NCBI GenBank assembly: GCA_003138485.1
Contig: PLGF01000139.1
Location: 1-46,236, forward strand
Length of the DNA: 46,236 bases
Source: Verrucomicrobiales bacterium
GTDB lineage: Bacteria; Verrucomicrobiota; Verrucomicrobiia; Limisphaerales; Palsa-1400
Reading direction: 5' to 3'
Positions 1-46,236 of the stretch are shown here, piece after piece. Every line of letters starts with the position of its first letter. Positions within the stretch are counted from its first letter, which is position 1. Made by a program: the position numbers and the translations under genes. The notes under the pieces were generated by a model. That model made no database searches. It was not told the DNA's origin and was given only the letters and a program-made list of their open reading frames with translations.

Positions 1-135
1 CGCGTCAACACCAACGCCGTCGTCACTCAAAACAACCTTTTCAACTTCCACACCTCCGCCATCGCCGACGACTACTCGGCCAACTGCGTCTTCTCCCTCA
101 ACAGCATATCGAACTGCATGTTCACCGAAGGGTGA
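1..135 (+). CDS. C-terminal end of an unidentified protein (partial)
   Basis: An open frame enters from the left edge and closes with TGA at 133-135, giving 44 residues. The residues are Asn/Ser-rich (it ends SNCMFTEG), with two cysteines and no charged clusters. No domain can be assigned from so short a tail. It could be the end of a secreted or structural protein, or a chance open frame. The plus strand and the in-frame stop are the only support. Confidence 0.3.
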   Translation, partial: RVNTNAVVTQNNLFNFHTSAIADDYSANCVFSLNSISNCMFTEG

Positions 136-284
136 GGCTTTCGGCGAGCCGGGGGTGATTCTCGGGGGAAAGGGACGGCTCCGCGAGGGCCCTACCATGG
201 CGTTTATGGTAGATGGCAAGGCTGTCGGCGGGCGTTTTGCCTTGCATCGCTCAAGAAATGAGAAGCGCCCCCACGGCACCCCTT

Positions 285-313
285 TTGACTTTCCTCCGCC
301 CTTGCTCTACTCT
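285..313 (+). promoter_or_regulatory. Candidate sigma-70 promoter of hisD
   Basis: TTGACT at 285-290 and TACTCT at 308-313 are separated by 17 bp. The predicted transcription start (about 319-321) lies only a few bases before the hisD ATG at 323, so the mRNA would be almost leaderless. This is pattern matching only. Confidence 0.4.
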
Positions 314-322
314 CCCGGCCGC

Positions 323-1624
323 ATGAATGTCATTTCCTGGCGCCAGGCCGATTTTGCCCGGCAAATCGAGCGCATGTTGGCGCCGTCAAGTTTGTTCGAT
401 CCCGCCATCGAGGAACAGACCCGCTCCATTATCGAAGCCGTCCGCACGCAAGGGGACACGGCCCTGGCCCAATTGACCGAGCGATTCAACGGCGCGCGCC
501 TCAATCCGGACCTCTTCGCAGTCAGCCAGGCCGAATTGCTCGCCGCCGCGATGCAGATTCCCCAGCCCCTCCGCACGGCCATCGCCCAAACCACTTCCAA
601 CGTCGAGGCCTTTGCCCGCCGTTCACGCCGCAAGAATTGGTCCATGCGCAACAGCCACGGCGCCATCGTCGGCGAGAAATTCGACCCCATCACCCGCGTA
701 GGGATCTACATTCCAGGCGGAGCCGCCCCGCTGGTTTCGACGGCGCTCATGACGGTCCCCCTGGCCCGCGTGGCGGGCTGCCCCGAAATTGTCGTCTGCA
801 CCCCTTGCGACCGCGAGGGACGCGTCAACCCCGCCCTGCTCTACGCGGCCCGCCGCGCGGGCGCGACGGAAATTTACCGGCTGGGCGGGGCGCAGGCCAT
901 CGCCGCGCTGGCCCTGGGCACGCCCGCCATCCGCAAGGTCAATAAAATCTTCGGACCCGGCAACGCATACGTCGTCGCCGCCAAACGCCTCCTCTTCGGC
1001 TACGCCGCCATGGATTTGCTGCCCGGCCCAAGCGAACTGCTGATTCTCGCCGACGACACGGCCCATCCCGCGTTTGTCGCGGCGGACCTGCTGGCGCAGG
1101 CCGAGCACGGCTCCGGCCACGAACGTGTCTGGCTGGTCACACCCTCGGCCAAGCTGCTCGCGGCAGCGCGGCGCGAACTCTCCCGCCAACTCCCCAAATT
1201 GGCGCGCCGCAAATTGATCGAGACCGCGCTGGCGCGCAACGCCTGGCTGGTCGAGACGCGCGACATGCCACAAGCCGTGTCCCTGGCCAATCGCCTGGCG
1301 CCGGAACATCTGGAAATCATGGCCCGCCAGGCCTCCATCCTGGCGCGTTCCCTCGTCACCGCCGGCGCGATCTTCCTGGGAAACGATTCCCCGACCGTTT
1401 TGGGCGATTACGTCGCCGGCCCCAGCCACACGCTCCCGGCCGGGGGCACCGGCGCCAGCTTCGCCGGATTGACGGTTGACCAGTTCCAGCGCCGCACCAG
1501 CGTCGTCGAGTACAAAAAACCCTCCTTGCGAAAGGCCCTCCGGGGCGTGCAGGAATTCGCGCAAATCGAAGGCCTCGACGCCCACGGCCGCTCGGCGGCT
1601 CTGCGCCTGGGGGGCGGACGGTAA
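323..1624 (+). CDS. hisD: Histidinol dehydrogenase
   Basis: HisD oxidises L-histidinol to L-histidine in two NAD-dependent steps, the last reactions of histidine biosynthesis, in the cytosol. The 433-residue product matches the usual length. Visible motifs are VGIYIPGG (about 127-133), FGPGNAYV (about 210-217), the zinc ligands Gln259 and His262 in QAEHG, and the catalytic Glu-His pair in LAPEHLE (about 325-331). A C-terminal His sits in GLDAHGR. The open frame extends upstream to 155, but the extra 56 residues are low-complexity and precede the conserved start. ATG 323 is therefore chosen; it sits just behind a TTGACT-17-TACTCT promoter. No other his genes are adjacent, so it is not part of a visible his operon here. 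Confidence 0.96.
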   Translation: MNVISWRQADFARQIERMLAPSSLFDPAIEEQTRSIIEAVRTQGDTALAQLTERFNGARLNPDLFAVSQAELLAAAMQIPQPLRTAIAQTTSNVEAFARRSRRKNWSMRNSHGAIVGEKFDPITRVGIYIPGGAAPLVSTALMTVPLARVAGCPEIVVCTPCDREGRVNPALLYAARRAGATEIYRLGGAQAIAALALGTPAIRKVNKIFGPGNAYVVAAKRLLFGYAAMDLLPGPSELLILADDTAHPAFVAADLLAQAEHGSGHERVWLVTPSAKLLAAARRELSRQLPKLARRKLIETALARNAWLVETRDMPQAVSLANRLAPEHLEIMARQASILARSLVTAGAIFLGNDSPTVLGDYVAGPSHTLPAGGTGASFAGLTVDQFQRRTSVVEYKKPSLRKALRGVQEFAQIEGLDAHGRSAALRLGGGR

Positions 1625-1637
1625 GGAGGCGGAAATA

Positions 1638-1753
1638 AGAGCTTATCCGTAAACAGACTTGGATTGGGGAGCGCGACCAGCCCGCGCTCCCGAAAAGAAT
1701 CGCATCGTCCTGATTGGAATCGTGTCGCGGGGAACTATTTACGGACAAGCTCT
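1638..1753. repeat. 116-bp MITE-like element with 16-bp terminal inverted repeats
   Basis: AGAGCTTATCCGTAAA at 1638-1653 is the inverse complement of TTTACGGACAAGCTCT at 1738-1753, with one mismatch in 16. Inside is a second inverted repeat (GGGAGCGCG against CGCGCTCCC, about 1667-1690). There is no coding capacity. The element sits between the convergent ends of hisD and the PHA-like gene and could also act as a bidirectional terminator. No convincing target-site duplication is visible. Confidence 0.6.
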
Positions 1754-1769
1754 AAATTAAGGCAGCCTA

Positions 1770-2072
1770 CTACTCCAGCGCCTGGCGGGCGTGGGCCAGG
1801 ACCTCCCGTTCAACACGGCTCTTGAACATAAGGGCTGCCAGCGGCACCTTCATTTCCACCACAACCTCGGCCTCCCGCACCTCCACGCTGCCGGAGACGG
1901 AGAAGCCCAGGGCGCGAAAACTGAACGTGTCCACATAACCGTTCCAGCTCTCCGCAATATCCGTTACATGGCCCGAGTTCTTCGCGCGAACTTCCGCAGC
2001 CAGCCGCGCAAGCCGCTGTTTGGCTTCCTCCTGGCTCAGTTGATGGCGGACCGACAGACTTATTTTCGGCAT
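1770..2072 (-). CDS. Polyhydroxyalkanoic acid system-like small protein (PHA_gran_rgn family)
   Basis: This is a 100-residue soluble protein starting MPKISLSVRHQLSQEEAKQR. It resembles the PHA granule-region small proteins (TIGR02610/PF09650): an N-terminal 'H.L...EA..R' helix, a central beta-rich part (WNGYVDTFSFRALGFSVSGS) and a closing amphipathic helix. In the named family these genes often accompany PHA synthesis, but no phaC or phasin is present here, so a PHA role is not supported by context. Similar proteins are widespread as orphans, and a lipid- or ligand-binding fold is an inference. The open frame runs 11 codons further upstream (to 2105), but that stretch lacks family character, so ATG 2072 is chosen. 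Confidence 0.72.
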   Translation of the reverse strand: MPKISLSVRHQLSQEEAKQRLARLAAEVRAKNSGHVTDIAESWNGYVDTFSFRALGFSVSGSVEVREAEVVVEMKVPLAALMFKSRVEREVLAHARQALE

Positions 2073-2124
2073 GACACAGTATAGAAAAATGGCGGCGATG
2101 GGCAATCCATCAAAAGTCCTTCTT

Positions 2125-2916
2125 TCAAACCGAACGCGGTCGCCGGCCGCCTTTGCCCTCGCGCTCCAGCGCGTGCGCCTCCCAAACCAAGCGCAGCCCC
2201 TCCAATGTCAGCAGCGGGTCAACCGCCGTGATCTCGGTGACTTTCGAGGACATCAGGCGGGCGTAACCGCCCGTGGCCACGACGCGCAGGCGGCGGCTGC
2301 GCAACGCCCGTCGCAACTCGCCAATGAGCGCGCGGATCAATCCCCGATACCCATGCACCGCTCCGATCAACATCGCCTGCCGGGTGTTCTTGCCCACCAC
2401 CCCCGCCACTTCCCGAATCCGAATCCGCGGCAACAACGCGGTCTTTTCATGCAGATAATCCGTCATCACGTTTAATCCGGGCGCGATGATTCCCCCCGCG
2501 TATTTGCCCCGCACGTCCACCACGTCGAACGTCACCGCGGTCCCAAAATCAACCACCACGACAGGCGCCCCGAAATGCCGCCGCGCCGCCACCGCGTTGG
2601 CCAGCCGATCCGCTCCAATCGTTTCCGGCCGGGGGTAATCAATCCCCACGCCGCGCACTGTCTTTGCGTTCAACTCCAGGCACGTCAGGCCGAACCTGGT
2701 CTTGACGTACTTTGCCACCTTCGGCGTGACCGCCGGCACAACACTACACAAGATCGCCCCCGTGATCTCAGGCATCTTCAGCACCCGGTCCGCCGCCGGT
2801 CCCGCTCCGCCCTTCAGCCAGCCTGCCGTGGGCACATCCCCCTGACGCACAACCCGCCGCCCATCGGCCAGGCCGATGTGCGTGTGAGTATTGCCGATGT
2901 CAAACAGCGCGATCAT
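2125..2916 (-). CDS. coaX: Type III pantothenate kinase
   Basis: CoaX phosphorylates pantothenate with ATP, the first step of coenzyme A synthesis, in the cytosol. The 263-residue product has the ASKHA-fold signature of the type III enzyme. DIGNTHTHIG (residues 6-15) is the phosphate-binding motif with Asp6. GADRLAN (about 101-107) and VVDFGTAVTFDVV (about 121-133) carry the conserved acidic residues, and GGIIAPGL follows at about 141. The type III enzyme typically needs a monovalent cation and is not feedback-inhibited by CoA; that is family knowledge. The frame opens at 2979, but the first 21 residues are not conserved-looking, so ATG 2916 directly before IALFDIGNT is used. It is divergent from glnE. 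Confidence 0.93.
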   Translation of the reverse strand: MIALFDIGNTHTHIGLADGRRVVRQGDVPTAGWLKGGAGPAADRVLKMPEITGAILCSVVPAVTPKVAKYVKTRFGLTCLELNAKTVRGVGIDYPRPETIGADRLANAVAARRHFGAPVVVVDFGTAVTFDVVDVRGKYAGGIIAPGLNVMTDYLHEKTALLPRIRIREVAGVVGKNTRQAMLIGAVHGYRGLIRALIGELRRALRSRRLRVVATGGYARLMSSKVTEITAVDPLLTLEGLRLVWEAHALEREGKGGRRPRSV

Positions 2917-3135
2917 CCCTCCATCGTCCCCCAATTGACCGCGAATGTAAACCCGGCTGATGACCGCCAACGGGCGCATGGGCGCATCTCATTTTCCAGC
3001 AACCCGCCAGGCACGGATGCGCTGGAATGACCAATGCCTAAGCCGTCATTCTCAATCGACATGTCCGAAATCTTGACGTACTACTTTGCCATTAGGACTT
3101 GCCCCAAAAAGTGAAATGCTCCAACGGCCTCGCTG

Positions 3136-6090
3136 ATGCGAACAAACATACCTCTCGAAATCATCGGCAACTGCGCGGACCCCGCGCGAGTCAAAGCGTG
3201 GCTGGAGCGGGTTCCCGCCGACGGCGCCGGCGTGCGCTGGCAGGAACTCTCCGCCGCCCAGGCCCGCGTGCTGGTGTCCCTCATCAGCGGTTCTCAGGCC
3301 GCCGCCGAACTGCTGCGCGCCCACCCAGACTGGCTGCCGCCGTTGCTCGAACCGGGTGCGGTGGAGCATCCCCGCCAGGAACAGGGCCTGCGCCGCGAGG
3401 TTGGGCAATGGCTGGCGCCCTTGCTGCAACGCGGCGAATATGAAGCCGCGTTCGGCCAGTTGCGCCTCTTCAAGCAGCGCGAAATGCTGCGGATCGCGGC
3501 GCGCGATCTGGCCCGCCTTGGCCCTCTCTTCCAGATCATGCGGGAGATTTCCAACGTCGCCGACCTTTGCCTCCAATCCGTCTTTCGCCTTTGCCACCGC
3601 CGATTGACCGGGCGCCTCGGCTCCCCGCGCCACCTCGACGCCCGGCAGCAGTGGCAGGAAACCACTTTTTCCGTCCTCGGCCTGGGCAAGCTGGGGGGAC
3701 AGGAATTGAATTACAGTTCGGATGTCGATGTTCTTTTTGTCTATGGCGAGGAAGGGCGCGTTTTCAAGGGCGCGCCCACCGGCGGCGAACCATCGGGCGG
3801 CGGCCTCTCCAATCACCAGTTCTTTACGCGCCTGGCGGAGATGATGATCGACGAAATCCGAACCATGACCGCCGATGGCTCTCTTTATCGCATCGACCTC
3901 CGTCTGCGGCCCGAAGGCAAAGGGGGGCCGCTGACCCGTTCCCTGGCCAGTTACGAGAACTACTATTCGCAATGGGGCCAGACATGGGAGCGGATGATGC
4001 TCATCAAGGCCCGGCCCGTCGCGGGCGACCCCTCCCTGGGCGCCGAATTCATCGAAATGACCCAGTCGTTCCGCTACCCGCGTTCCCTGAGCCGGCGGAC
4101 CTTGCGCGAGGTCGCCGCTGTCAAGACACGGATTGAAACCGAGATCGTCAAACAGGGGGAACTCGACCGCAACGTCAAACTGGGCCGCGGCGGGATCCGC
4201 GAGATTGAATTCATCGCCCAGACGCTTCAACTCCTCCACGCCGGCCGCCAGCCTTTCCTCCAAGGCACGGCCACCGTTCCCGTGCTTGAAAAAATGGCCC
4301 AATACTCTCTCCTGCCCGCCGAAGACGCCGCCCAATTGTCCGACGCTTACATCTTCTTCCGCGAAGTCGAGCACCGCTTGCAGATGGAATCCGGCCAGCA
4401 AACCCACACCATCCCCGCCGAGCGCCGGCCCCTCCTGCGACTGGCCCGCCTGATGGGCTGCGCCACGCCGGCCCGATTCGAGGCGGCCCGCCGCAAGCAC
4501 GCCGGCGCCGTTCGCAGGATTTACGACCATCTCCTGGCTGGCGACGAGCCGCCCGCGCCGGATTTGCCGCCCCTGGATTCGCCCGAAGCGACCGCGCCCT
4601 GGAAGGATTTGTTGACGCGCAGCGGCTTCCGCGACGCCGACAGCGCCTTTGGCATGGTCAAACTTTTTATCCTGGGGCCGGACTACGCCCATGTTTCCGC
4701 GCGCACGGTCGAATTGGCGAGCGAACTGTGGCCGCGCTTCCTGGCGATGTGCCCGCGCCTTGAGTCCGCCGAAGCGGGCACGCCGGGGCGCGTTTTGTCG
4801 GACCCGGACCGCGTGCTGGTGCGCCTGGCCGGCTATATCGAAGCCTACGGCGCGCGGGCGCCGCTCTACGAGTTGTGGATTCATAACCCCTCGCTCTTCG
4901 AGTTGTTGCTGCTCTTGTTCGACCGCTCGGAATTCCTTGCCGAACGCGCCGTCCGCGCCCCCGACCTGGTGGACGAACTGGAATTGAGCGGACGCCTCAA
5001 CCGCTCCAAAGGCCCCGGCGAAATCCTGGCCGATTTGCGCCACGGCGTCGGCGACGCCGATCAGGGGCTGTGGTTGCGCCGGTATCATCAAGCCGAATTG
5101 ATGCGCATCGGCTTGCGCGACATACTCGGCCTGGCCGATTTCGAGCATAATCTCCTGGAACTCTCCGGCCTGGCCGACGCCTGCCTTCAATACGGCGTCG
5201 ATGTCTTGATGCGCCGGCACAGCTTGAAGTCCGCCCCCTTCTGCGTGGTCGGCCTCGGCAAATTGGGCGGACGCGAGATCAATTATGGTTCCGACCTTGA
5301 CATTGTGTTCGTGGCCCGTGCTGGAGCGGCGAATCTGCCGCAATGCCAGCGCCTGGCTGTGGAGTTTCTGGAGCTTATTTCGGCTCAAACCGAATCGGGC
5401 GCCACCTTCCAACTCGACGCCCGCCTCCGGCCCGACGGCGAAAAGGGTCTCCTGGTCAACACTCTGGAAGCCAACCAGGACTATTACCGCAAGCGGGCGG
5501 GACTCTGGGAAATCCAGGCCCTGACACGCGCCCGCGCCATTGCCGGCGACCTGCAAGTGGGCGCGATGTACGAGCGGATGGCCGGGGCGCTGGGCAATTT
5601 TTCCCCGAAAAACGTCGCCGCCAAAGCCGTCCCGGCCGCCTATACGCCCTCATGGCTCGCCGAAATCGACCAGATGCGCCAGCGCGTCGCCAACGAGCGC
5701 ACGCCGGCCGGCATGGACCATTTGGCGATCAAAACCGGCGTCGGCGGGCTGATGGACGCGGAATTCCTGGCCCAAGCCCTATGCCTGGCTCATGGCTGGC
5801 AGGAACCCAACACTCTCCAGGCCTTGCGCCGGGCGCGGGAAACGGGAGTCCTGGCGGTGGCTGACGCGGAAGCCCTCCTGGGTAACTACCTTCAATTGCG
5901 GCGAATTGAAGGCATCCTGCGCCGCTGGAGTTTCGAGGGCGAAACCCTCCTGCCCGACGAGCCGGCCCCCTTCCAACGCGTCGCCGTCCGATGCGGCTAC
6001 GCCGGCGCCGCCCAATTCCGCCTCGCCCTGCAAGCCATCCGCGCCGCCATCCGCGCCGTTTATCAAAAACACTTCCAGCCCGCGTCCTGA
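3136..6090 (+). CDS. glnE: Bifunctional glutamine synthetase adenylyltransferase/deadenylase
   Basis: GlnE adenylylates and deadenylylates glutamine synthetase, tuning nitrogen assimilation to PII status. The 984-residue length fits the full two-domain enzyme. The N-terminal (adenylyl-removing) nucleotidyltransferase domain shows GLGKLGGQELNYSSDVDVLF at about residues 180-199. The C-terminal (adenylylating) domain shows GLGKLGGREINYGSDLDIVF at about 705-724. Each has the DxD metal-binding pair and a downstream 'D.RLRP.G..G.L' motif (IDLRLRPEGKGGPL and LDARLRPDGEKGLL). A GGIREIEF motif joins the two parts. No glnA or glnB lies nearby. A very long antisense frame covers much of this gene and is judged a shadow. 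Confidence 0.96.
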   Translation: MRTNIPLEIIGNCADPARVKAWLERVPADGAGVRWQELSAAQARVLVSLISGSQAAAELLRAHPDWLPPLLEPGAVEHPRQEQGLRREVGQWLAPLLQRGEYEAAFGQLRLFKQREMLRIAARDLARLGPLFQIMREISNVADLCLQSVFRLCHRRLTGRLGSPRHLDARQQWQETTFSVLGLGKLGGQELNYSSDVDVLFVYGEEGRVFKGAPTGGEPSGGGLSNHQFFTRLAEMMIDEIRTMTADGSLYRIDLRLRPEGKGGPLTRSLASYENYYSQWGQTWERMMLIKARPVAGDPSLGAEFIEMTQSFRYPRSLSRRTLREVAAVKTRIETEIVKQGELDRNVKLGRGGIREIEFIAQTLQLLHAGRQPFLQGTATVPVLEKMAQYSLLPAEDAAQLSDAYIFFREVEHRLQMESGQQTHTIPAERRPLLRLARLMGCATPARFEAARRKHAGAVRRIYDHLLAGDEPPAPDLPPLDSPEATAPWKDLLTRSGFRDADSAFGMVKLFILGPDYAHVSARTVELASELWPRFLAMCPRLESAEAGTPGRVLSDPDRVLVRLAGYIEAYGARAPLYELWIHNPSLFELLLLLFDRSEFLAERAVRAPDLVDELELSGRLNRSKGPGEILADLRHGVGDADQGLWLRRYHQAELMRIGLRDILGLADFEHNLLELSGLADACLQYGVDVLMRRHSLKSAPFCVVGLGKLGGREINYGSDLDIVFVARAGAANLPQCQRLAVEFLELISAQTESGATFQLDARLRPDGEKGLLVNTLEANQDYYRKRAGLWEIQALTRARAIAGDLQVGAMYERMAGALGNFSPKNVAAKAVPAAYTPSWLAEIDQMRQRVANERTPAGMDHLAIKTGVGGLMDAEFLAQALCLAHGWQEPNTLQALRRARETGVLAVADAEALLGNYLQLRRIEGILRRWSFEGETLLPDEPAPFQRVAVRCGYAGAAQFRLALQAIRAAIRAVYQKHFQPAS

Positions 6091-6145
6091 ATTGAAGTTT
6101 GGAAAGTTCTGTCCGATTTATGCCAAGTCGTAGATTTATTAGTGG

Positions 6146-7717
6146 ATGCAGGACTTGAACGACATTGAATTGCTTGACCGTTACGCCACGAAAGGCAGCG
6201 AGGAGGCGTTCGCCGCGCTCGTTGCGCGGCATGTCAACCTGGTCTATTCCGTCGCTCTGCGCCATGCCGGCAACCCGCATCTGGCTGAAGATGTCACCCA
6301 GACCGTTTTCATCCTGCTTGCCCGCAAGGCGCATCTGTTCGGCAAAAGAACCATCCTCCAGGGCTGGCTCCACAAAACCGCCTGGTTTACCGCCGACAAC
6401 ATTCTCAAAACCACCATCCGGCGGCAAAACCGCGAACAGGAGGCCTTTGTGCAATCGCGCTTGAACGAACCGGGATCCGACATCTGGGCGCAAGTCGCAC
6501 CGCTGCTGGACAGCGCGATCGCCGGATTGAACGAAAAGGACCGCAACGCCATCGTGCTCCGATTTTTTAACGGCCGGAAACTCAGCGAGGTGGGAGCCGC
6601 CCTGGGCACCAGTGAAGATGGCGCCACCAAACGAGTCAATCGCGCGGTGGAGAAACTGCGCGATTATTTCACCAAGCGCGGGGTTGTGCTGTCGGCAGCC
6701 ACCCTGACCGCCATCATGGCCGCCAATTCCGTCCAGGCCGCTCCGGCGGGTCTGGCCACCGCCACCACCGCCGCATCGCTGGCCGGGGCGGCCGCCACAG
6801 GTTTGTCCGGTCTCATTACAACTGTAACGAAAGTTATCATTATGTATAAAAAATCATCCGCGGTATTGGGAATCGCCCTGGCTGCCGCTGTCGCGGCGCC
6901 ATTCATCGTCGCCAAAGCCGAACCGACGCCCGCCGGACCGCCGCCCTTCCAGTATGGATTGTATGTCCACTTCGGCATATCGACTTTTGCCGGGTATCGG
7001 GGAGCCACGGCTACGGGGGACGCCCCCGCCGAACGTTATGCCCCCGCCGGCTTGGATGTCGCCGGCTGGATTCGGACGGCGAAGCAGGCGGGGATGGATT
7101 GCGCCGTTCTCACCGTCAAGCACGAGGCGGGTTTCTGCCTGTGGGACGCCGACAATTACGACTACGACGTGGCCAACAGTCCGGTAAAAACGGACGTCGT
7201 GGCGGAATTCATGGCCGCGTGCAAAACCGAAGGCATCATGCCGGGCATTCATTATTCCATTCCCGACGCGTACAACGAAGGCACGGTCATGTTCAACGGA
7301 CCTGTCTCCGCGGAGTATTTCGAGTTGATCAAGAGACAGACGAAGGAACTGCACACCAAATACCCGGAGATCAAGGTCCAGGTGTTTGACATTGCGTACC
7401 GACTTTCGAAAAGCCAGTTGCAGGAACTCCGTCAGACGGTGAAAGCCGTGAACCCGTCGTGCGCCGTTCTTTGCGAAATGGGCAATGCCTCGCAATCAAA
7501 ATACGCTTGCGACACGGTGAACCAAGGGTGGTTTTGGGCGCCCAATGCCCAGATCACCCCGGCTCAGAAACTCTACGCGGAATACTCCGACGCGCGCGCC
7601 AAGGGATTCCCCTTCCTGCTCAACGTCGGTCCGGATAGATCCGGGCACATCCCCGACCAAGACACCGCCACGCTGATGGAGATGAAGCGGCTGATCGGGC
7701 AAAACCCTCCGCAGTAA
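6146..7717 (+). CDS. ECF sigma factor fused to a GH29 alpha-L-fucosidase-like domain
   Basis: This 523-residue single frame joins two unrelated modules. Residues 1-175 are an ECF sigma-70 factor: region 2 shows AFAALVARHVNLVYSVALRH and DVTQTVFILLARKA, and region 4 shows LNEKDRNAIVLRFFNGRKLSEVGAALG. An Ala-rich linker (185-230) leads to a hydrophobic segment (about 239-255) beginning MYKKSS at Met233. Residues about 268-520 resemble glycoside hydrolase family 29: YGLYVHFGISTF, AVLTVKHEAGFCLWDAD, YDYDVANSPVKTDVV, KTEGIMPGIHYS and FLLNVGPDRSGHIP. The family's KHHDG is KHEAG here. The usual nucleophile context WFDG becomes VFDIAY (Asp415), so catalysis is uncertain. Met233 could be an internal start that yields a secreted enzyme with the signal-like end AKA-EP. 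The reading frame is continuous across the junction. Confidence 0.88.
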   Translation: MQDLNDIELLDRYATKGSEEAFAALVARHVNLVYSVALRHAGNPHLAEDVTQTVFILLARKAHLFGKRTILQGWLHKTAWFTADNILKTTIRRQNREQEAFVQSRLNEPGSDIWAQVAPLLDSAIAGLNEKDRNAIVLRFFNGRKLSEVGAALGTSEDGATKRVNRAVEKLRDYFTKRGVVLSAATLTAIMAANSVQAAPAGLATATTAASLAGAAATGLSGLITTVTKVIIMYKKSSAVLGIALAAAVAAPFIVAKAEPTPAGPPPFQYGLYVHFGISTFAGYRGATATGDAPAERYAPAGLDVAGWIRTAKQAGMDCAVLTVKHEAGFCLWDADNYDYDVANSPVKTDVVAEFMAACKTEGIMPGIHYSIPDAYNEGTVMFNGPVSAEYFELIKRQTKELHTKYPEIKVQVFDIAYRLSKSQLQELRQTVKAVNPSCAVLCEMGNASQSKYACDTVNQGWFWAPNAQITPAQKLYAEYSDARAKGFPFLLNVGPDRSGHIPDQDTATLMEMKRLIGQNPPQ

Positions 7718-7951
7718 AGGGAAGCTCTGAATTACTTGAAAGCAAGGCCGACCAAGGCAAGACGAGTTGATTGCCAACCGGGGCGATTCCCAAGGCCGGG
7801 GGCGCGGTCACGGTGAAGGCGTTGATGCGATTACCGCCTGAAGGCGGGACACGCGACGCCTGAACCGCCCAAAAGCGGGACAGGGTTCCAGGTGAAATAC
7901 GAGACCGACGGCATTTTCCAAGCGCGGCATTGCCGCTGTATATAACATGGC
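7718..7951. other. Gap between the sigma-GH29 gene and the anchor-domain gene
   Basis: I see no gene here. A short palindrome CCGCCTGAAGGCGG lies near the middle, and the AT-rich sequence TGTATATAAC just before ATG 7952 could be a -10 element. No convincing -35 pairs with it. Confidence 0.3.
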
Positions 7952-9199
7952 ATGAGTTTAGCTATACAAAATCGCATGGAAAAATTACGATTATTTTGCA
8001 GGATTCTTCTCACAAGCGCCGCGGTGGCTGTCATTCAACCCGCCCACGCACAAAACCTTGTCGTCAACAGCAATTTCGCCACCGGCGATTTCACCGGCTG
8101 GATGGTCGCCGAGACCGGCAGCGGCGGCAGCCCCCACGACTACGGAGTCACCTCCGCAACCGATGGCGGCTCGAAGGTCCCAAATCCCGGAGACACTTAC
8201 GGGGCTTATTTCAATCCGGCGGGCGGTGTGATGAGTCTGACGCAAACGGTGGATATTCCCGCCGCCGGGACTTATCTGATAAGTTGCGCCGTGGAGCCGG
8301 TGGTTGACGATCAGGATACCTTGACCATCTCTCTGGGCGGCGCGGCTGTGTTCACCACGAATTTCGAGTTTGGGAGTCCTTTCACTCAGATCAGCGTTTC
8401 GGCCTCGGCGGCGGCCGGTTCGCAGGTGTTGGAATTCCAATTCACCCCCGGCAGCGGGCCGATGTTTTTTGACGACGCGGGTCTGGTCGCCGAGGCCGTG
8501 GCTCCGACACCGACTCCTTGTTCGGTTTTGGGAAGCGCCGCCGCGGGGGCAGTCGTCGGATTAAATGGCACGCGGATTCAAAACGTCTTCGCGAACATCA
8601 GCGGCGACGTGTGTGTTTCCCAGGGCGGCTGGCTGGACAACGTGCCTCCCAGCACGATCACCGGCAGCGTCTTCGAATTTAAAAACGGCCAATACTCCGG
8701 CCGCGGCCGCCTCGAGGGAAAATTGACAGTGAACGCGGCGCTGCTCAACACGGTCAACGAGGACGCCCTGAACGCCGCCGCGACGGTCGCCGCGATGACG
8801 CCCACACAGGTGTTTAAAACAATTCGGCGCCCCACGGTGATTACCGGAAACGGCGGTGTCAACGTGATTGACATCAATGGAAACATCACCGACTCCGTCG
8901 TGCTCAGCGGAAACGCCCACGATGTGTTCTTCATCAACGTCTCGGGAACGATTGACCTGCGCGACCGCGCGACCCTTGCAGTGGCCGGAGGTGTGACCGC
9001 GGGCGCCGTGCTTTACAATCTCACCGGAACCGGCGCCGTCGAGATTCATGTCCGCAATGTCGTGAACGGGACGATTCTGGCTCCCAATTACAGTCTCGAG
9101 CTCGACGGCGACTTCAATGGCGCGGTCATCGGCGGCGGCAGAAACAAGGCGATCAACCTGTTCGAAGCGCGGGTCACTCAAGCGGCCTGCCCTCAATGA
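7952..9199 (+). CDS. Secreted protein with CBM-like and choice-of-anchor A-like domains
   Basis: The 415-residue product starts with a signal peptide (LFCRILLTSAAVAVIQPAHA, cleavage near PAHA-QN). Residues about 34-175 form a jelly-roll-like region (NLVVNSNFATGDFTGW to FFDDAGLV), typical of carbohydrate-binding-like modules that open with 'vvNgdFe.g...gW'. The second half (about 190-410) resembles choice-of-anchor A / adhesin domains: NISGDVCVSQGG, VNVIDINGNI, HDVFFINVSG, GTILAPNYSLELDG and NGAVIGGG. The recurrent Asn/Gly pattern suggests beta-helix or beta-sandwich folding. Related proteins in this phylum often end in a PEP-CTERM sorting tail, and none is visible here (it ends TQAACPQ). Initiation could be at 7952 or at ATG 7976 (MEKLRLF). 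The function is probably surface attachment or glycan binding, which is an inference. Confidence 0.75.
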   Translation: MSLAIQNRMEKLRLFCRILLTSAAVAVIQPAHAQNLVVNSNFATGDFTGWMVAETGSGGSPHDYGVTSATDGGSKVPNPGDTYGAYFNPAGGVMSLTQTVDIPAAGTYLISCAVEPVVDDQDTLTISLGGAAVFTTNFEFGSPFTQISVSASAAAGSQVLEFQFTPGSGPMFFDDAGLVAEAVAPTPTPCSVLGSAAAGAVVGLNGTRIQNVFANISGDVCVSQGGWLDNVPPSTITGSVFEFKNGQYSGRGRLEGKLTVNAALLNTVNEDALNAAATVAAMTPTQVFKTIRRPTVITGNGGVNVIDINGNITDSVVLSGNAHDVFFINVSGTIDLRDRATLAVAGGVTAGAVLYNLTGTGAVEIHVRNVVNGTILAPNYSLELDGDFNGAVIGGGRNKAINLFEARVTQAACPQ

Positions 9200-9245
9200 T
9201 GCCGCCCAAGCAGCCACAGCCATAGACGAACACAACTTGCCCTGG

Positions 9246-9302
9246 AGCAGACACCCTTGTCTGCTCTTGAGGCTTTTGGCGGACGGGATGGCCCGCCCGC
9301 CA
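9246..9302. repeat. Double-hairpin palindromic element
   Basis: GAGCAGACA (9246-9254) and TGTCTGCTC (9259-9267) form a perfect 9-bp stem with a 4-nt loop. It is followed by a second stem, GGCGG-GGG against CCC-CCGCC (9279-9302). It lies 46 bp past the stop of the choice-of-anchor gene. It could be a terminator, but a T-run is weak, and it looks like a dispersed intergenic palindrome. Confidence 0.5.
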
Positions 9303-9383
9303 TCGGAAATATGGGAAGGTGTTTCCGGGGCTTGGCATCTGGGGCGGGGGGTGGTAAAATGAGTTGAGAAACTGGATTGCAAG

Positions 9384-9629
9384 ATGCCTTTATACGAATA
9401 CGAACTCTGCGAGGGTGACTGCGTCGCCTGCGGCGGGAAGTTCACGCTCCGGCGCCCCATTGACGCGCCCCCGTTGAAAGTCTGCCCCGCCTGCCGCCGG
9501 CCCGTGCGCAAGCTCATTTCCAGCTTCAGCTCGCCGATCAAGACCAAACCCGTCTCGTTTTCCGACGCCAAAAAGGCCGGGTTCACCGTTCTCAAGCGCC
9601 TGGGCAAGGGAGAATACGAGAGGCAATAG
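9384..9629 (+). CDS. FmdB family zinc-ribbon protein
   Basis: This 81-residue protein opens with MPLYEYELC and carries CVACG and CPACRR pairs (about residues 14-18 and 35-39). That is the single zinc ribbon of the FmdB/CxxC_CxxC_SSSS family (PF09723/TIGR02605). A Lys/Ser-rich tail follows. Members are small, and their role (regulatory or structural) is not settled. The first pair is preceded by an extra Cys-Glu-Gly-Asp insertion compared with the usual 'YEY.C..CG' start. It stands alone between the anchor-domain gene and the convergent TIG-repeat gene, 9 bp from the latter's stop. Confidence 0.85.
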   Translation: MPLYEYELCEGDCVACGGKFTLRRPIDAPPLKVCPACRRPVRKLISSFSSPIKTKPVSFSDAKKAGFTVLKRLGKGEYERQ

Positions 9630-9638
9630 CCGGTTGGT

Positions 9639-12239
9639 TCACGGCGATTTCAGCCGGTAAAATGCGTCCGATCCCGCTGCGCTGTCGGTGAACGCGTTCA
9701 TGCTGTTGGTCAGAAAGGGCAACTCCGCCGGCGCCGTCCAGCCGTTGGAAAGCGCCAGATTGGTGCTGCGTTGCAGCAAGAAACTCACTGAGGATGCCGG
9801 CCACGTCAGGAGCAGTTCCGGGGGATTTGTCAACCACTCGATGCTCATGGTGCGCTGGGCCGCGGAAACGAACCGGGCGACGGCCGAGGCTGTGTTCCCG
9901 CTGGAATCGAGGTTCCCTTCGACAAATCCCATGCTGGCGATATTGGTGGCCGCGCCGGCGCCGGTCGAGGCCGCCACGACCTGCATCGTGGCGCTGGTGT
10001 TGTTGGTCAGGATGCCGATGTCGCATACGACCTGGCCGTTGTCATAGACGCATTGCCCGGCGCTGCTCGCGGAGGAAACGTAGGTCATCAAGCCCGGCAC
10101 GGCGTCGGTCACCGAGAGGCCCGTGATGATCGACGGCCCTTCGTTCGTCACCACCAACTCATAAGTGACGTTGGTGCCCGGCCCGGAGATCGCGGGGCTG
10201 GCCGTCTTTGTCAACACTAACAGGCTCGGCTTCGTGACGGTGAAACTGTTCGAACTGGCGTCGTTCCCGTAGGGCGTGACAACGGTGATCGGGCCGCTGG
10301 CGCCCCCCGCGGGCACGGTGGCCCGCAACTGGTTGGTGGAGGCCGTGAAGACCGGCGCGTTGACTCCGCCGAATTGCACCGCCGTCACGTCAAAGAGGCT
10401 CGTTCCGCTCAGGGTGACGACCGTGCCCGCCGGGCCGATGCCAGGGGTGAAGGAGTATATTTTGGGAAGGATGGCGAAGACGTTGGTGCTGATGATGAGG
10501 CCGCCGGGGGCGGTGATTTCGATCAACCCGCTGCCGGCGTTGGTCGGCACGGTCGCGGTGATTTGCGTGGCGGAAGCGGCATAATTATAGGCGACTCCAT
10601 TGATTGTCATGGCGCTGGCATTGATGAAATTGCGGCCCGTAACGGTGAGCGTCGCGTTGACAATGGCGGCATTGGAGCTCAAGCCGGTGATCCAGGGCTG
10701 AAGGTAGAAGTAAGCGGAGCTGGCGCCCGATCCTTTGTTGTTAAACACGGTCACCGGCCCGGAACTGGCGCCGGACGGCACGGTCACGATCAGCTCCGAC
10801 GTTGAGGTCGGAGTCTGGTAAGCGGCCGGGACGCCGTTGAACTCCACAGCGGGATTGGCCAGATTGGCAAAATTGGCGCCGCTCAGGGTCACGCTCTGGC
10901 CGCGCACGCCGCCGGCCGGAATGAAACCGCTGACCACGGGGGCGGCGGTGGCGAAGACGGTGAAATTGCTGCTGGTGATGTAGCTGGAAGAACCGGCTGT
11001 CACTTTGATCGCGCCGGTGGAGGCGCCGGCGGGAACCTTCGCGGAGATTTGCGTGCCGCCCGCGCCCGTCTCTGAGAACGACGCGCTGACGCCGTTAAAG
11101 GTGACACTTCCCACTCCAGCCAAATTCAATCCGTCGATGGTCACGTTCGTTCCAGCCGCGCCCAGAACGGGAGTGAAATCCGTCACCAACGGCGCAGTGG
11201 CGTTGGTGAAGTTGGTGCTGGTTGTAAAGCTGCCCTTGGCCGTGGTGACCTTGATTGGTCCGGCGCCCGACCCCGGCGGAGGATAGACCTGGATTTGACC
11301 GCTGGAGTCGCCCGTTATGGTTGCGGTCTTGCCATTGAAGGTCACGCTGGTAGCCGACGCCAGGTTCAGGCCATCGATCGTCACCGGGGTATTGGTCGTC
11401 CCAATCGTCGGGCTGAAGTCCGTGACGATGGGACCGATGCCGGTGAAAAACTCGTTGGTGTTGGTAACGGAGCCATCGGCGGTGGTGACACTAATATCCC
11501 CGCTTGTCGCCCCTGAGGGCACAGTGGCGTTCAATTGCGAGGTGGAGACGATTGAAGCGACGGCGGTTGCGCCATTGAATTTGACCGTGACCGGCGTGAA
11601 GAAATTTCCCCCGTTGATGACCACAGCCGCGCCGATGGCCGCTGCCGCGGGCGAGAACCCCGTGATGGTGGGCGCGCTGGAAGTGATAAAGCTATTGGTG
11701 CTGACATTGGTTCCGGCGCTGGTGATGACGGTGATCGGGCCGTTGGCCGCGCCGGCCGGGACGGTCACCACCACCTCGGTCAAAGCCACGACGCTGCCGC
11801 TGACCGAAGCGTTCGTCCCGGAGAAGACAACGATGGTGCCGTTGGTGACAAAATTGGCGCCCTGGATGGAAACGATCGTCGGGGCGGTTCCAGTGGATGG
11901 GGAGAAACCGGTGATGACCGGCGCCACCAGAAAACTGGACGGACTGGTCAGCGGGCTGGAACCGACGTCCACTTCCAGCGGCCCGCTGGTGGCTCCCAGC
12001 GGCACGACAAATTGCAATTGACTGTCTGAAACTATCGTGAAATCCGCCGGCGTCGGCGCGAAGTTGTTCAGCTTCACCAAAGTCGCGCCGGACAATCCCG
12101 ATCCGTTCACGGTAATGACATTGCCCGGCTGGCCAAAGGAGGGAGAGAAACCGGTAATGCCCGCCGCCAGCCCCGCCAAAGGCAGGCAAAGGCAAAGCAT
12201 CCCCGCCGCCGCCGGCGGGAATAAAAACAACCTCCTCAT
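9639..12239 (-). CDS. Secreted TIG/IPT-repeat protein with DUF11 domain
   Basis: This 866-residue product begins with a signal peptide (MRRLFLFPPAAAGMLCLCLP, cleavage near GLAA). Eight consecutive TIG/IPT immunoglobulin-like repeats of about 76-84 residues follow. Each opens 'ITGFSP..G..G' or 'VTDFTP..G' and contains '.VTF.G..A', 'VP.GA.SG.I.V' and a closing Asn-Ser-Phe strand. After them come a DUF11-type repeat (LTKTASPAISGPGTNVTYEL and VTDAVPGLMTYVSS) and a C-terminal beta-rich domain (LLTWPASSVSFLLQRSTNLA to DAFYRLKSP). The last resembles the 'W....FLLQ.S.NL...W' tail common in secreted proteins of this phylum. The open frame reaches 12320, but ATG 12239 starts the signal peptide. It is probably an extracellular adhesin or stalk. 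Confidence 0.85.
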   Translation of the reverse strand: MRRLFLFPPAAAGMLCLCLPLAGLAAGITGFSPSFGQPGNVITVNGSGLSGATLVKLNNFAPTPADFTIVSDSQLQFVVPLGATSGPLEVDVGSSPLTSPSSFLVAPVITGFSPSTGTAPTIVSIQGANFVTNGTIVVFSGTNASVSGSVVALTEVVVTVPAGAANGPITVITSAGTNVSTNSFITSSAPTITGFSPAAAAIGAAVVINGGNFFTPVTVKFNGATAVASIVSTSQLNATVPSGATSGDISVTTADGSVTNTNEFFTGIGPIVTDFSPTIGTTNTPVTIDGLNLASATSVTFNGKTATITGDSSGQIQVYPPPGSGAGPIKVTTAKGSFTTSTNFTNATAPLVTDFTPVLGAAGTNVTIDGLNLAGVGSVTFNGVSASFSETGAGGTQISAKVPAGASTGAIKVTAGSSSYITSSNFTVFATAAPVVSGFIPAGGVRGQSVTLSGANFANLANPAVEFNGVPAAYQTPTSTSELIVTVPSGASSGPVTVFNNKGSGASSAYFYLQPWITGLSSNAAIVNATLTVTGRNFINASAMTINGVAYNYAASATQITATVPTNAGSGLIEITAPGGLIISTNVFAILPKIYSFTPGIGPAGTVVTLSGTSLFDVTAVQFGGVNAPVFTASTNQLRATVPAGGASGPITVVTPYGNDASSNSFTVTKPSLLVLTKTASPAISGPGTNVTYELVVTNEGPSIITGLSVTDAVPGLMTYVSSASSAGQCVYDNGQVVCDIGILTNNTSATMQVVAASTGAGAATNIASMGFVEGNLDSSGNTASAVARFVSAAQRTMSIEWLTNPPELLLTWPASSVSFLLQRSTNLALSNGWTAPAELPFLTNSMNAFTDSAAGSDAFYRLKSP

Positions 12240-12396
12240 TGCGCCCCATGTTCCAGGCCGCCTAATCATATCTGTCAAAAGTAACGTCACGGACGACCCC
12301 CAATTCGATTCCGCCGGCAATCTTATGTGTTTTGGCGGGTTTGCGCCAGTTTAAGTTCGCAATGGCGCCCGGAATAAAATTTGTGCCGGCCGGGGC

Positions 12397-12424
12397 TTGA
12401 CTTCGGCTGGCCGGTGGCTACCTT
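12397..12424 (+). promoter_or_regulatory. Candidate promoter of efp
   Basis: TTGACT (12397-12402) and TACCTT (12419-12424) are spaced by 16 bp, placing a start near 12431 and a leader of about 46 nt. The leader carries a GGGAGGA ribosome-binding sequence (12456-12462), 14 nt before the ATG. The match is moderate. Confidence 0.35.
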
Positions 12425-12476
12425 CCCACCCTCTGCCGTTCGTCAGGCGAATGGCGGGAGGAAACAACTTTATTAT

Positions 12477-13034
12477 ATGGCATCAGCAAACGATTTACGC
12501 AAAGGCATGGCTATCAGTTACAACGGCGATATTTCCGTCGTACTGGATACTCAGCACCGCACCCCGGGCAACCTCCGCGCCTTTGTCCAGGCCACCCTCC
12601 GCAGCATCCGCAGCGGCAAAACGGCCGACGTCCGCTTTAGTTCGACAGAGAAAATTGACGTCGTCCCCATGATGACCCGGAAAATGGACTTCAGTTTCAA
12701 AGACGGAGATGATTTCGTTTTTTCGGACCCGGAAACATACGAAACCACCACGCTCGCCGCCGACCTTGTGGGCGACGCCAAGAACTACCTCGTCGAAAAC
12801 GGCTCCGTGACCATCACATTTGTCCAGGACAAAGCGGTGACCCTCGAATTGCCCTCCAGCGTAACGCTGACAGTCCAGGACGCCCCGGACGGCATCCGGG
12901 GCGATTCTTCGAACAACGTTCAAAAGCCGATTATTTTGGAAACCGGCATCACGGTGCAGGCCCCCCTCTTCATCAAGACGGGCGAGAAGATCAAGGTCGA
13001 TACGCGCACCGGGAAATACATGGAACGGGCTTGA
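12477..13034 (+). CDS. efp: Translation elongation factor P
   Basis: EF-P binds stalled ribosomes between the P and E sites and restores peptide-bond formation at polyproline stretches. The 185-residue product has the three-domain layout: a KOW-like N-domain (MASANDLRKGMAISYNGD), an OB domain and a C-terminal signature (KPIILETGITVQAPLFIKTG). The frame opens at 12381, but family alignment and a GGGAGGA sequence select ATG 12477. The tip loop reads HRTPGNLRAF. The position of the modified lysine (PGKG in Escherichia coli) is Asn32, so the classical EpmA lysylation or EarP rhamnosylation residue is absent. The stop lies 12 bp from the convergent PfkB gene. Confidence 0.95.
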   Translation: MASANDLRKGMAISYNGDISVVLDTQHRTPGNLRAFVQATLRSIRSGKTADVRFSSTEKIDVVPMMTRKMDFSFKDGDDFVFSDPETYETTTLAADLVGDAKNYLVENGSVTITFVQDKAVTLELPSSVTLTVQDAPDGIRGDSSNNVQKPIILETGITVQAPLFIKTGEKIKVDTRTGKYMERA

Positions 13035-13046
13035 AGCGGCGGGACC

Positions 13047-14096
13047 TCACGATGCCGCACCGGGCGCCGCGCGATGCCCGAACTTGCGCGCCAGCTTCAA
13101 TGCCCCCGCCAATGTCTTGACTCCCCCGGTGCGGGCCGGTTCGGACAACGAAGCCGCCGCCACGCAGACTCCGGTCAGCAGGCAGCGTTGCGGTTCCCAA
13201 CCTTCGTGCAATCCCAGCAGCACTCCCGCCCCAAAGGCGTCCCCTGCCCCAGCGGTACCGCCGACGTAACCGTCCGGCAGATTCAGCGCGGGCTGCCAGA
13301 AATCCTCGCCCTTTCGCGTGCGGGCGAACGCCCCTTCCGGGAAGTGGATAACCACCAGTTCCCTCACCCCGCTTTGCAGCAGCACTCCGCCCGCATGGCG
13401 TAATGACACCGGGTTCAGCCCGCCCCCGGCTTCACGGATTTTGAACCCGGTCGTTTTCCCGGCCTCGACCTCATTCAAAATGCAGTAATCGGTAAACTTC
13501 AGGGCCGGCATCACCACGCGCGCGAAACGGTCGCCGTCCTCGCTGACCACATTGATGCTGGTCTTCAGTCCGGCTTGCTGCGCCTGCCGCAACAACGCTG
13601 CGGCTTTGGTGCCCGTATCCGCGTCGGGCGCGTCCAGGGCATCCAGCAGCAGCAGGCAGCCCAAATGCAGGATGCGGGCCTTGCTCTTGTCGAAGTCCAG
13701 GCCGCTGCCGTCCCACAGCGCATTGGCGCCGCGATGATGGAAAAAAGTGCGGTGGCCGTTGCTCTCCTCCGTCATGACATCGGTGTACGAAGTGGGCGCC
13801 AGCGGCGTGGAGCGAAGACACCGGATGTCGATGCCATGACGGCGGCAATCCTCCAGAATCCCGCGGCCCAGATCGTCATCGCCAACCAACCCGGCGCCCG
13901 CGAGAGGAAAGGGCGCCTGCAACCGGGCCAGATTGATCAGGACGTTATAGGGGGCGCCACCCGTTCCTTGTCGTTGACTGCGGATATTGGCCAACTGATC
14001 CCGCCGCGGATATGCGTCGATCATCTTCACCTGGTCGATGATCCAATTGCCCGCCGCCAACAGGCCGCGACGAGGGGATGAAGGGCCTTTTTTCAT
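13047..14096 (-). CDS. PfkB family carbohydrate kinase
   Basis: This 349-residue cytosolic kinase belongs to the ribokinase/PfkB family, which phosphorylates sugars or nucleosides with ATP. It shows the N-terminal glycine region (GTGGAPYNVLINLARL, about 44-59), a DDDLGRGIL substrate motif and the C-terminal catalytic signature GGTAGAGDAFGAGVLLG (about 279-295) with Asp286 as base. The substrate cannot be named from sequence. It is divergent from ptsI across a promoter region with tandem repeats. Possible roles are fructose-type sugar or adenosine-type kinase activity, and pairing with the PTS protein suggests carbohydrate metabolism (inference). Confidence 0.9.
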   Translation of the reverse strand: MKKGPSSPRRGLLAAGNWIIDQVKMIDAYPRRDQLANIRSQRQGTGGAPYNVLINLARLQAPFPLAGAGLVGDDDLGRGILEDCRRHGIDIRCLRSTPLAPTSYTDVMTEESNGHRTFFHHRGANALWDGSGLDFDKSKARILHLGCLLLLDALDAPDADTGTKAAALLRQAQQAGLKTSINVVSEDGDRFARVVMPALKFTDYCILNEVEAGKTTGFKIREAGGGLNPVSLRHAGGVLLQSGVRELVVIHFPEGAFARTRKGEDFWQPALNLPDGYVGGTAGAGDAFGAGVLLGLHEGWEPQRCLLTGVCVAAASLSEPARTGGVKTLAGALKLARKFGHRAAPGAAS

Positions 14097-14145
14097 TCTC
14101 GGTTGAAAGTGGCCGCCATTCTAATCCGCAGCCGGCCCTTTGGCA

Positions 14146-14213
14146 ACCATTCATTGCGACACCATTCATTGCGAGAACCGGCCAGTCGCTGGAAATTAAC
14201 GCGGGAAATTAAC
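14146..14213. repeat. Two sets of short tandem repeats in the pfkB-ptsI divergent region
   Basis: ACCATTCATTGCGA occurs at 14146-14159 and again at 14161-14174 (15-bp period). GGAAATTAAC occurs at 14191-14200 and 14204-14213 (13-bp period). They sit immediately upstream of the candidate ptsI promoter and could be regulator-binding sites. This is suggestive only. Confidence 0.45.
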
Positions 14214-14215
14214 AG

Positions 14216-14245
14216 TTGAAGTCCAGCCCGGCGCCGGGCTAGTAT
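14216..14245 (+). promoter_or_regulatory. Candidate ptsI promoter with a palindromic spacer
   Basis: TTGAAG (14216-14221) and TAGTAT (14240-14245) are 18 bp apart. The spacer is almost filled by a perfect 16-bp palindrome, AGCCCGGCGCCGGGCT (14225-14240). A palindrome between -35 and -10 is a common place for an operator. No regulator gene is adjacent. Confidence 0.4.
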
Positions 14246-14305
14246 CACTTGCTTTTTTCCCAAGAATAACTTTTCAACCGCCCTTGGCGGATATATTAAA
14301 TCGCT

Positions 14306-16087
14306 ATGACAGATCAAGCGCAGACAGGTGAGCGCGTTTACAAGGGGATTCCTGCTTCCGCCGGCATCTGCCAGGGCAAGGCTTTCGTCCTTCACCGGAC
14401 ACAAAGCCCAATCCCCCGGCGCGAGGTGGCCGAGGCGGATTTGCCCCAGGAAATCCACCGATTCGAGCAAGCCCTCCTGCTCACCCGCCAGCAAATCCTG
14501 GAGGTCCAGCGCAAAGTCAGCCAGGCCCTCAACGCCCAGGAAGCCAGCATCTTTGACGCTCATTTGCTCGTCCTCGAAGACCCAACGCTCATCGATTCGG
14601 TCACTTCGATGATCCTGTCCCGCAAGATCAATGTCGAAGCCGCTTTCCAGGAATTCACCGACAAATACACCGCCACCTTGAGCGCCATCGACGACGCCTA
14701 TTTGCGCGAACGCGCCACAGACATGCGCGACGTCAGCTCCCGCCTCATGAACAACCTCATGGGCCGCCACGAGAACACCGACCTCCAACACCTGTCCCAA
14801 CCCTGCATTGTCATCACCGAGGATTTGTCCCCTTCAGAATCCGCCCTCCTGGACCACAAACTGGTCCTGGGCTTTGTCACCGAGGCCGGCAGCAAGACGT
14901 CGCACACAGCCATCATGGCCCGCTCCCTCCAGATCCCGGCCATCGTCGGCCTCAAGGATGCCAGCACCAAGATCAAGAGCGGCACCCACCTGCTCCTGGA
15001 CGGCTATAACGGCTCGCTCATTGTCAATCCCACCGACCAATCCCTCTTCGAATACGGCCAGTTGATTCGCCGCCACGCCTCCATCGAGGAGAAGCTCCAG
15101 TCCATTCAATCCCTGCCCGCCATCACGCTCTGCGGCAAAACCATCACGCTTTCCGCCAACATCGAACAGACCTCCGACATCGCCGCCGTCAAATCCTTCG
15201 GCGCCGACGGCGTGGGGCTGTTTCGCACCGAATACCTTTACATCAACCGCGATTCCATGCCCACCGAGGAGGAACAATTCCTGGCCTACCACAGCGTCGC
15301 CGCCGCCCTCAAGCCCGCCCCGGTCATCATCCGCACCCTGGACCTGGGCGGCGACAAGTTCATGTCCCACCTCCAAATTCCCCAGGAGATGAATCCCTTT
15401 TTGGGCTGGCGCGCCATCCGCTTTTGCCTCGAAGAACGCGAGGTCTTCCGCGCCCAGTTGCGCGCCATCCTGCGGGCCAGCGCCGAGCGAAACGTCAAGA
15501 TCATGTACCCCATGATCTCCTCCTACTCCGAAATCGAAAAAGCCAACGCCTTTGTCGAAGAATACAAATGCGAACTCCGCTCCGAAAACCTGCCCTTTGA
15601 TGAAAACATCGAAGTCGGCGCGATGATCGAGATTCCCTCCGCCGCCGTCGCCGCTGACAGCCTGGCCAAGCGCGTCAAATTCTTCAGCATCGGCACCAAC
15701 GACCTCATCCAGTACTCCCTGGCCGTCGATCGCCTTAACGAACGCATCGCCCAACTTTATGAACCCACCCATCCAGCCGTCCTGCGCCTCATCAAATCCA
15801 CGACCGACGCCGCCCAGCGCCACGGCATCTGGTGCGGCGTTTGCGGCGAAATGGCCGGCGATCCTCTCCTGACGCCTCTCTTGCTCGGTTTGGGCGTCAC
15901 CGAACTCAGCATCGCCGCCCCGCTCCTGCCCCAAGTCAAATTCCTTATCCGCCGCCTCAAAATGGATGATGCCTGCGAACTGGCGGCTTTTGCCTTGCAA
16001 TGCGAATCCGGCAGGGAAATTCTGGAGCGTTCGCACGCGCTGGCCCGCCGCATCGCGCCGAGCCTCTTTGAAAATGACACGCCCTAA
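14306..16087 (+). CDS. ptsI: Phosphoenolpyruvate-protein phosphotransferase (PTS Enzyme I)
   Basis: Enzyme I takes phosphate from PEP onto a histidine and passes it to HPr, starting the phosphotransferase relay. The 593-residue product shows the N-terminal HPr-binding domain (EASIFDAHLLVLEDP), the phospho-His motif GSKTSHTAIMAR (His200), and the PEP-binding C-domain. That domain carries GVGLFRTEYLY, FMSHLQIP, FSIGTNDLIQYSLAVDR and the active-site Cys in GVCGEMAGDP. No HPr or EII gene is present in the window. In this phylum incomplete PTS sets are common, so a regulatory role is possible (inference). The next gene starts 3 bp after the stop, so the two are probably co-transcribed and translationally coupled. 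Confidence 0.95.
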   Translation: MTDQAQTGERVYKGIPASAGICQGKAFVLHRTQSPIPRREVAEADLPQEIHRFEQALLLTRQQILEVQRKVSQALNAQEASIFDAHLLVLEDPTLIDSVTSMILSRKINVEAAFQEFTDKYTATLSAIDDAYLRERATDMRDVSSRLMNNLMGRHENTDLQHLSQPCIVITEDLSPSESALLDHKLVLGFVTEAGSKTSHTAIMARSLQIPAIVGLKDASTKIKSGTHLLLDGYNGSLIVNPTDQSLFEYGQLIRRHASIEEKLQSIQSLPAITLCGKTITLSANIEQTSDIAAVKSFGADGVGLFRTEYLYINRDSMPTEEEQFLAYHSVAAALKPAPVIIRTLDLGGDKFMSHLQIPQEMNPFLGWRAIRFCLEEREVFRAQLRAILRASAERNVKIMYPMISSYSEIEKANAFVEEYKCELRSENLPFDENIEVGAMIEIPSAAVAADSLAKRVKFFSIGTNDLIQYSLAVDRLNERIAQLYEPTHPAVLRLIKSTTDAAQRHGIWCGVCGEMAGDPLLTPLLLGLGVTELSIAAPLLPQVKFLIRRLKMDDACELAAFALQCESGREILERSHALARRIAPSLFENDTP

Positions 16088-16090
16088 TCC

Positions 16091-16846
16091 ATGAAACTAC
16101 TTATCCTGGCCGCTGGCTATGCCACCCGCCTCTACCCGCTTACACTCACCCAGCCCAAACCCCTCCTTCCGGTCGCCGGCAAGCCCATGATCGACCATGT
16201 CTTGGACAACCTGGCTCCCATCGGCGGCATCGACCGCGTCTATGTCGTCACCAATGCCAAATTCGCCGGCCATTTCCAGAAATGGTCTGATCACTATCGC
16301 GCAACCAAATCCAACCTCAATTTCACCATCGTCAACGACGGCTCCACCGACGACACCAACAAGCTCGGCGCCATCGGGGACATCCACATGGTCATCACCA
16401 GCCAGAAGATCGACGATGACCTCATCGTCGTGGCGGGCGACAACCTCTTCAGTCAGAGCATGGAAGGTTTCGGCGCCTTTTGCCGGCAGGAGAAAGCCCC
16501 CGTCCTGGCGGTCTTTGACGTCGGCAGCCTCGAAGAAATCAAGAAGTACAATTCCATCACCCTCGATCCCCAGGGCAAAATCACCTTCTTCGAGGAAAAG
16601 CCCAAATCGCCCTCCAGCACCCTGACCGGCATCGCCCTCTACTACTACCCCAAATCCACCCTCCCCTTGATCCACCAGTACATCGCCGAAAAGAACAACC
16701 CGGACCAGCCGGGCCGCCTGGTGGAATGGCTTTACAAGCGTACCCCCGTCTATACCTGGCGCGTCCCCGGCCTTTGGTTCGACATCGGCTCCAAGGAAAG
16801 CCTGGAAGAGGCCAACACCATCTTCGCCAAGAGAACAGCCTCTTAA
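16091..16846 (+). CDS. Sugar-phosphate nucleotidyltransferase (RmlA-like)
   Basis: This 251-residue enzyme has the nucleotidyltransferase fold: LAAGYATRLYPLTLTQPKPL (residues 6-25) is the nucleotide-binding signature. It is followed by an acidic metal site in VVAGDNLF, then FFEEKPKSP and the substrate-site motif GLWFDIGSKESLEEAN. Such enzymes join a sugar-1-phosphate to a nucleoside triphosphate (UTP or dTTP) for cell-wall, capsule or LPS precursors. The exact sugar and base cannot be read from the sequence. It lacks the C-terminal hexapeptide domain of GlmU-type enzymes. Its tight placement after ptsI is unusual and suggests joint expression. Confidence 0.9.
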   Translation: MKLLILAAGYATRLYPLTLTQPKPLLPVAGKPMIDHVLDNLAPIGGIDRVYVVTNAKFAGHFQKWSDHYRATKSNLNFTIVNDGSTDDTNKLGAIGDIHMVITSQKIDDDLIVVAGDNLFSQSMEGFGAFCRQEKAPVLAVFDVGSLEEIKKYNSITLDPQGKITFFEEKPKSPSSTLTGIALYYYPKSTLPLIHQYIAEKNNPDQPGRLVEWLYKRTPVYTWRVPGLWFDIGSKESLEEANTIFAKRTAS

Positions 16847-17233
16847 ACCCAGTCAACCTTTGGCGGCCGATTCGACAACCGAAAGAGCCGATGAAACGGA
16901 TGGCGAACCACCAAACGGCTGGCCGTTCCGCTGCCGGCCCCGCCACCCTGCACCCGCCGCCACGGGCCTGGATGTGGGAACACAATGGCCGCCGCAAAAT
17001 CGACCAGCATGATCCCCATATTGTGAATGTGTCTATTATCTGAAATAATGGATTTACGCATATAGATAATCCTAGCCAAATGCGCGGCCATCAGCTATGG
17101 GGTGTTTCCCTACCGCCGACGTCGAAACGCAAGCCGCGCGTTCGCAGAGCATGGAATCACCATCGGAAATTGAAGCCAATTGCGGCAGAGTTGGTTCCTG
17201 GCTGATTTTACGAGGAAAAACGCGGTCATTGAA
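16847..17233. other. Intergenic stretch before tRNA-Lys
   Basis: This holds 387 bp without a supported gene. It includes an AT-rich patch (about 17030-17075). I see no strong promoter, hairpin or conserved-looking frame. Confidence 0.3.
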
Positions 17234-17309
17234 TGGTGGGTTGGCCGGGACTCGAACCCGGGACCAATGCCTTAAAAGGGCACTGCTCTACCAACTGAGC
17301 TACCAACCC
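17234..17309 (-). tRNA. tRNA-Lys (anticodon TTT), CCA encoded
   Basis: Read on the minus strand, the acceptor stem GGGTTGG pairs with CCAACCC. The D arm is GCTC-AGTTGGTA-GAGC and the anticodon arm GTGCC-CTTTTAA-GGCAT, placing TTT at positions 34-36. The T arm is CCGGG-TTCGAGT-CCCGG, the discriminator is A and the CCA tail is encoded. All stems are closed, with a single G-T pair in the anticodon stem. The total is 76 nt. It reads AAA and AAG lysine codons. It stands alone. Confidence 0.97.
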
Positions 17310-17753
17310 ATCATACGCAAATTCAAGCATTTGCGGCATTCCTCACGCCGCCGGCAAATCCCAAAATCCCCGCGCCTGCCCGAATCTTCGGGCGGTTACT
17401 ATGCCGCACAAAAACGCAGAGGCAAGCAGTTTTGCGAGGGAGTCAAACTTCCATTTACCTTGACTGGGTTTGACTGGGCTTGACCAGCCCGGCGGCCCAT
17501 CCCGCAGGCAAGTCAGCCCAGCAATTCGCTCCCTTATGGGCAAGCGGCTTTGCATTGCGCATTTTGCACGCGGCCATTCCAGCATAGTTCCACCGAGTTT
17601 GCCAACCGCCCGGCGGATCAAAACGAAAAGGGTGCGGGAATTGTTGTACACAATAAATGAAAGTACACTTTCCACAGAAAAACCAATGTTAAACGTTAAA
17701 GCCGATAATCATCGGAGATGTCTGTCACCCCCAATACAAGAGAGAAGAATTTG
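17310..17753. other. Intergenic stretch after tRNA-Lys
   Basis: This is 444 bp without a supported gene. The direct repeat TTGACTGGG occurs twice near 17459-17478. No promoter or RNA structure is strong enough to call. Confidence 0.3.
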
Positions 17754-17859
17754 CCCGCAGAACACGCGGAATGACGCAGAACAAAAAAAGAAGCAGTGTT
17801 GGTTTTTTCGAGGCTTTGAGCATTTCGTTTTTTCTGCGCCATTCCGCGTGTTCTGCGGG
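17754..17859. repeat. Long inverted repeat with 28-bp arms
   Basis: The arm starting CCCGCAGAACACGCGGAATG at 17754 is the inverse complement of the arm ending at 17859 (CATTCCGCGTGTTCTGCGGG). There is one mismatch over about 28 bp, and a loop of about 46 bp holds poly-A and poly-T flanks. It lies 50 bp past the stop of the SIMPL gene and could end its transcript. Its shape also fits a small dispersed palindromic element. Confidence 0.6.
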
Positions 17860-17909
17860 CTGCTCTTTGTCAGTATAATGAGACGCGCCGCTTGGGATTC
17901 ATGGAGGTC

Positions 17910-18649
17910 TCATTGGATCAGGAATGTCACGCTGACCGAGGCGGCCACGCTGATCTGGCCGACGGAAAGGGTGTCGCCGGCGAAATCGGACGGGCCGCCT
18001 TCGTTTTGAACGGCGTTTTGACTCCCGTTGAATCCATTGCCCCCCCCTGGCCGCCCCAATAATTCCTCGATGAACCCCACCAGCCTCCGGATTCGTTGGC
18101 GCTGATGTTGGCGGGTTTGCCGCACTGGACGCCCAGCTCGTTGCACAGCGCTTCGGCTTTTTCCCTGGCGGCGCGGATGGCCATCGCGCGCGCCTGGTCG
18201 CGGTATTTGCGCAGTTGCGTGGTGCGGAAATCAATGTTGTGAACATGGTTCACGCCGTTGTTGAGCAGGCCGGTCAGGATGGGTTCAAGATTGGTGACGG
18301 TCGTCAGTTTGATCTCGATGGATTTGCGGACGATGTAAACCACCGGTTTGATGCGCGAGCTGTTGTAGTCGTATTCCGGCGAAACGCTGATGAAATCGGT
18401 CTGCACGTCCTTGTCCGGCACGCCGCTGGCTCTGAGAAATTTGAGCGCGCTTGCGATGCGTTCGTCGTGCTGGCTTTTGGCAATGTTCAAATCAGCATCG
18501 CGGGTTTCCACGCCGACGCTGAGGCGGACCTCGTCCGGCGCGACTTTGACTTCCGCCGAACCGCTCACGCTGATTTGCGGCGTTTGCGAAAAGGCGGGCG
18601 TGAGCGGCAAGGCGAGCAGGGCGAGCATGGGCAGCAATTTTATTTTCAT
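17910..18649 (-). CDS. SIMPL (DUF541) domain secreted protein, frameshifted near the C-terminus
   Basis: The product begins with a signal peptide (MKIKLLPMLALLALPLTPAF, cleavage near FSQ). The SIMPL fold follows: ISVSGSAEVKVAPDEVRLSV, then DKDVQTDFISVSPEY, and a long helix DQARAMAIRAAREKAEALC. These proteins sit in the periplasm or envelope, and their biochemical role is unclear. As read, the frame continues to 17927 with an unlikely Pro/Arg tail. Removing one base from the eight-G run (plus-strand C run at 18040-18047, about codon 201) restores a typical family ending, DTLSVGQISVAASVSVTF, with a stop at 17910-17912. The coordinates given are for the restored gene. The cause may be sequencing error, a real mutation or slippage in the homopolymer. 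Confidence 0.85.
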
Positions 18650-18784
18650 AATTGGTTGGGCGTGATATCAGCCTCAATACTCCCAAACCGCCTGAAAAAG
18701 CGAGCGGATTTTGGCAGAGGATTTGTCACTAATTCATCTTTCCAGGCACGGGCGGGCGCAAAAAGCGGACCAGATTCGTCATCT

Positions 18785-19417
18785 TCATCCTGCCAACCCA
18801 GCCGGCCCTGACAGATGCTGCCATCCCTCCCGGAACAACAGGAGCGCGAAGAAAACCAACAGCGCCGCAAGGACGCGCATAACCACCCGAAAGGGCCGCC
18901 CGGCCAGCCAGTCGCGGGAGCGCGCGGCCAGCAGCACCACCCCCACCTTCGAGCCGACCAGCAGCAGGTAAAAGCCGCATAGGAAGGCGACGGCGGTTGG
19001 CCAACTCCGCGCCATCGCCTTCGCCAGGGTCGCCGCCCCAACGGTCAGCCAGAACAGCCACGGGTGCGGGTTGAGCAGATTGGTCAGAATTCCCTTGAAC
19101 CACGAGCCGGGGTGTTCAGCCGGGACTTCAGCGGCCACACGCACGGGGCGGAAGCCATCCCAAGCCAGGTACAGGATGAAGGCTCCCCCTGCAATGGACA
19201 CGATGCCGAGCAAGGGGCGGACTTGCGCAGACTTCGCCGCCAGCGCCAGAGCAAGAGCGATGATCGGGGCATCGGTGATCAGCGGGGTCAGGGCGATCTT
19301 GCAGCCTTCGCGCGCGCCATGCCGCAGTGTTTGCGCCAGCACCAGGGCCAGCAGGGGACCGGGGGCAAGCCCGCAGAAGAGGCCCAAGAGGACGCCAGAT
19401 GCCAAAGCCGTCATCAT
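18785..19417 (-). CDS. LysE/RhtB family amino-acid exporter
   Basis: This 210-residue inner-membrane protein has about six hydrophobic segments and the LysE-family start (LLGLFCGLAPGPLLALVLAQTL, the 'PGP' loop). The central motif LTNLLNPHPWLFWLTVGAATL matches the family's conserved 'NP...F' region. Members export amino acids or related metabolites by proton exchange. The substrate cannot be predicted here. It begins with two adjacent ATG codons (19417 and 19414). Neighbours do not suggest a specific substrate. Confidence 0.85.
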   Translation of the reverse strand: MMTALASGVLLGLFCGLAPGPLLALVLAQTLRHGAREGCKIALTPLITDAPIIALALALAAKSAQVRPLLGIVSIAGGAFILYLAWDGFRPVRVAAEVPAEHPGSWFKGILTNLLNPHPWLFWLTVGAATLAKAMARSWPTAVAFLCGFYLLLVGSKVGVVLLAARSRDWLAGRPFRVVMRVLAALLVFFALLLFREGWQHLSGPAGLAG

Positions 19418-19614
19418 TTTGGCGGTTCCAGCGATTTCATTGAGCCATCATTGTAAATTGCGAGTGACATCGCAACGCCGGAAATCGGTTTGAAGAACGC
19501 GGCATCCGGGTTGGCGCTTTAATTCCTTCTGCGCCGGCACAAAGGCCAGTATTATCGCAAGCGCTATCCTACTCTTTCGTTCGCGCAGGCGGCTTCAAAA
19601 GGCGCTCCGGGAGG

Positions 19615-20895
19615 TCAACAATAAACCAGGAGGGACTGGGAGATCGGGTTGATGCGGTCGTAGTTGAGGAGTTTGTCGATGTAGGTTGCGCTCAGGCGCT
19701 GGCCATCGGGGATGAGGAGCATGCCGTTCTCGCTGTAGATTCCCTCCGCCAGGACCATTCCGGGCCGCAGGTCACCCAGGAGGACGGCCCGCTGTTTGCC
19801 AGGCACGACGGCTTTGGGGACAGTGCGCAGAAAGACGCGGGCGGCGGCCGGATCGAAGGCGGACCCGCTGCCCTGGCTGATGAGTTCGGCGGCGAGCCTG
19901 GGATCGAGGTTGGATTCGGAATGGGCCACGGCGACGGCCAGCAAACGCGCCAGCCACGGAATGTTCTCGCCGCTCAGGTGATCGGGATAACCCCCGCCGT
20001 CAAAGCGCTCGTGATGGCCGCGAATGGTGGGGCCGACGGAGGTGAGGTGATGGACGAACTTGGCCAATTCCTCGCCCAGGACCGGGTGGTGGTGTATCAG
20101 CCGCCACTCGGCTTCGGTCAAGGAATCGGGCGCATCCTGCCACTTTTTGATTAACAGGCGCGGGATGCCGACCAGGCCGATGTCGTAGATGTGGGCGCTG
20201 ATTTCGAGGGATTGTTTTTGATCGGCGCTCAAATCGGCGCCCTCCGCCATGGCGGCGCAAAGAGAGGTGACCCTGCGGGCCTGGTTGCCCAGGGTCGGAT
20301 AAAAGGTGCGCATGGTCTGAACGCACAGGTGAATGGAGCGGCGGAGATTTTCCGCCTGGGCGCGGGTGAATTCCTGCAATTGCGCGTTCTGCTCGGCAAC
20401 CCGGGCGACCTGGCCTTCCAGGGCGCGGTTGAGGTCCGTCAACTGGGCGTTCATGGCCTGGGTGGCGGCGTGGAGGCGGGCGTTGCTGGAAATCAACTCG
20501 AAGCGTTGCACCGCGTTCTTGACCGTGGCGAGCAATTCCTCGCGCAGCCAGGGTTTGACGATGAAGCGGTAGATTTCGCCTTTGTTGATGGCGTCGATGA
20601 CGGTGCTCAGACTCAGGACGGCGGTGATCAGGATGCGGGTGGCATCGGGCTGGATTTCCCGGACCTGGGCCAGGAATTCAAGGCCGGAAACCATCGGCAT
20701 TTGCTGGTCGGTGATGACGACGGAGAAGGGCTGCTGCTTGAGGACGCTGAGGGCGTGGATGGCGTGCGGGGACGGCACAACTTGGTAGCCCTCGCGCAAC
20801 AAGGTGTCGCGCAAGGCCACCAGAACAATCTCCTCGTCATCCACGATCAGGATGGGAGGGACCGCCTCGGGCGGTTTGTGCGGATCGACAGGCAT
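19615..20895 (-). CDS. Response regulator with degenerate HD-GYP-like output domain
   Basis: This 426-residue cytosolic protein follows the histidine kinase gene by a few bases. A receiver domain (residues about 14-130) has the acidic pair in LIVDDEE, phospho-acceptor Asp63 in VVITDQQMP and Lys114 in FIVKPW. A coiled coil (about 140-185) leads to an HD-GYP-like domain with HHHPVLGEEL, RGHHERFDGGGYP and a preserved GYP. Two metal-ligand positions are altered. The usual GHS..RV is GNQARRV, and the HD of 'HDIGK' is YDIGL (Tyr237-Asp238). The later 'D..DA' is AVAHSES. Loss of cyclic-di-GMP phosphodiesterase activity is therefore likely. The frame opens with TTG at 20898; ATG 20895 is chosen. Confidence 0.88.
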   Translation of the reverse strand: MPVDPHKPPEAVPPILIVDDEEIVLVALRDTLLREGYQVVPSPHAIHALSVLKQQPFSVVITDQQMPMVSGLEFLAQVREIQPDATRILITAVLSLSTVIDAINKGEIYRFIVKPWLREELLATVKNAVQRFELISSNARLHAATQAMNAQLTDLNRALEGQVARVAEQNAQLQEFTRAQAENLRRSIHLCVQTMRTFYPTLGNQARRVTSLCAAMAEGADLSADQKQSLEISAHIYDIGLVGIPRLLIKKWQDAPDSLTEAEWRLIHHHPVLGEELAKFVHHLTSVGPTIRGHHERFDGGGYPDHLSGENIPWLARLLAVAVAHSESNLDPRLAAELISQGSGSAFDPAAARVFLRTVPKAVVPGKQRAVLLGDLRPGMVLAEGIYSENGMLLIPDGQRLSATYIDKLLNYDRINPISQSLLVYC

Positions 20896-20902
20896 CAATT
20901 AC

Positions 20903-22885
20903 TCAGCCATTTTGGTCAAAAAAAGCCTTTAGCTTAATTAACATATCGGCTTCGGACAGGTCAGGGTTAAGGACCAGATCGACATCCTTGAGCAACTGGC
21001 TCCCCAAATCGTCCTGGTTGCACCCCGCTGGTTTCAACACGATTTTCAGGTCTTTGTTCTGCTGGCGGACATCGCCGGGAAGGGAGCTTAGGGCGGGATC
21101 GTTGGGTTCGGCAAGCAGCAAGACGCCCGCAAAGTGGTAGTCCGCGGATTGAAGGAGATCGGCCAGGATGTCGGAGGACGAAGCAACGACGATGTGGTAC
21201 TCATGGGAGCGGAGCAGTTCGGCTGTTTTTTCGAGCATTTCACCGCATTGGCCCACCAAAAGGAGGCTGCGCCGGGCCGGTCGCGCGCGGCTCTCCTCCT
21301 GGCGCCGCGCCGACTCGGAGAAATCCGCTTCCGGCAGCCACAGACAAAAACTGGTGCCGCCTCCCTCGGTGGAATTGACCGAAATCAACCCCTGGTGTTT
21401 TTCTATCGCGATGCGGGCGTTGTAGAGGCCCAGGCCGGAGCCTTTGGCCTTGGTGGTGAAAAAGGGGTCGAAAATGGAGGGCAAATGACGCTGTTTGATG
21501 CCGCAGCCGGTGTCTTGAATCGTCAGGCAGATGCACGGCAGCCGGGGCGTCACGCCTTTCTTGTTTTCCAGAGGCGGCAACTCATCGTGCCGGGAGGTGC
21601 GCAGCGTCAGGCAACCGCCCTGGGGCATCGAGTCCGCCGCGTTGAGCATGAGGTTGATGACCACCTGGCGGAATTCCACCACGTCCAGATAGACGGGCAG
21701 TTGGACGGCGGCCAGTTCGGTTTTGACCTGGATGCGGCGCGGCAGAATCTTGGTGACCAGTTCGACCAGGTCGTTGGCGATGTCGTTGAGATTATGATAC
21801 TGCCGCTCGCCGGTCTGGCCCAAGTGCAGATTGATCATGCGCTGCACCAATTGGCTGGCTTGCAACGAGCTTTTCTTGATGAGGGACAACCCCTCGTGAA
21901 AGGGATGGATGGGACCCATATCGCTCAGGAACGATTCGCTCAACGAATGGATGCCCGCGATGATGTTGGTGAAGTCGTGCGCCATGCCCAGCGTAAGGAC
22001 CGCCAGTGTCTCCTTCCACGCGGCGGTGGAAAGACGCTTCTCGGCAATGGTCTGCCGGGTGACATCCAGCCAGACGACCTCGTAGCCGAGCAGGAGACCG
22101 CTCTGGGAAATGGCCGGCTGGCGGTGTTCAAGGATATAAGCGACGCGCCCGGTGCCGGCGTGCCGGATGCGATAAGTATTGGTGACAGCGCTGCTGGTGA
22201 GCACGGCGCGCTTGAACTGGTGCCGCAATTCCGCGACGTCCCCTTCATGGACCAGGTCCCAGAAACGCCCGGGTTTGCCGGGCCAGTCCGCCGCGTCGAT
22301 GCCGGTGAGTTCCTTGATGTTGGGGCTGGCAAACTGCAGGCTGAAATCGGGGCGCTGGCTGAAAATGACGCACGGCCAGCGGCGCGTCAGGCCATCCAGG
22401 CGCGCCTCGGCGCGCAAGAGGCGCACGAACATTTCGCGCCGGGCGGCATCGTTGCTCAAATGCTCGTCCCAGATGCCCTCCTCCAACTCCGCCAGCGGCG
22501 GGAGCGTAGAGCTGAGGCGGACAAAGCGGCTCTGGTTGCAGGCCGCGGATTCCAGGGTGAACCACTGCGCCGAATGCGCGTGGTCAGACGCCAATTTGAG
22601 GTTCAGCCGCTCGAAGGGCGCGGCGCTTTCGCGCACGGGGCCAAGCGATTTTTTCCAATCCGGCGAAACCGCGGCCATCGTGTCCCAAAACGACTTTCCG
22701 ACCAGGCTGCCGGGGGGTTGTTCGAGCCAACTGCTCAAAGGCTCGTTGACGGCCAGCATCCGGCCGGCGGCATCAAGGGTGGCGATGCCGCCCTCGAGCC
22801 AAATCCGGGGCATGAACGATTCCAGGGATTTTTTTGGCGCCGGAGCACTTTTGGCCGGCTCAACTTTTGGCAGTTCGACTTGCAC
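20903..22885 (-). CDS. PAS-containing histidine kinase with degenerate C-terminal receiver
   Basis: This 660-residue protein has no clear membrane segment. Two PAS-like regions lie at about 25-120 and 170-280 (FASPNIKELTGIDAADWPGK). The histidine-kinase core follows: H-box LGMAHDFTNIIAGI with His303, N-box VVINLMLNAADSM, DTGCGI, IFDPFFTTK and GSGLGLYNARIAIEK. Residues about 538-660 have receiver-like topology (SLLLVGQCGEMLEKTAELLR) but lack the acidic pair and phospho-Asp, so they are probably a docking or non-phosphorylated module. The start codon is GTG at 22885 with GGAGG further upstream. The stop lies just before the response-regulator start, a two-gene signalling operon. Confidence 0.9.
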   Translation of the reverse strand: MQVELPKVEPAKSAPAPKKSLESFMPRIWLEGGIATLDAAGRMLAVNEPLSSWLEQPPGSLVGKSFWDTMAAVSPDWKKSLGPVRESAAPFERLNLKLASDHAHSAQWFTLESAACNQSRFVRLSSTLPPLAELEEGIWDEHLSNDAARREMFVRLLRAEARLDGLTRRWPCVIFSQRPDFSLQFASPNIKELTGIDAADWPGKPGRFWDLVHEGDVAELRHQFKRAVLTSSAVTNTYRIRHAGTGRVAYILEHRQPAISQSGLLLGYEVVWLDVTRQTIAEKRLSTAAWKETLAVLTLGMAHDFTNIIAGIHSLSESFLSDMGPIHPFHEGLSLIKKSSLQASQLVQRMINLHLGQTGERQYHNLNDIANDLVELVTKILPRRIQVKTELAAVQLPVYLDVVEFRQVVINLMLNAADSMPQGGCLTLRTSRHDELPPLENKKGVTPRLPCICLTIQDTGCGIKQRHLPSIFDPFFTTKAKGSGLGLYNARIAIEKHQGLISVNSTEGGGTSFCLWLPEADFSESARRQEESRARPARRSLLLVGQCGEMLEKTAELLRSHEYHIVVASSSDILADLLQSADYHFAGVLLLAEPNDPALSSLPGDVRQQNKDLKIVLKPAGCNQDDLGSQLLKDVDLVLNPDLSEADMLIKLKAFFDQNG

Positions 22886-23046
22886 GGCTATGAGTTTAGT
22901 GCCTCCAGCTTAGAACGTCCGGCTGGCAACTCAATCGCAAAATGAAAGAATCGGCTCTGTCCAGAGCGCCAGGCGGCGCCGCCTGTGCGGTGAAACGCCC
23001 ATGTTTGGAGACTTGTTCCAGCGATAATCCGTGATAAGTTCCCCCA

Positions 23047-24054
23047 GTGAGCAAGACGAACATAGCGCCGGGGAAACAACTGAAAATGGTGACTTGCGGA
23101 AGGTGCCAGTCCAAGACGTTCATTTCGGGCGACTTGGCCCCTTTCGCCACGGAGGAGTGCAAGAAGTGCGGCCATCCGGTCATGCTGCCGGTCCTGCTGC
23201 GCAATTTTGAATTGCGCACGATCATCGCCTCGGGCGGCATGGGGACCGTTTACACGGCGCTGGACACCAAGTTGCAGCGCGACGTGGCGTTGAAGATGAT
23301 GAAGCGCGAAATGGCCGCCGATCCGGAGATCATGCAAGGCTTTTATCGCGAAGCCCGCGCGGCGGCCTCGCTCAACCACACCAATATCATCCATATTTAC
23401 AGCTTTGACGAATGGGACTCCCTGCCCTATCTGGTCATGGAGCTGGCCAACCACGGCAGCCTCGACCATCGCATCGAGCAGGAGGGCGTCGTCGATGAAT
23501 TGCACGTCCTGGACGTCGGCATCAAAATGGCCTCCGCCCTGGCCTCCGCCTTGAAGCACAACCTCCTCCACCGGGACATCAAGCCTGGCAATATTTTATA
23601 CAACGCCGAGGGCGAGCCTAAGCTGATTGATTTCGGTCTGGTCCGCGACGCCGAAACCGACAACGTCTGGGAACAGCACGTTTGGGGCACCGTCTATTAC
23701 GTCGCCCCGGAAAAAGTCGAGCGCAAAGGAGAGGATTTCCACTCCGACATGTACAGCCTGGGTGCCACGCTTTACCACGCGATCACCGGCCACGTCCCCT
23801 TCGAGGCGGCCACCAACGAAGAGGTACTGGCGGCGCATGTCCAGACGCCCTTGACGCCGCCAAATCTTGTCGTGCCTGCCATCAGCGAGGCGACCAGCAC
23901 GGCCCTGCTCACGGCCATGGCCAAGCGGCCTGACGACCGATTCAAAACGTATGACGAAATGCAGATGGCGCTCGAAGCCGCGCGCTCGCAGTTGATGGTG
24001 CGGCGGTTCAGCCAGGATGGCGGCGCCGCTCCCGGAAAAAGCTGGTGGCATTAA
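23047..24054 (+). CDS. Hanks-type Ser/Thr protein kinase with N-terminal zinc ribbon
   Basis: This 335-residue kinase starts at GTG 23047, divergent from the histidine kinase gene. Cys17-x-x-Cys20 and Cys38-x-x-Cys41 form a zinc-ribbon-like head. The kinase domain (about 54-320) has the glycine loop ASGGMGTVY, Lys83 in VALKMM, Glu102 in the C-helix, the catalytic HRDIKPGN (His175 to Asp177), DFG at 195-197, and an APE motif. The end is short and basic, with no transmembrane segment and no PASTA or sensor domain. Such kinases phosphorylate Ser/Thr of partner proteins, and the target is unknown. The FHA protein at 34.7 kb would be a possible phospho-reader (inference). Confidence 0.93.
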   Translation: MSKTNIAPGKQLKMVTCGRCQSKTFISGDLAPFATEECKKCGHPVMLPVLLRNFELRTIIASGGMGTVYTALDTKLQRDVALKMMKREMAADPEIMQGFYREARAAASLNHTNIIHIYSFDEWDSLPYLVMELANHGSLDHRIEQEGVVDELHVLDVGIKMASALASALKHNLLHRDIKPGNILYNAEGEPKLIDFGLVRDAETDNVWEQHVWGTVYYVAPEKVERKGEDFHSDMYSLGATLYHAITGHVPFEAATNEEVLAAHVQTPLTPPNLVVPAISEATSTALLTAMAKRPDDRFKTYDEMQMALEAARSQLMVRRFSQDGGAAPGKSWWH

Positions 24055-24073
24055 GTGGGCCGGTAAAAATAAC

Positions 24074-24112
24074 CAGGCGGAAAACACGCCGTCCCGGCCT
24101 GTCTTCCGCCTG
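24074..24112. terminator. Inverted repeat between convergent genes
   Basis: CAGGCGGAA (24074-24082) and TTCCGCCTG (24104-24112) are perfect complements with a 21-nt loop. They lie between the ends of the kinase gene and the DUF5666-like gene. No T-run follows, so termination is only plausible. Confidence 0.4.
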
Positions 24113-24143
24113 AATCGTCAAATCGAATTTCGCGCTCGTGCCG

Positions 24144-24545
24144 TTACTTCGTGTCCGGAGTCGCCGCCGCCTTGGGCGCCGGAGGAACGGCGATGCGCAA
24201 AGTGGTCGCCGTCCAGACGCCGTCATCGCCTTTCTTGCCCTGGCCGTTCACGTTGAGTCCCACGGCGGCATCGGCGAACGTCGCGGCTTCCCGCCCCTTG
24301 GTAATCTTTGTGGCGGACCCGATTTTGACCTTCGTTTCAGCCCCGCCCCTGGCGGCCGCCAGGGTGAGGGTCATGGTGGCGCTATCCACCGCGGAAATCT
24401 TGCCCCGGAAACCCGGGGTGCGCGCCGCCCTTGCGGGAGCAGTGTTGGTGGAAGCGTTGGTGGAGGCGTTTTGGGCGCCCGCCGGCAATGAGGTTAGCGC
24501 GGCGGCCGCGATCAGGGTCAGGCAAAGTTTTGTAATTGACTTCAT
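24144..24545 (-). CDS. Small secreted DUF5666-like protein
   Basis: This 133-residue product has a signal peptide (MKSITKLCLTLIAAAALTSL, cleavage near AGA-QN). A low-complexity Asn/Ala/Thr stretch follows, then an OB-like beta region GFRGKISAVDSATMTLTLA and a closing KVKIGSATKITKG. This resembles DUF5666, small periplasmic or surface domains of unknown function. The Ala/Pro-rich tail is probably disordered. It lies 107 bp after the end of waaA on the same strand; whether the two share a transcript is unclear. Confidence 0.7.
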   Translation of the reverse strand: MKSITKLCLTLIAAAALTSLPAGAQNASTNASTNTAPARAARTPGFRGKISAVDSATMTLTLAAARGGAETKVKIGSATKITKGREAATFADAAVGLNVNGQGKKGDDGVWTATTLRIAVPPAPKAAATPDTK

Positions 24546-24652
24546 AGGTTATTTTGTTTGTGTCGCACTGTAACTATCAGTGTTTTGAAACTTCGCCCAT
24601 CGTAACAGCCTGCCGTGGAATGGCAAGCGGTTTTTTCCCAAAGTCAGGCCGC

Positions 24653-25957
24653 TCACGACGCTCCCAGCCGTTCGACTATCATTTGCGCCGTCCGCCCGGT
24701 CGCGCCCAAATTTTCCCGGACGACACCCAAAGCCCGCGCGCCGACTTCCGCCCGGCGGAGGTCGTCCGCCAGCAGTTGGGCCAGCGCCGATTCCAATCCG
24801 GCGGCGTCCGCCACCTGGATGACGGCTTGCCTGGAAAGAAAGGCCCGGACAATCGCGGCGAAATTCTGCATGTTTGGGCCTAGCACAACCGCTTTGCCCA
24901 ACGCGGCCGGCTCGATTGGATTCTGCCCTCCTTCCGCCGTCAAACTCTTGCCGACAAACACGACGGAAGCGCGTTCGTAGAAAGACTTGAGTTCGCCGGT
25001 GCTGTTGACCAGCAGGCATTGCGGCGCCGCGCCCCCGCGAGGCGGCCCGGCGCCGATCTCACTGCGATAGACAAACGAAACCCCCCGCGCCTCCAGTTCC
25101 CGGCCGACTTCCCTGGCCCGCTCGAAGTGGCGCGGGACCAAAACCAGAAACAACTCGGGACAACCGCGGAGCAGACGCGGAAGCATTTCCGCCAGGATCG
25201 CCTCCTCCCCGGCGTGCGTGCTGCCGGCGACGAGGATTTTGGCGTTATCACGCACGGCAATCTGCCGCAGGAGCGCCGGCACATCCAGACCGGGGCGCGG
25301 GTCCCGTTGCGCGGCATCGAACTTGAGGTTGCCCACCACCCGCACGGCTTCGGAAGGAAAGCCCAGTTGCTTGAGGCGTTGAGCATCGCCCTCCTCCTGG
25401 CAACCAGCGGCGCGGAACCTGGAAAAAATCGGGCGGAAGATGAAACCAAAGCGGGCGTAGTTGCGGAAGGACCTCTCGGATAAGCGGGCGTTGACCAGAA
25501 AGAGCGGGATGGAACGGTCCAGCGCCTGCCAGAGGAAATTGGGCCACACCTCCGCCTCCACCAGGATGATCGCCCGCGGTCGCAACGTGTCGAGCGCCCG
25601 CCGCGTGACGCCGGGAAAATCCACCGGATAGTAAATCCGCGGAATGTGCGGCGGCAGTTTCCCCCGCAATTCACCCATCCCCGTCGAAGTCGTCGTGGAA
25701 ACGACCAATTGATAAGCGGACAGGCGAGGCTCCAAGGCGCGAATCAATTGCAGGCACACGCCAACCTCTCCGACGCTGACGGCGTGCAACCACAAAACGG
25801 GCCGCTCTCCGAGGGCGGTCTTGATTTCCGGCCCATAGCGGCCAAAGCGCTGGCCAAACCCGGCCCGCCAGCCGCCGCGCCGCCACATTCTCAGAAAATA
25901 CCACGGCGCGCTCAACCAGAAAAAAAGGACGAACAGAATGTTGTAAGCCAATCGCAT
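24653..25957 (-). CDS. waaA: 3-deoxy-D-manno-octulosonic acid (Kdo) transferase
   Basis: WaaA adds Kdo from CMP-Kdo to lipid A precursor at the inner membrane, an early step of LPS core assembly. The 434-residue length is typical. The N-terminal membrane-anchor helix (about 1-22) is followed by LWLHAVSVGEVGV (residues 55-67) with the catalytic Glu64, then VEAEVWPNF, VGNLKFD, AGSTHAGEE, the C-terminal GT-B motif FVGKSLTAEGGQNPIEPAAL and GPNMQNF. It follows the CitMHS-like gene by 3 bp and is probably co-transcribed with it. Its presence shows an LPS-bearing outer membrane. Confidence 0.95.
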   Translation of the reverse strand: MRLAYNILFVLFFWLSAPWYFLRMWRRGGWRAGFGQRFGRYGPEIKTALGERPVLWLHAVSVGEVGVCLQLIRALEPRLSAYQLVVSTTTSTGMGELRGKLPPHIPRIYYPVDFPGVTRRALDTLRPRAIILVEAEVWPNFLWQALDRSIPLFLVNARLSERSFRNYARFGFIFRPIFSRFRAAGCQEEGDAQRLKQLGFPSEAVRVVGNLKFDAAQRDPRPGLDVPALLRQIAVRDNAKILVAGSTHAGEEAILAEMLPRLLRGCPELFLVLVPRHFERAREVGRELEARGVSFVYRSEIGAGPPRGGAAPQCLLVNSTGELKSFYERASVVFVGKSLTAEGGQNPIEPAALGKAVVLGPNMQNFAAIVRAFLSRQAVIQVADAAGLESALAQLLADDLRRAEVGARALGVVRENLGATGRTAQMIVERLGAS

Positions 25958-25960
25958 CCG

Positions 25961-27178
25961 TTACCTGTAAAATACAATCCAAAGCATCATCAACAAGGGC
26001 AGCATGACCGGCGCGGCCCATTTAAACAAGTAAGCAACAAAGGACGGCGCCGGCGCCTTTTGATGGTCGGCGATCACTTTGACCATCAGGTTGGGTCCGT
26101 TGCCGATGTAGGTCACGGCCCCGAACAGCACCGTCGCCACGCTCAACGCCGCCAGGACGCCCTCTCGATCGCCATAGCTGGACAGCGCGCTGAAAAATGC
26201 CAGATAAGCCGGCGCGCTGTCCAGAAACGCCGACAGCGTTCCGGCCCCCCAATAAACCGCCGACGCCGAAAGGTGAGGGCCAAAAAGCTGCCGGGCGTCC
26301 GCGCGCAGAAGGTCCAGCGCCGGCATCATCGTGGCAAAAATCCCGAAAAACAACACGGCTATCTCGATCATCGGCCGGAGGCTGAATGCGTTGGCCTCAT
26401 GCACCTGGCGGCCGGTGGTCAGGAACGACGCGGCGGCCGCGGCCAGCATCAGGCCCTGGCCCAGCAGCGGACTGCGCCGCATGAACACCGCCGCGACCAC
26501 GACGGCCAGAAACACCAGATTCCAAAGCCCGTCCAGGCGCCATCGGCGGTCCGTCCCGGCGGGCGCGGGTGTCGCCGCATGGCGGCAGTCAATGAAATAG
26601 AACACCGCCAGCAAAAAGGCCATGCTCAAGAGCCATGCCGGCCAGCAATGTTCCAGCACCCACCAAAACGGAACCCCTTTCAAATACCCCACCAGCAACG
26701 GCGGATCGCCAATGGGCGTCAGGCAGCCGCCCGCGTTGGAAACGATGAAGATGAAAAAAACAACATGATGCGCCGCCGCCCGATCCCGGTTCAGGCGCAG
26801 CCACGGCCGAATCAACAGCACCGAAGCGCCCGTCGTCCCAAGCAAGTTGGAAACCACCCCTCCCACCGCCAGGAAAAGCGTGTTCAACCCAGGGGATGCC
26901 TCCCCGCTGACCTGGATATGAATCCCCCCCGAAACGACAAAGAGCGAACCGATGAGGATGATAAACCCCGCGTAGTCCCGTGCGGTGCGGTCGATGGTCG
27001 AGAGCGCCGCGGGAGGCAGGGCAAACACGTAGTAGCCCAGCGTCACCCCGGCCAGAGCCAGCGAGACCTTGGCATAATGGCGCTCCCACCAACGCGGCCA
27101 GCGCGGGGGCGCCACCGCCATGCAGGCCAGCAGCAGCCCGAAGGGCAAAACCATCCATGGCGAGGGTGCGTAGTTCAA
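25961..27178 (-). CDS. CitMHS/NhaD-like ion or organic-anion transporter
   Basis: This 405-residue inner-membrane protein has about eleven hydrophobic segments. Features include GVVSNLLGTTGASVLLIRPW, then IFIVSNAGGCLTPIGDPPLL with its conserved 'N..G...P.GDPP' loop, and a later VTYIGNGPNLMVK loop. These re-entrant-loop motifs are shared by the ion-transporter superfamily, including CitMHS_2 (PF16980) and NhaD sodium/proton antiporters. Substrate and direction are uncertain. It precedes waaA by 3 bp, so expression is likely coupled. Confidence 0.85.
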   Translation of the reverse strand: MNYAPSPWMVLPFGLLLACMAVAPPRWPRWWERHYAKVSLALAGVTLGYYVFALPPAALSTIDRTARDYAGFIILIGSLFVVSGGIHIQVSGEASPGLNTLFLAVGGVVSNLLGTTGASVLLIRPWLRLNRDRAAAHHVVFFIFIVSNAGGCLTPIGDPPLLVGYLKGVPFWWVLEHCWPAWLLSMAFLLAVFYFIDCRHAATPAPAGTDRRWRLDGLWNLVFLAVVVAAVFMRRSPLLGQGLMLAAAAASFLTTGRQVHEANAFSLRPMIEIAVLFFGIFATMMPALDLLRADARQLFGPHLSASAVYWGAGTLSAFLDSAPAYLAFFSALSSYGDREGVLAALSVATVLFGAVTYIGNGPNLMVKVIADHQKAPAPSFVAYLFKWAAPVMLPLLMMLWIVFYR

Positions 27179-27527
27179 GGTTCAACGTTCAATACCCTCT
27201 CAATTTACGGTTTTCCCTCCGCGCTTTGCCAGCCGATTCCATCTCTGGAAGCATCTCAATTTTGGGAGATAAGCCGGAGCAGTCAAAGAGCGAAATCACA
27301 ATACGCCGGTGGAAAATGACGAATGTCGAAATCCGAATGACGAAAGAATTCCCAAATGACTCAATGACGAAATTGAGCTGCTCGAAGCCGGTTTAGTCAT
27401 TCGGGCTTCGTCATTCCTTCGTCATTGGTGCTTAGACATTAGTCATTTCAGCGCCTCCGCGCCCGTCGGATTGCGAAAATCTGAGAATGCGCCCATCGAC
27501 CCGCTCGAGAGTTGAGAACATAACAAC
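27179..27527. repeat. Intergenic region with a long imperfect palindrome (27311-27449)
   Basis: The left half (GAAAATGACGAATGTCGAAA from 27313, then CCGAATGACGAA) is an imperfect inverse complement of the right half. The right half ends TTAGACATTAGTCATTTC at 27449, with CGTCATTCCTTCGTCATT inside. The whole spans about 139 bp with repeated ATGACGAA units. No gene is seen. It looks like a dispersed palindromic repeat. The remainder has no clear feature. Confidence 0.55.
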
Positions 27528-27887
27528 TCATGCGGCCGCGGCTCCAAGCAGCCCCTGGCTGCGTTGCCGGATTTGCCGCTGCAAAGCCGACTGCCGTTGC
27601 ATCGCCGTCACCTTCTCCTCCAGCAACACTGGAAAAACCAGCAGCGGATAAGGAGTGAGCCAAGCCAGGCTGGCGGCCTCGTTGGCCGCCCGCCGCAGCG
27701 GGGCGTCGAGATCGGGGTCGCCGAGCCGTTCCAGGGATTGCCGGAGCAGCCGCTCTTTAAGCTGGTCCAACTCGGATTCCCGCGCGCCGCGAAAAGGCGC
27801 CGAAGGAATCGGGGCGATCTCGAAGCGGGTTTCTCGCCCGAATCGAGCCCTGACCTGTCTGTTTTTGTATTTCATGCGTTCTCTCAA
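27528..27887 (-). CDS. Small protein of unknown function
   Basis: This 119-residue frame has a basic N-terminus (MKYKNRQVRARFG from Met5), a charged helix (RESELDQLKERLLRQSLERL) and a more hydrophobic stretch (LAWLTPYPLLVFPVLLEEKV). A Gln/Arg-rich tail ends in GAAAA. I recognise no family. Either ATG at 27887 or 27875 could be the start. Its upstream region holds a promoter, a structured RNA segment and a terminator-like hairpin, so expression may be attenuated. It could be a real lineage-specific protein; codon use does not look foreign. Confidence 0.5.
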   Translation of the reverse strand: MRERMKYKNRQVRARFGRETRFEIAPIPSAPFRGARESELDQLKERLLRQSLERLGDPDLDAPLRRAANEAASLAWLTPYPLLVFPVLLEEKVTAMQRQSALQRQIRQRSQGLLGAAAA

Positions 27888-27913
27888 AAGTCACTGGGAA
27901 TTGACCCCATTGT

Positions 27914-27955
27914 AAAAAAGCGAAAAACCCACGATTGGCTGGCAACCGTGGGTTT
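27914..27955 (-). terminator. Rho-independent-type terminator
   Basis: On the minus strand AAACCCACG (27955-27947) pairs with CGTGGGTTT (27933-27925) across a 13-nt loop. It is followed by TTCGC and six T (27919-27914). It lies 27 bp before the ATG of the unknown small gene. Confidence 0.6.
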
Positions 27956-27977
27956 CAAAAATCTATTTGCCATCATT

Positions 27978-28088
27978 TCAGAAGACTGAACCCACGTTGC
28001 CGGATAACCGGGAACCGCCGCGCGTCGCGGTGGCATGCTGCCAGCCACAACCGCGCGGACTCATCTGGACTTTAATGTCGTTCTTCAT
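27978..28088 (-). CDS. Possible 36-codon leader peptide
   Basis: ATG at 28088 opens a 36-codon frame (MKNDIKVQMSPRGCGWQHAT, ending GNVGSVF) that stops at 27978, inside the candidate RNA. The predicted transcript start leaves only about 6 nt before the ATG. The antiterminator segment lies in the last codons, as in leader-peptide attenuators, but no run of one regulatory amino acid is visible. Translation is speculative. Confidence 0.2.
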   Translation of the reverse strand: MKNDIKVQMSPRGCGWQHATATRGGSRLSGNVGSVF

Positions 28089-28101
28089 CTCAACCACGCA
28101 C

Positions 28102-28130
28102 ACTAGACCATATCCCCGCCAATTTGTCAA
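28102..28130 (-). promoter_or_regulatory. Strong sigma-70-like promoter
   Basis: On the minus strand a perfect TTGACA (28130-28125) is followed by a 17-bp spacer and TCTAGT (28107-28102). It points toward the candidate RNA and the unknown small gene. It is the best -35 match I found in the window. Confidence 0.6.
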
Positions 28131-28206
28131 GCGGCGGATTAAAGTGCCTGACTTCTGAACGAATCTGGCTCTCAATTGTCTTTTTTGGAATAGGTGATTA
28201 TTGAAT

Positions 28207-29199
28207 ATGAATACCGGAATCAGCGCTCTCAACGAGCAAGTGCAGCAGGCCAGCGCTTTTGCGCGCCCGCTCTTTAGCGAAATCGGCAAGGTCATTATCG
28301 GCCAGAACTACCTGGTCGAACGCCTGGTCATCGGCCTGCTGGCCAACGGCCATGTCCTCCTGGAAGGCGTCCCGGGTCTGGCCAAGACCCTTTCCGTCAA
28401 GGCCCTGGCCGCCGCCATCGACGTCAAATTCTCACGCCTCCAATTCACCCCCGATCTCCTGCCCGCCGACTTGATCGGAACGCAGATCTACAACCCGCAA
28501 ACCGGCGCCTTTACCACCCGGCGCGGCCCCATCTTCGCCAACCTGATCCTGGCGGACGAAATCAACCGCGCCCCCGCCAAGGTGCAAAGCGCGTTGCTGG
28601 AGGCGATGCAGGAAAAGCAGGTCACCATTGGCGACCAGACTTTCAAACTGGAGGAGCCGTTTTTGGTCCTGGCGACGCAGAACCCGATTGAACAGGAGGG
28701 CACCTATCCCCTGCCCGAAGCGCAGGTGGACCGCTTCATGTTGAAGCTCAAGATCGTCTATCCTTCCCGCGAGGAGGAGCGGCAGATTCTGGATTTGATG
28801 GCCCGCACCTCCATGACGGCCTTCGCCAGCCGGGTCGTGACTCCACGGCAAATCCTGGACGCCCGCCAGGTGATCAACGACATTTATATTGATGACAAAG
28901 TCAAGGATTACATCGTCGATCTGGTCTGCTGCACGCGCGACCCGGCGGCTTACAAGATCGCGGGCCTGCAAGGGTTGATTCAACTCGGCGCCTCGCCCCG
29001 CGCCACCATTGCGCTGACCCTGGCGGCCAAGGCCTTCGCCTTTCTGCGCGGCCGGGGCTACGTCACGCCGCAGGATGTCAAGAGCATCGGCATGGACGTC
29101 CTGCGCCACCGCGTCACCGTCACCTACGAAGCGGAGGCGGAGGAGAAAAGCAGCGAAACGGTCATCACCAAGATATTCAACGAACTGCCCGTGCCGTGA
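28207..29199 (+). CDS. MoxR-family AAA+ ATPase
   Basis: MoxR ATPases are chaperone-like AAA+ proteins that act with von Willebrand (VWA) proteins in assembling or activating envelope or enzyme complexes. The 330-residue product shows Walker A GVPGLAKT (54-61), Walker B LILADEINRAP (Asp117-Glu118), sensor-1 LATQNPIEQEGTYPLPEAQ and sensor-2 region LGASPRATIAL. AGGTGA at 28192-28197, 9 nt before ATG 28207, favours this start over TTG 28201. It heads the operon with DUF58, DUF4381 and BatA/B proteins, but accessory genes intervene after its stop. Confidence 0.94.
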   Translation: MNTGISALNEQVQQASAFARPLFSEIGKVIIGQNYLVERLVIGLLANGHVLLEGVPGLAKTLSVKALAAAIDVKFSRLQFTPDLLPADLIGTQIYNPQTGAFTTRRGPIFANLILADEINRAPAKVQSALLEAMQEKQVTIGDQTFKLEEPFLVLATQNPIEQEGTYPLPEAQVDRFMLKLKIVYPSREEERQILDLMARTSMTAFASRVVTPRQILDARQVINDIYIDDKVKDYIVDLVCCTRDPAAYKIAGLQGLIQLGASPRATIALTLAAKAFAFLRGRGYVTPQDVKSIGMDVLRHRVTVTYEAEAEEKSSETVITKIFNELPVP

Positions 29200-29202
29200 C
29201 CC

Positions 29203-29256
29203 ATGCCGACTCTTTTGATCAATGGCTACAAAATCGTTATTGGAGGCACCGCATGA
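29203..29256 (+). pseudogene. Possible DUF4160 remnant (first 17 codons)
   Basis: ATG 29203 encodes MPTLLINGYKIVIGGTA and then stops, overlapping the ATG of the DUF2442 gene (ATGA). DUF4160 proteins commonly start with a similar 'MPT.L...GY....' sequence and often precede DUF2442 genes. The rest of a DUF4160 gene is absent, suggesting an internal deletion. The match is short, so this is tentative. Confidence 0.4.
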
Positions 29257-29519
29257 TTACTTTAACCGCTAAAACAACCGGCCAAATCCACGCCAAAAGC
29301 GCGCGCATCACGGCGAACACGTTGCGCGTACGGCTGGACGATGGCAGGGAGGTCAGCGTGCCGTTCACTGAGGTGTCGTGGCTGAAGTGGCTGGCCAAAG
29401 CCACGCCCAAACAGCGCGCCAACTGGTCGATCGAACCCGGCGGTTTCGCCCTTTACTGGCCGGACTTGGACGACGGAATCGAGGTCTGCCATCTGCTGGA
29501 CTCGCAGCCCATCGCGTGA
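29253..29519 (+). CDS. DUF2442 domain protein
   Basis: This 88-residue protein contains the DUF2442 pattern: LRVRLDDGREVSVPF, then WLKWLAKATPKQRANWSIEP, and GFALYWPDLDDGIEVCHLL. Family members frequently sit beside DUF4160 genes, a pairing suspected to be toxin-antitoxin-like (not proven). ATG 29253 is preceded by TGGAGG and fits the family length; an upstream frame from 29196 adds 19 unlikely residues. It lies in the ~1-kb accessory segment that interrupts the MoxR-DUF58 pair. Confidence 0.8.
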   Translation: MITLTAKTTGQIHAKSARITANTLRVRLDDGREVSVPFTEVSWLKWLAKATPKQRANWSIEPGGFALYWPDLDDGIEVCHLLDSQPIA

Positions 29520-29585
29520 ATCCGCAAAGCGGAGAAAAAAACGATGCTTCTTACAAACAAATCTGCCGACAGGCTCGCAGGCTTG

Positions 29586-29894
29586 TCATTTCAGCCGCCG
29601 ACGCAGTTTGGAAGGATTCCGCGCGCCGTGCCAGAGGGCCAGAACTTTGACCTCGCAATGCTTTTGGTTGACGGTGAAATAAACAGAGCAAGGCCATGGC
29701 GGCGGCACTTTGGCTTTGTGAGTCAGCCGGGTGGCGGGAGGAAATCGTTCCGGCTGGAGGGCCAGAGATTGAAGAACGGCGCGGATTGCCAGATTGAGGC
29801 GGGCGCCGACACCCGGCTCGCGTTCGTCATACCACACTGCCGCTTCCCGCCACTCCCGTTCCGCGTTCGCCTCGATAATGACCGCGAACGTCAT
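29586..29894 (-). CDS. ParE/RelE-superfamily toxin
   Basis: This 102-residue basic protein has the ParE layout: an opening beta strand (FAVIIEANAEREWREAAVWYDE), paired helices, 'LQPERFPP' and a closing 'VKVLALWHGARNPSKL' that matches the family's 'V...V.H..R.P' end. ParE toxins poison gyrase, whereas RelE types cut mRNA; the sequence fits ParE better. The ATG overlaps the antitoxin stop by 4 bp, the usual antitoxin-first arrangement. Confidence 0.85.
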   Translation of the reverse strand: MTFAVIIEANAEREWREAAVWYDEREPGVGARLNLAIRAVLQSLALQPERFPPATRLTHKAKVPPPWPCSVYFTVNQKHCEVKVLALWHGARNPSKLRRRLK

Positions 29895-30121
29895 TTCTTG
29901 GCCAGCAGGCGTTCTTGGATTTCAGCGAAAACATGCTCGACAGTTTTGCCGCGACCGGGATTCGCAAGCGCGTCTTCCGCGCGGCGATCAAGTTCGGCGA
30001 TTTGCTCGGGAGACAAATCGTCACCAATATCTCCAAATTCTTCCAAAATTTGGCCGGCGACTTCGCGCCGTTCCTTTTCCGGCAAGCGGCGGATTTGTTC
30101 CAGAATTTCTCTTGCGCTCAC
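29891..30121 (-). CDS. Addiction-module antitoxin (TIGR02574 type)
   Basis: This 76-residue acidic protein starts at GTG 30121 (MSAREILEQIRRLPEKERRE) and contains the 'LSPEQIAELDRRAEDALANP' and 'VEHVFAEIQERL' pattern of the putative addiction-module family (TIGR02574/PF09720). Antitoxins of this type bind and neutralise a ParE-like toxin and usually repress their own promoter. A TTGCAA-16-TAGATT promoter on the minus strand (30155-30128) ends only 6 bp before the GTG, implying an almost leaderless transcript. It is transcribed against the Bat operon. Confidence 0.85.
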   Translation of the reverse strand: MSAREILEQIRRLPEKERREVAGQILEEFGDIGDDLSPEQIAELDRRAEDALANPGRGKTVEHVFAEIQERLLAKK

Positions 30122-30127
30122 GTCTTC

Positions 30128-30155
30128 AATCTACCGCGACGACCTGGAGTTGCAA
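30128..30155 (-). promoter_or_regulatory. Candidate antitoxin-toxin promoter
   Basis: TTGCAA (30150-30155) and TAGATT (minus strand, 30133-30128) are separated by 16 bp. Transcription would run into the antitoxin GTG at 30121. The site lies about 54 bp before the DUF58 start on the other strand. Confidence 0.4.
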
Positions 30156-30208
30156 GCCTTGGACAGCCGCCGTTCTCGGACGTTTGCGACAGCCCCGCGA
30201 TTGACCCC

Positions 30209-31168
30209 ATGATCCCGCGCGAAATCCTCAAGAAAATCCGGCTCATCGAGCTGCGCACCACGCGCCTGGTTTCCGAAACGCTCGGCGGCCAGTACCATAG
30301 CGTGTTCAAGGGCCAGGGCATGAATTTTGAGGAGGTCCGCGAATACCAGCCCGGCGACGAGGTCCGCTCCATCGACTGGAACGTGACGGCCCGGATGAAC
30401 CATCCGTTTGTCAAGAAGTTTGTCGAGGAGCGCGAGCTCACGCTCATGCTCGTGGTCGATCTGAGCGGCTCGGGCCTCTTCGGTTCGGGCGACCAATCCA
30501 AACGCGAACTGGCCGCCGAAATCGCCTCCGTCCTGGCCTTCTCCGCCATCCGCAACAACGACAAGGTGGGCCTGATCCTCTTCACGGAGGAAGTGGAGAA
30601 ATTCATCCCGCCCAAAAAAGGCCGCCGCCACGTCTTGCGCGTCATTCGCGAAATCCTTTGTTTCCAGCCGCGTCAGCGCGGCACCAACTTCAAGGCGGCC
30701 CTGGACGCCCTCAACCGCCTGGCGCGCCGCCACGCGATTGCCGTCATTATTTCCGATTTCCTCTTCGAGCATGGCGCGGGCGCCTCGCAGGACCCCGGCC
30801 ACCCCTCGGCCTTTCTGGTTTCGCCCACTTTGGGTCCGCGCACGCTCCCCGCCCTCCGCCAGGCCAACCGCCGCCACGATGTCATCGCCATCCAGATCGT
30901 GGACCGATATGAATTGGAATTGCCGGCCCTGGGACGATTGGAGTTGAGCGACGCGGAAACGGGCGAATGCATCGAAATCAACACCCACGACAGCCGCAAG
31001 CGCCGGGCCTTTGCCGACCGCCGCGCCAAACACCAGGCGGACCTTTTCCGGCAGTTGCGCTCGGCCAATATCGACACCATTGAGGCGCGGGCCGGCGAAC
31101 CGTACGCGGCGGCCCTGGGCCAATTCTTTCAGACCCGCGAAAAACGGCGGCGCCACGGCAGAGCATGA
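30209..31168 (+). CDS. DUF58 domain protein (VWA-like, Bat operon)
   Basis: This 319-residue protein starts MIPREILKKIRLIELRTTRL. It has the DUF58 core FEEVREYQPGDEVRSIDWNV and a VWA-like segment (LMLVVDLSGSGLFGSG) with the DLSGS part of a MIDAS, then GLILFTEEVEKF and RGTNFKAALDAL. DUF58 proteins pair with MoxR ATPases. The open frame upstream (from 29915) runs through the antitoxin gene and is rejected; ATG 30209 is preceded by TGACCCC, as at the BatA/BatB junction. It overlaps the next start by 4 bp (ATGA). Confidence 0.92.
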   Translation: MIPREILKKIRLIELRTTRLVSETLGGQYHSVFKGQGMNFEEVREYQPGDEVRSIDWNVTARMNHPFVKKFVEERELTLMLVVDLSGSGLFGSGDQSKRELAAEIASVLAFSAIRNNDKVGLILFTEEVEKFIPPKKGRRHVLRVIREILCFQPRQRGTNFKAALDALNRLARRHAIAVIISDFLFEHGAGASQDPGHPSAFLVSPTLGPRTLPALRQANRRHDVIAIQIVDRYELELPALGRLELSDAETGECIEINTHDSRKRRAFADRRAKHQADLFRQLRSANIDTIEARAGEPYAAALGQFFQTREKRRRHGRA

Positions 31169-31767
31169 ACACCAATTCCGCGCTCATCATTCCCGCCCAA
31201 TCGCCGCCCCCCACCAACGGCGTTTCGCTGGTTTTTCACGACGTCCTCAAACCGCTCATCCAGATTCCCAACGCCTGGCTCTGGTTCATCTGGATCGCCG
31301 CCATTCTCGCGCTGCTGGCCGCCTCATGGATGGCGTGGCGTTATTGGCGCAAGAGGGCTGCCGCCGTCCCGGTCGTCCCGCCCGTCCCGCCCCATGTGCG
31401 CGCGCGGCGGCGGCTGGATGCTGCCCTCTCGCTGCTCAGCCAGCCCAAGCCCTTTTCCATCGCTGTTTCCGACGCGGTCCGCTCCTACCTGGAGGAGCGG
31501 TTCGATTTTCACGCGCCCGAACGCACCACGGAGGAGTTTCTCTATGAATTGCAGGGCACGAATTTATTGACAGCGTCCCAGAAACTCAGTCTGGCCGATT
31601 TCCTGGCCGGCTGCGACCTGATCAAGTTCGCCAAGTACGAACCCGCCGAGGTGGGTTTGCGCGCGCTGCACGAAGCCGCGCTGCGCCTGGTCAATGAAAC
31701 CGAACCTGGCTTGACCGCGCCGCCGGCCGCTCCCGCCACCCCGGCGCCCGTTGCCGCCACCCCATGA
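31165..31767 (+). CDS. DUF4381-like membrane protein
   Basis: This 200-residue protein has a Pro-rich start, one membrane helix (WLWFIWIAAILALLAASWMA, about 39-58) and a cytosolic helical domain. That domain reads RSYLEERFDFHAPERTTEEF and FLAGCDLIKFAKY, the 'cDl.KFA' pattern of DUF4381. A low-complexity Ala/Pro tail follows. In Bat-type operons such proteins lie between DUF58 and BatA and are presumed structural partners. It overlaps both neighbours by ATGA, implying translational coupling. Confidence 0.85.
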   Translation: MNTNSALIIPAQSPPPTNGVSLVFHDVLKPLIQIPNAWLWFIWIAAILALLAASWMAWRYWRKRAAAVPVVPPVPPHVRARRRLDAALSLLSQPKPFSIAVSDAVRSYLEERFDFHAPERTTEEFLYELQGTNLLTASQKLSLADFLAGCDLIKFAKYEPAEVGLRALHEAALRLVNETEPGLTAPPAAPATPAPVAATP

Positions 31768-32753
31768 CCTTCGCTCATCCATACGCTTTGTTGTGGCTGC
31801 TCGCTCTCCCGGTCCTGGCGTGGCTCAAGGGGCAGGCCGGCCAAAACGCCGCCTTTGTTTATTCCTCGGTTGATCTGGTGCGCCCCATCTCCGGCCTGAG
31901 CCGGTCCCGGGCCGGAGCCGTGCTGGCCAATTTACGATGGCTGGCCCTGGCCCTGTTTTTCGTCGCGCTGGCCCAACCGCGCCTGGTGCGGGGCGAATCG
32001 CACGTCAAGGCCAGCGGCATTGACATTGTCGTCGCCATCGATCTGTCCGGCAGCATGCGATCTGAGGATTTCGGAGAGGGCCTCAGCCGCATCAAACTGG
32101 CCAAGGAAGTCCTTGCCAAATTCATCGACGGACGCCCCGACGATCGGATTGGCCTGGTCGCCTTCGCCAAGGATGCCTACATCGCCTCGCCGCTGACCCT
32201 GGATCACGATTTCCTCCAGCACAACCTCGAACGACTGGACATCGGCAAGATAGATGAAGACAGCACCGCCATTGGCTCCGCGTTGATGGCGGCGCTGAAC
32301 CGCCTGAAAGACCTCAAGGACAAGAGCAAGATCGTCATCCTCATGACCGACGGCCAGAACAATTCAGGAAGAATCCAGCCGTTGACCGCCGCGGACGCCG
32401 CGCAGGCCCTTGCGGTCAAAGTCTATACCATCGGCATCGGCATCCGCGGCAAGGCCCCGTATCCAAGGATCGATCCGTTCGGAAACAAGCGCTACCAAAT
32501 GTTCGATGTCGATGTGGATGAGGACACGCTGACGAAGATCGCCCAGAAAACCAATGGCCGCTACTACCGCGCCGACAGCGCCGATACGCTGCGCAACATT
32601 TACGCGGAAATCGACCGTCTGGAAAAATCCGAGGTCGAAGTCAAGAAATACCAGCATTACGATGAGTTGTATGGGCACGCGGCCATCGCCGGGCTGGCCG
32701 TGCTGCTTCTGGAATTGATCCTGGCCCAGACTGTCTGGAGAAAACTGCCCTGA
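31764..32753 (+). CDS. BatA-type VWA protein
   Basis: This 329-residue protein has two N-terminal membrane helices (about 8-22 and 55-72), a VWA domain and a C-terminal helix (about 305-322). The MIDAS is intact: DLSGSM (Asp93, Ser95, Ser97), a conserved Thr in DEDSTAIGSAL and TDGQNN. BatA proteins are thought to form an envelope complex with BatB, D and E under control of MoxR; the exact function is unsettled (stress or aerotolerance was proposed in Bacteroides). Confidence 0.92.
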   Translation: MTFAHPYALLWLLALPVLAWLKGQAGQNAAFVYSSVDLVRPISGLSRSRAGAVLANLRWLALALFFVALAQPRLVRGESHVKASGIDIVVAIDLSGSMRSEDFGEGLSRIKLAKEVLAKFIDGRPDDRIGLVAFAKDAYIASPLTLDHDFLQHNLERLDIGKIDEDSTAIGSALMAALNRLKDLKDKSKIVILMTDGQNNSGRIQPLTAADAAQALAVKVYTIGIGIRGKAPYPRIDPFGNKRYQMFDVDVDEDTLTKIAQKTNGRYYRADSADTLRNIYAEIDRLEKSEVEVKKYQHYDELYGHAAIAGLAVLLLELILAQTVWRKLP

Positions 32754-32757
32754 CCCC

Positions 32758-34692
32758 ATGAAATTCGCCCAACCGCAAGTCCTTTGGATGCTCCTGGCCG
32801 TTCTGCCGGCGCTGATGGGGCTGATGTTCTGGTCATGGAGAGTCAAACAAAAACTGATCGGCCAGTTTGTCCGCGCCCGCCTGCTCTCCAGCCTGACCAT
32901 CGGCGTTTCCGCGGCGCGGCAGAAGGCGCGGCTGGCCTTGCTGGTCGCGGCCGTCGCGGGCGTGTTCCTGGCCCTGGCTCGGCCCCAACTGGGATTCGCA
33001 TGGGAGGAAGCCCGGCAGCGGGGCCTGGACATCATCGTGGCCATCGACACTTCCCGAAGCATGCTGGCCCAGGACGTGCCGCCCAACCGCCTGGGCAAAG
33101 CCAAACTCGCCATTTTCGACCTCATGCGCCTGGCCAAAACCGACCGCCTCGGCCTGATTGCTTTCGCCGGCTCCGCCTTTCTGCAAGCGCCGCTCACCCT
33201 GGACGAAGCCGCCTTCCAACAGGCGGTCGAGGCCGTCAACGTCGGCATCATCCCCCAAGGCGGCACCGCGTTGTCCGAAGCGATCAAGACCGCCCTGGCG
33301 TCGTTTGAAAAGGGAAACGACAATCATAAGGTGCTGGTACTCTTCACCGACGGCGAAGACCACGACGCCGAGGCCGAAACGATCGACGCCGCCAAGGAAG
33401 CCGCCCAAGCCGGCGTGCGCATCTTCACCATCGGCGTTGGCACCCCGGAGGGCGAACTGCTCCGCGTCCCGGACGAGCAGGGCAACCCAACCTTTGTCAA
33501 GGATGACGATGGCAACGTAGTCAAATCGCACCTCAATCAAACGCTGCTCCAACAAATCGCCACCGAAGCCGGCGGTTTCTACCTGCCGCTCAAAGGCGCC
33601 AGCCCGATCGATACTCTCTATGCCCGCGGCCTGGCCCCGCTCCCCAAGACCGAGGAGGCCACGCGTCTGACCCGGGTCTATCAGGAACGCTATCATTGGC
33701 CGCTGGGCTTCGCCGTGCTTTGCCTGGTCGTTGAGATGCTTCTGCCCGAACGCCCGCGCAGCCGTCGCCAGGAGCCGGCTTCCACCGCGCCGGTGCTTCC
33801 GCAGACGGCCGCCCTTCTGCTGCTGCTCCTGGCGGTACCCGGCGCCTTCGGGTCGCCCTCGCGCGCCTTTCGGGATTTTCAATCCGGTGATTTTGACGAT
33901 TCCTTCGACGAATATAACCGGCTGTCCCAACAAAAAACCAACGATTACCGCCTGCACTACGACGCCGGCGCCGCGGCCTACAAGGCAAAGAAACTCGACA
34001 GCGCCCTCGATCAATTCAACGCCGCCCTGAACTCGCCGGAGATCGTTTCCGACCCGCAATCGCAGCAGCACGCCTATTACAACCTGGGCAACACCCTCTA
34101 CCGCCTGGGCGAACCGCTGCCCGATCCCGACAAGAAGAAGCAATACTGGCAGCAATCCATCGACAACTTCGGCCGCGCCCTCCGCCTGAACACCAACGAT
34201 CTCGACGCCAAAAACAACCTCTCTTACGTCAAACAAAAAATGGAGGAACTCAAGCGGCAGCAACAGCAACAGAAAAAGGACCAAAACCAGGATCAGAAGG
34301 ATCAGAAGGACCAGGACCAACAAAAACAGCAACCGCAGCAAGGCAAGGACAAGAAGGACGAAAAAAACCAGCAGCAACAGCCCTCTAATCAGGACGACAA
34401 GAAAGACCAGCAGCAGGCCAAAAAATCCGAGCAGCAAAAGAAGGACGAGGAGAAGGCCCGCCAGGAACAAGCCAGGAAAGACCAGGAGAAGAAACAGCAA
34501 CAAGCCCAGCAGGGCGAGCCGGGCGACCAGGATCAGGACAAGGGTGAAGCTTCCGCCATGGCGCAGGGGCAGATGACGCCTCAGGAAGCCCGCCAACTGC
34601 TCGAAGCCGAAAAAGAGGACGAAAAAATATTGATTTTCAAACCTGAAAACCACCCTCTCAAACCGCAGCCCGGCAAATTCAAGGACTGGTGA
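32758..34692 (+). CDS. BatB-BatC fusion: VWA domain plus TPR
   Basis: This 644-residue product joins BatB and BatC. It has membrane helices at about 8-26 and 58-74, then a VWA domain with MIDAS DTSRSM (Asp97, Ser99, Ser101) and TDGEDHD. A further pair of helices (about 315-332 and 347-362) is followed by a TPR region (about 365-500) with repeats such as YYNLGNTLYRLG. Residues about 495-610 are extremely Gln/Lys/Asp-rich and probably disordered. BatB and BatC are separate genes in many Bacteroidetes. The junction with BatA reads TGACCCCATG. Confidence 0.9.
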   Translation: MKFAQPQVLWMLLAVLPALMGLMFWSWRVKQKLIGQFVRARLLSSLTIGVSAARQKARLALLVAAVAGVFLALARPQLGFAWEEARQRGLDIIVAIDTSRSMLAQDVPPNRLGKAKLAIFDLMRLAKTDRLGLIAFAGSAFLQAPLTLDEAAFQQAVEAVNVGIIPQGGTALSEAIKTALASFEKGNDNHKVLVLFTDGEDHDAEAETIDAAKEAAQAGVRIFTIGVGTPEGELLRVPDEQGNPTFVKDDDGNVVKSHLNQTLLQQIATEAGGFYLPLKGASPIDTLYARGLAPLPKTEEATRLTRVYQERYHWPLGFAVLCLVVEMLLPERPRSRRQEPASTAPVLPQTAALLLLLLAVPGAFGSPSRAFRDFQSGDFDDSFDEYNRLSQQKTNDYRLHYDAGAAAYKAKKLDSALDQFNAALNSPEIVSDPQSQQHAYYNLGNTLYRLGEPLPDPDKKKQYWQQSIDNFGRALRLNTNDLDAKNNLSYVKQKMEELKRQQQQQKKDQNQDQKDQKDQDQQKQQPQQGKDKKDEKNQQQQPSNQDDKKDQQQAKKSEQQKKDEEKARQEQARKDQEKKQQQAQQGEPGDQDQDKGEASAMAQGQMTPQEARQLLEAEKEDEKILIFKPENHPLKPQPGKFKDW

Positions 34693-34693
34693 A

Positions 34694-35194
34694 TCACTTG
34701 AAAAGAACCACGAGCATCACCACAATTCCAATCGCCAGCAAAATCACGACCCCGAGAAATATTTTGGTGCCGACATTGCTCTTTTTGGCAAACGCTTTCG
34801 TGTCGAACGCCACCGCCTTGGTGGCGGGTTCCTGCCCCAGCTTGACTCCCTGGGGAATGACCATCGTTTGATCGGGCAATTTCTTGGGCGCCGCCTTCTG
34901 CGGTCCGGTCTCCTCGAGGCGCAGTTCCACCTGGCCGAGGCGCAGAATCTGACCGGGCTTGATCGGCGCTTCGCCCGTGATCTGGTGGCCATTGATAAAC
35001 GTTCCGTTCGTCGAACTGAGGTCGCGGATGATCACCTCCGCCCCACGCACCAGCACCTCGCAATGATGGCTTGACACGGAGCCTTCGGGAATTGGGAACG
35101 TGTTGTCGTCAACCCTTCCGATGGTGGTCTTCTCAACCGCCAGCTCGTGGGCCTTCCCCGTCAGCCCTTCACTGAGAATTACAAGTCGTGCCAT
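34694..35194 (-). CDS. FHA domain protein with C-terminal membrane anchor
   Basis: This 166-residue protein has an FHA domain (about 20-95) with the phospho-threonine-binding residues in TTIGRVDDN, VSSHHCEV and STNGTFING. A linker leads to a C-terminal helix (VGTKIFLGVVILLAIGIVVM), giving a tail-anchored cytosolic reader. FHA domains recognise phosphothreonine on partners, so the Ser/Thr kinase at 23 kb is a candidate source (inference). It is convergent with BatBC, whose stop is 1 bp away. Confidence 0.9.
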   Translation of the reverse strand: MARLVILSEGLTGKAHELAVEKTTIGRVDDNTFPIPEGSVSSHHCEVLVRGAEVIIRDLSSTNGTFINGHQITGEAPIKPGQILRLGQVELRLEETGPQKAAPKKLPDQTMVIPQGVKLGQEPATKAVAFDTKAFAKKSNVGTKIFLGVVILLAIGIVVMLVVLFK

Positions 35195-35314
35195 AATTGG
35201 GCGTGCTTCCGATTATCACCAACCTTTGCCGCAAGTCAAACGGTTTTCCTTCAACTTTCCTGCCGGGGAACTTCCTACATCCCCCGCAATCCGGTCCGCC
35301 TGTCCAAGCCGCGC

Positions 35315-36547
35315 CTACCGCCGCCGGGCCGGGCCGAAGAAATAGCCGCCGCGGATGCGCGCCCCGCGCACCTTGCCGGGGAAGGCGCCCTTCTGGCCCT
35401 GCTTCTCCTCCTCAAACAACGCGGTGTACTGATAATCAAAGTTGTCCAGCTTGAGGCGCTCGATTTTCTTGCCGATGAACCGCTCAATGGCATAGACGTG
35501 CGGGGCGTCGGCCGCCACCATCAAGGTCAGCGCTTCCCCGGAGTGTTCCGCCCGGCCGGTGCGGCCGATGCGATGAATGTAATCTTCAGGATGCTGCGGC
35601 ACGTCGTAGTTGACGACATGGCTGACGTCGGCAATATCCAGCCCGCGCGAGGCGATGTCGGTGGCGACCAGGGCTTCATAGCGTCCCTGGCGGAAGCCGC
35701 GCAGGGCGTCTTCCCGCTCGCGCTGGGTTCGGTTGGAATGAAGAACGGCAACCGCATGATTGTTCTTTTTCAGAAGATGGGCGATCTGGTCGGCCCGATG
35801 TTTGGTGCGGCAGAAAATGATGGCGGATTGGTACTTCACGCGCTCCAGCAATTGCAGCAGCAGCGTCTGCTTCTGCGTCTCCGCCACGGGGTAAATGACG
35901 TGTTCGACGGTTTCGGCGGGGGTGCGGCGCAGGCCGATCTCGACCGTCTGCGGATTGCGCATGGCCCACTGGATCAAGGTGCCGATCTCCGGCGGTATCG
36001 TCGCCGAAAAAAGAGACGTGTGGCGGTCCCGCGGACATTTCTGCACGATCCGCTTCACGTCGGGCAGGAAACCCATGTCCAACATGCGGTCCGCTTCGTC
36101 CATGACGAGGAACTTGACGGCATCAAGGTGGCAGGCGCCGCGTTCCAAATGGTCGAGCAAACGGCCCGGAGTGGCGACAATGATGTCCGCGCCGGCGCGA
36201 AGGTCGTCAAGTTGCTTGCCATAGCCGACGCCGCCATAAAGAACGGCGGTGTTGATTTTGGTGAAGCGCGCGAAATCGTGGATGGCGGTTTCGACCTGCG
36301 CGGCCAACTCGCGGGTTGGCTCCAGGACCAGTCCGCGCGTTTTGGGTTCGTGTGCTCCAAGCAACGAGAGGATCGGCAGGGCGAAGGCGGCGGTCTTGCC
36401 GGTGCCGGTTTGCGCGCTGCCGATGATGTCGCGCCCGGACATGATCAAGGGCATTCCCCTCAGTTGGATCGGTGTAGGCTCGATGTATCCCATCGCCTTG
36501 ACTCCTTGCAGAACCGAAGGTGAAAGCCCGAATGTAGTAAAAGGCAT
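35315..36547 (-). CDS. DEAD-box RNA helicase (RhlE-like)
   Basis: This 410-residue RNA helicase unwinds RNA duplexes, with roles in ribosome assembly or RNA decay. Visible motifs in order: Q motif PTPIQ, AQTGTGKT (45-52), PTRELA, TPGR, DEAD in VMDEADRMLDMG (about 148), SAT in LFSATIPP, VATDIASRGLD and HRIGRTGR. The C-terminal tail is short and basic (GGYFFGPARRR), without an RNA-binding domain. It lies 30 bp after the RG-rich unknown gene on the same strand, so the two may be co-expressed. Confidence 0.94.
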   Translation of the reverse strand: MPFTTFGLSPSVLQGVKAMGYIEPTPIQLRGMPLIMSGRDIIGSAQTGTGKTAAFALPILSLLGAHEPKTRGLVLEPTRELAAQVETAIHDFARFTKINTAVLYGGVGYGKQLDDLRAGADIIVATPGRLLDHLERGACHLDAVKFLVMDEADRMLDMGFLPDVKRIVQKCPRDRHTSLFSATIPPEIGTLIQWAMRNPQTVEIGLRRTPAETVEHVIYPVAETQKQTLLLQLLERVKYQSAIIFCRTKHRADQIAHLLKKNNHAVAVLHSNRTQREREDALRGFRQGRYEALVATDIASRGLDIADVSHVVNYDVPQHPEDYIHRIGRTGRAEHSGEALTLMVAADAPHVYAIERFIGKKIERLKLDNFDYQYTALFEEEKQGQKGAFPGKVRGARIRGGYFFGPARRR

Positions 36548-36577
36548 GATGTAAGATCGTCTGCCAGCCAGGTTTAA

Positions 36578-38254
36578 TCAAGTTTGTTTGACGGGCTCTG
36601 CCGCCGGCGAGGCTGGATCAAGCGCCGGAGGTGCCGCGGTTTCGGGGGCTGCCGCCGTTGGAACTGGCATGACGCCCGGCTCGGGAACGGTCGCCGGCGG
36701 TTCGGCGGGAGCACTCTCAACGACGCCTGCGGCGGGAGTTTCCGGCGGCGGGGCCGCTTCCCCCGCGGCAACGGCAACGGCCGCGGCGGGCGCGGGCGCG
36801 GGTGCCCGCTCCGGCTTGGGCGGCCTGGGCAGCGGTTTCTTGGCTGTTTCGAGGACGCCGTTGGCAAATTCGATGACGTGACCCTCATGGATGAGCCAAT
36901 GCAAATCACTCGCAAGCGCAGTCTGTTCAGGGGCGGCTTCGGGAGCCGGGGGCGGCGTTGCGACGGCAGCCGGCTCGGCCGGAGCGCCGGACGCCTCCGG
37001 GGGCTTGACGGGCGCGGGCACGGGCGCGGGCGCGGGCGTTGGAGCCAGGGTTTCAAGCAATTTCCGCCGTGTGCATTTTGGGGTCGAGTTGATGAATTGG
37101 ACAATGCGCTTGATGCCTTCGGAAGCCGGCGTGGCGTCCAGGTCCAAATAACGCGGGCGCGCCACTGAGACGTGGGTGACGGTGCGGTTGACCTTGAAGA
37201 ATTGTAATCCGTGAGAGGCGAATTGCTGGCTCAAAATCGTGGCGACCTGCAATGGAAAGCGTCGCTGCTCCTCCGAGATAACCCTCAAAGCCCGCTGCAA
37301 ACCGGGCGAGCGAAGCTGCCGCGCCGCCAGCCCGCTCAGGGTATGGGAGTCCACGGACTTGACGAGGTTGGCCAGGTGGACTTCGCGGAAGTGCTGGTTC
37401 AACTCCTCCCGGCTGGCCAGCTTGCGCGCTTCGGGGACATTGAGGCAGATGTACTCGGTCTTGAAACTGTGGTCTTCAATCCACTTCTTGACGACCGCCT
37501 CGTCCTTGACGATCCGAACGCGGGCCTTGAAGGCTTCGAAGGGCATGCGCGAGAATCGCTCGGAGTGGAGCTTGTGCAATTGAGTCTGGTAATCGTGATA
37601 GTTGGGCGGACCCAGAACCGCTCCGCTCAAGCCGCATTGGGCGACAAAGGTATAAGTGCCCCGCGGCGGCTCGGTGGCGGTCCGTTCGGCCTGGTACAAG
37701 GTGGCGAAATGGCGGCCCAGTATGTGAGCGGACGCCTCCTCCTCGGACAGCCAGAGGGTCTCGTCCAGCGCGCACAGAAACAGAGGCTGGACGGGCTTGC
37801 CCTCCGCGTTCTTTTTGACATCAAAGCGAACCTGCTGCCGCTCCGGCTTCTGCAATATCAACTGGGCGATATCAAACAGAGGATAAGCCCGGCCTGTCAT
37901 GCGAATCTGGCGGGCCAGCGATTCGACGCCCTTGTCGTCGGGCATGAGCGTGACATTGATTTCCGGCGGGGGTGGCGGCGGTTCGCGGCGGGGAGCCGCT
38001 TCCCCCTGCGCTCCCCAATCGGGCCGGCGTCCGCGCTGGCCATCCCCGGGAGGACGCTCGCCCTTGGGCCGCGGCCCGCGGGGGCCGTCGCGCCGCGGCG
38101 GGCGCGGGCCTCTGCGGTCATCGAACGAGCGTTCGCGCCGGTCATCGCCGGCGAAATCGGCATAGCGATTGACCTTGGATGAGTCCTGCGCCCACGCTGG
38201 CAGGAAAAGCTTTTCCAAATCCAATTCTGATTCTGATTCTGATGATGTGCTCAT
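36578..38254 (-). CDS. Unrecognised 558-residue protein with RG/Pro-rich ends
   Basis: I do not recognise a family. Residues about 35-95 are rich in Arg, Gly and Pro (RRGPRPPRRDGPRGPRPKGE), like RGG/RPG disordered RNA-binding regions. Residues about 100-405 look folded, with a distinctive stretch IRMTGRAYPLFDIAQLILQK, LFLCALDETLWLSEEEA, AHILGRHFATLYQAERT and TYTFVAQCGLSG. They end with RPRYLDLDATPASEGIKRIV. Cysteines are few. From about 405 on the chain is Ala/Pro-rich (probably disordered) and then ends in a Pro/Ala tail. It is directly upstream of a DEAD-box helicase on the same strand, with 30 bp between. A role with RNA is an inference. Confidence 0.7.
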   Translation of the reverse strand: MSTSSESESELDLEKLFLPAWAQDSSKVNRYADFAGDDRRERSFDDRRGPRPPRRDGPRGPRPKGERPPGDGQRGRRPDWGAQGEAAPRREPPPPPPEINVTLMPDDKGVESLARQIRMTGRAYPLFDIAQLILQKPERQQVRFDVKKNAEGKPVQPLFLCALDETLWLSEEEASAHILGRHFATLYQAERTATEPPRGTYTFVAQCGLSGAVLGPPNYHDYQTQLHKLHSERFSRMPFEAFKARVRIVKDEAVVKKWIEDHSFKTEYICLNVPEARKLASREELNQHFREVHLANLVKSVDSHTLSGLAARQLRSPGLQRALRVISEEQRRFPLQVATILSQQFASHGLQFFKVNRTVTHVSVARPRYLDLDATPASEGIKRIVQFINSTPKCTRRKLLETLAPTPAPAPVPAPVKPPEASGAPAEPAAVATPPPAPEAAPEQTALASDLHWLIHEGHVIEFANGVLETAKKPLPRPPKPERAPAPAPAAAVAVAAGEAAPPPETPAAGVVESAPAEPPATVPEPGVMPVPTAAAPETAAPPALDPASPAAEPVKQT

Positions 38255-38443
38255 CTAACCTGTAGAACGTCAGTTTTTAATTGTCTGATAGGCCCAGCAT
38301 GGAGTGCCTTGCGACGGATTGCAAGTGCCGGATGCGGCATATTTGCACCCCCCAGGATTGAGAGGCGAATAATCTCCGCCAATGCGCCGGCACCCGCCTC
38401 CGGGCCGGTCTGGCTCCCGCCAAGGCGGTGCTTCGAGTGCCTT
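38255..38443. other. Intergenic gap upstream of the RG-rich gene
   Basis: 189 bp lie between the RG-rich gene and the O-antigen ligase-like gene. I see no gene and no clear promoter or hairpin. Confidence 0.3.
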
Positions 38444-40357
38444 TCACTTCCTTGGCGCGCTCTCAACGGGGTCCTTCATGCGGCTCTCCAAGACGGCCAG
38501 TTCGTCGCAGGCATAAGCGGTCCAGTACGTTGCAAGGGACCGTTTCAACCACCAGCTCGCCTTCTCGAATTCCCCTCTCCCGGCAAAATGGCGCCCGACT
38601 TCGGCGGTCACGTATGTATTGTTCGGGTCCCTTCGCGCCGCCAGATCGAAAAAGGGGCCTGATTCCGCGGATCGGCCCAGCCAATCCAGGCACATCCCCA
38701 CGCGCAACGGAGCCACGGCGTCGAAATGGTTCAACTCCATGGCTTTGCCGAACCATTGGATGGCCTCCCTGCCCTTTTCTTCGTAGCCCGGCTTGGCCTC
38801 CAAACTCATCAGGCGGCAGTTTTCACCCAAAAGCATGTCCGTGTCCGGATTGCCGGGATCGGCCTCATGCGCCCTCTTGAGGTCCGACACCATTTGTTCC
38901 CATGAAGCCGTCTCGGTCTGCGCCCGCCAAAGCCACCACGACTCGATGGCCCGGTGAACCCCCGCCGCCGCCAGATAAACGGCCGTCACTCCAGCCAGGC
39001 CGGTCAATAGAATTCGGCCGCTCCGGCCGGGGTTCTGCCAGAATCGTTCGGTCGCAAACCGCATATTCGCGGTCAACAGCGCCATCAGGGTCACGGCGGT
39101 CAGGGCGTTGGCGGGAATCTGCATGTTGAATTCCACCACGCAATGCAACAGCGCCGCGAACAGGCCGACAGACGCCCCGACAACAAACGCGGCGCGGTCG
39201 CTGTGCTTGGAACCCAGTTCCAACGGGTCCTTGCGCACCGCGCGCCAAGTCTTGATGGCTCCCCAATAAAGGCAGCCGCACGCCGCCGCAATGATCGCCA
39301 GTCCCGCCAGCCCCCATTCGCTCAGGGTGTTGAGATAATCGTTGTGCGCGTACTCGGGACGCATTTGGATTTTGGGGGGCCGCACCCGCGGGAATTCGAC
39401 ATCAAAATGCCCCGGTCCCACTCCCCAGATGACGTTTCGCGCGAAAAGCTCCCGGGCGCCCTGCCAATAGAACACCCGTTCATCATCAAGGGTGTCGCCC
39501 TGGACAGCCATCGCAAAACGCTGTTGAACGGATGTGAACTGGCTTGTCAACCCAATACCCAGCGCCAGCAATAAGCAGCCGATGAGCACCGCCGGCAGCC
39601 AGAACTCCCGCTGCAAAACCAAAACCAGACACATCACCACCAGCCCCACCCCAGCCGCTATCATCCCGCCCCGCGACACCGAAACGACGATCCCTACCAG
39701 CATTGCCAACGCAATGTAAGCCAACATCACTTTGATCGTCGCCGAAAACCGGCTCAATACCAGATAGGAAAGCGCCAACGGCACGAGCATCCCAAGATAC
39801 CCGGCCAAGTGGTTGGGGTTGATAAAAGTCCCGCTGCCACGCTGGAGATAGGCTTCCGGGCGCGGCTCTCCCCAGATCCTCGGATAATGCGTGGCAAACT
39901 GAAACATGGCCAGGAACGACAGCGCCAACCCCACGGCCAGCAGCGTCATTGTCACCATCGTTGCCGACTCCCGCCGGTTCAAGTTCCCAAGCACTATGAA
40001 ATACCACGCCGCATAAACCAGCACATGGGTCAATTGCTGCCGCCCAACATACGGCACCTCGACCAGCGGACAGCGCGCCAAGGCGTAGAGAACAAACGCG
40101 AGCACCGCCCAGCACATTGGCGGCCACAAAAGGCGGAAGGGCCGGTGCGTCCACATCCGCACCCCCCACAGCGCCATCGCCGCCGCCGTGAGACCTTGAA
40201 TGACCAGAAACTCCAGCGGACGCGTCGAGCCGAGCGCCAGCGGAGCCCAGACAAGTACAAATAATACGATGGCGACAATGGCCTTCTCGCACCATGCGTC
40301 GATTCGCTGGCGCCCCGCGTCGGGCGGATGCGCCTCCTTGGTCGCCTCTTGCGCCAT
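38444..40357 (-). CDS. O-antigen ligase-like (Wzy_C) membrane protein with TPR tail
   Basis: This protein of about 637 residues has some 11-12 membrane helices and then a soluble C-terminal part. The Wzy_C signature region shows a conserved Arg/His loop (EYAHNDYLNTLSEWGLAGL, about residue 340) and the earlier GTFINPNHLAGYLGM. Family members transfer polymerised O-antigen or other glycans to lipid carriers or proteins. The last 160 residues contain TPR-like helices (KAMELNHFDAVAPLRVGMCL). The start is at the second methionine (MAQEATKE, 40357), or 12 nt upstream at 40369. The stop-to-leuC distance is small, but the pathways are unrelated. Confidence 0.86.
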   Translation of the reverse strand: MAQEATKEAHPPDAGRQRIDAWCEKAIVAIVLFVLVWAPLALGSTRPLEFLVIQGLTAAAMALWGVRMWTHRPFRLLWPPMCWAVLAFVLYALARCPLVEVPYVGRQQLTHVLVYAAWYFIVLGNLNRRESATMVTMTLLAVGLALSFLAMFQFATHYPRIWGEPRPEAYLQRGSGTFINPNHLAGYLGMLVPLALSYLVLSRFSATIKVMLAYIALAMLVGIVVSVSRGGMIAAGVGLVVMCLVLVLQREFWLPAVLIGCLLLALGIGLTSQFTSVQQRFAMAVQGDTLDDERVFYWQGARELFARNVIWGVGPGHFDVEFPRVRPPKIQMRPEYAHNDYLNTLSEWGLAGLAIIAAACGCLYWGAIKTWRAVRKDPLELGSKHSDRAAFVVGASVGLFAALLHCVVEFNMQIPANALTAVTLMALLTANMRFATERFWQNPGRSGRILLTGLAGVTAVYLAAAGVHRAIESWWLWRAQTETASWEQMVSDLKRAHEADPGNPDTDMLLGENCRLMSLEAKPGYEEKGREAIQWFGKAMELNHFDAVAPLRVGMCLDWLGRSAESGPFFDLAARRDPNNTYVTAEVGRHFAGRGEFEKASWWLKRSLATYWTAYACDELAVLESRMKDPVESAPRK

Positions 40358-40372
40358 GTGAATCCCCAAAAC

Positions 40373-41743
40373 TCAACTCAAATAATCGCGAGGATCAGTG
40401 ATATGCCCCGTCAAGGCGCTCGCCGCCACCGTCGCCGGCGACGCCAGAAACACCTGTGACTCCCGGTGGCCCATCCGGCCTGGAAAATTCCTGTTCGTGG
40501 CGCTGATGCACTTGAGCGGGGCGTTCATGCGCCCGAATGTATCCACCGGCCCCCCAAGACACGCGGCGCAACCGGCGTTCTCCGTCATTTGCACCCCGGC
40601 TTCCACCAGAATCTGCCAGACCGACTTGTCACCCCACCATGCGGATTGCAAGTCATGCACGATCTCAGGCGTGGCGGGCACGCCAAAGGTGTCGATCACC
40701 ACCTTGCGTCCGCGCAACACGCGCGCCGCTTCCAGAAAATCACTCGTCTTGCCCCCCGTGCACGAACCGACATAAGCCCGGTCCAGCTTCATGCCCACCA
40801 ATTCGCGCGCCAATTTACGCTGGCCCGGATCGGGATGGCAGGCGACCGTCGGCTCCAGCTTGGAAAGATTGACCACCGTCTCATGGACAAATTTCTCCGC
40901 CGCGTCCCGCTCGACCGGTTGGTAATCGGCCCGTGTGCCGTTGAGTTTGCAGCGGTAGTCAACCGCCGCCCTGGTCTGATCGTCGAATTCAAAAATGGCG
41001 TTCTTCCCTCCAGCCTCAATGGCCATGTTCGCGATCGTCATCCGGTCGTCCATCGTCAGATTCCTGACTCCCTCCCCGTCAAACTGCATCGCCCGATACG
41101 TGGCCCCATCAAAACCAATCTCGCCAATGCAATGCAAAATCACGTCCTTGGCCATCACACCGGGCTGCAACTTCCCCTCCAGCCGGAAGTGCATCGTTTC
41201 GGGGACCTTCAGCAGCAATTTGCCCGTCCCCATCACGAAGCCCGCGTCCGTGTTGCCAATCCCGGTGGCGAACTCGTTGAACGCCCCAGCCATGCAGGTG
41301 TGGGAATCGGTCCCGAAAAGAATTTCACCGGGCCGCGTGTGGCCCTTCTGCGGCAGCGCCGTGTGGCAGACCCCGGCGTAGTGCGACCCGTATTGCCGCT
41401 CCAACGGCCCTTTGGCCGCATCGAATTTCCAGGTCCCCGCGGGACTGTCGATCACGTCGTAGAAATAGGCGATCTCCTGTTCCCGCGCGAAGTCCCGCAG
41501 GATATCGACGTTGCGGTTGGACTTGGAATCGACCGTGAAAATGTAGTGGTCCGGGATGATCACCACCGCCTTGCGGTCCCAAACCTTGGCCGCCGCTCCG
41601 AATTCCCTCTTAAAAACGCCAATCGTTCCAGGCCCGCAAACATCATGCGTCATCAAAATGTCTGCCTTGACCCAGACGTTGTCGCCTGCTTCAACCCTGC
41701 CCTTGCCTGCCGCGCGGGCCATAATCTTCTCAGTTAGCGTCAT
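40373..41743 (-). CDS. leuC: 3-isopropylmalate dehydratase large subunit (LeuC-type)
   Basis: This 456-residue aconitase-superfamily protein isomerises 2- to 3-isopropylmalate in leucine synthesis, with a separate small subunit. The 4Fe-4S ligands are Cys328 (YVGSCTGGKTSDF), Cys392 and Cys395 (AGCAACLGG). FGTDSHTCMAGAF and SATNRNFPGRMG (about 414-425) are family signatures. No leuD lies in the window, so a homoaconitase or citramalate-type variant is possible. The frame opens at 41854, but MTLTEKIMARAAG at 41743 is the family start. Confidence 0.9.
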   Translation of the reverse strand: MTLTEKIMARAAGKGRVEAGDNVWVKADILMTHDVCGPGTIGVFKREFGAAAKVWDRKAVVIIPDHYIFTVDSKSNRNVDILRDFAREQEIAYFYDVIDSPAGTWKFDAAKGPLERQYGSHYAGVCHTALPQKGHTRPGEILFGTDSHTCMAGAFNEFATGIGNTDAGFVMGTGKLLLKVPETMHFRLEGKLQPGVMAKDVILHCIGEIGFDGATYRAMQFDGEGVRNLTMDDRMTIANMAIEAGGKNAIFEFDDQTRAAVDYRCKLNGTRADYQPVERDAAEKFVHETVVNLSKLEPTVACHPDPGQRKLARELVGMKLDRAYVGSCTGGKTSDFLEAARVLRGRKVVIDTFGVPATPEIVHDLQSAWWGDKSVWQILVEAGVQMTENAGCAACLGGPVDTFGRMNAPLKCISATNRNFPGRMGHRESQVFLASPATVAASALTGHITDPRDYLS

Positions 41744-41820
41744 ATCCAGCCCCCACGTTACCCGACGGCCCGCCCCATCGCAACCCTGAAACTTCCCATG
41801 AGTCAATCCCCTCCATTTTC

Positions 41821-41850
41821 TTGACCTCAAATGCGCCCCTGTGTTTTTAT
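41821..41850 (+). promoter_or_regulatory. Candidate promoter of the lipoprotein gene
   Basis: TTGACC (41821-41826) and TTTTAT (41845-41850) are 18 bp apart, placing a start near 41857, ahead of ATG 41873. It lies in the divergent region with leuC. Confidence 0.35.
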
Positions 41851-41872
41851 TCACTGTCCCATGGAAAAAACC

Positions 41873-42973
41873 ATGAACGCAAAACTCCTTTCTTTGACGG
41901 CCATAGTTTCGGCCATCGGCGCTGCCATGATCTCAACCGGCTGTCACACACCCACGATCACATCTTCTTCGGTGACACCGTGCATGGCCCAGATCAGCCG
42001 TTTCACCGCGCCGGATGTGCCGGCGATGGGCCCCGCGGAAACGGAGTCGCCCGCCGGCAAGTGGACCAATGCGCCCGCGCCCGCCGGCCTTCCCGGCAAA
42101 GGCCTCGCCCGTCATCCGATGCTTTACGTCGGCGAGAATTACACCAAGATGTTCCTCGTCAACGACGGCAAGGTGATCTGGACGTATCAGACCGGCAAGG
42201 GTTACGAATACGACGACGCGTGGATGCTTTCCAACGGCAACATCCTCTTCACGCGAATGCAGTACGTCGCCGAAATCACGCCGGAGAAAAAGGTGGTGTG
42301 GCGTTACGATTGCGATAACAGCGCCGGGACCAATCACACGGAAGTCCACACCTGCCAGCCAATCGGTTTGGACAAGGTGATGTTCGTGGTGAACGGCCTG
42401 CCGCCCCGGCTGATGGTCGTCAACACCAAGACCGGCGCGGTGGAGGTCAATCACGAACTGCCCTTCGGCCAGTCGTTCGACGCGAAAAACATTCACGGAC
42501 AGTTCCGCCGGGCGCGTTATACCGCGCGGGGAACCTATCTCCTTTCATACCTGAGCGAAAACAAGGTCGTGGAACTCGACAAAAATTTCAACCCGGTTTG
42601 GACATGCCCGATCCGTACGCCGTGGGCGGCCCTCCGGCTCAAGAACGGCAACACGTTGATCACCGATGAGCACGACAACCTCACGCGCGAAGTCAATCCC
42701 AAGGGCGGGACAGTCTGGGAGTTTAAGAATACGGACTTGCCGGAGGAATATCGTTTTGTCCAGGCCCCGCAAACTTGCGCGCGGCTGGCCAACGGCAACA
42801 CGATCTTTTGCTCGCGCGGCGGCGGCGGCAAGGGTCCGCAACTGGTCGAGGTCGCCCCGGACAAGAAGGTCGTCTGGGTGCTGCAAGATTGGCAGGATCT
42901 CGGCGACGCCACCGCCGTGCAAATCCTGGACGATCCGGGCGTTCCTGAAATCCCCGGCCAATCGCAGCATTGA
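41873..42973 (+). CDS. Lipoprotein with beta-propeller-like repeats
   Basis: This 366-residue product has a lipoprotein signal (MNAKLLSLTAIVSAIGAAMI, then STGC with the modified Cys). A series of strand motifs follows in which Asp/Asn-Gly-Lys turns precede a Trp-containing strand: NDGKVIWTYQTG, PEKKVVWRYDCD, NGNTLITDEHD and PDKKVVWVLQDW. This spacing is typical of PQQ-like or arylsulfotransferase-like propellers. No catalytic motif is evident. ATG 41873 is preferred over 41831 or 41861, because it starts the signal peptide. It is an outer-membrane or periplasmic protein of unknown role. Confidence 0.78.
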   Translation: MNAKLLSLTAIVSAIGAAMISTGCHTPTITSSSVTPCMAQISRFTAPDVPAMGPAETESPAGKWTNAPAPAGLPGKGLARHPMLYVGENYTKMFLVNDGKVIWTYQTGKGYEYDDAWMLSNGNILFTRMQYVAEITPEKKVVWRYDCDNSAGTNHTEVHTCQPIGLDKVMFVVNGLPPRLMVVNTKTGAVEVNHELPFGQSFDAKNIHGQFRRARYTARGTYLLSYLSENKVVELDKNFNPVWTCPIRTPWAALRLKNGNTLITDEHDNLTREVNPKGGTVWEFKNTDLPEEYRFVQAPQTCARLANGNTIFCSRGGGGKGPQLVEVAPDKKVVWVLQDWQDLGDATAVQILDDPGVPEIPGQSQH

Positions 42974-42993
42974 ATAAACAGAGCCTCGAGCGA

Positions 42994-43473
42994 TTACCTT
43001 GTTGCCTGAGCCTCGTGAGACCATTCCTGAGTGTTGTCGGGACTGATGATGATCTTGCCGCCATCCTGCGCCTCGACCAGGACGAGCTTGCGCAAATTGG
43101 TCACATAAGCGCGGAATTTGCCGAAACTCCCGTTCCAGAAAATGCCCGTGACCGCGAACAGACCGCCGTTGCCCCACAGACGCAGCCCGAACGAGACCGG
43201 CCCGTCAAGAATGACGCATTGCCTGACCGGCCCAAAGACATGCGAGCCGAGCCGCAATCGTATGGTCAGTTGATTGCCCGGGGTGATTTCGTAGGCCACC
43301 GGCGAACGCAAATAGCATCCCAGCGCAATGGCGCCCAGAACCGTCCCGATGATGACGATGGGAGTGCGGGGATGCAGCCAAGTCGCGATGACCAGGCCCA
43401 CAAAAAGCAACAGGGTGAATGTGGTCATCACAACCACCGCTGGACTTGGTTTTGCCGCCGCGCCGCGTATCAT
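42994..43473 (-). CDS. Small membrane protein with bacterial PH-like domain
   Basis: This 159-residue protein has two N-terminal membrane helices (about 12-30 and 38-53). A beta-rich PH-like part follows (YEITPGNQLTIRLRLGSHVF, LFAVTGIFWNG, RAYVTNLRKLVLV), resembling the bacterial PH domains of PF10882. Such domains are anchored scaffolds without known catalysis. It ends 20 bp from the convergent lipoprotein gene. Confidence 0.7.
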   Translation of the reverse strand: MIRGAAAKPSPAVVVMTTFTLLLFVGLVIATWLHPRTPIVIIGTVLGAIALGCYLRSPVAYEITPGNQLTIRLRLGSHVFGPVRQCVILDGPVSFGLRLWGNGGLFAVTGIFWNGSFGKFRAYVTNLRKLVLVEAQDGGKIIISPDNTQEWSHEAQATR

Positions 43474-43558
43474 AAGCCTGCTCCGAAAACCCGCTCATTT
43501 CCGAGTGGTTTAACAAAGGCTGCCAGAGTTTAATCCAGTTGCAATCAGCAAGTTGCCA

Positions 43559-46120
43559 TCAAGGCATCAGCGCCACGTCCTTTTGCTGGAGCCAGCCGAT
43601 CCGCCTGGCGGCGTCGCTGACTTTCAGCCAGTCGCCTTCCCGCGCCTCCACGATCAGCTCCGCGCCGTCATGCGCCGTGAAGGCGCTTTGCGACTCGTCC
43701 ATCGGGCCGCGCCGCGCGACCGCCTCGGACACCAGCACGACGGCCGACTTCTCCAGCAGGCGCTGATCAATTGACAATGCCAGGCAGGCCAGCAGCCAGA
43801 CCGAGAGGGCGGCCAGGATGACCGGCCAGCCGCCCGTCGCCCTGGCGAACGCGGGCGAAATCCGGCGCGCTGTCAAAAGAATGAAAAACAGCGCGGCGGC
43901 GGCCGAGGCGGCCGCGGTCCATTCGTTGAGCGTGAGGCGTCCGATCCAGCGGGTCCAGCGGTTGCCGGGCAGGGCGGCGGCGCCGTTGCCGGCCTGGGCG
44001 CGGACGATTTGGAGGTTGGCGCGGATATCCGGGTCGCGAGGGGCCAGGGCCTCGGCGCGGCGGTAGGCTTCAACGGCGCGGCCCAGGCGGCCGGCTTTGA
44101 ACCAGGCATTGCCGGCGTTGAAATAGATGGCCGGGGAAACCTGGCCGCGTTTGAGCAAACCGTCGTAGGCGGCGGCCGCCTGGCTGAACTTGCCTTCTTC
44201 GTAAAGCTTGTTGGCCTGGGTGAAGGAGTCCGAAACGCTTTCCGCCCGCGCACCGGCGGCGGCGGCCAGCAGCAACAGGCAGCCGGCGCCTTGCAATAAC
44301 TTCCGCGCCACGCCGCCGCCGGCCTCCGGCATGTCGCGCAAGCCCGCCAGCACGGTCTTGACCTTTGGAATGAGCGAGGCGAGTTCCTGGGCGGTGTGTT
44401 CGGGCGTGTAGTGGTATTGGTTGCAGGCGTGGAACAACTCCCGCGTCAGCGGCGCGACGGAAGCGGCCAGGCCGTTGCACTCTTCGAGCACCGCCTCCGT
44501 GATGGCCGGGGCGGGAAGGTCAAGACGTTCGCCCAACTGCTCTCGAAGGAGCGCCAGGACGGTAGAGTAGAATTTATCCGCGTCGTTGGCCGCCGCCAGC
44601 GCGGGCAATTCGGCCAGGCCCGCCGCCACCTGGCGCGCCACGTCGCGGCGGCGGCGGAGCCGCGGGTTGTTGGCCAGCTTGTCCTTCTGGCGGCGCCAGG
44701 CCAGCGCGCCCAGCCAGGCCAGCGGCGCCACCGCCTGCATTGTCAAAAACAACGGCTGCAAAACCAGTGGCGGCGCCGGCGCTCCCACCCTGCCCGGCTC
44801 CGGTTTGATGTGGACGATTTCCTGGTTCTGCGCCGGCGCGTCCGGCTGCGGCGCGCCGGAGGCGATGACTGTCGGCTGGGGCGTTGCCGCGGTGGCGTGG
44901 ACGCTCAGAGGGATGCCCGGATGGCTGAGGGTGCGGTAGGCGCCGGCCGCCGGGTCGAAGTAGCTGAAGGTGAAAGGCGGAATTTCCCTGATCTCGGCGT
45001 TGAGGGGCGTGATGACCTGCTCGAAGTATTTTGAGCCTTCAATTTGCAGCGGGTCCGTGCTTTCAAGTTTGCTCGTCGGCGGGTAGGTCTTGAACTCGCG
45101 CCAGCCCTGCGCGTTGGCGGGCAGGGTCACGGTTCCGAAAGCCCCGCTGCCGGCGATGCGGATTTTCAGGGTAATCGGGTCCCCCACACCAACCTCCGTC
45201 GGGCTGGCTTCGCATTGGGCCAGCGTAAAATGGCCGATGGCGCCGTTGAAATCGGCCGGCGCGCCGTTGGTGGGAATGGACTGCACGCGGATTTGAGCCG
45301 CTTCGCTGCTGACGTTGAGTTGTTGGGAGGGCACCGGGCCAAAGATGCTGCGAGTGCCCAGCGCGAGCGCCCAAGTGGCCGGGCCGAGGGTCAGTGCGCC
45401 GGTCTTGGTCGGAGTGGCGGACACGCGGAAAACCAGCAGGTTATACAAGCCGTTGCCGACCCGCACCCCGGAGCGCTGAGGGTCCCTTGGGACGGCGCCA
45501 ATAATAAAATCATCCGCGTTCAGTTGAGGCAATTGCAGGTTCATCGCGTTATCCTGGCAGTAGCATTGCAACTCAACCGGAATGGTTTGCCCCAGATAAA
45601 GCGTGTTGGTCGCGGGTTGCAGCCGGATAAACGCCGGCTCATTGCCGGTCGCCGGCGACGGGGTGTTGGCGCTGAGCACTTTGAGCTCCAAAGGATGGCT
45701 GGCCAGCCGGGCGCCGTTGAGGGTGATGGTCAGGGCCGGGATGGTGAAATCCCCCGCGTGGGTGGGGCGCAGCTCCAGCGTGTAGGTGGTCGTTTGGGTC
45801 AGCGTGCTGCCGTTGAACACCGTTTTAGTGCTGGTGCCCGTGGAGCCGTATTGCAGGCCCGCGATGCGGGGCAGGCTCGGCTCGCCCTCCGGCGAACAGT
45901 CGGTGAAGCTCATCGACAGCGTCGTCGTTTCGCCCAAGCGGATGGTGTCGCGGTCGAGGGAGGTTTCAAATTTCGGGGCCGCCCATGCGGGCCACGCCAG
46001 CAAAAGCAAACAGGCCAGCGCCAGCCTGCCGCGCGCCAGAGGGCGGGCGGCGGGCGGCGCCGCCAGGATCGGCTGCCGCAGACACGCTGTTTTCCAAGCC
46101 AAAAGACTCACCATAAGCAA
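43559..46120 (-). CDS. BatD-BatE fusion with TPR and SH3-like end
   Basis: This 853-residue product has a signal or anchor segment (LALACLLLLAWPAWAAP, about 33-49) and a BatD region (about 50-445) with repeated beta-sandwich units (RDTIRLGETTTLSMSFTDCS and VGVGDPITLKIRIAGSGAFG). A membrane helix lies near 455-475, followed by a helical cytosolic part. The second module is BatE-like: a new hydrophobic stretch, a TPR segment (SFTQANKLYEEGKFSQAAAA, AIYFNAGNAWFKAGR), two more helices and an SH3-like end (VEAREGDWLKVSDAARRIGW). BatD and BatE normally stand beside BatA-C. Here they are 9 kb away on the other strand. Confidence 0.9.
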   Translation of the reverse strand: MLMVSLLAWKTACLRQPILAAPPAARPLARGRLALACLLLLAWPAWAAPKFETSLDRDTIRLGETTTLSMSFTDCSPEGEPSLPRIAGLQYGSTGTSTKTVFNGSTLTQTTTYTLELRPTHAGDFTIPALTITLNGARLASHPLELKVLSANTPSPATGNEPAFIRLQPATNTLYLGQTIPVELQCYCQDNAMNLQLPQLNADDFIIGAVPRDPQRSGVRVGNGLYNLLVFRVSATPTKTGALTLGPATWALALGTRSIFGPVPSQQLNVSSEAAQIRVQSIPTNGAPADFNGAIGHFTLAQCEASPTEVGVGDPITLKIRIAGSGAFGTVTLPANAQGWREFKTYPPTSKLESTDPLQIEGSKYFEQVITPLNAEIREIPPFTFSYFDPAAGAYRTLSHPGIPLSVHATAATPQPTVIASGAPQPDAPAQNQEIVHIKPEPGRVGAPAPPLVLQPLFLTMQAVAPLAWLGALAWRRQKDKLANNPRLRRRRDVARQVAAGLAELPALAAANDADKFYSTVLALLREQLGERLDLPAPAITEAVLEECNGLAASVAPLTRELFHACNQYHYTPEHTAQELASLIPKVKTVLAGLRDMPEAGGGVARKLLQGAGCLLLLAAAAGARAESVSDSFTQANKLYEEGKFSQAAAAYDGLLKRGQVSPAIYFNAGNAWFKAGRLGRAVEAYRRAEALAPRDPDIRANLQIVRAQAGNGAAALPGNRWTRWIGRLTLNEWTAAASAAAALFFILLTARRISPAFARATGGWPVILAALSVWLLACLALSIDQRLLEKSAVVLVSEAVARRGPMDESQSAFTAHDGAELIVEAREGDWLKVSDAARRIGWLQQKDVALMP

Positions 46121-46236
46121 GACAGCGAATTTTCGCGCCTGTTCATTGCTCGAGCAAGCGGAAATACGCCCCGGCCGGCTGGCCGGAACGCGGGACAGAA
46201 TTCTTCGGGGATCGCCCTCATCCTGACCTTCTCCCC
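46121..46236. other. Right edge
   Basis: 116 bp beyond the BatD start at the right edge of the window. No feature is supported. Confidence 0.3.

Follow-up and report, generated by a model that had tools for sequence, protein, structure and literature searches.

A conserved single-frame fusion of an ECF sigma factor and a GH29-related domain, with a predicted membrane helix between them, in a Verrucomicrobiales bacterium

The gene described here lies in a stretch of 46,236 nucleotides, called the window, which covers positions 1 to 46,236 of contig PLGF01000139.1 of a Verrucomicrobiales bacterium (GCA_003138485.1). It starts with ATG, contains no internal stop codon and encodes, in a conserved frame, an ECF sigma factor and a GH29-related domain, with a predicted membrane helix between the two (Table 1). 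The open reading frame, the Pfam matches and the hydropathy agreed on this arrangement, as an earlier sequence-only reading of the locus had described it. Sigma70_r2 and Sigma70_r4 were matched with E values of 3e-9 and 8.2e-9, both above the Pfam cut-offs and with little sequence between them, as in ECF (group 4) sigma factors, and TIGR02937 (sigma70-ECF) gave 62.8 bits at a cut-off of 42.9. Alpha_L_fucos (PF01120) was matched at residues 295-517 with an E value of 9.7e-27 and 94.7 bits at a cut-off of 25.2 bits. The GH29 assignment of the sequence-only reading held when residues 265-523 were searched alone (PF01120, E 6.1e-28), and structural prediction gave a GH29-type fold near active fucosidases; profile and predicted fold thus both place the domain in GH29. 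A Pfam scan of ten other open reading frames in the window found no glycoside hydrolase and no glycan importer. At a distance of 5-8 kb from the gene lie coding sequences for a sugar kinase of the pfkB type and for a protein like PTS enzyme I. The minus strand at 9639-12320 encodes a long, surface-protein-like protein with six IPT/TIG repeat stretches and a DUF11 domain.

Table 1. Positions of the gene, its parts and related features (window coordinates, except for the last row)
Feature	Position	Strand	Basis or remark
ECF-promoter-like motif CTGTCCGATTT-7-GTCGTAGATT	6109..6136	+	ends 9 bases before the start codon
Gene for ECF sigma factor, linker, membrane helix and GH29-type domain	6146..7717	+	ORF, Pfam and conserved fusion; 523 aa
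Sigma region 2, residues 25-95	6218..6430	+	PF04542
Sigma region 4, residues 124-172	6515..6661	+	PF04545 and PF08281
Linker, residues 179-232	6680..6841	+	family alignment; first part conserved (RRG...SVQAAPAGLA...)
Met233, predicted internal start of a sigma-less product	6842..6844	+	statistical mRNA signature
Predicted membrane helix, residues 237-255	6854..6910	+	hydropathy
GH29-type (PF01120) domain, residues 265-523	6938..7714	+	Pfam
KHEAG, residues 325-329	7118..7132	+	KHHDG in GH29 enzymes
Asp415, position of the GH29 catalytic nucleophile, kept	7388..7390	+	alignment to 8ayr
Lentisphaerae MAG Ser/Thr kinases ending in Laminin_G_3 and a short GH29 domain	L053 3496-6765; L054 3457-6762		

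Ten sequence-database protein clusters with sigma domains and PF01120 (P0001, P0002, P0004, P0005, P0006, P0007, P0024, P0121, P0124 and P0125) were obtained from the best 120 of 5489 N-terminal matches and from 76 C-terminal matches. P0001 is the cluster of the window protein itself. The nine others, sigma-GH29 fusions of the kind that the sequence-only reading had suggested looking for, keep the same frame at the protein level and are 50-89% identical to the window protein; in P0024 the first part is missing at a contig end. P0003 exits the frame after about 285 residues, and P0122 and P0123 are pieces. The same junction was kept in clusters from several sources, which speaks against a frameshift between modules that are normally separate genes, the event that was named earlier as fatal to a one-protein reading. 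Scanning genome contigs for the whole fusion found no relative.

Comparison of N-terminal parts placed the gene in a large family whose end domains are exchangeable; it is no isolated oddity. Twelve other loci of the same genome (L002-L013) match the N-terminal part with 40-53% identity and with matches that end at residues 233-263; in L013 the match starts only at residue 130. The end parts of these loci include Laminin_G_3 (L006, L009), GH2 beta-galactosidase-type domains (L010/L021) and CarboxypepD_reg (L011/L022), and those of L002, L003, L005 and L012 gave zero Pfam matches. N-terminal matches were found in 58 of 58 genomes searched, the weak ones being matches to any ECF sigma factor. 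The family rows are good matches to the window N-terminus, with 60 stretches added to the other loci: 114 frame pieces were taken at E <= 1e-15, five were discarded for a match that stopped short of residue 200, merging of duplicates left 105 rows, and removal of one row without the helix region gave 104. L011/L022 is absent from these rows, and one gene (L010 = L021) was counted twice among the 104 rows and among the 95 rows with Met described below, and was removed in the second control of the upstream motif. Because the rows were chosen by their match to the window N-terminus, the counts favour the kin of the window gene, and because the paralogs are not independent, the standard errors are too small.

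The sigma domains, the linker and the helix region are common to about 100 relatives, which are variable beyond the helix. Closed frames were found in 101 of the 104 rows, and all but one of the 101 extend at least 40 residues beyond position 256 (median 258). The 102 C-terminal parts gave matches to 82 Pfam families. A dominant C-terminal domain was considered for the family and ruled out by these counts, as no Pfam family occurs in more than 6 of 102, the commonest being DUF3738. All three traits of the family, the conserved linker, a Met before the helix and an upstream motif, are present in the window gene. Several side observations were made on family members. L021 holds two tandem family genes at 1501-2964 and 2984-6244 (G000:C70), with 19 bases between them as listed; the second encodes 1086 aa with sigma, linker and helix followed by GH2 beta-galactosidase-type domains. 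At L004, 1213-2187 on the minus strand, a family gene is broken after the pre-helix Met, its frame entering transposase-like sequence, and L013, L014 and L016 are copies in the same genome that are apparently truncated or frame-broken (all by eye). The nearest sigma relatives outside the GH29 set, among the matches listed, are P0008-P0017, with PF12543 (DUF3738) as the end part.

G179 and P200 of the linker were each kept in 102 of the 104 rows, and A199 in 98. The one strong hydrophobic segment of the window protein has a 19-residue Kyte-Doolittle mean of 2.16. It is preceded by YKK and followed at residues 256-259 by AKA-E, which resembles a signal peptidase site by eye. The structure model drew a helix at 239-256, with pLDDT below 50 for both linker and helix. 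Hydropathy of the helix region passed 1.6 in 76 of 103 rows. A weaker segment at 180-198 reached 1.44 in the window protein, and 26 of 103 rows had 1.6 or more there; as a second helix this segment would turn the topology round. With the single helix, the GH29-type domain is predicted to lie outside the membrane, beyond the helix. No anti-sigma domain was found by Pfam between sigma factor and helix (zf-HC2 or other; seven families at E up to 1); anti-sigma zinc-finger matches were present in 19 of 40 relatives.

The family genes share an upstream motif of two boxes, [TC]TGTC[CG][GC][AG]TTT and GGCG[GT]CCAT[TA], which are 7-8 bases apart and end about 9 bases before the start codon. With a matrix trained on the very sequences scored, 94 of 104 rows beat the best of 104 shuffles by the same matrix. 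In a second control the duplicate gene was removed and a new matrix was trained for each of 20 shuffled sets. The real sequences then had a median score of 20.7 against at most 9.0 in the shuffled sets, 79 of 103 family genes exceeded the best single shuffled-site score of the retrained matrices, and the spacer was 7 or 8 bases in 89 of 103 genes compared to at most 27 in the shuffled sets. The motif is a putative promoter. Its TGTC-N15/16-CG core resembles the ECF41 target promoter TGTCACA-n16-CGTC (PMC3426412), and autoregulation of the sigma gene would be the natural reading. A strict promoter pattern matched the genome four times (control, 0), once before the family gene L003. The open reading frames round two of the three other strict-pattern sites (L204 and L206; the third is L205) showed no clear target gene, and the window's own motif site does not fit the strict pattern. 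The strict pattern therefore points to no regulon. A scan of 5900-8100 for sigma70-type promoters found none. A close copy of the motif lies at L206 1501-1526 (G000:C172), with no family gene seen behind it; a sigma-like open reading frame is located beside it on the other strand (by eye).

Of the 104 family rows, 95 carry a Met within a stretch of 19 residues about the start of the helix window; 30% would be expected. Weakness of mRNA structure was expressed as z against synonymous shuffles, in windows slid along the genes, and amounted to 1.42 ± 0.09 at the helix Met (n=95). Met codons elsewhere in the sigma part gave -0.15 ± 0.07 (n=263), and those in the C-terminal part gave -0.05 ± 0.05 (n=498). 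The profile peaked 2-8 codons upstream of the helix Met, with z 1.42-1.46, was about -0.5 at 60-80 codons upstream and 0.35 ± 0.13 at 120 upstream, and stayed near 0 from 30 codons downstream. GC3 round the helix Met was 0.52, with 0.68 expected. The dip was seen in all sequence types (MAW 1.60, n=35; MTT 1.48, n=27; other 1.17, n=33). Shuffling of the coding side alone gave 0.82 ± 0.09 for the internal site and 0.25 ± 0.11 for presumed true starts, which were chosen by a simple rule. In 67 of 95 genes the internal site ranked within the weakest 5% of windows, and the Met233 site of the window gene was the weakest of 168. Taken alone, the window gene is not significant, as 149 of 2000 synonymous shuffles were as weak. 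Control kinases with a hydrophobic segment (22, from 30 loci of the same genomes; some of the kinases look multi-spanning) had no dip at the segment, with z from -0.07 to 0.36 between -15 and +20 codons, 0.55 ± 0.18 at -40, and Met in 4 of 22. Membrane insertion as such therefore does not explain the dip.

These statistics make a conserved internal start at Met233 probable. It is possible, though rather doubtful, that they tell of a dual-product gene with no switch at all, in which the cell makes a membrane-tailed sigma factor and, separately and in excess, a short GH29-type protein that is exported or anchored, and the shared frame couples their expression. The frequent helix Met, the low GC3 and the mRNA dip, the last being absent at other Met codons and at the kinase segments, would suit such a gene, and so would residues 233-259, which read like a signal peptide with AKA-E. 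Ribosome-binding features gave a divided picture. Strong Shine-Dalgarno pairing (<= -4.5) was found at 24% of the sites, above all 200 synonymous shuffles (maximum 21%), it was placed at -19 to -15 in 19-22% compared to 6-8% at random sites, and the Gly codon just upstream was GGA in 22 of 31 cases against 709 of 3150. However, the mean Shine-Dalgarno energy equalled that of the shuffles (-1.55 vs -1.63), as did the motif counts (0.29 vs 0.30), and pairing was stronger at the remaining Met codons within the sigma part (-3.65; 32% <= -4.5). Pairing was also weak at the presumed true starts of the family genes. A smaller dip, z 0.60-0.94, was kept in the nine rows without a helix Met, among which L004 was counted although it has a Met and is interrupted after it, and the fusion P0024 has Phe in place of Met. 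The frame is free of stops, so ribosomes that translate the sigma part must go on to make the long form. The sequence-only reading had held that a conserved start at Met233 with two separate products would undo the one-protein view. The Met and the start signature were indeed conserved family-wide, but so was the long frame, and two overlapping products are therefore likelier than two separate genes.

Sigma and GH29 parts of the fusions have diverged to different degrees. The sigma parts of 7 of the 10 clusters are at least 82% identical to that of the window protein. P0121 has 47% identity to the window protein in the sigma part and 84% in the GH29 part, and its GH29 part is 91% identical to that of P0006, with 46% for sigma. 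Residues 1-235 of P0121 are 61% identical to L009 of the window genome, whose end domain is Laminin_G_3. Over linker and helix (181-261) P0121 shares no more than 46-53% identity with P0006 and P0002, which puts the swap point close behind the helix. P0124 and P0125, with 34-35% identity to the window protein in sigma and 64-68% in GH29, represent a third sigma type. By these comparisons the GH29 domain is an exchangeable module found on three sigma types. Among the matches listed from 320 genomes of the order, the GH29 part had a match of more than 49% identity only in its own genome.

A scan of genome contigs with the GH29 alignment led to two kinase fusions. The two contigs are Lentisphaerae MAG contigs. 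On each, a hydrophobic segment (by eye) comes after Pkinase, and the protein also has leucine-rich repeats, Laminin_G_3 and a PF01120 domain that reads KHESGFCLW. A protein search gave kinase and PF01120 together in seven clusters (P0127, P0189, P0190, P0191, P0197, P0200 and P0203), some of which may be the genes of the two MAG contigs. The same short GH29 domain was found with a PDZ/S41 protease (P0201, P0202, P0204) and, in other proteins, with LamG or SUMF1-type parts; on Prc-like PDZ/S41 proteases it sits in those three and in P0148. As Prc activates the fused sigma factor IutY (see below), a protease that shares the ligand is conceivable. The presence of the domain on two unrelated signalling outputs, sigma factor and kinase, is the best argument for sensing. 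There is a slim chance that the end domain is an inert plug, any exported domain being able to hold the sigma factor at the membrane while the signal acts on helix or linker. The diversity of the 102 C-terminal parts, the four loci whose end parts lack a Pfam match and the strong conservation of the first part of the linker would agree with this. A GH29 core that is 64-91% identical where the sigma parts share only 34-47%, and that recurs on kinases, points instead to selection of its own.

The active site was examined by alignment. L017 of the same genome, a full GH29 protein, was aligned with 3ues and its D172A/E217A mutant 3uet, in which the nucleophile is the D of WxDGAN and the acid/base residue the E of W.GNE.G; the D172A site of 3uet falls at the same WxDG place as D415 of the window protein. 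Asp occupies position 415 in 12 of 12 fusion rows with a letter there. K325, H326, E327 and Y370 are equally invariant (12 of 12), H275 is invariant in 13 of 13, and position 444 is acidic in 11 of 12 (E 9, D 2, G 1). In the window protein the Trp two residues before the nucleophile is replaced by Val (VFD; VFDIAY = 413-418). The acid/base Glu (E217 of 3ues) was not found, as the GNE loop is absent, and D415 is 46 residues from the GWFW motif compared to about 106 in 8ayr. In other GH29 enzymes the acid/base residue is placed elsewhere. With the GH29 alpha-L-fucosidase 8ayr of Akkermansia muciniphila the domain shares the fold, the PF01120 profile and the Asp at the nucleophile position; unlike it, the domain has only about 260 residues and lacks both the acid/base loop and one histidine of the KHH pair. 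In L018 1501-1782 (G000:C21) a frame of 155 codons has the start and the end of a GH29 domain and no middle, which looks like an internal loss (by eye).

KHEAG and VFDIAY were correctly noted in the sequence-only reading and taken as signs of binding and not catalysis, but the retained Asp415 had escaped mention. The missing acid/base loop agrees with a binding role. The KHE change is not tied to the fusion, since KHE[A/S]G also occurs in stand-alone GH29 relatives (about 320 residues, with N-termini that look signal-peptide-like by eye). The domain lacks several fucosidase active-site features and may retain weak catalysis, slow turnover being possible with D415 and an acidic residue 444 nearby. 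An active but tethered GH29 enzyme, with catalysis controlling the sigma factor or with the enzyme merely displayed at the membrane, is improbable. The invariant Asp, the acidic 444, a predicted fold near active fucosidases and the GH10 domain that serves as one RsgI sensor (PMC12203970) could be cited for it; the lost loop, the change from KHH to KHE and the Val before the nucleophile weigh against it, and KHES with a non-Trp residue before the nucleophile recurs on both kinases that were read. An artefact, chimeric assembly or a lost stop codon in a draft genome of 194 contigs and 89.67% completeness, can be dismissed on the strength of separate clusters from several sources with the same junction.

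The protein is likely a transmembrane switch made of a single chain: a ligand bound by the outside domain would set the sigma factor free. A probability of about 0.55 is given to this explanation as a whole, including fusion, release, autoregulation and a sigma-less copy. The sigma factor would be held inactive at the membrane, and binding of a glycan by the outside domain would cause proteases to cut the protein, with an RseP-type site-2 protease as the candidate for the cut in the membrane. Once released, the sigma part would transcribe target genes, of which its own is probably one, by way of the upstream TGTC-N15/16-CG motif. The start at Met233 would probably add a sigma-less sensor copy, membrane-anchored or exported, which could dampen the response by competing for the ligand or by pairing with the long form. 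The tethered sigma factor is modelled on IutY, ECF52 and the RsgI sensors. A sensor that controls a fused sigma factor was also the proposal of the sequence-only reading. It gained from a domain that lies beyond the predicted helix, lacks the acid/base loop, swaps between sigma types and is reused on kinases; what changed is that the gene is now one of a large family. A Peptidase_M50 match that is almost complete (3-219 of 221) was found in the genome. Site-2 proteases were also found in 14 of 14 controls; as they are nearly universal in bacteria, the presence of one says little. The missing anti-sigma match, the low model confidence at linker and helix, the possible second helix and the lack of a glycoside hydrolase or glycan importer among the scanned neighbours weigh against the switch.

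More tentatively, the order may hold a class of one-gene devices, in which an autoregulated ECF sigma factor carries plug-in outside sensors, retired glycosidases among them, a second start always gives a sigma-less sensor twin, and modules are exchanged with Ser/Thr kinases. Transmembrane control of sigma factors normally takes two proteins, and here sensor and sigma factor form one chain. With an exchangeable sensor on that chain, one promoter class could serve many outside signals by domain swap. As some end domains are relatives of enzymes or lectins with guessable ligands, the family also offers a route to learn what little-studied bacteria of this order sense. If the internal start is real, a regulator and its sensor-only partner would come from a single gene throughout the family. 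Among the literature matches listed, titles and abstract openings of open-licence full texts, no sigma factors of such build were described in Verrucomicrobiota.

Several known systems are similar in part. In Clostridium thermocellum, SigI/RsgI pairs sense biomass through outside domains such as CBM3, CBM42, PA14, GH10 and peptidase-like domains, and RsgI is cut in the membrane by RseP (PMC12203970). As in the family described here, paralogs have an inner part in common and a single membrane helix, and their outside domains, which are exchangeable, act on a sigma factor; according to the passages on RsgI the sensor resides on a separate anti-sigma factor, whereas here it is on the ECF sigma factor itself, in one frame. 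ECF41 has a C-terminal extension as a built-in regulator and a similar promoter, but the extension is about 100 residues long, and the passages on it in PMC3426412 describe no membrane part. SCO4117 of Streptomyces (ECF52) is an ECF sigma factor with a C-terminal membrane helix and an outside carbohydrate-binding domain, for which proteolytic release has been proposed (PMC8999054). ECF52, ECF48 and ECF53 share with the window protein a membrane helix after the sigma domains (hydropathy 2.16 in the window protein, at low model confidence). As described there, they differ in being from Actinobacteria and in a zinc-finger, likely anti-sigma, domain, none of which was found in the window protein, and the end domain is a different one. 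IutY of Pseudomonas putida (ECF243) is a sigma factor fused to a membrane regulator and is activated by Prc and RseP (PMC8999054). It differs from the protein described here in belonging to a siderophore cell-surface signalling system. IutY is not known to carry an enzyme-fold domain. The gene is a variant of the membrane-fused ECF sigma factors. It goes beyond a further example of that kind in how widely the sensors are exchanged, in the recurrence of its end domain on kinases and in the internal start that it likely has.
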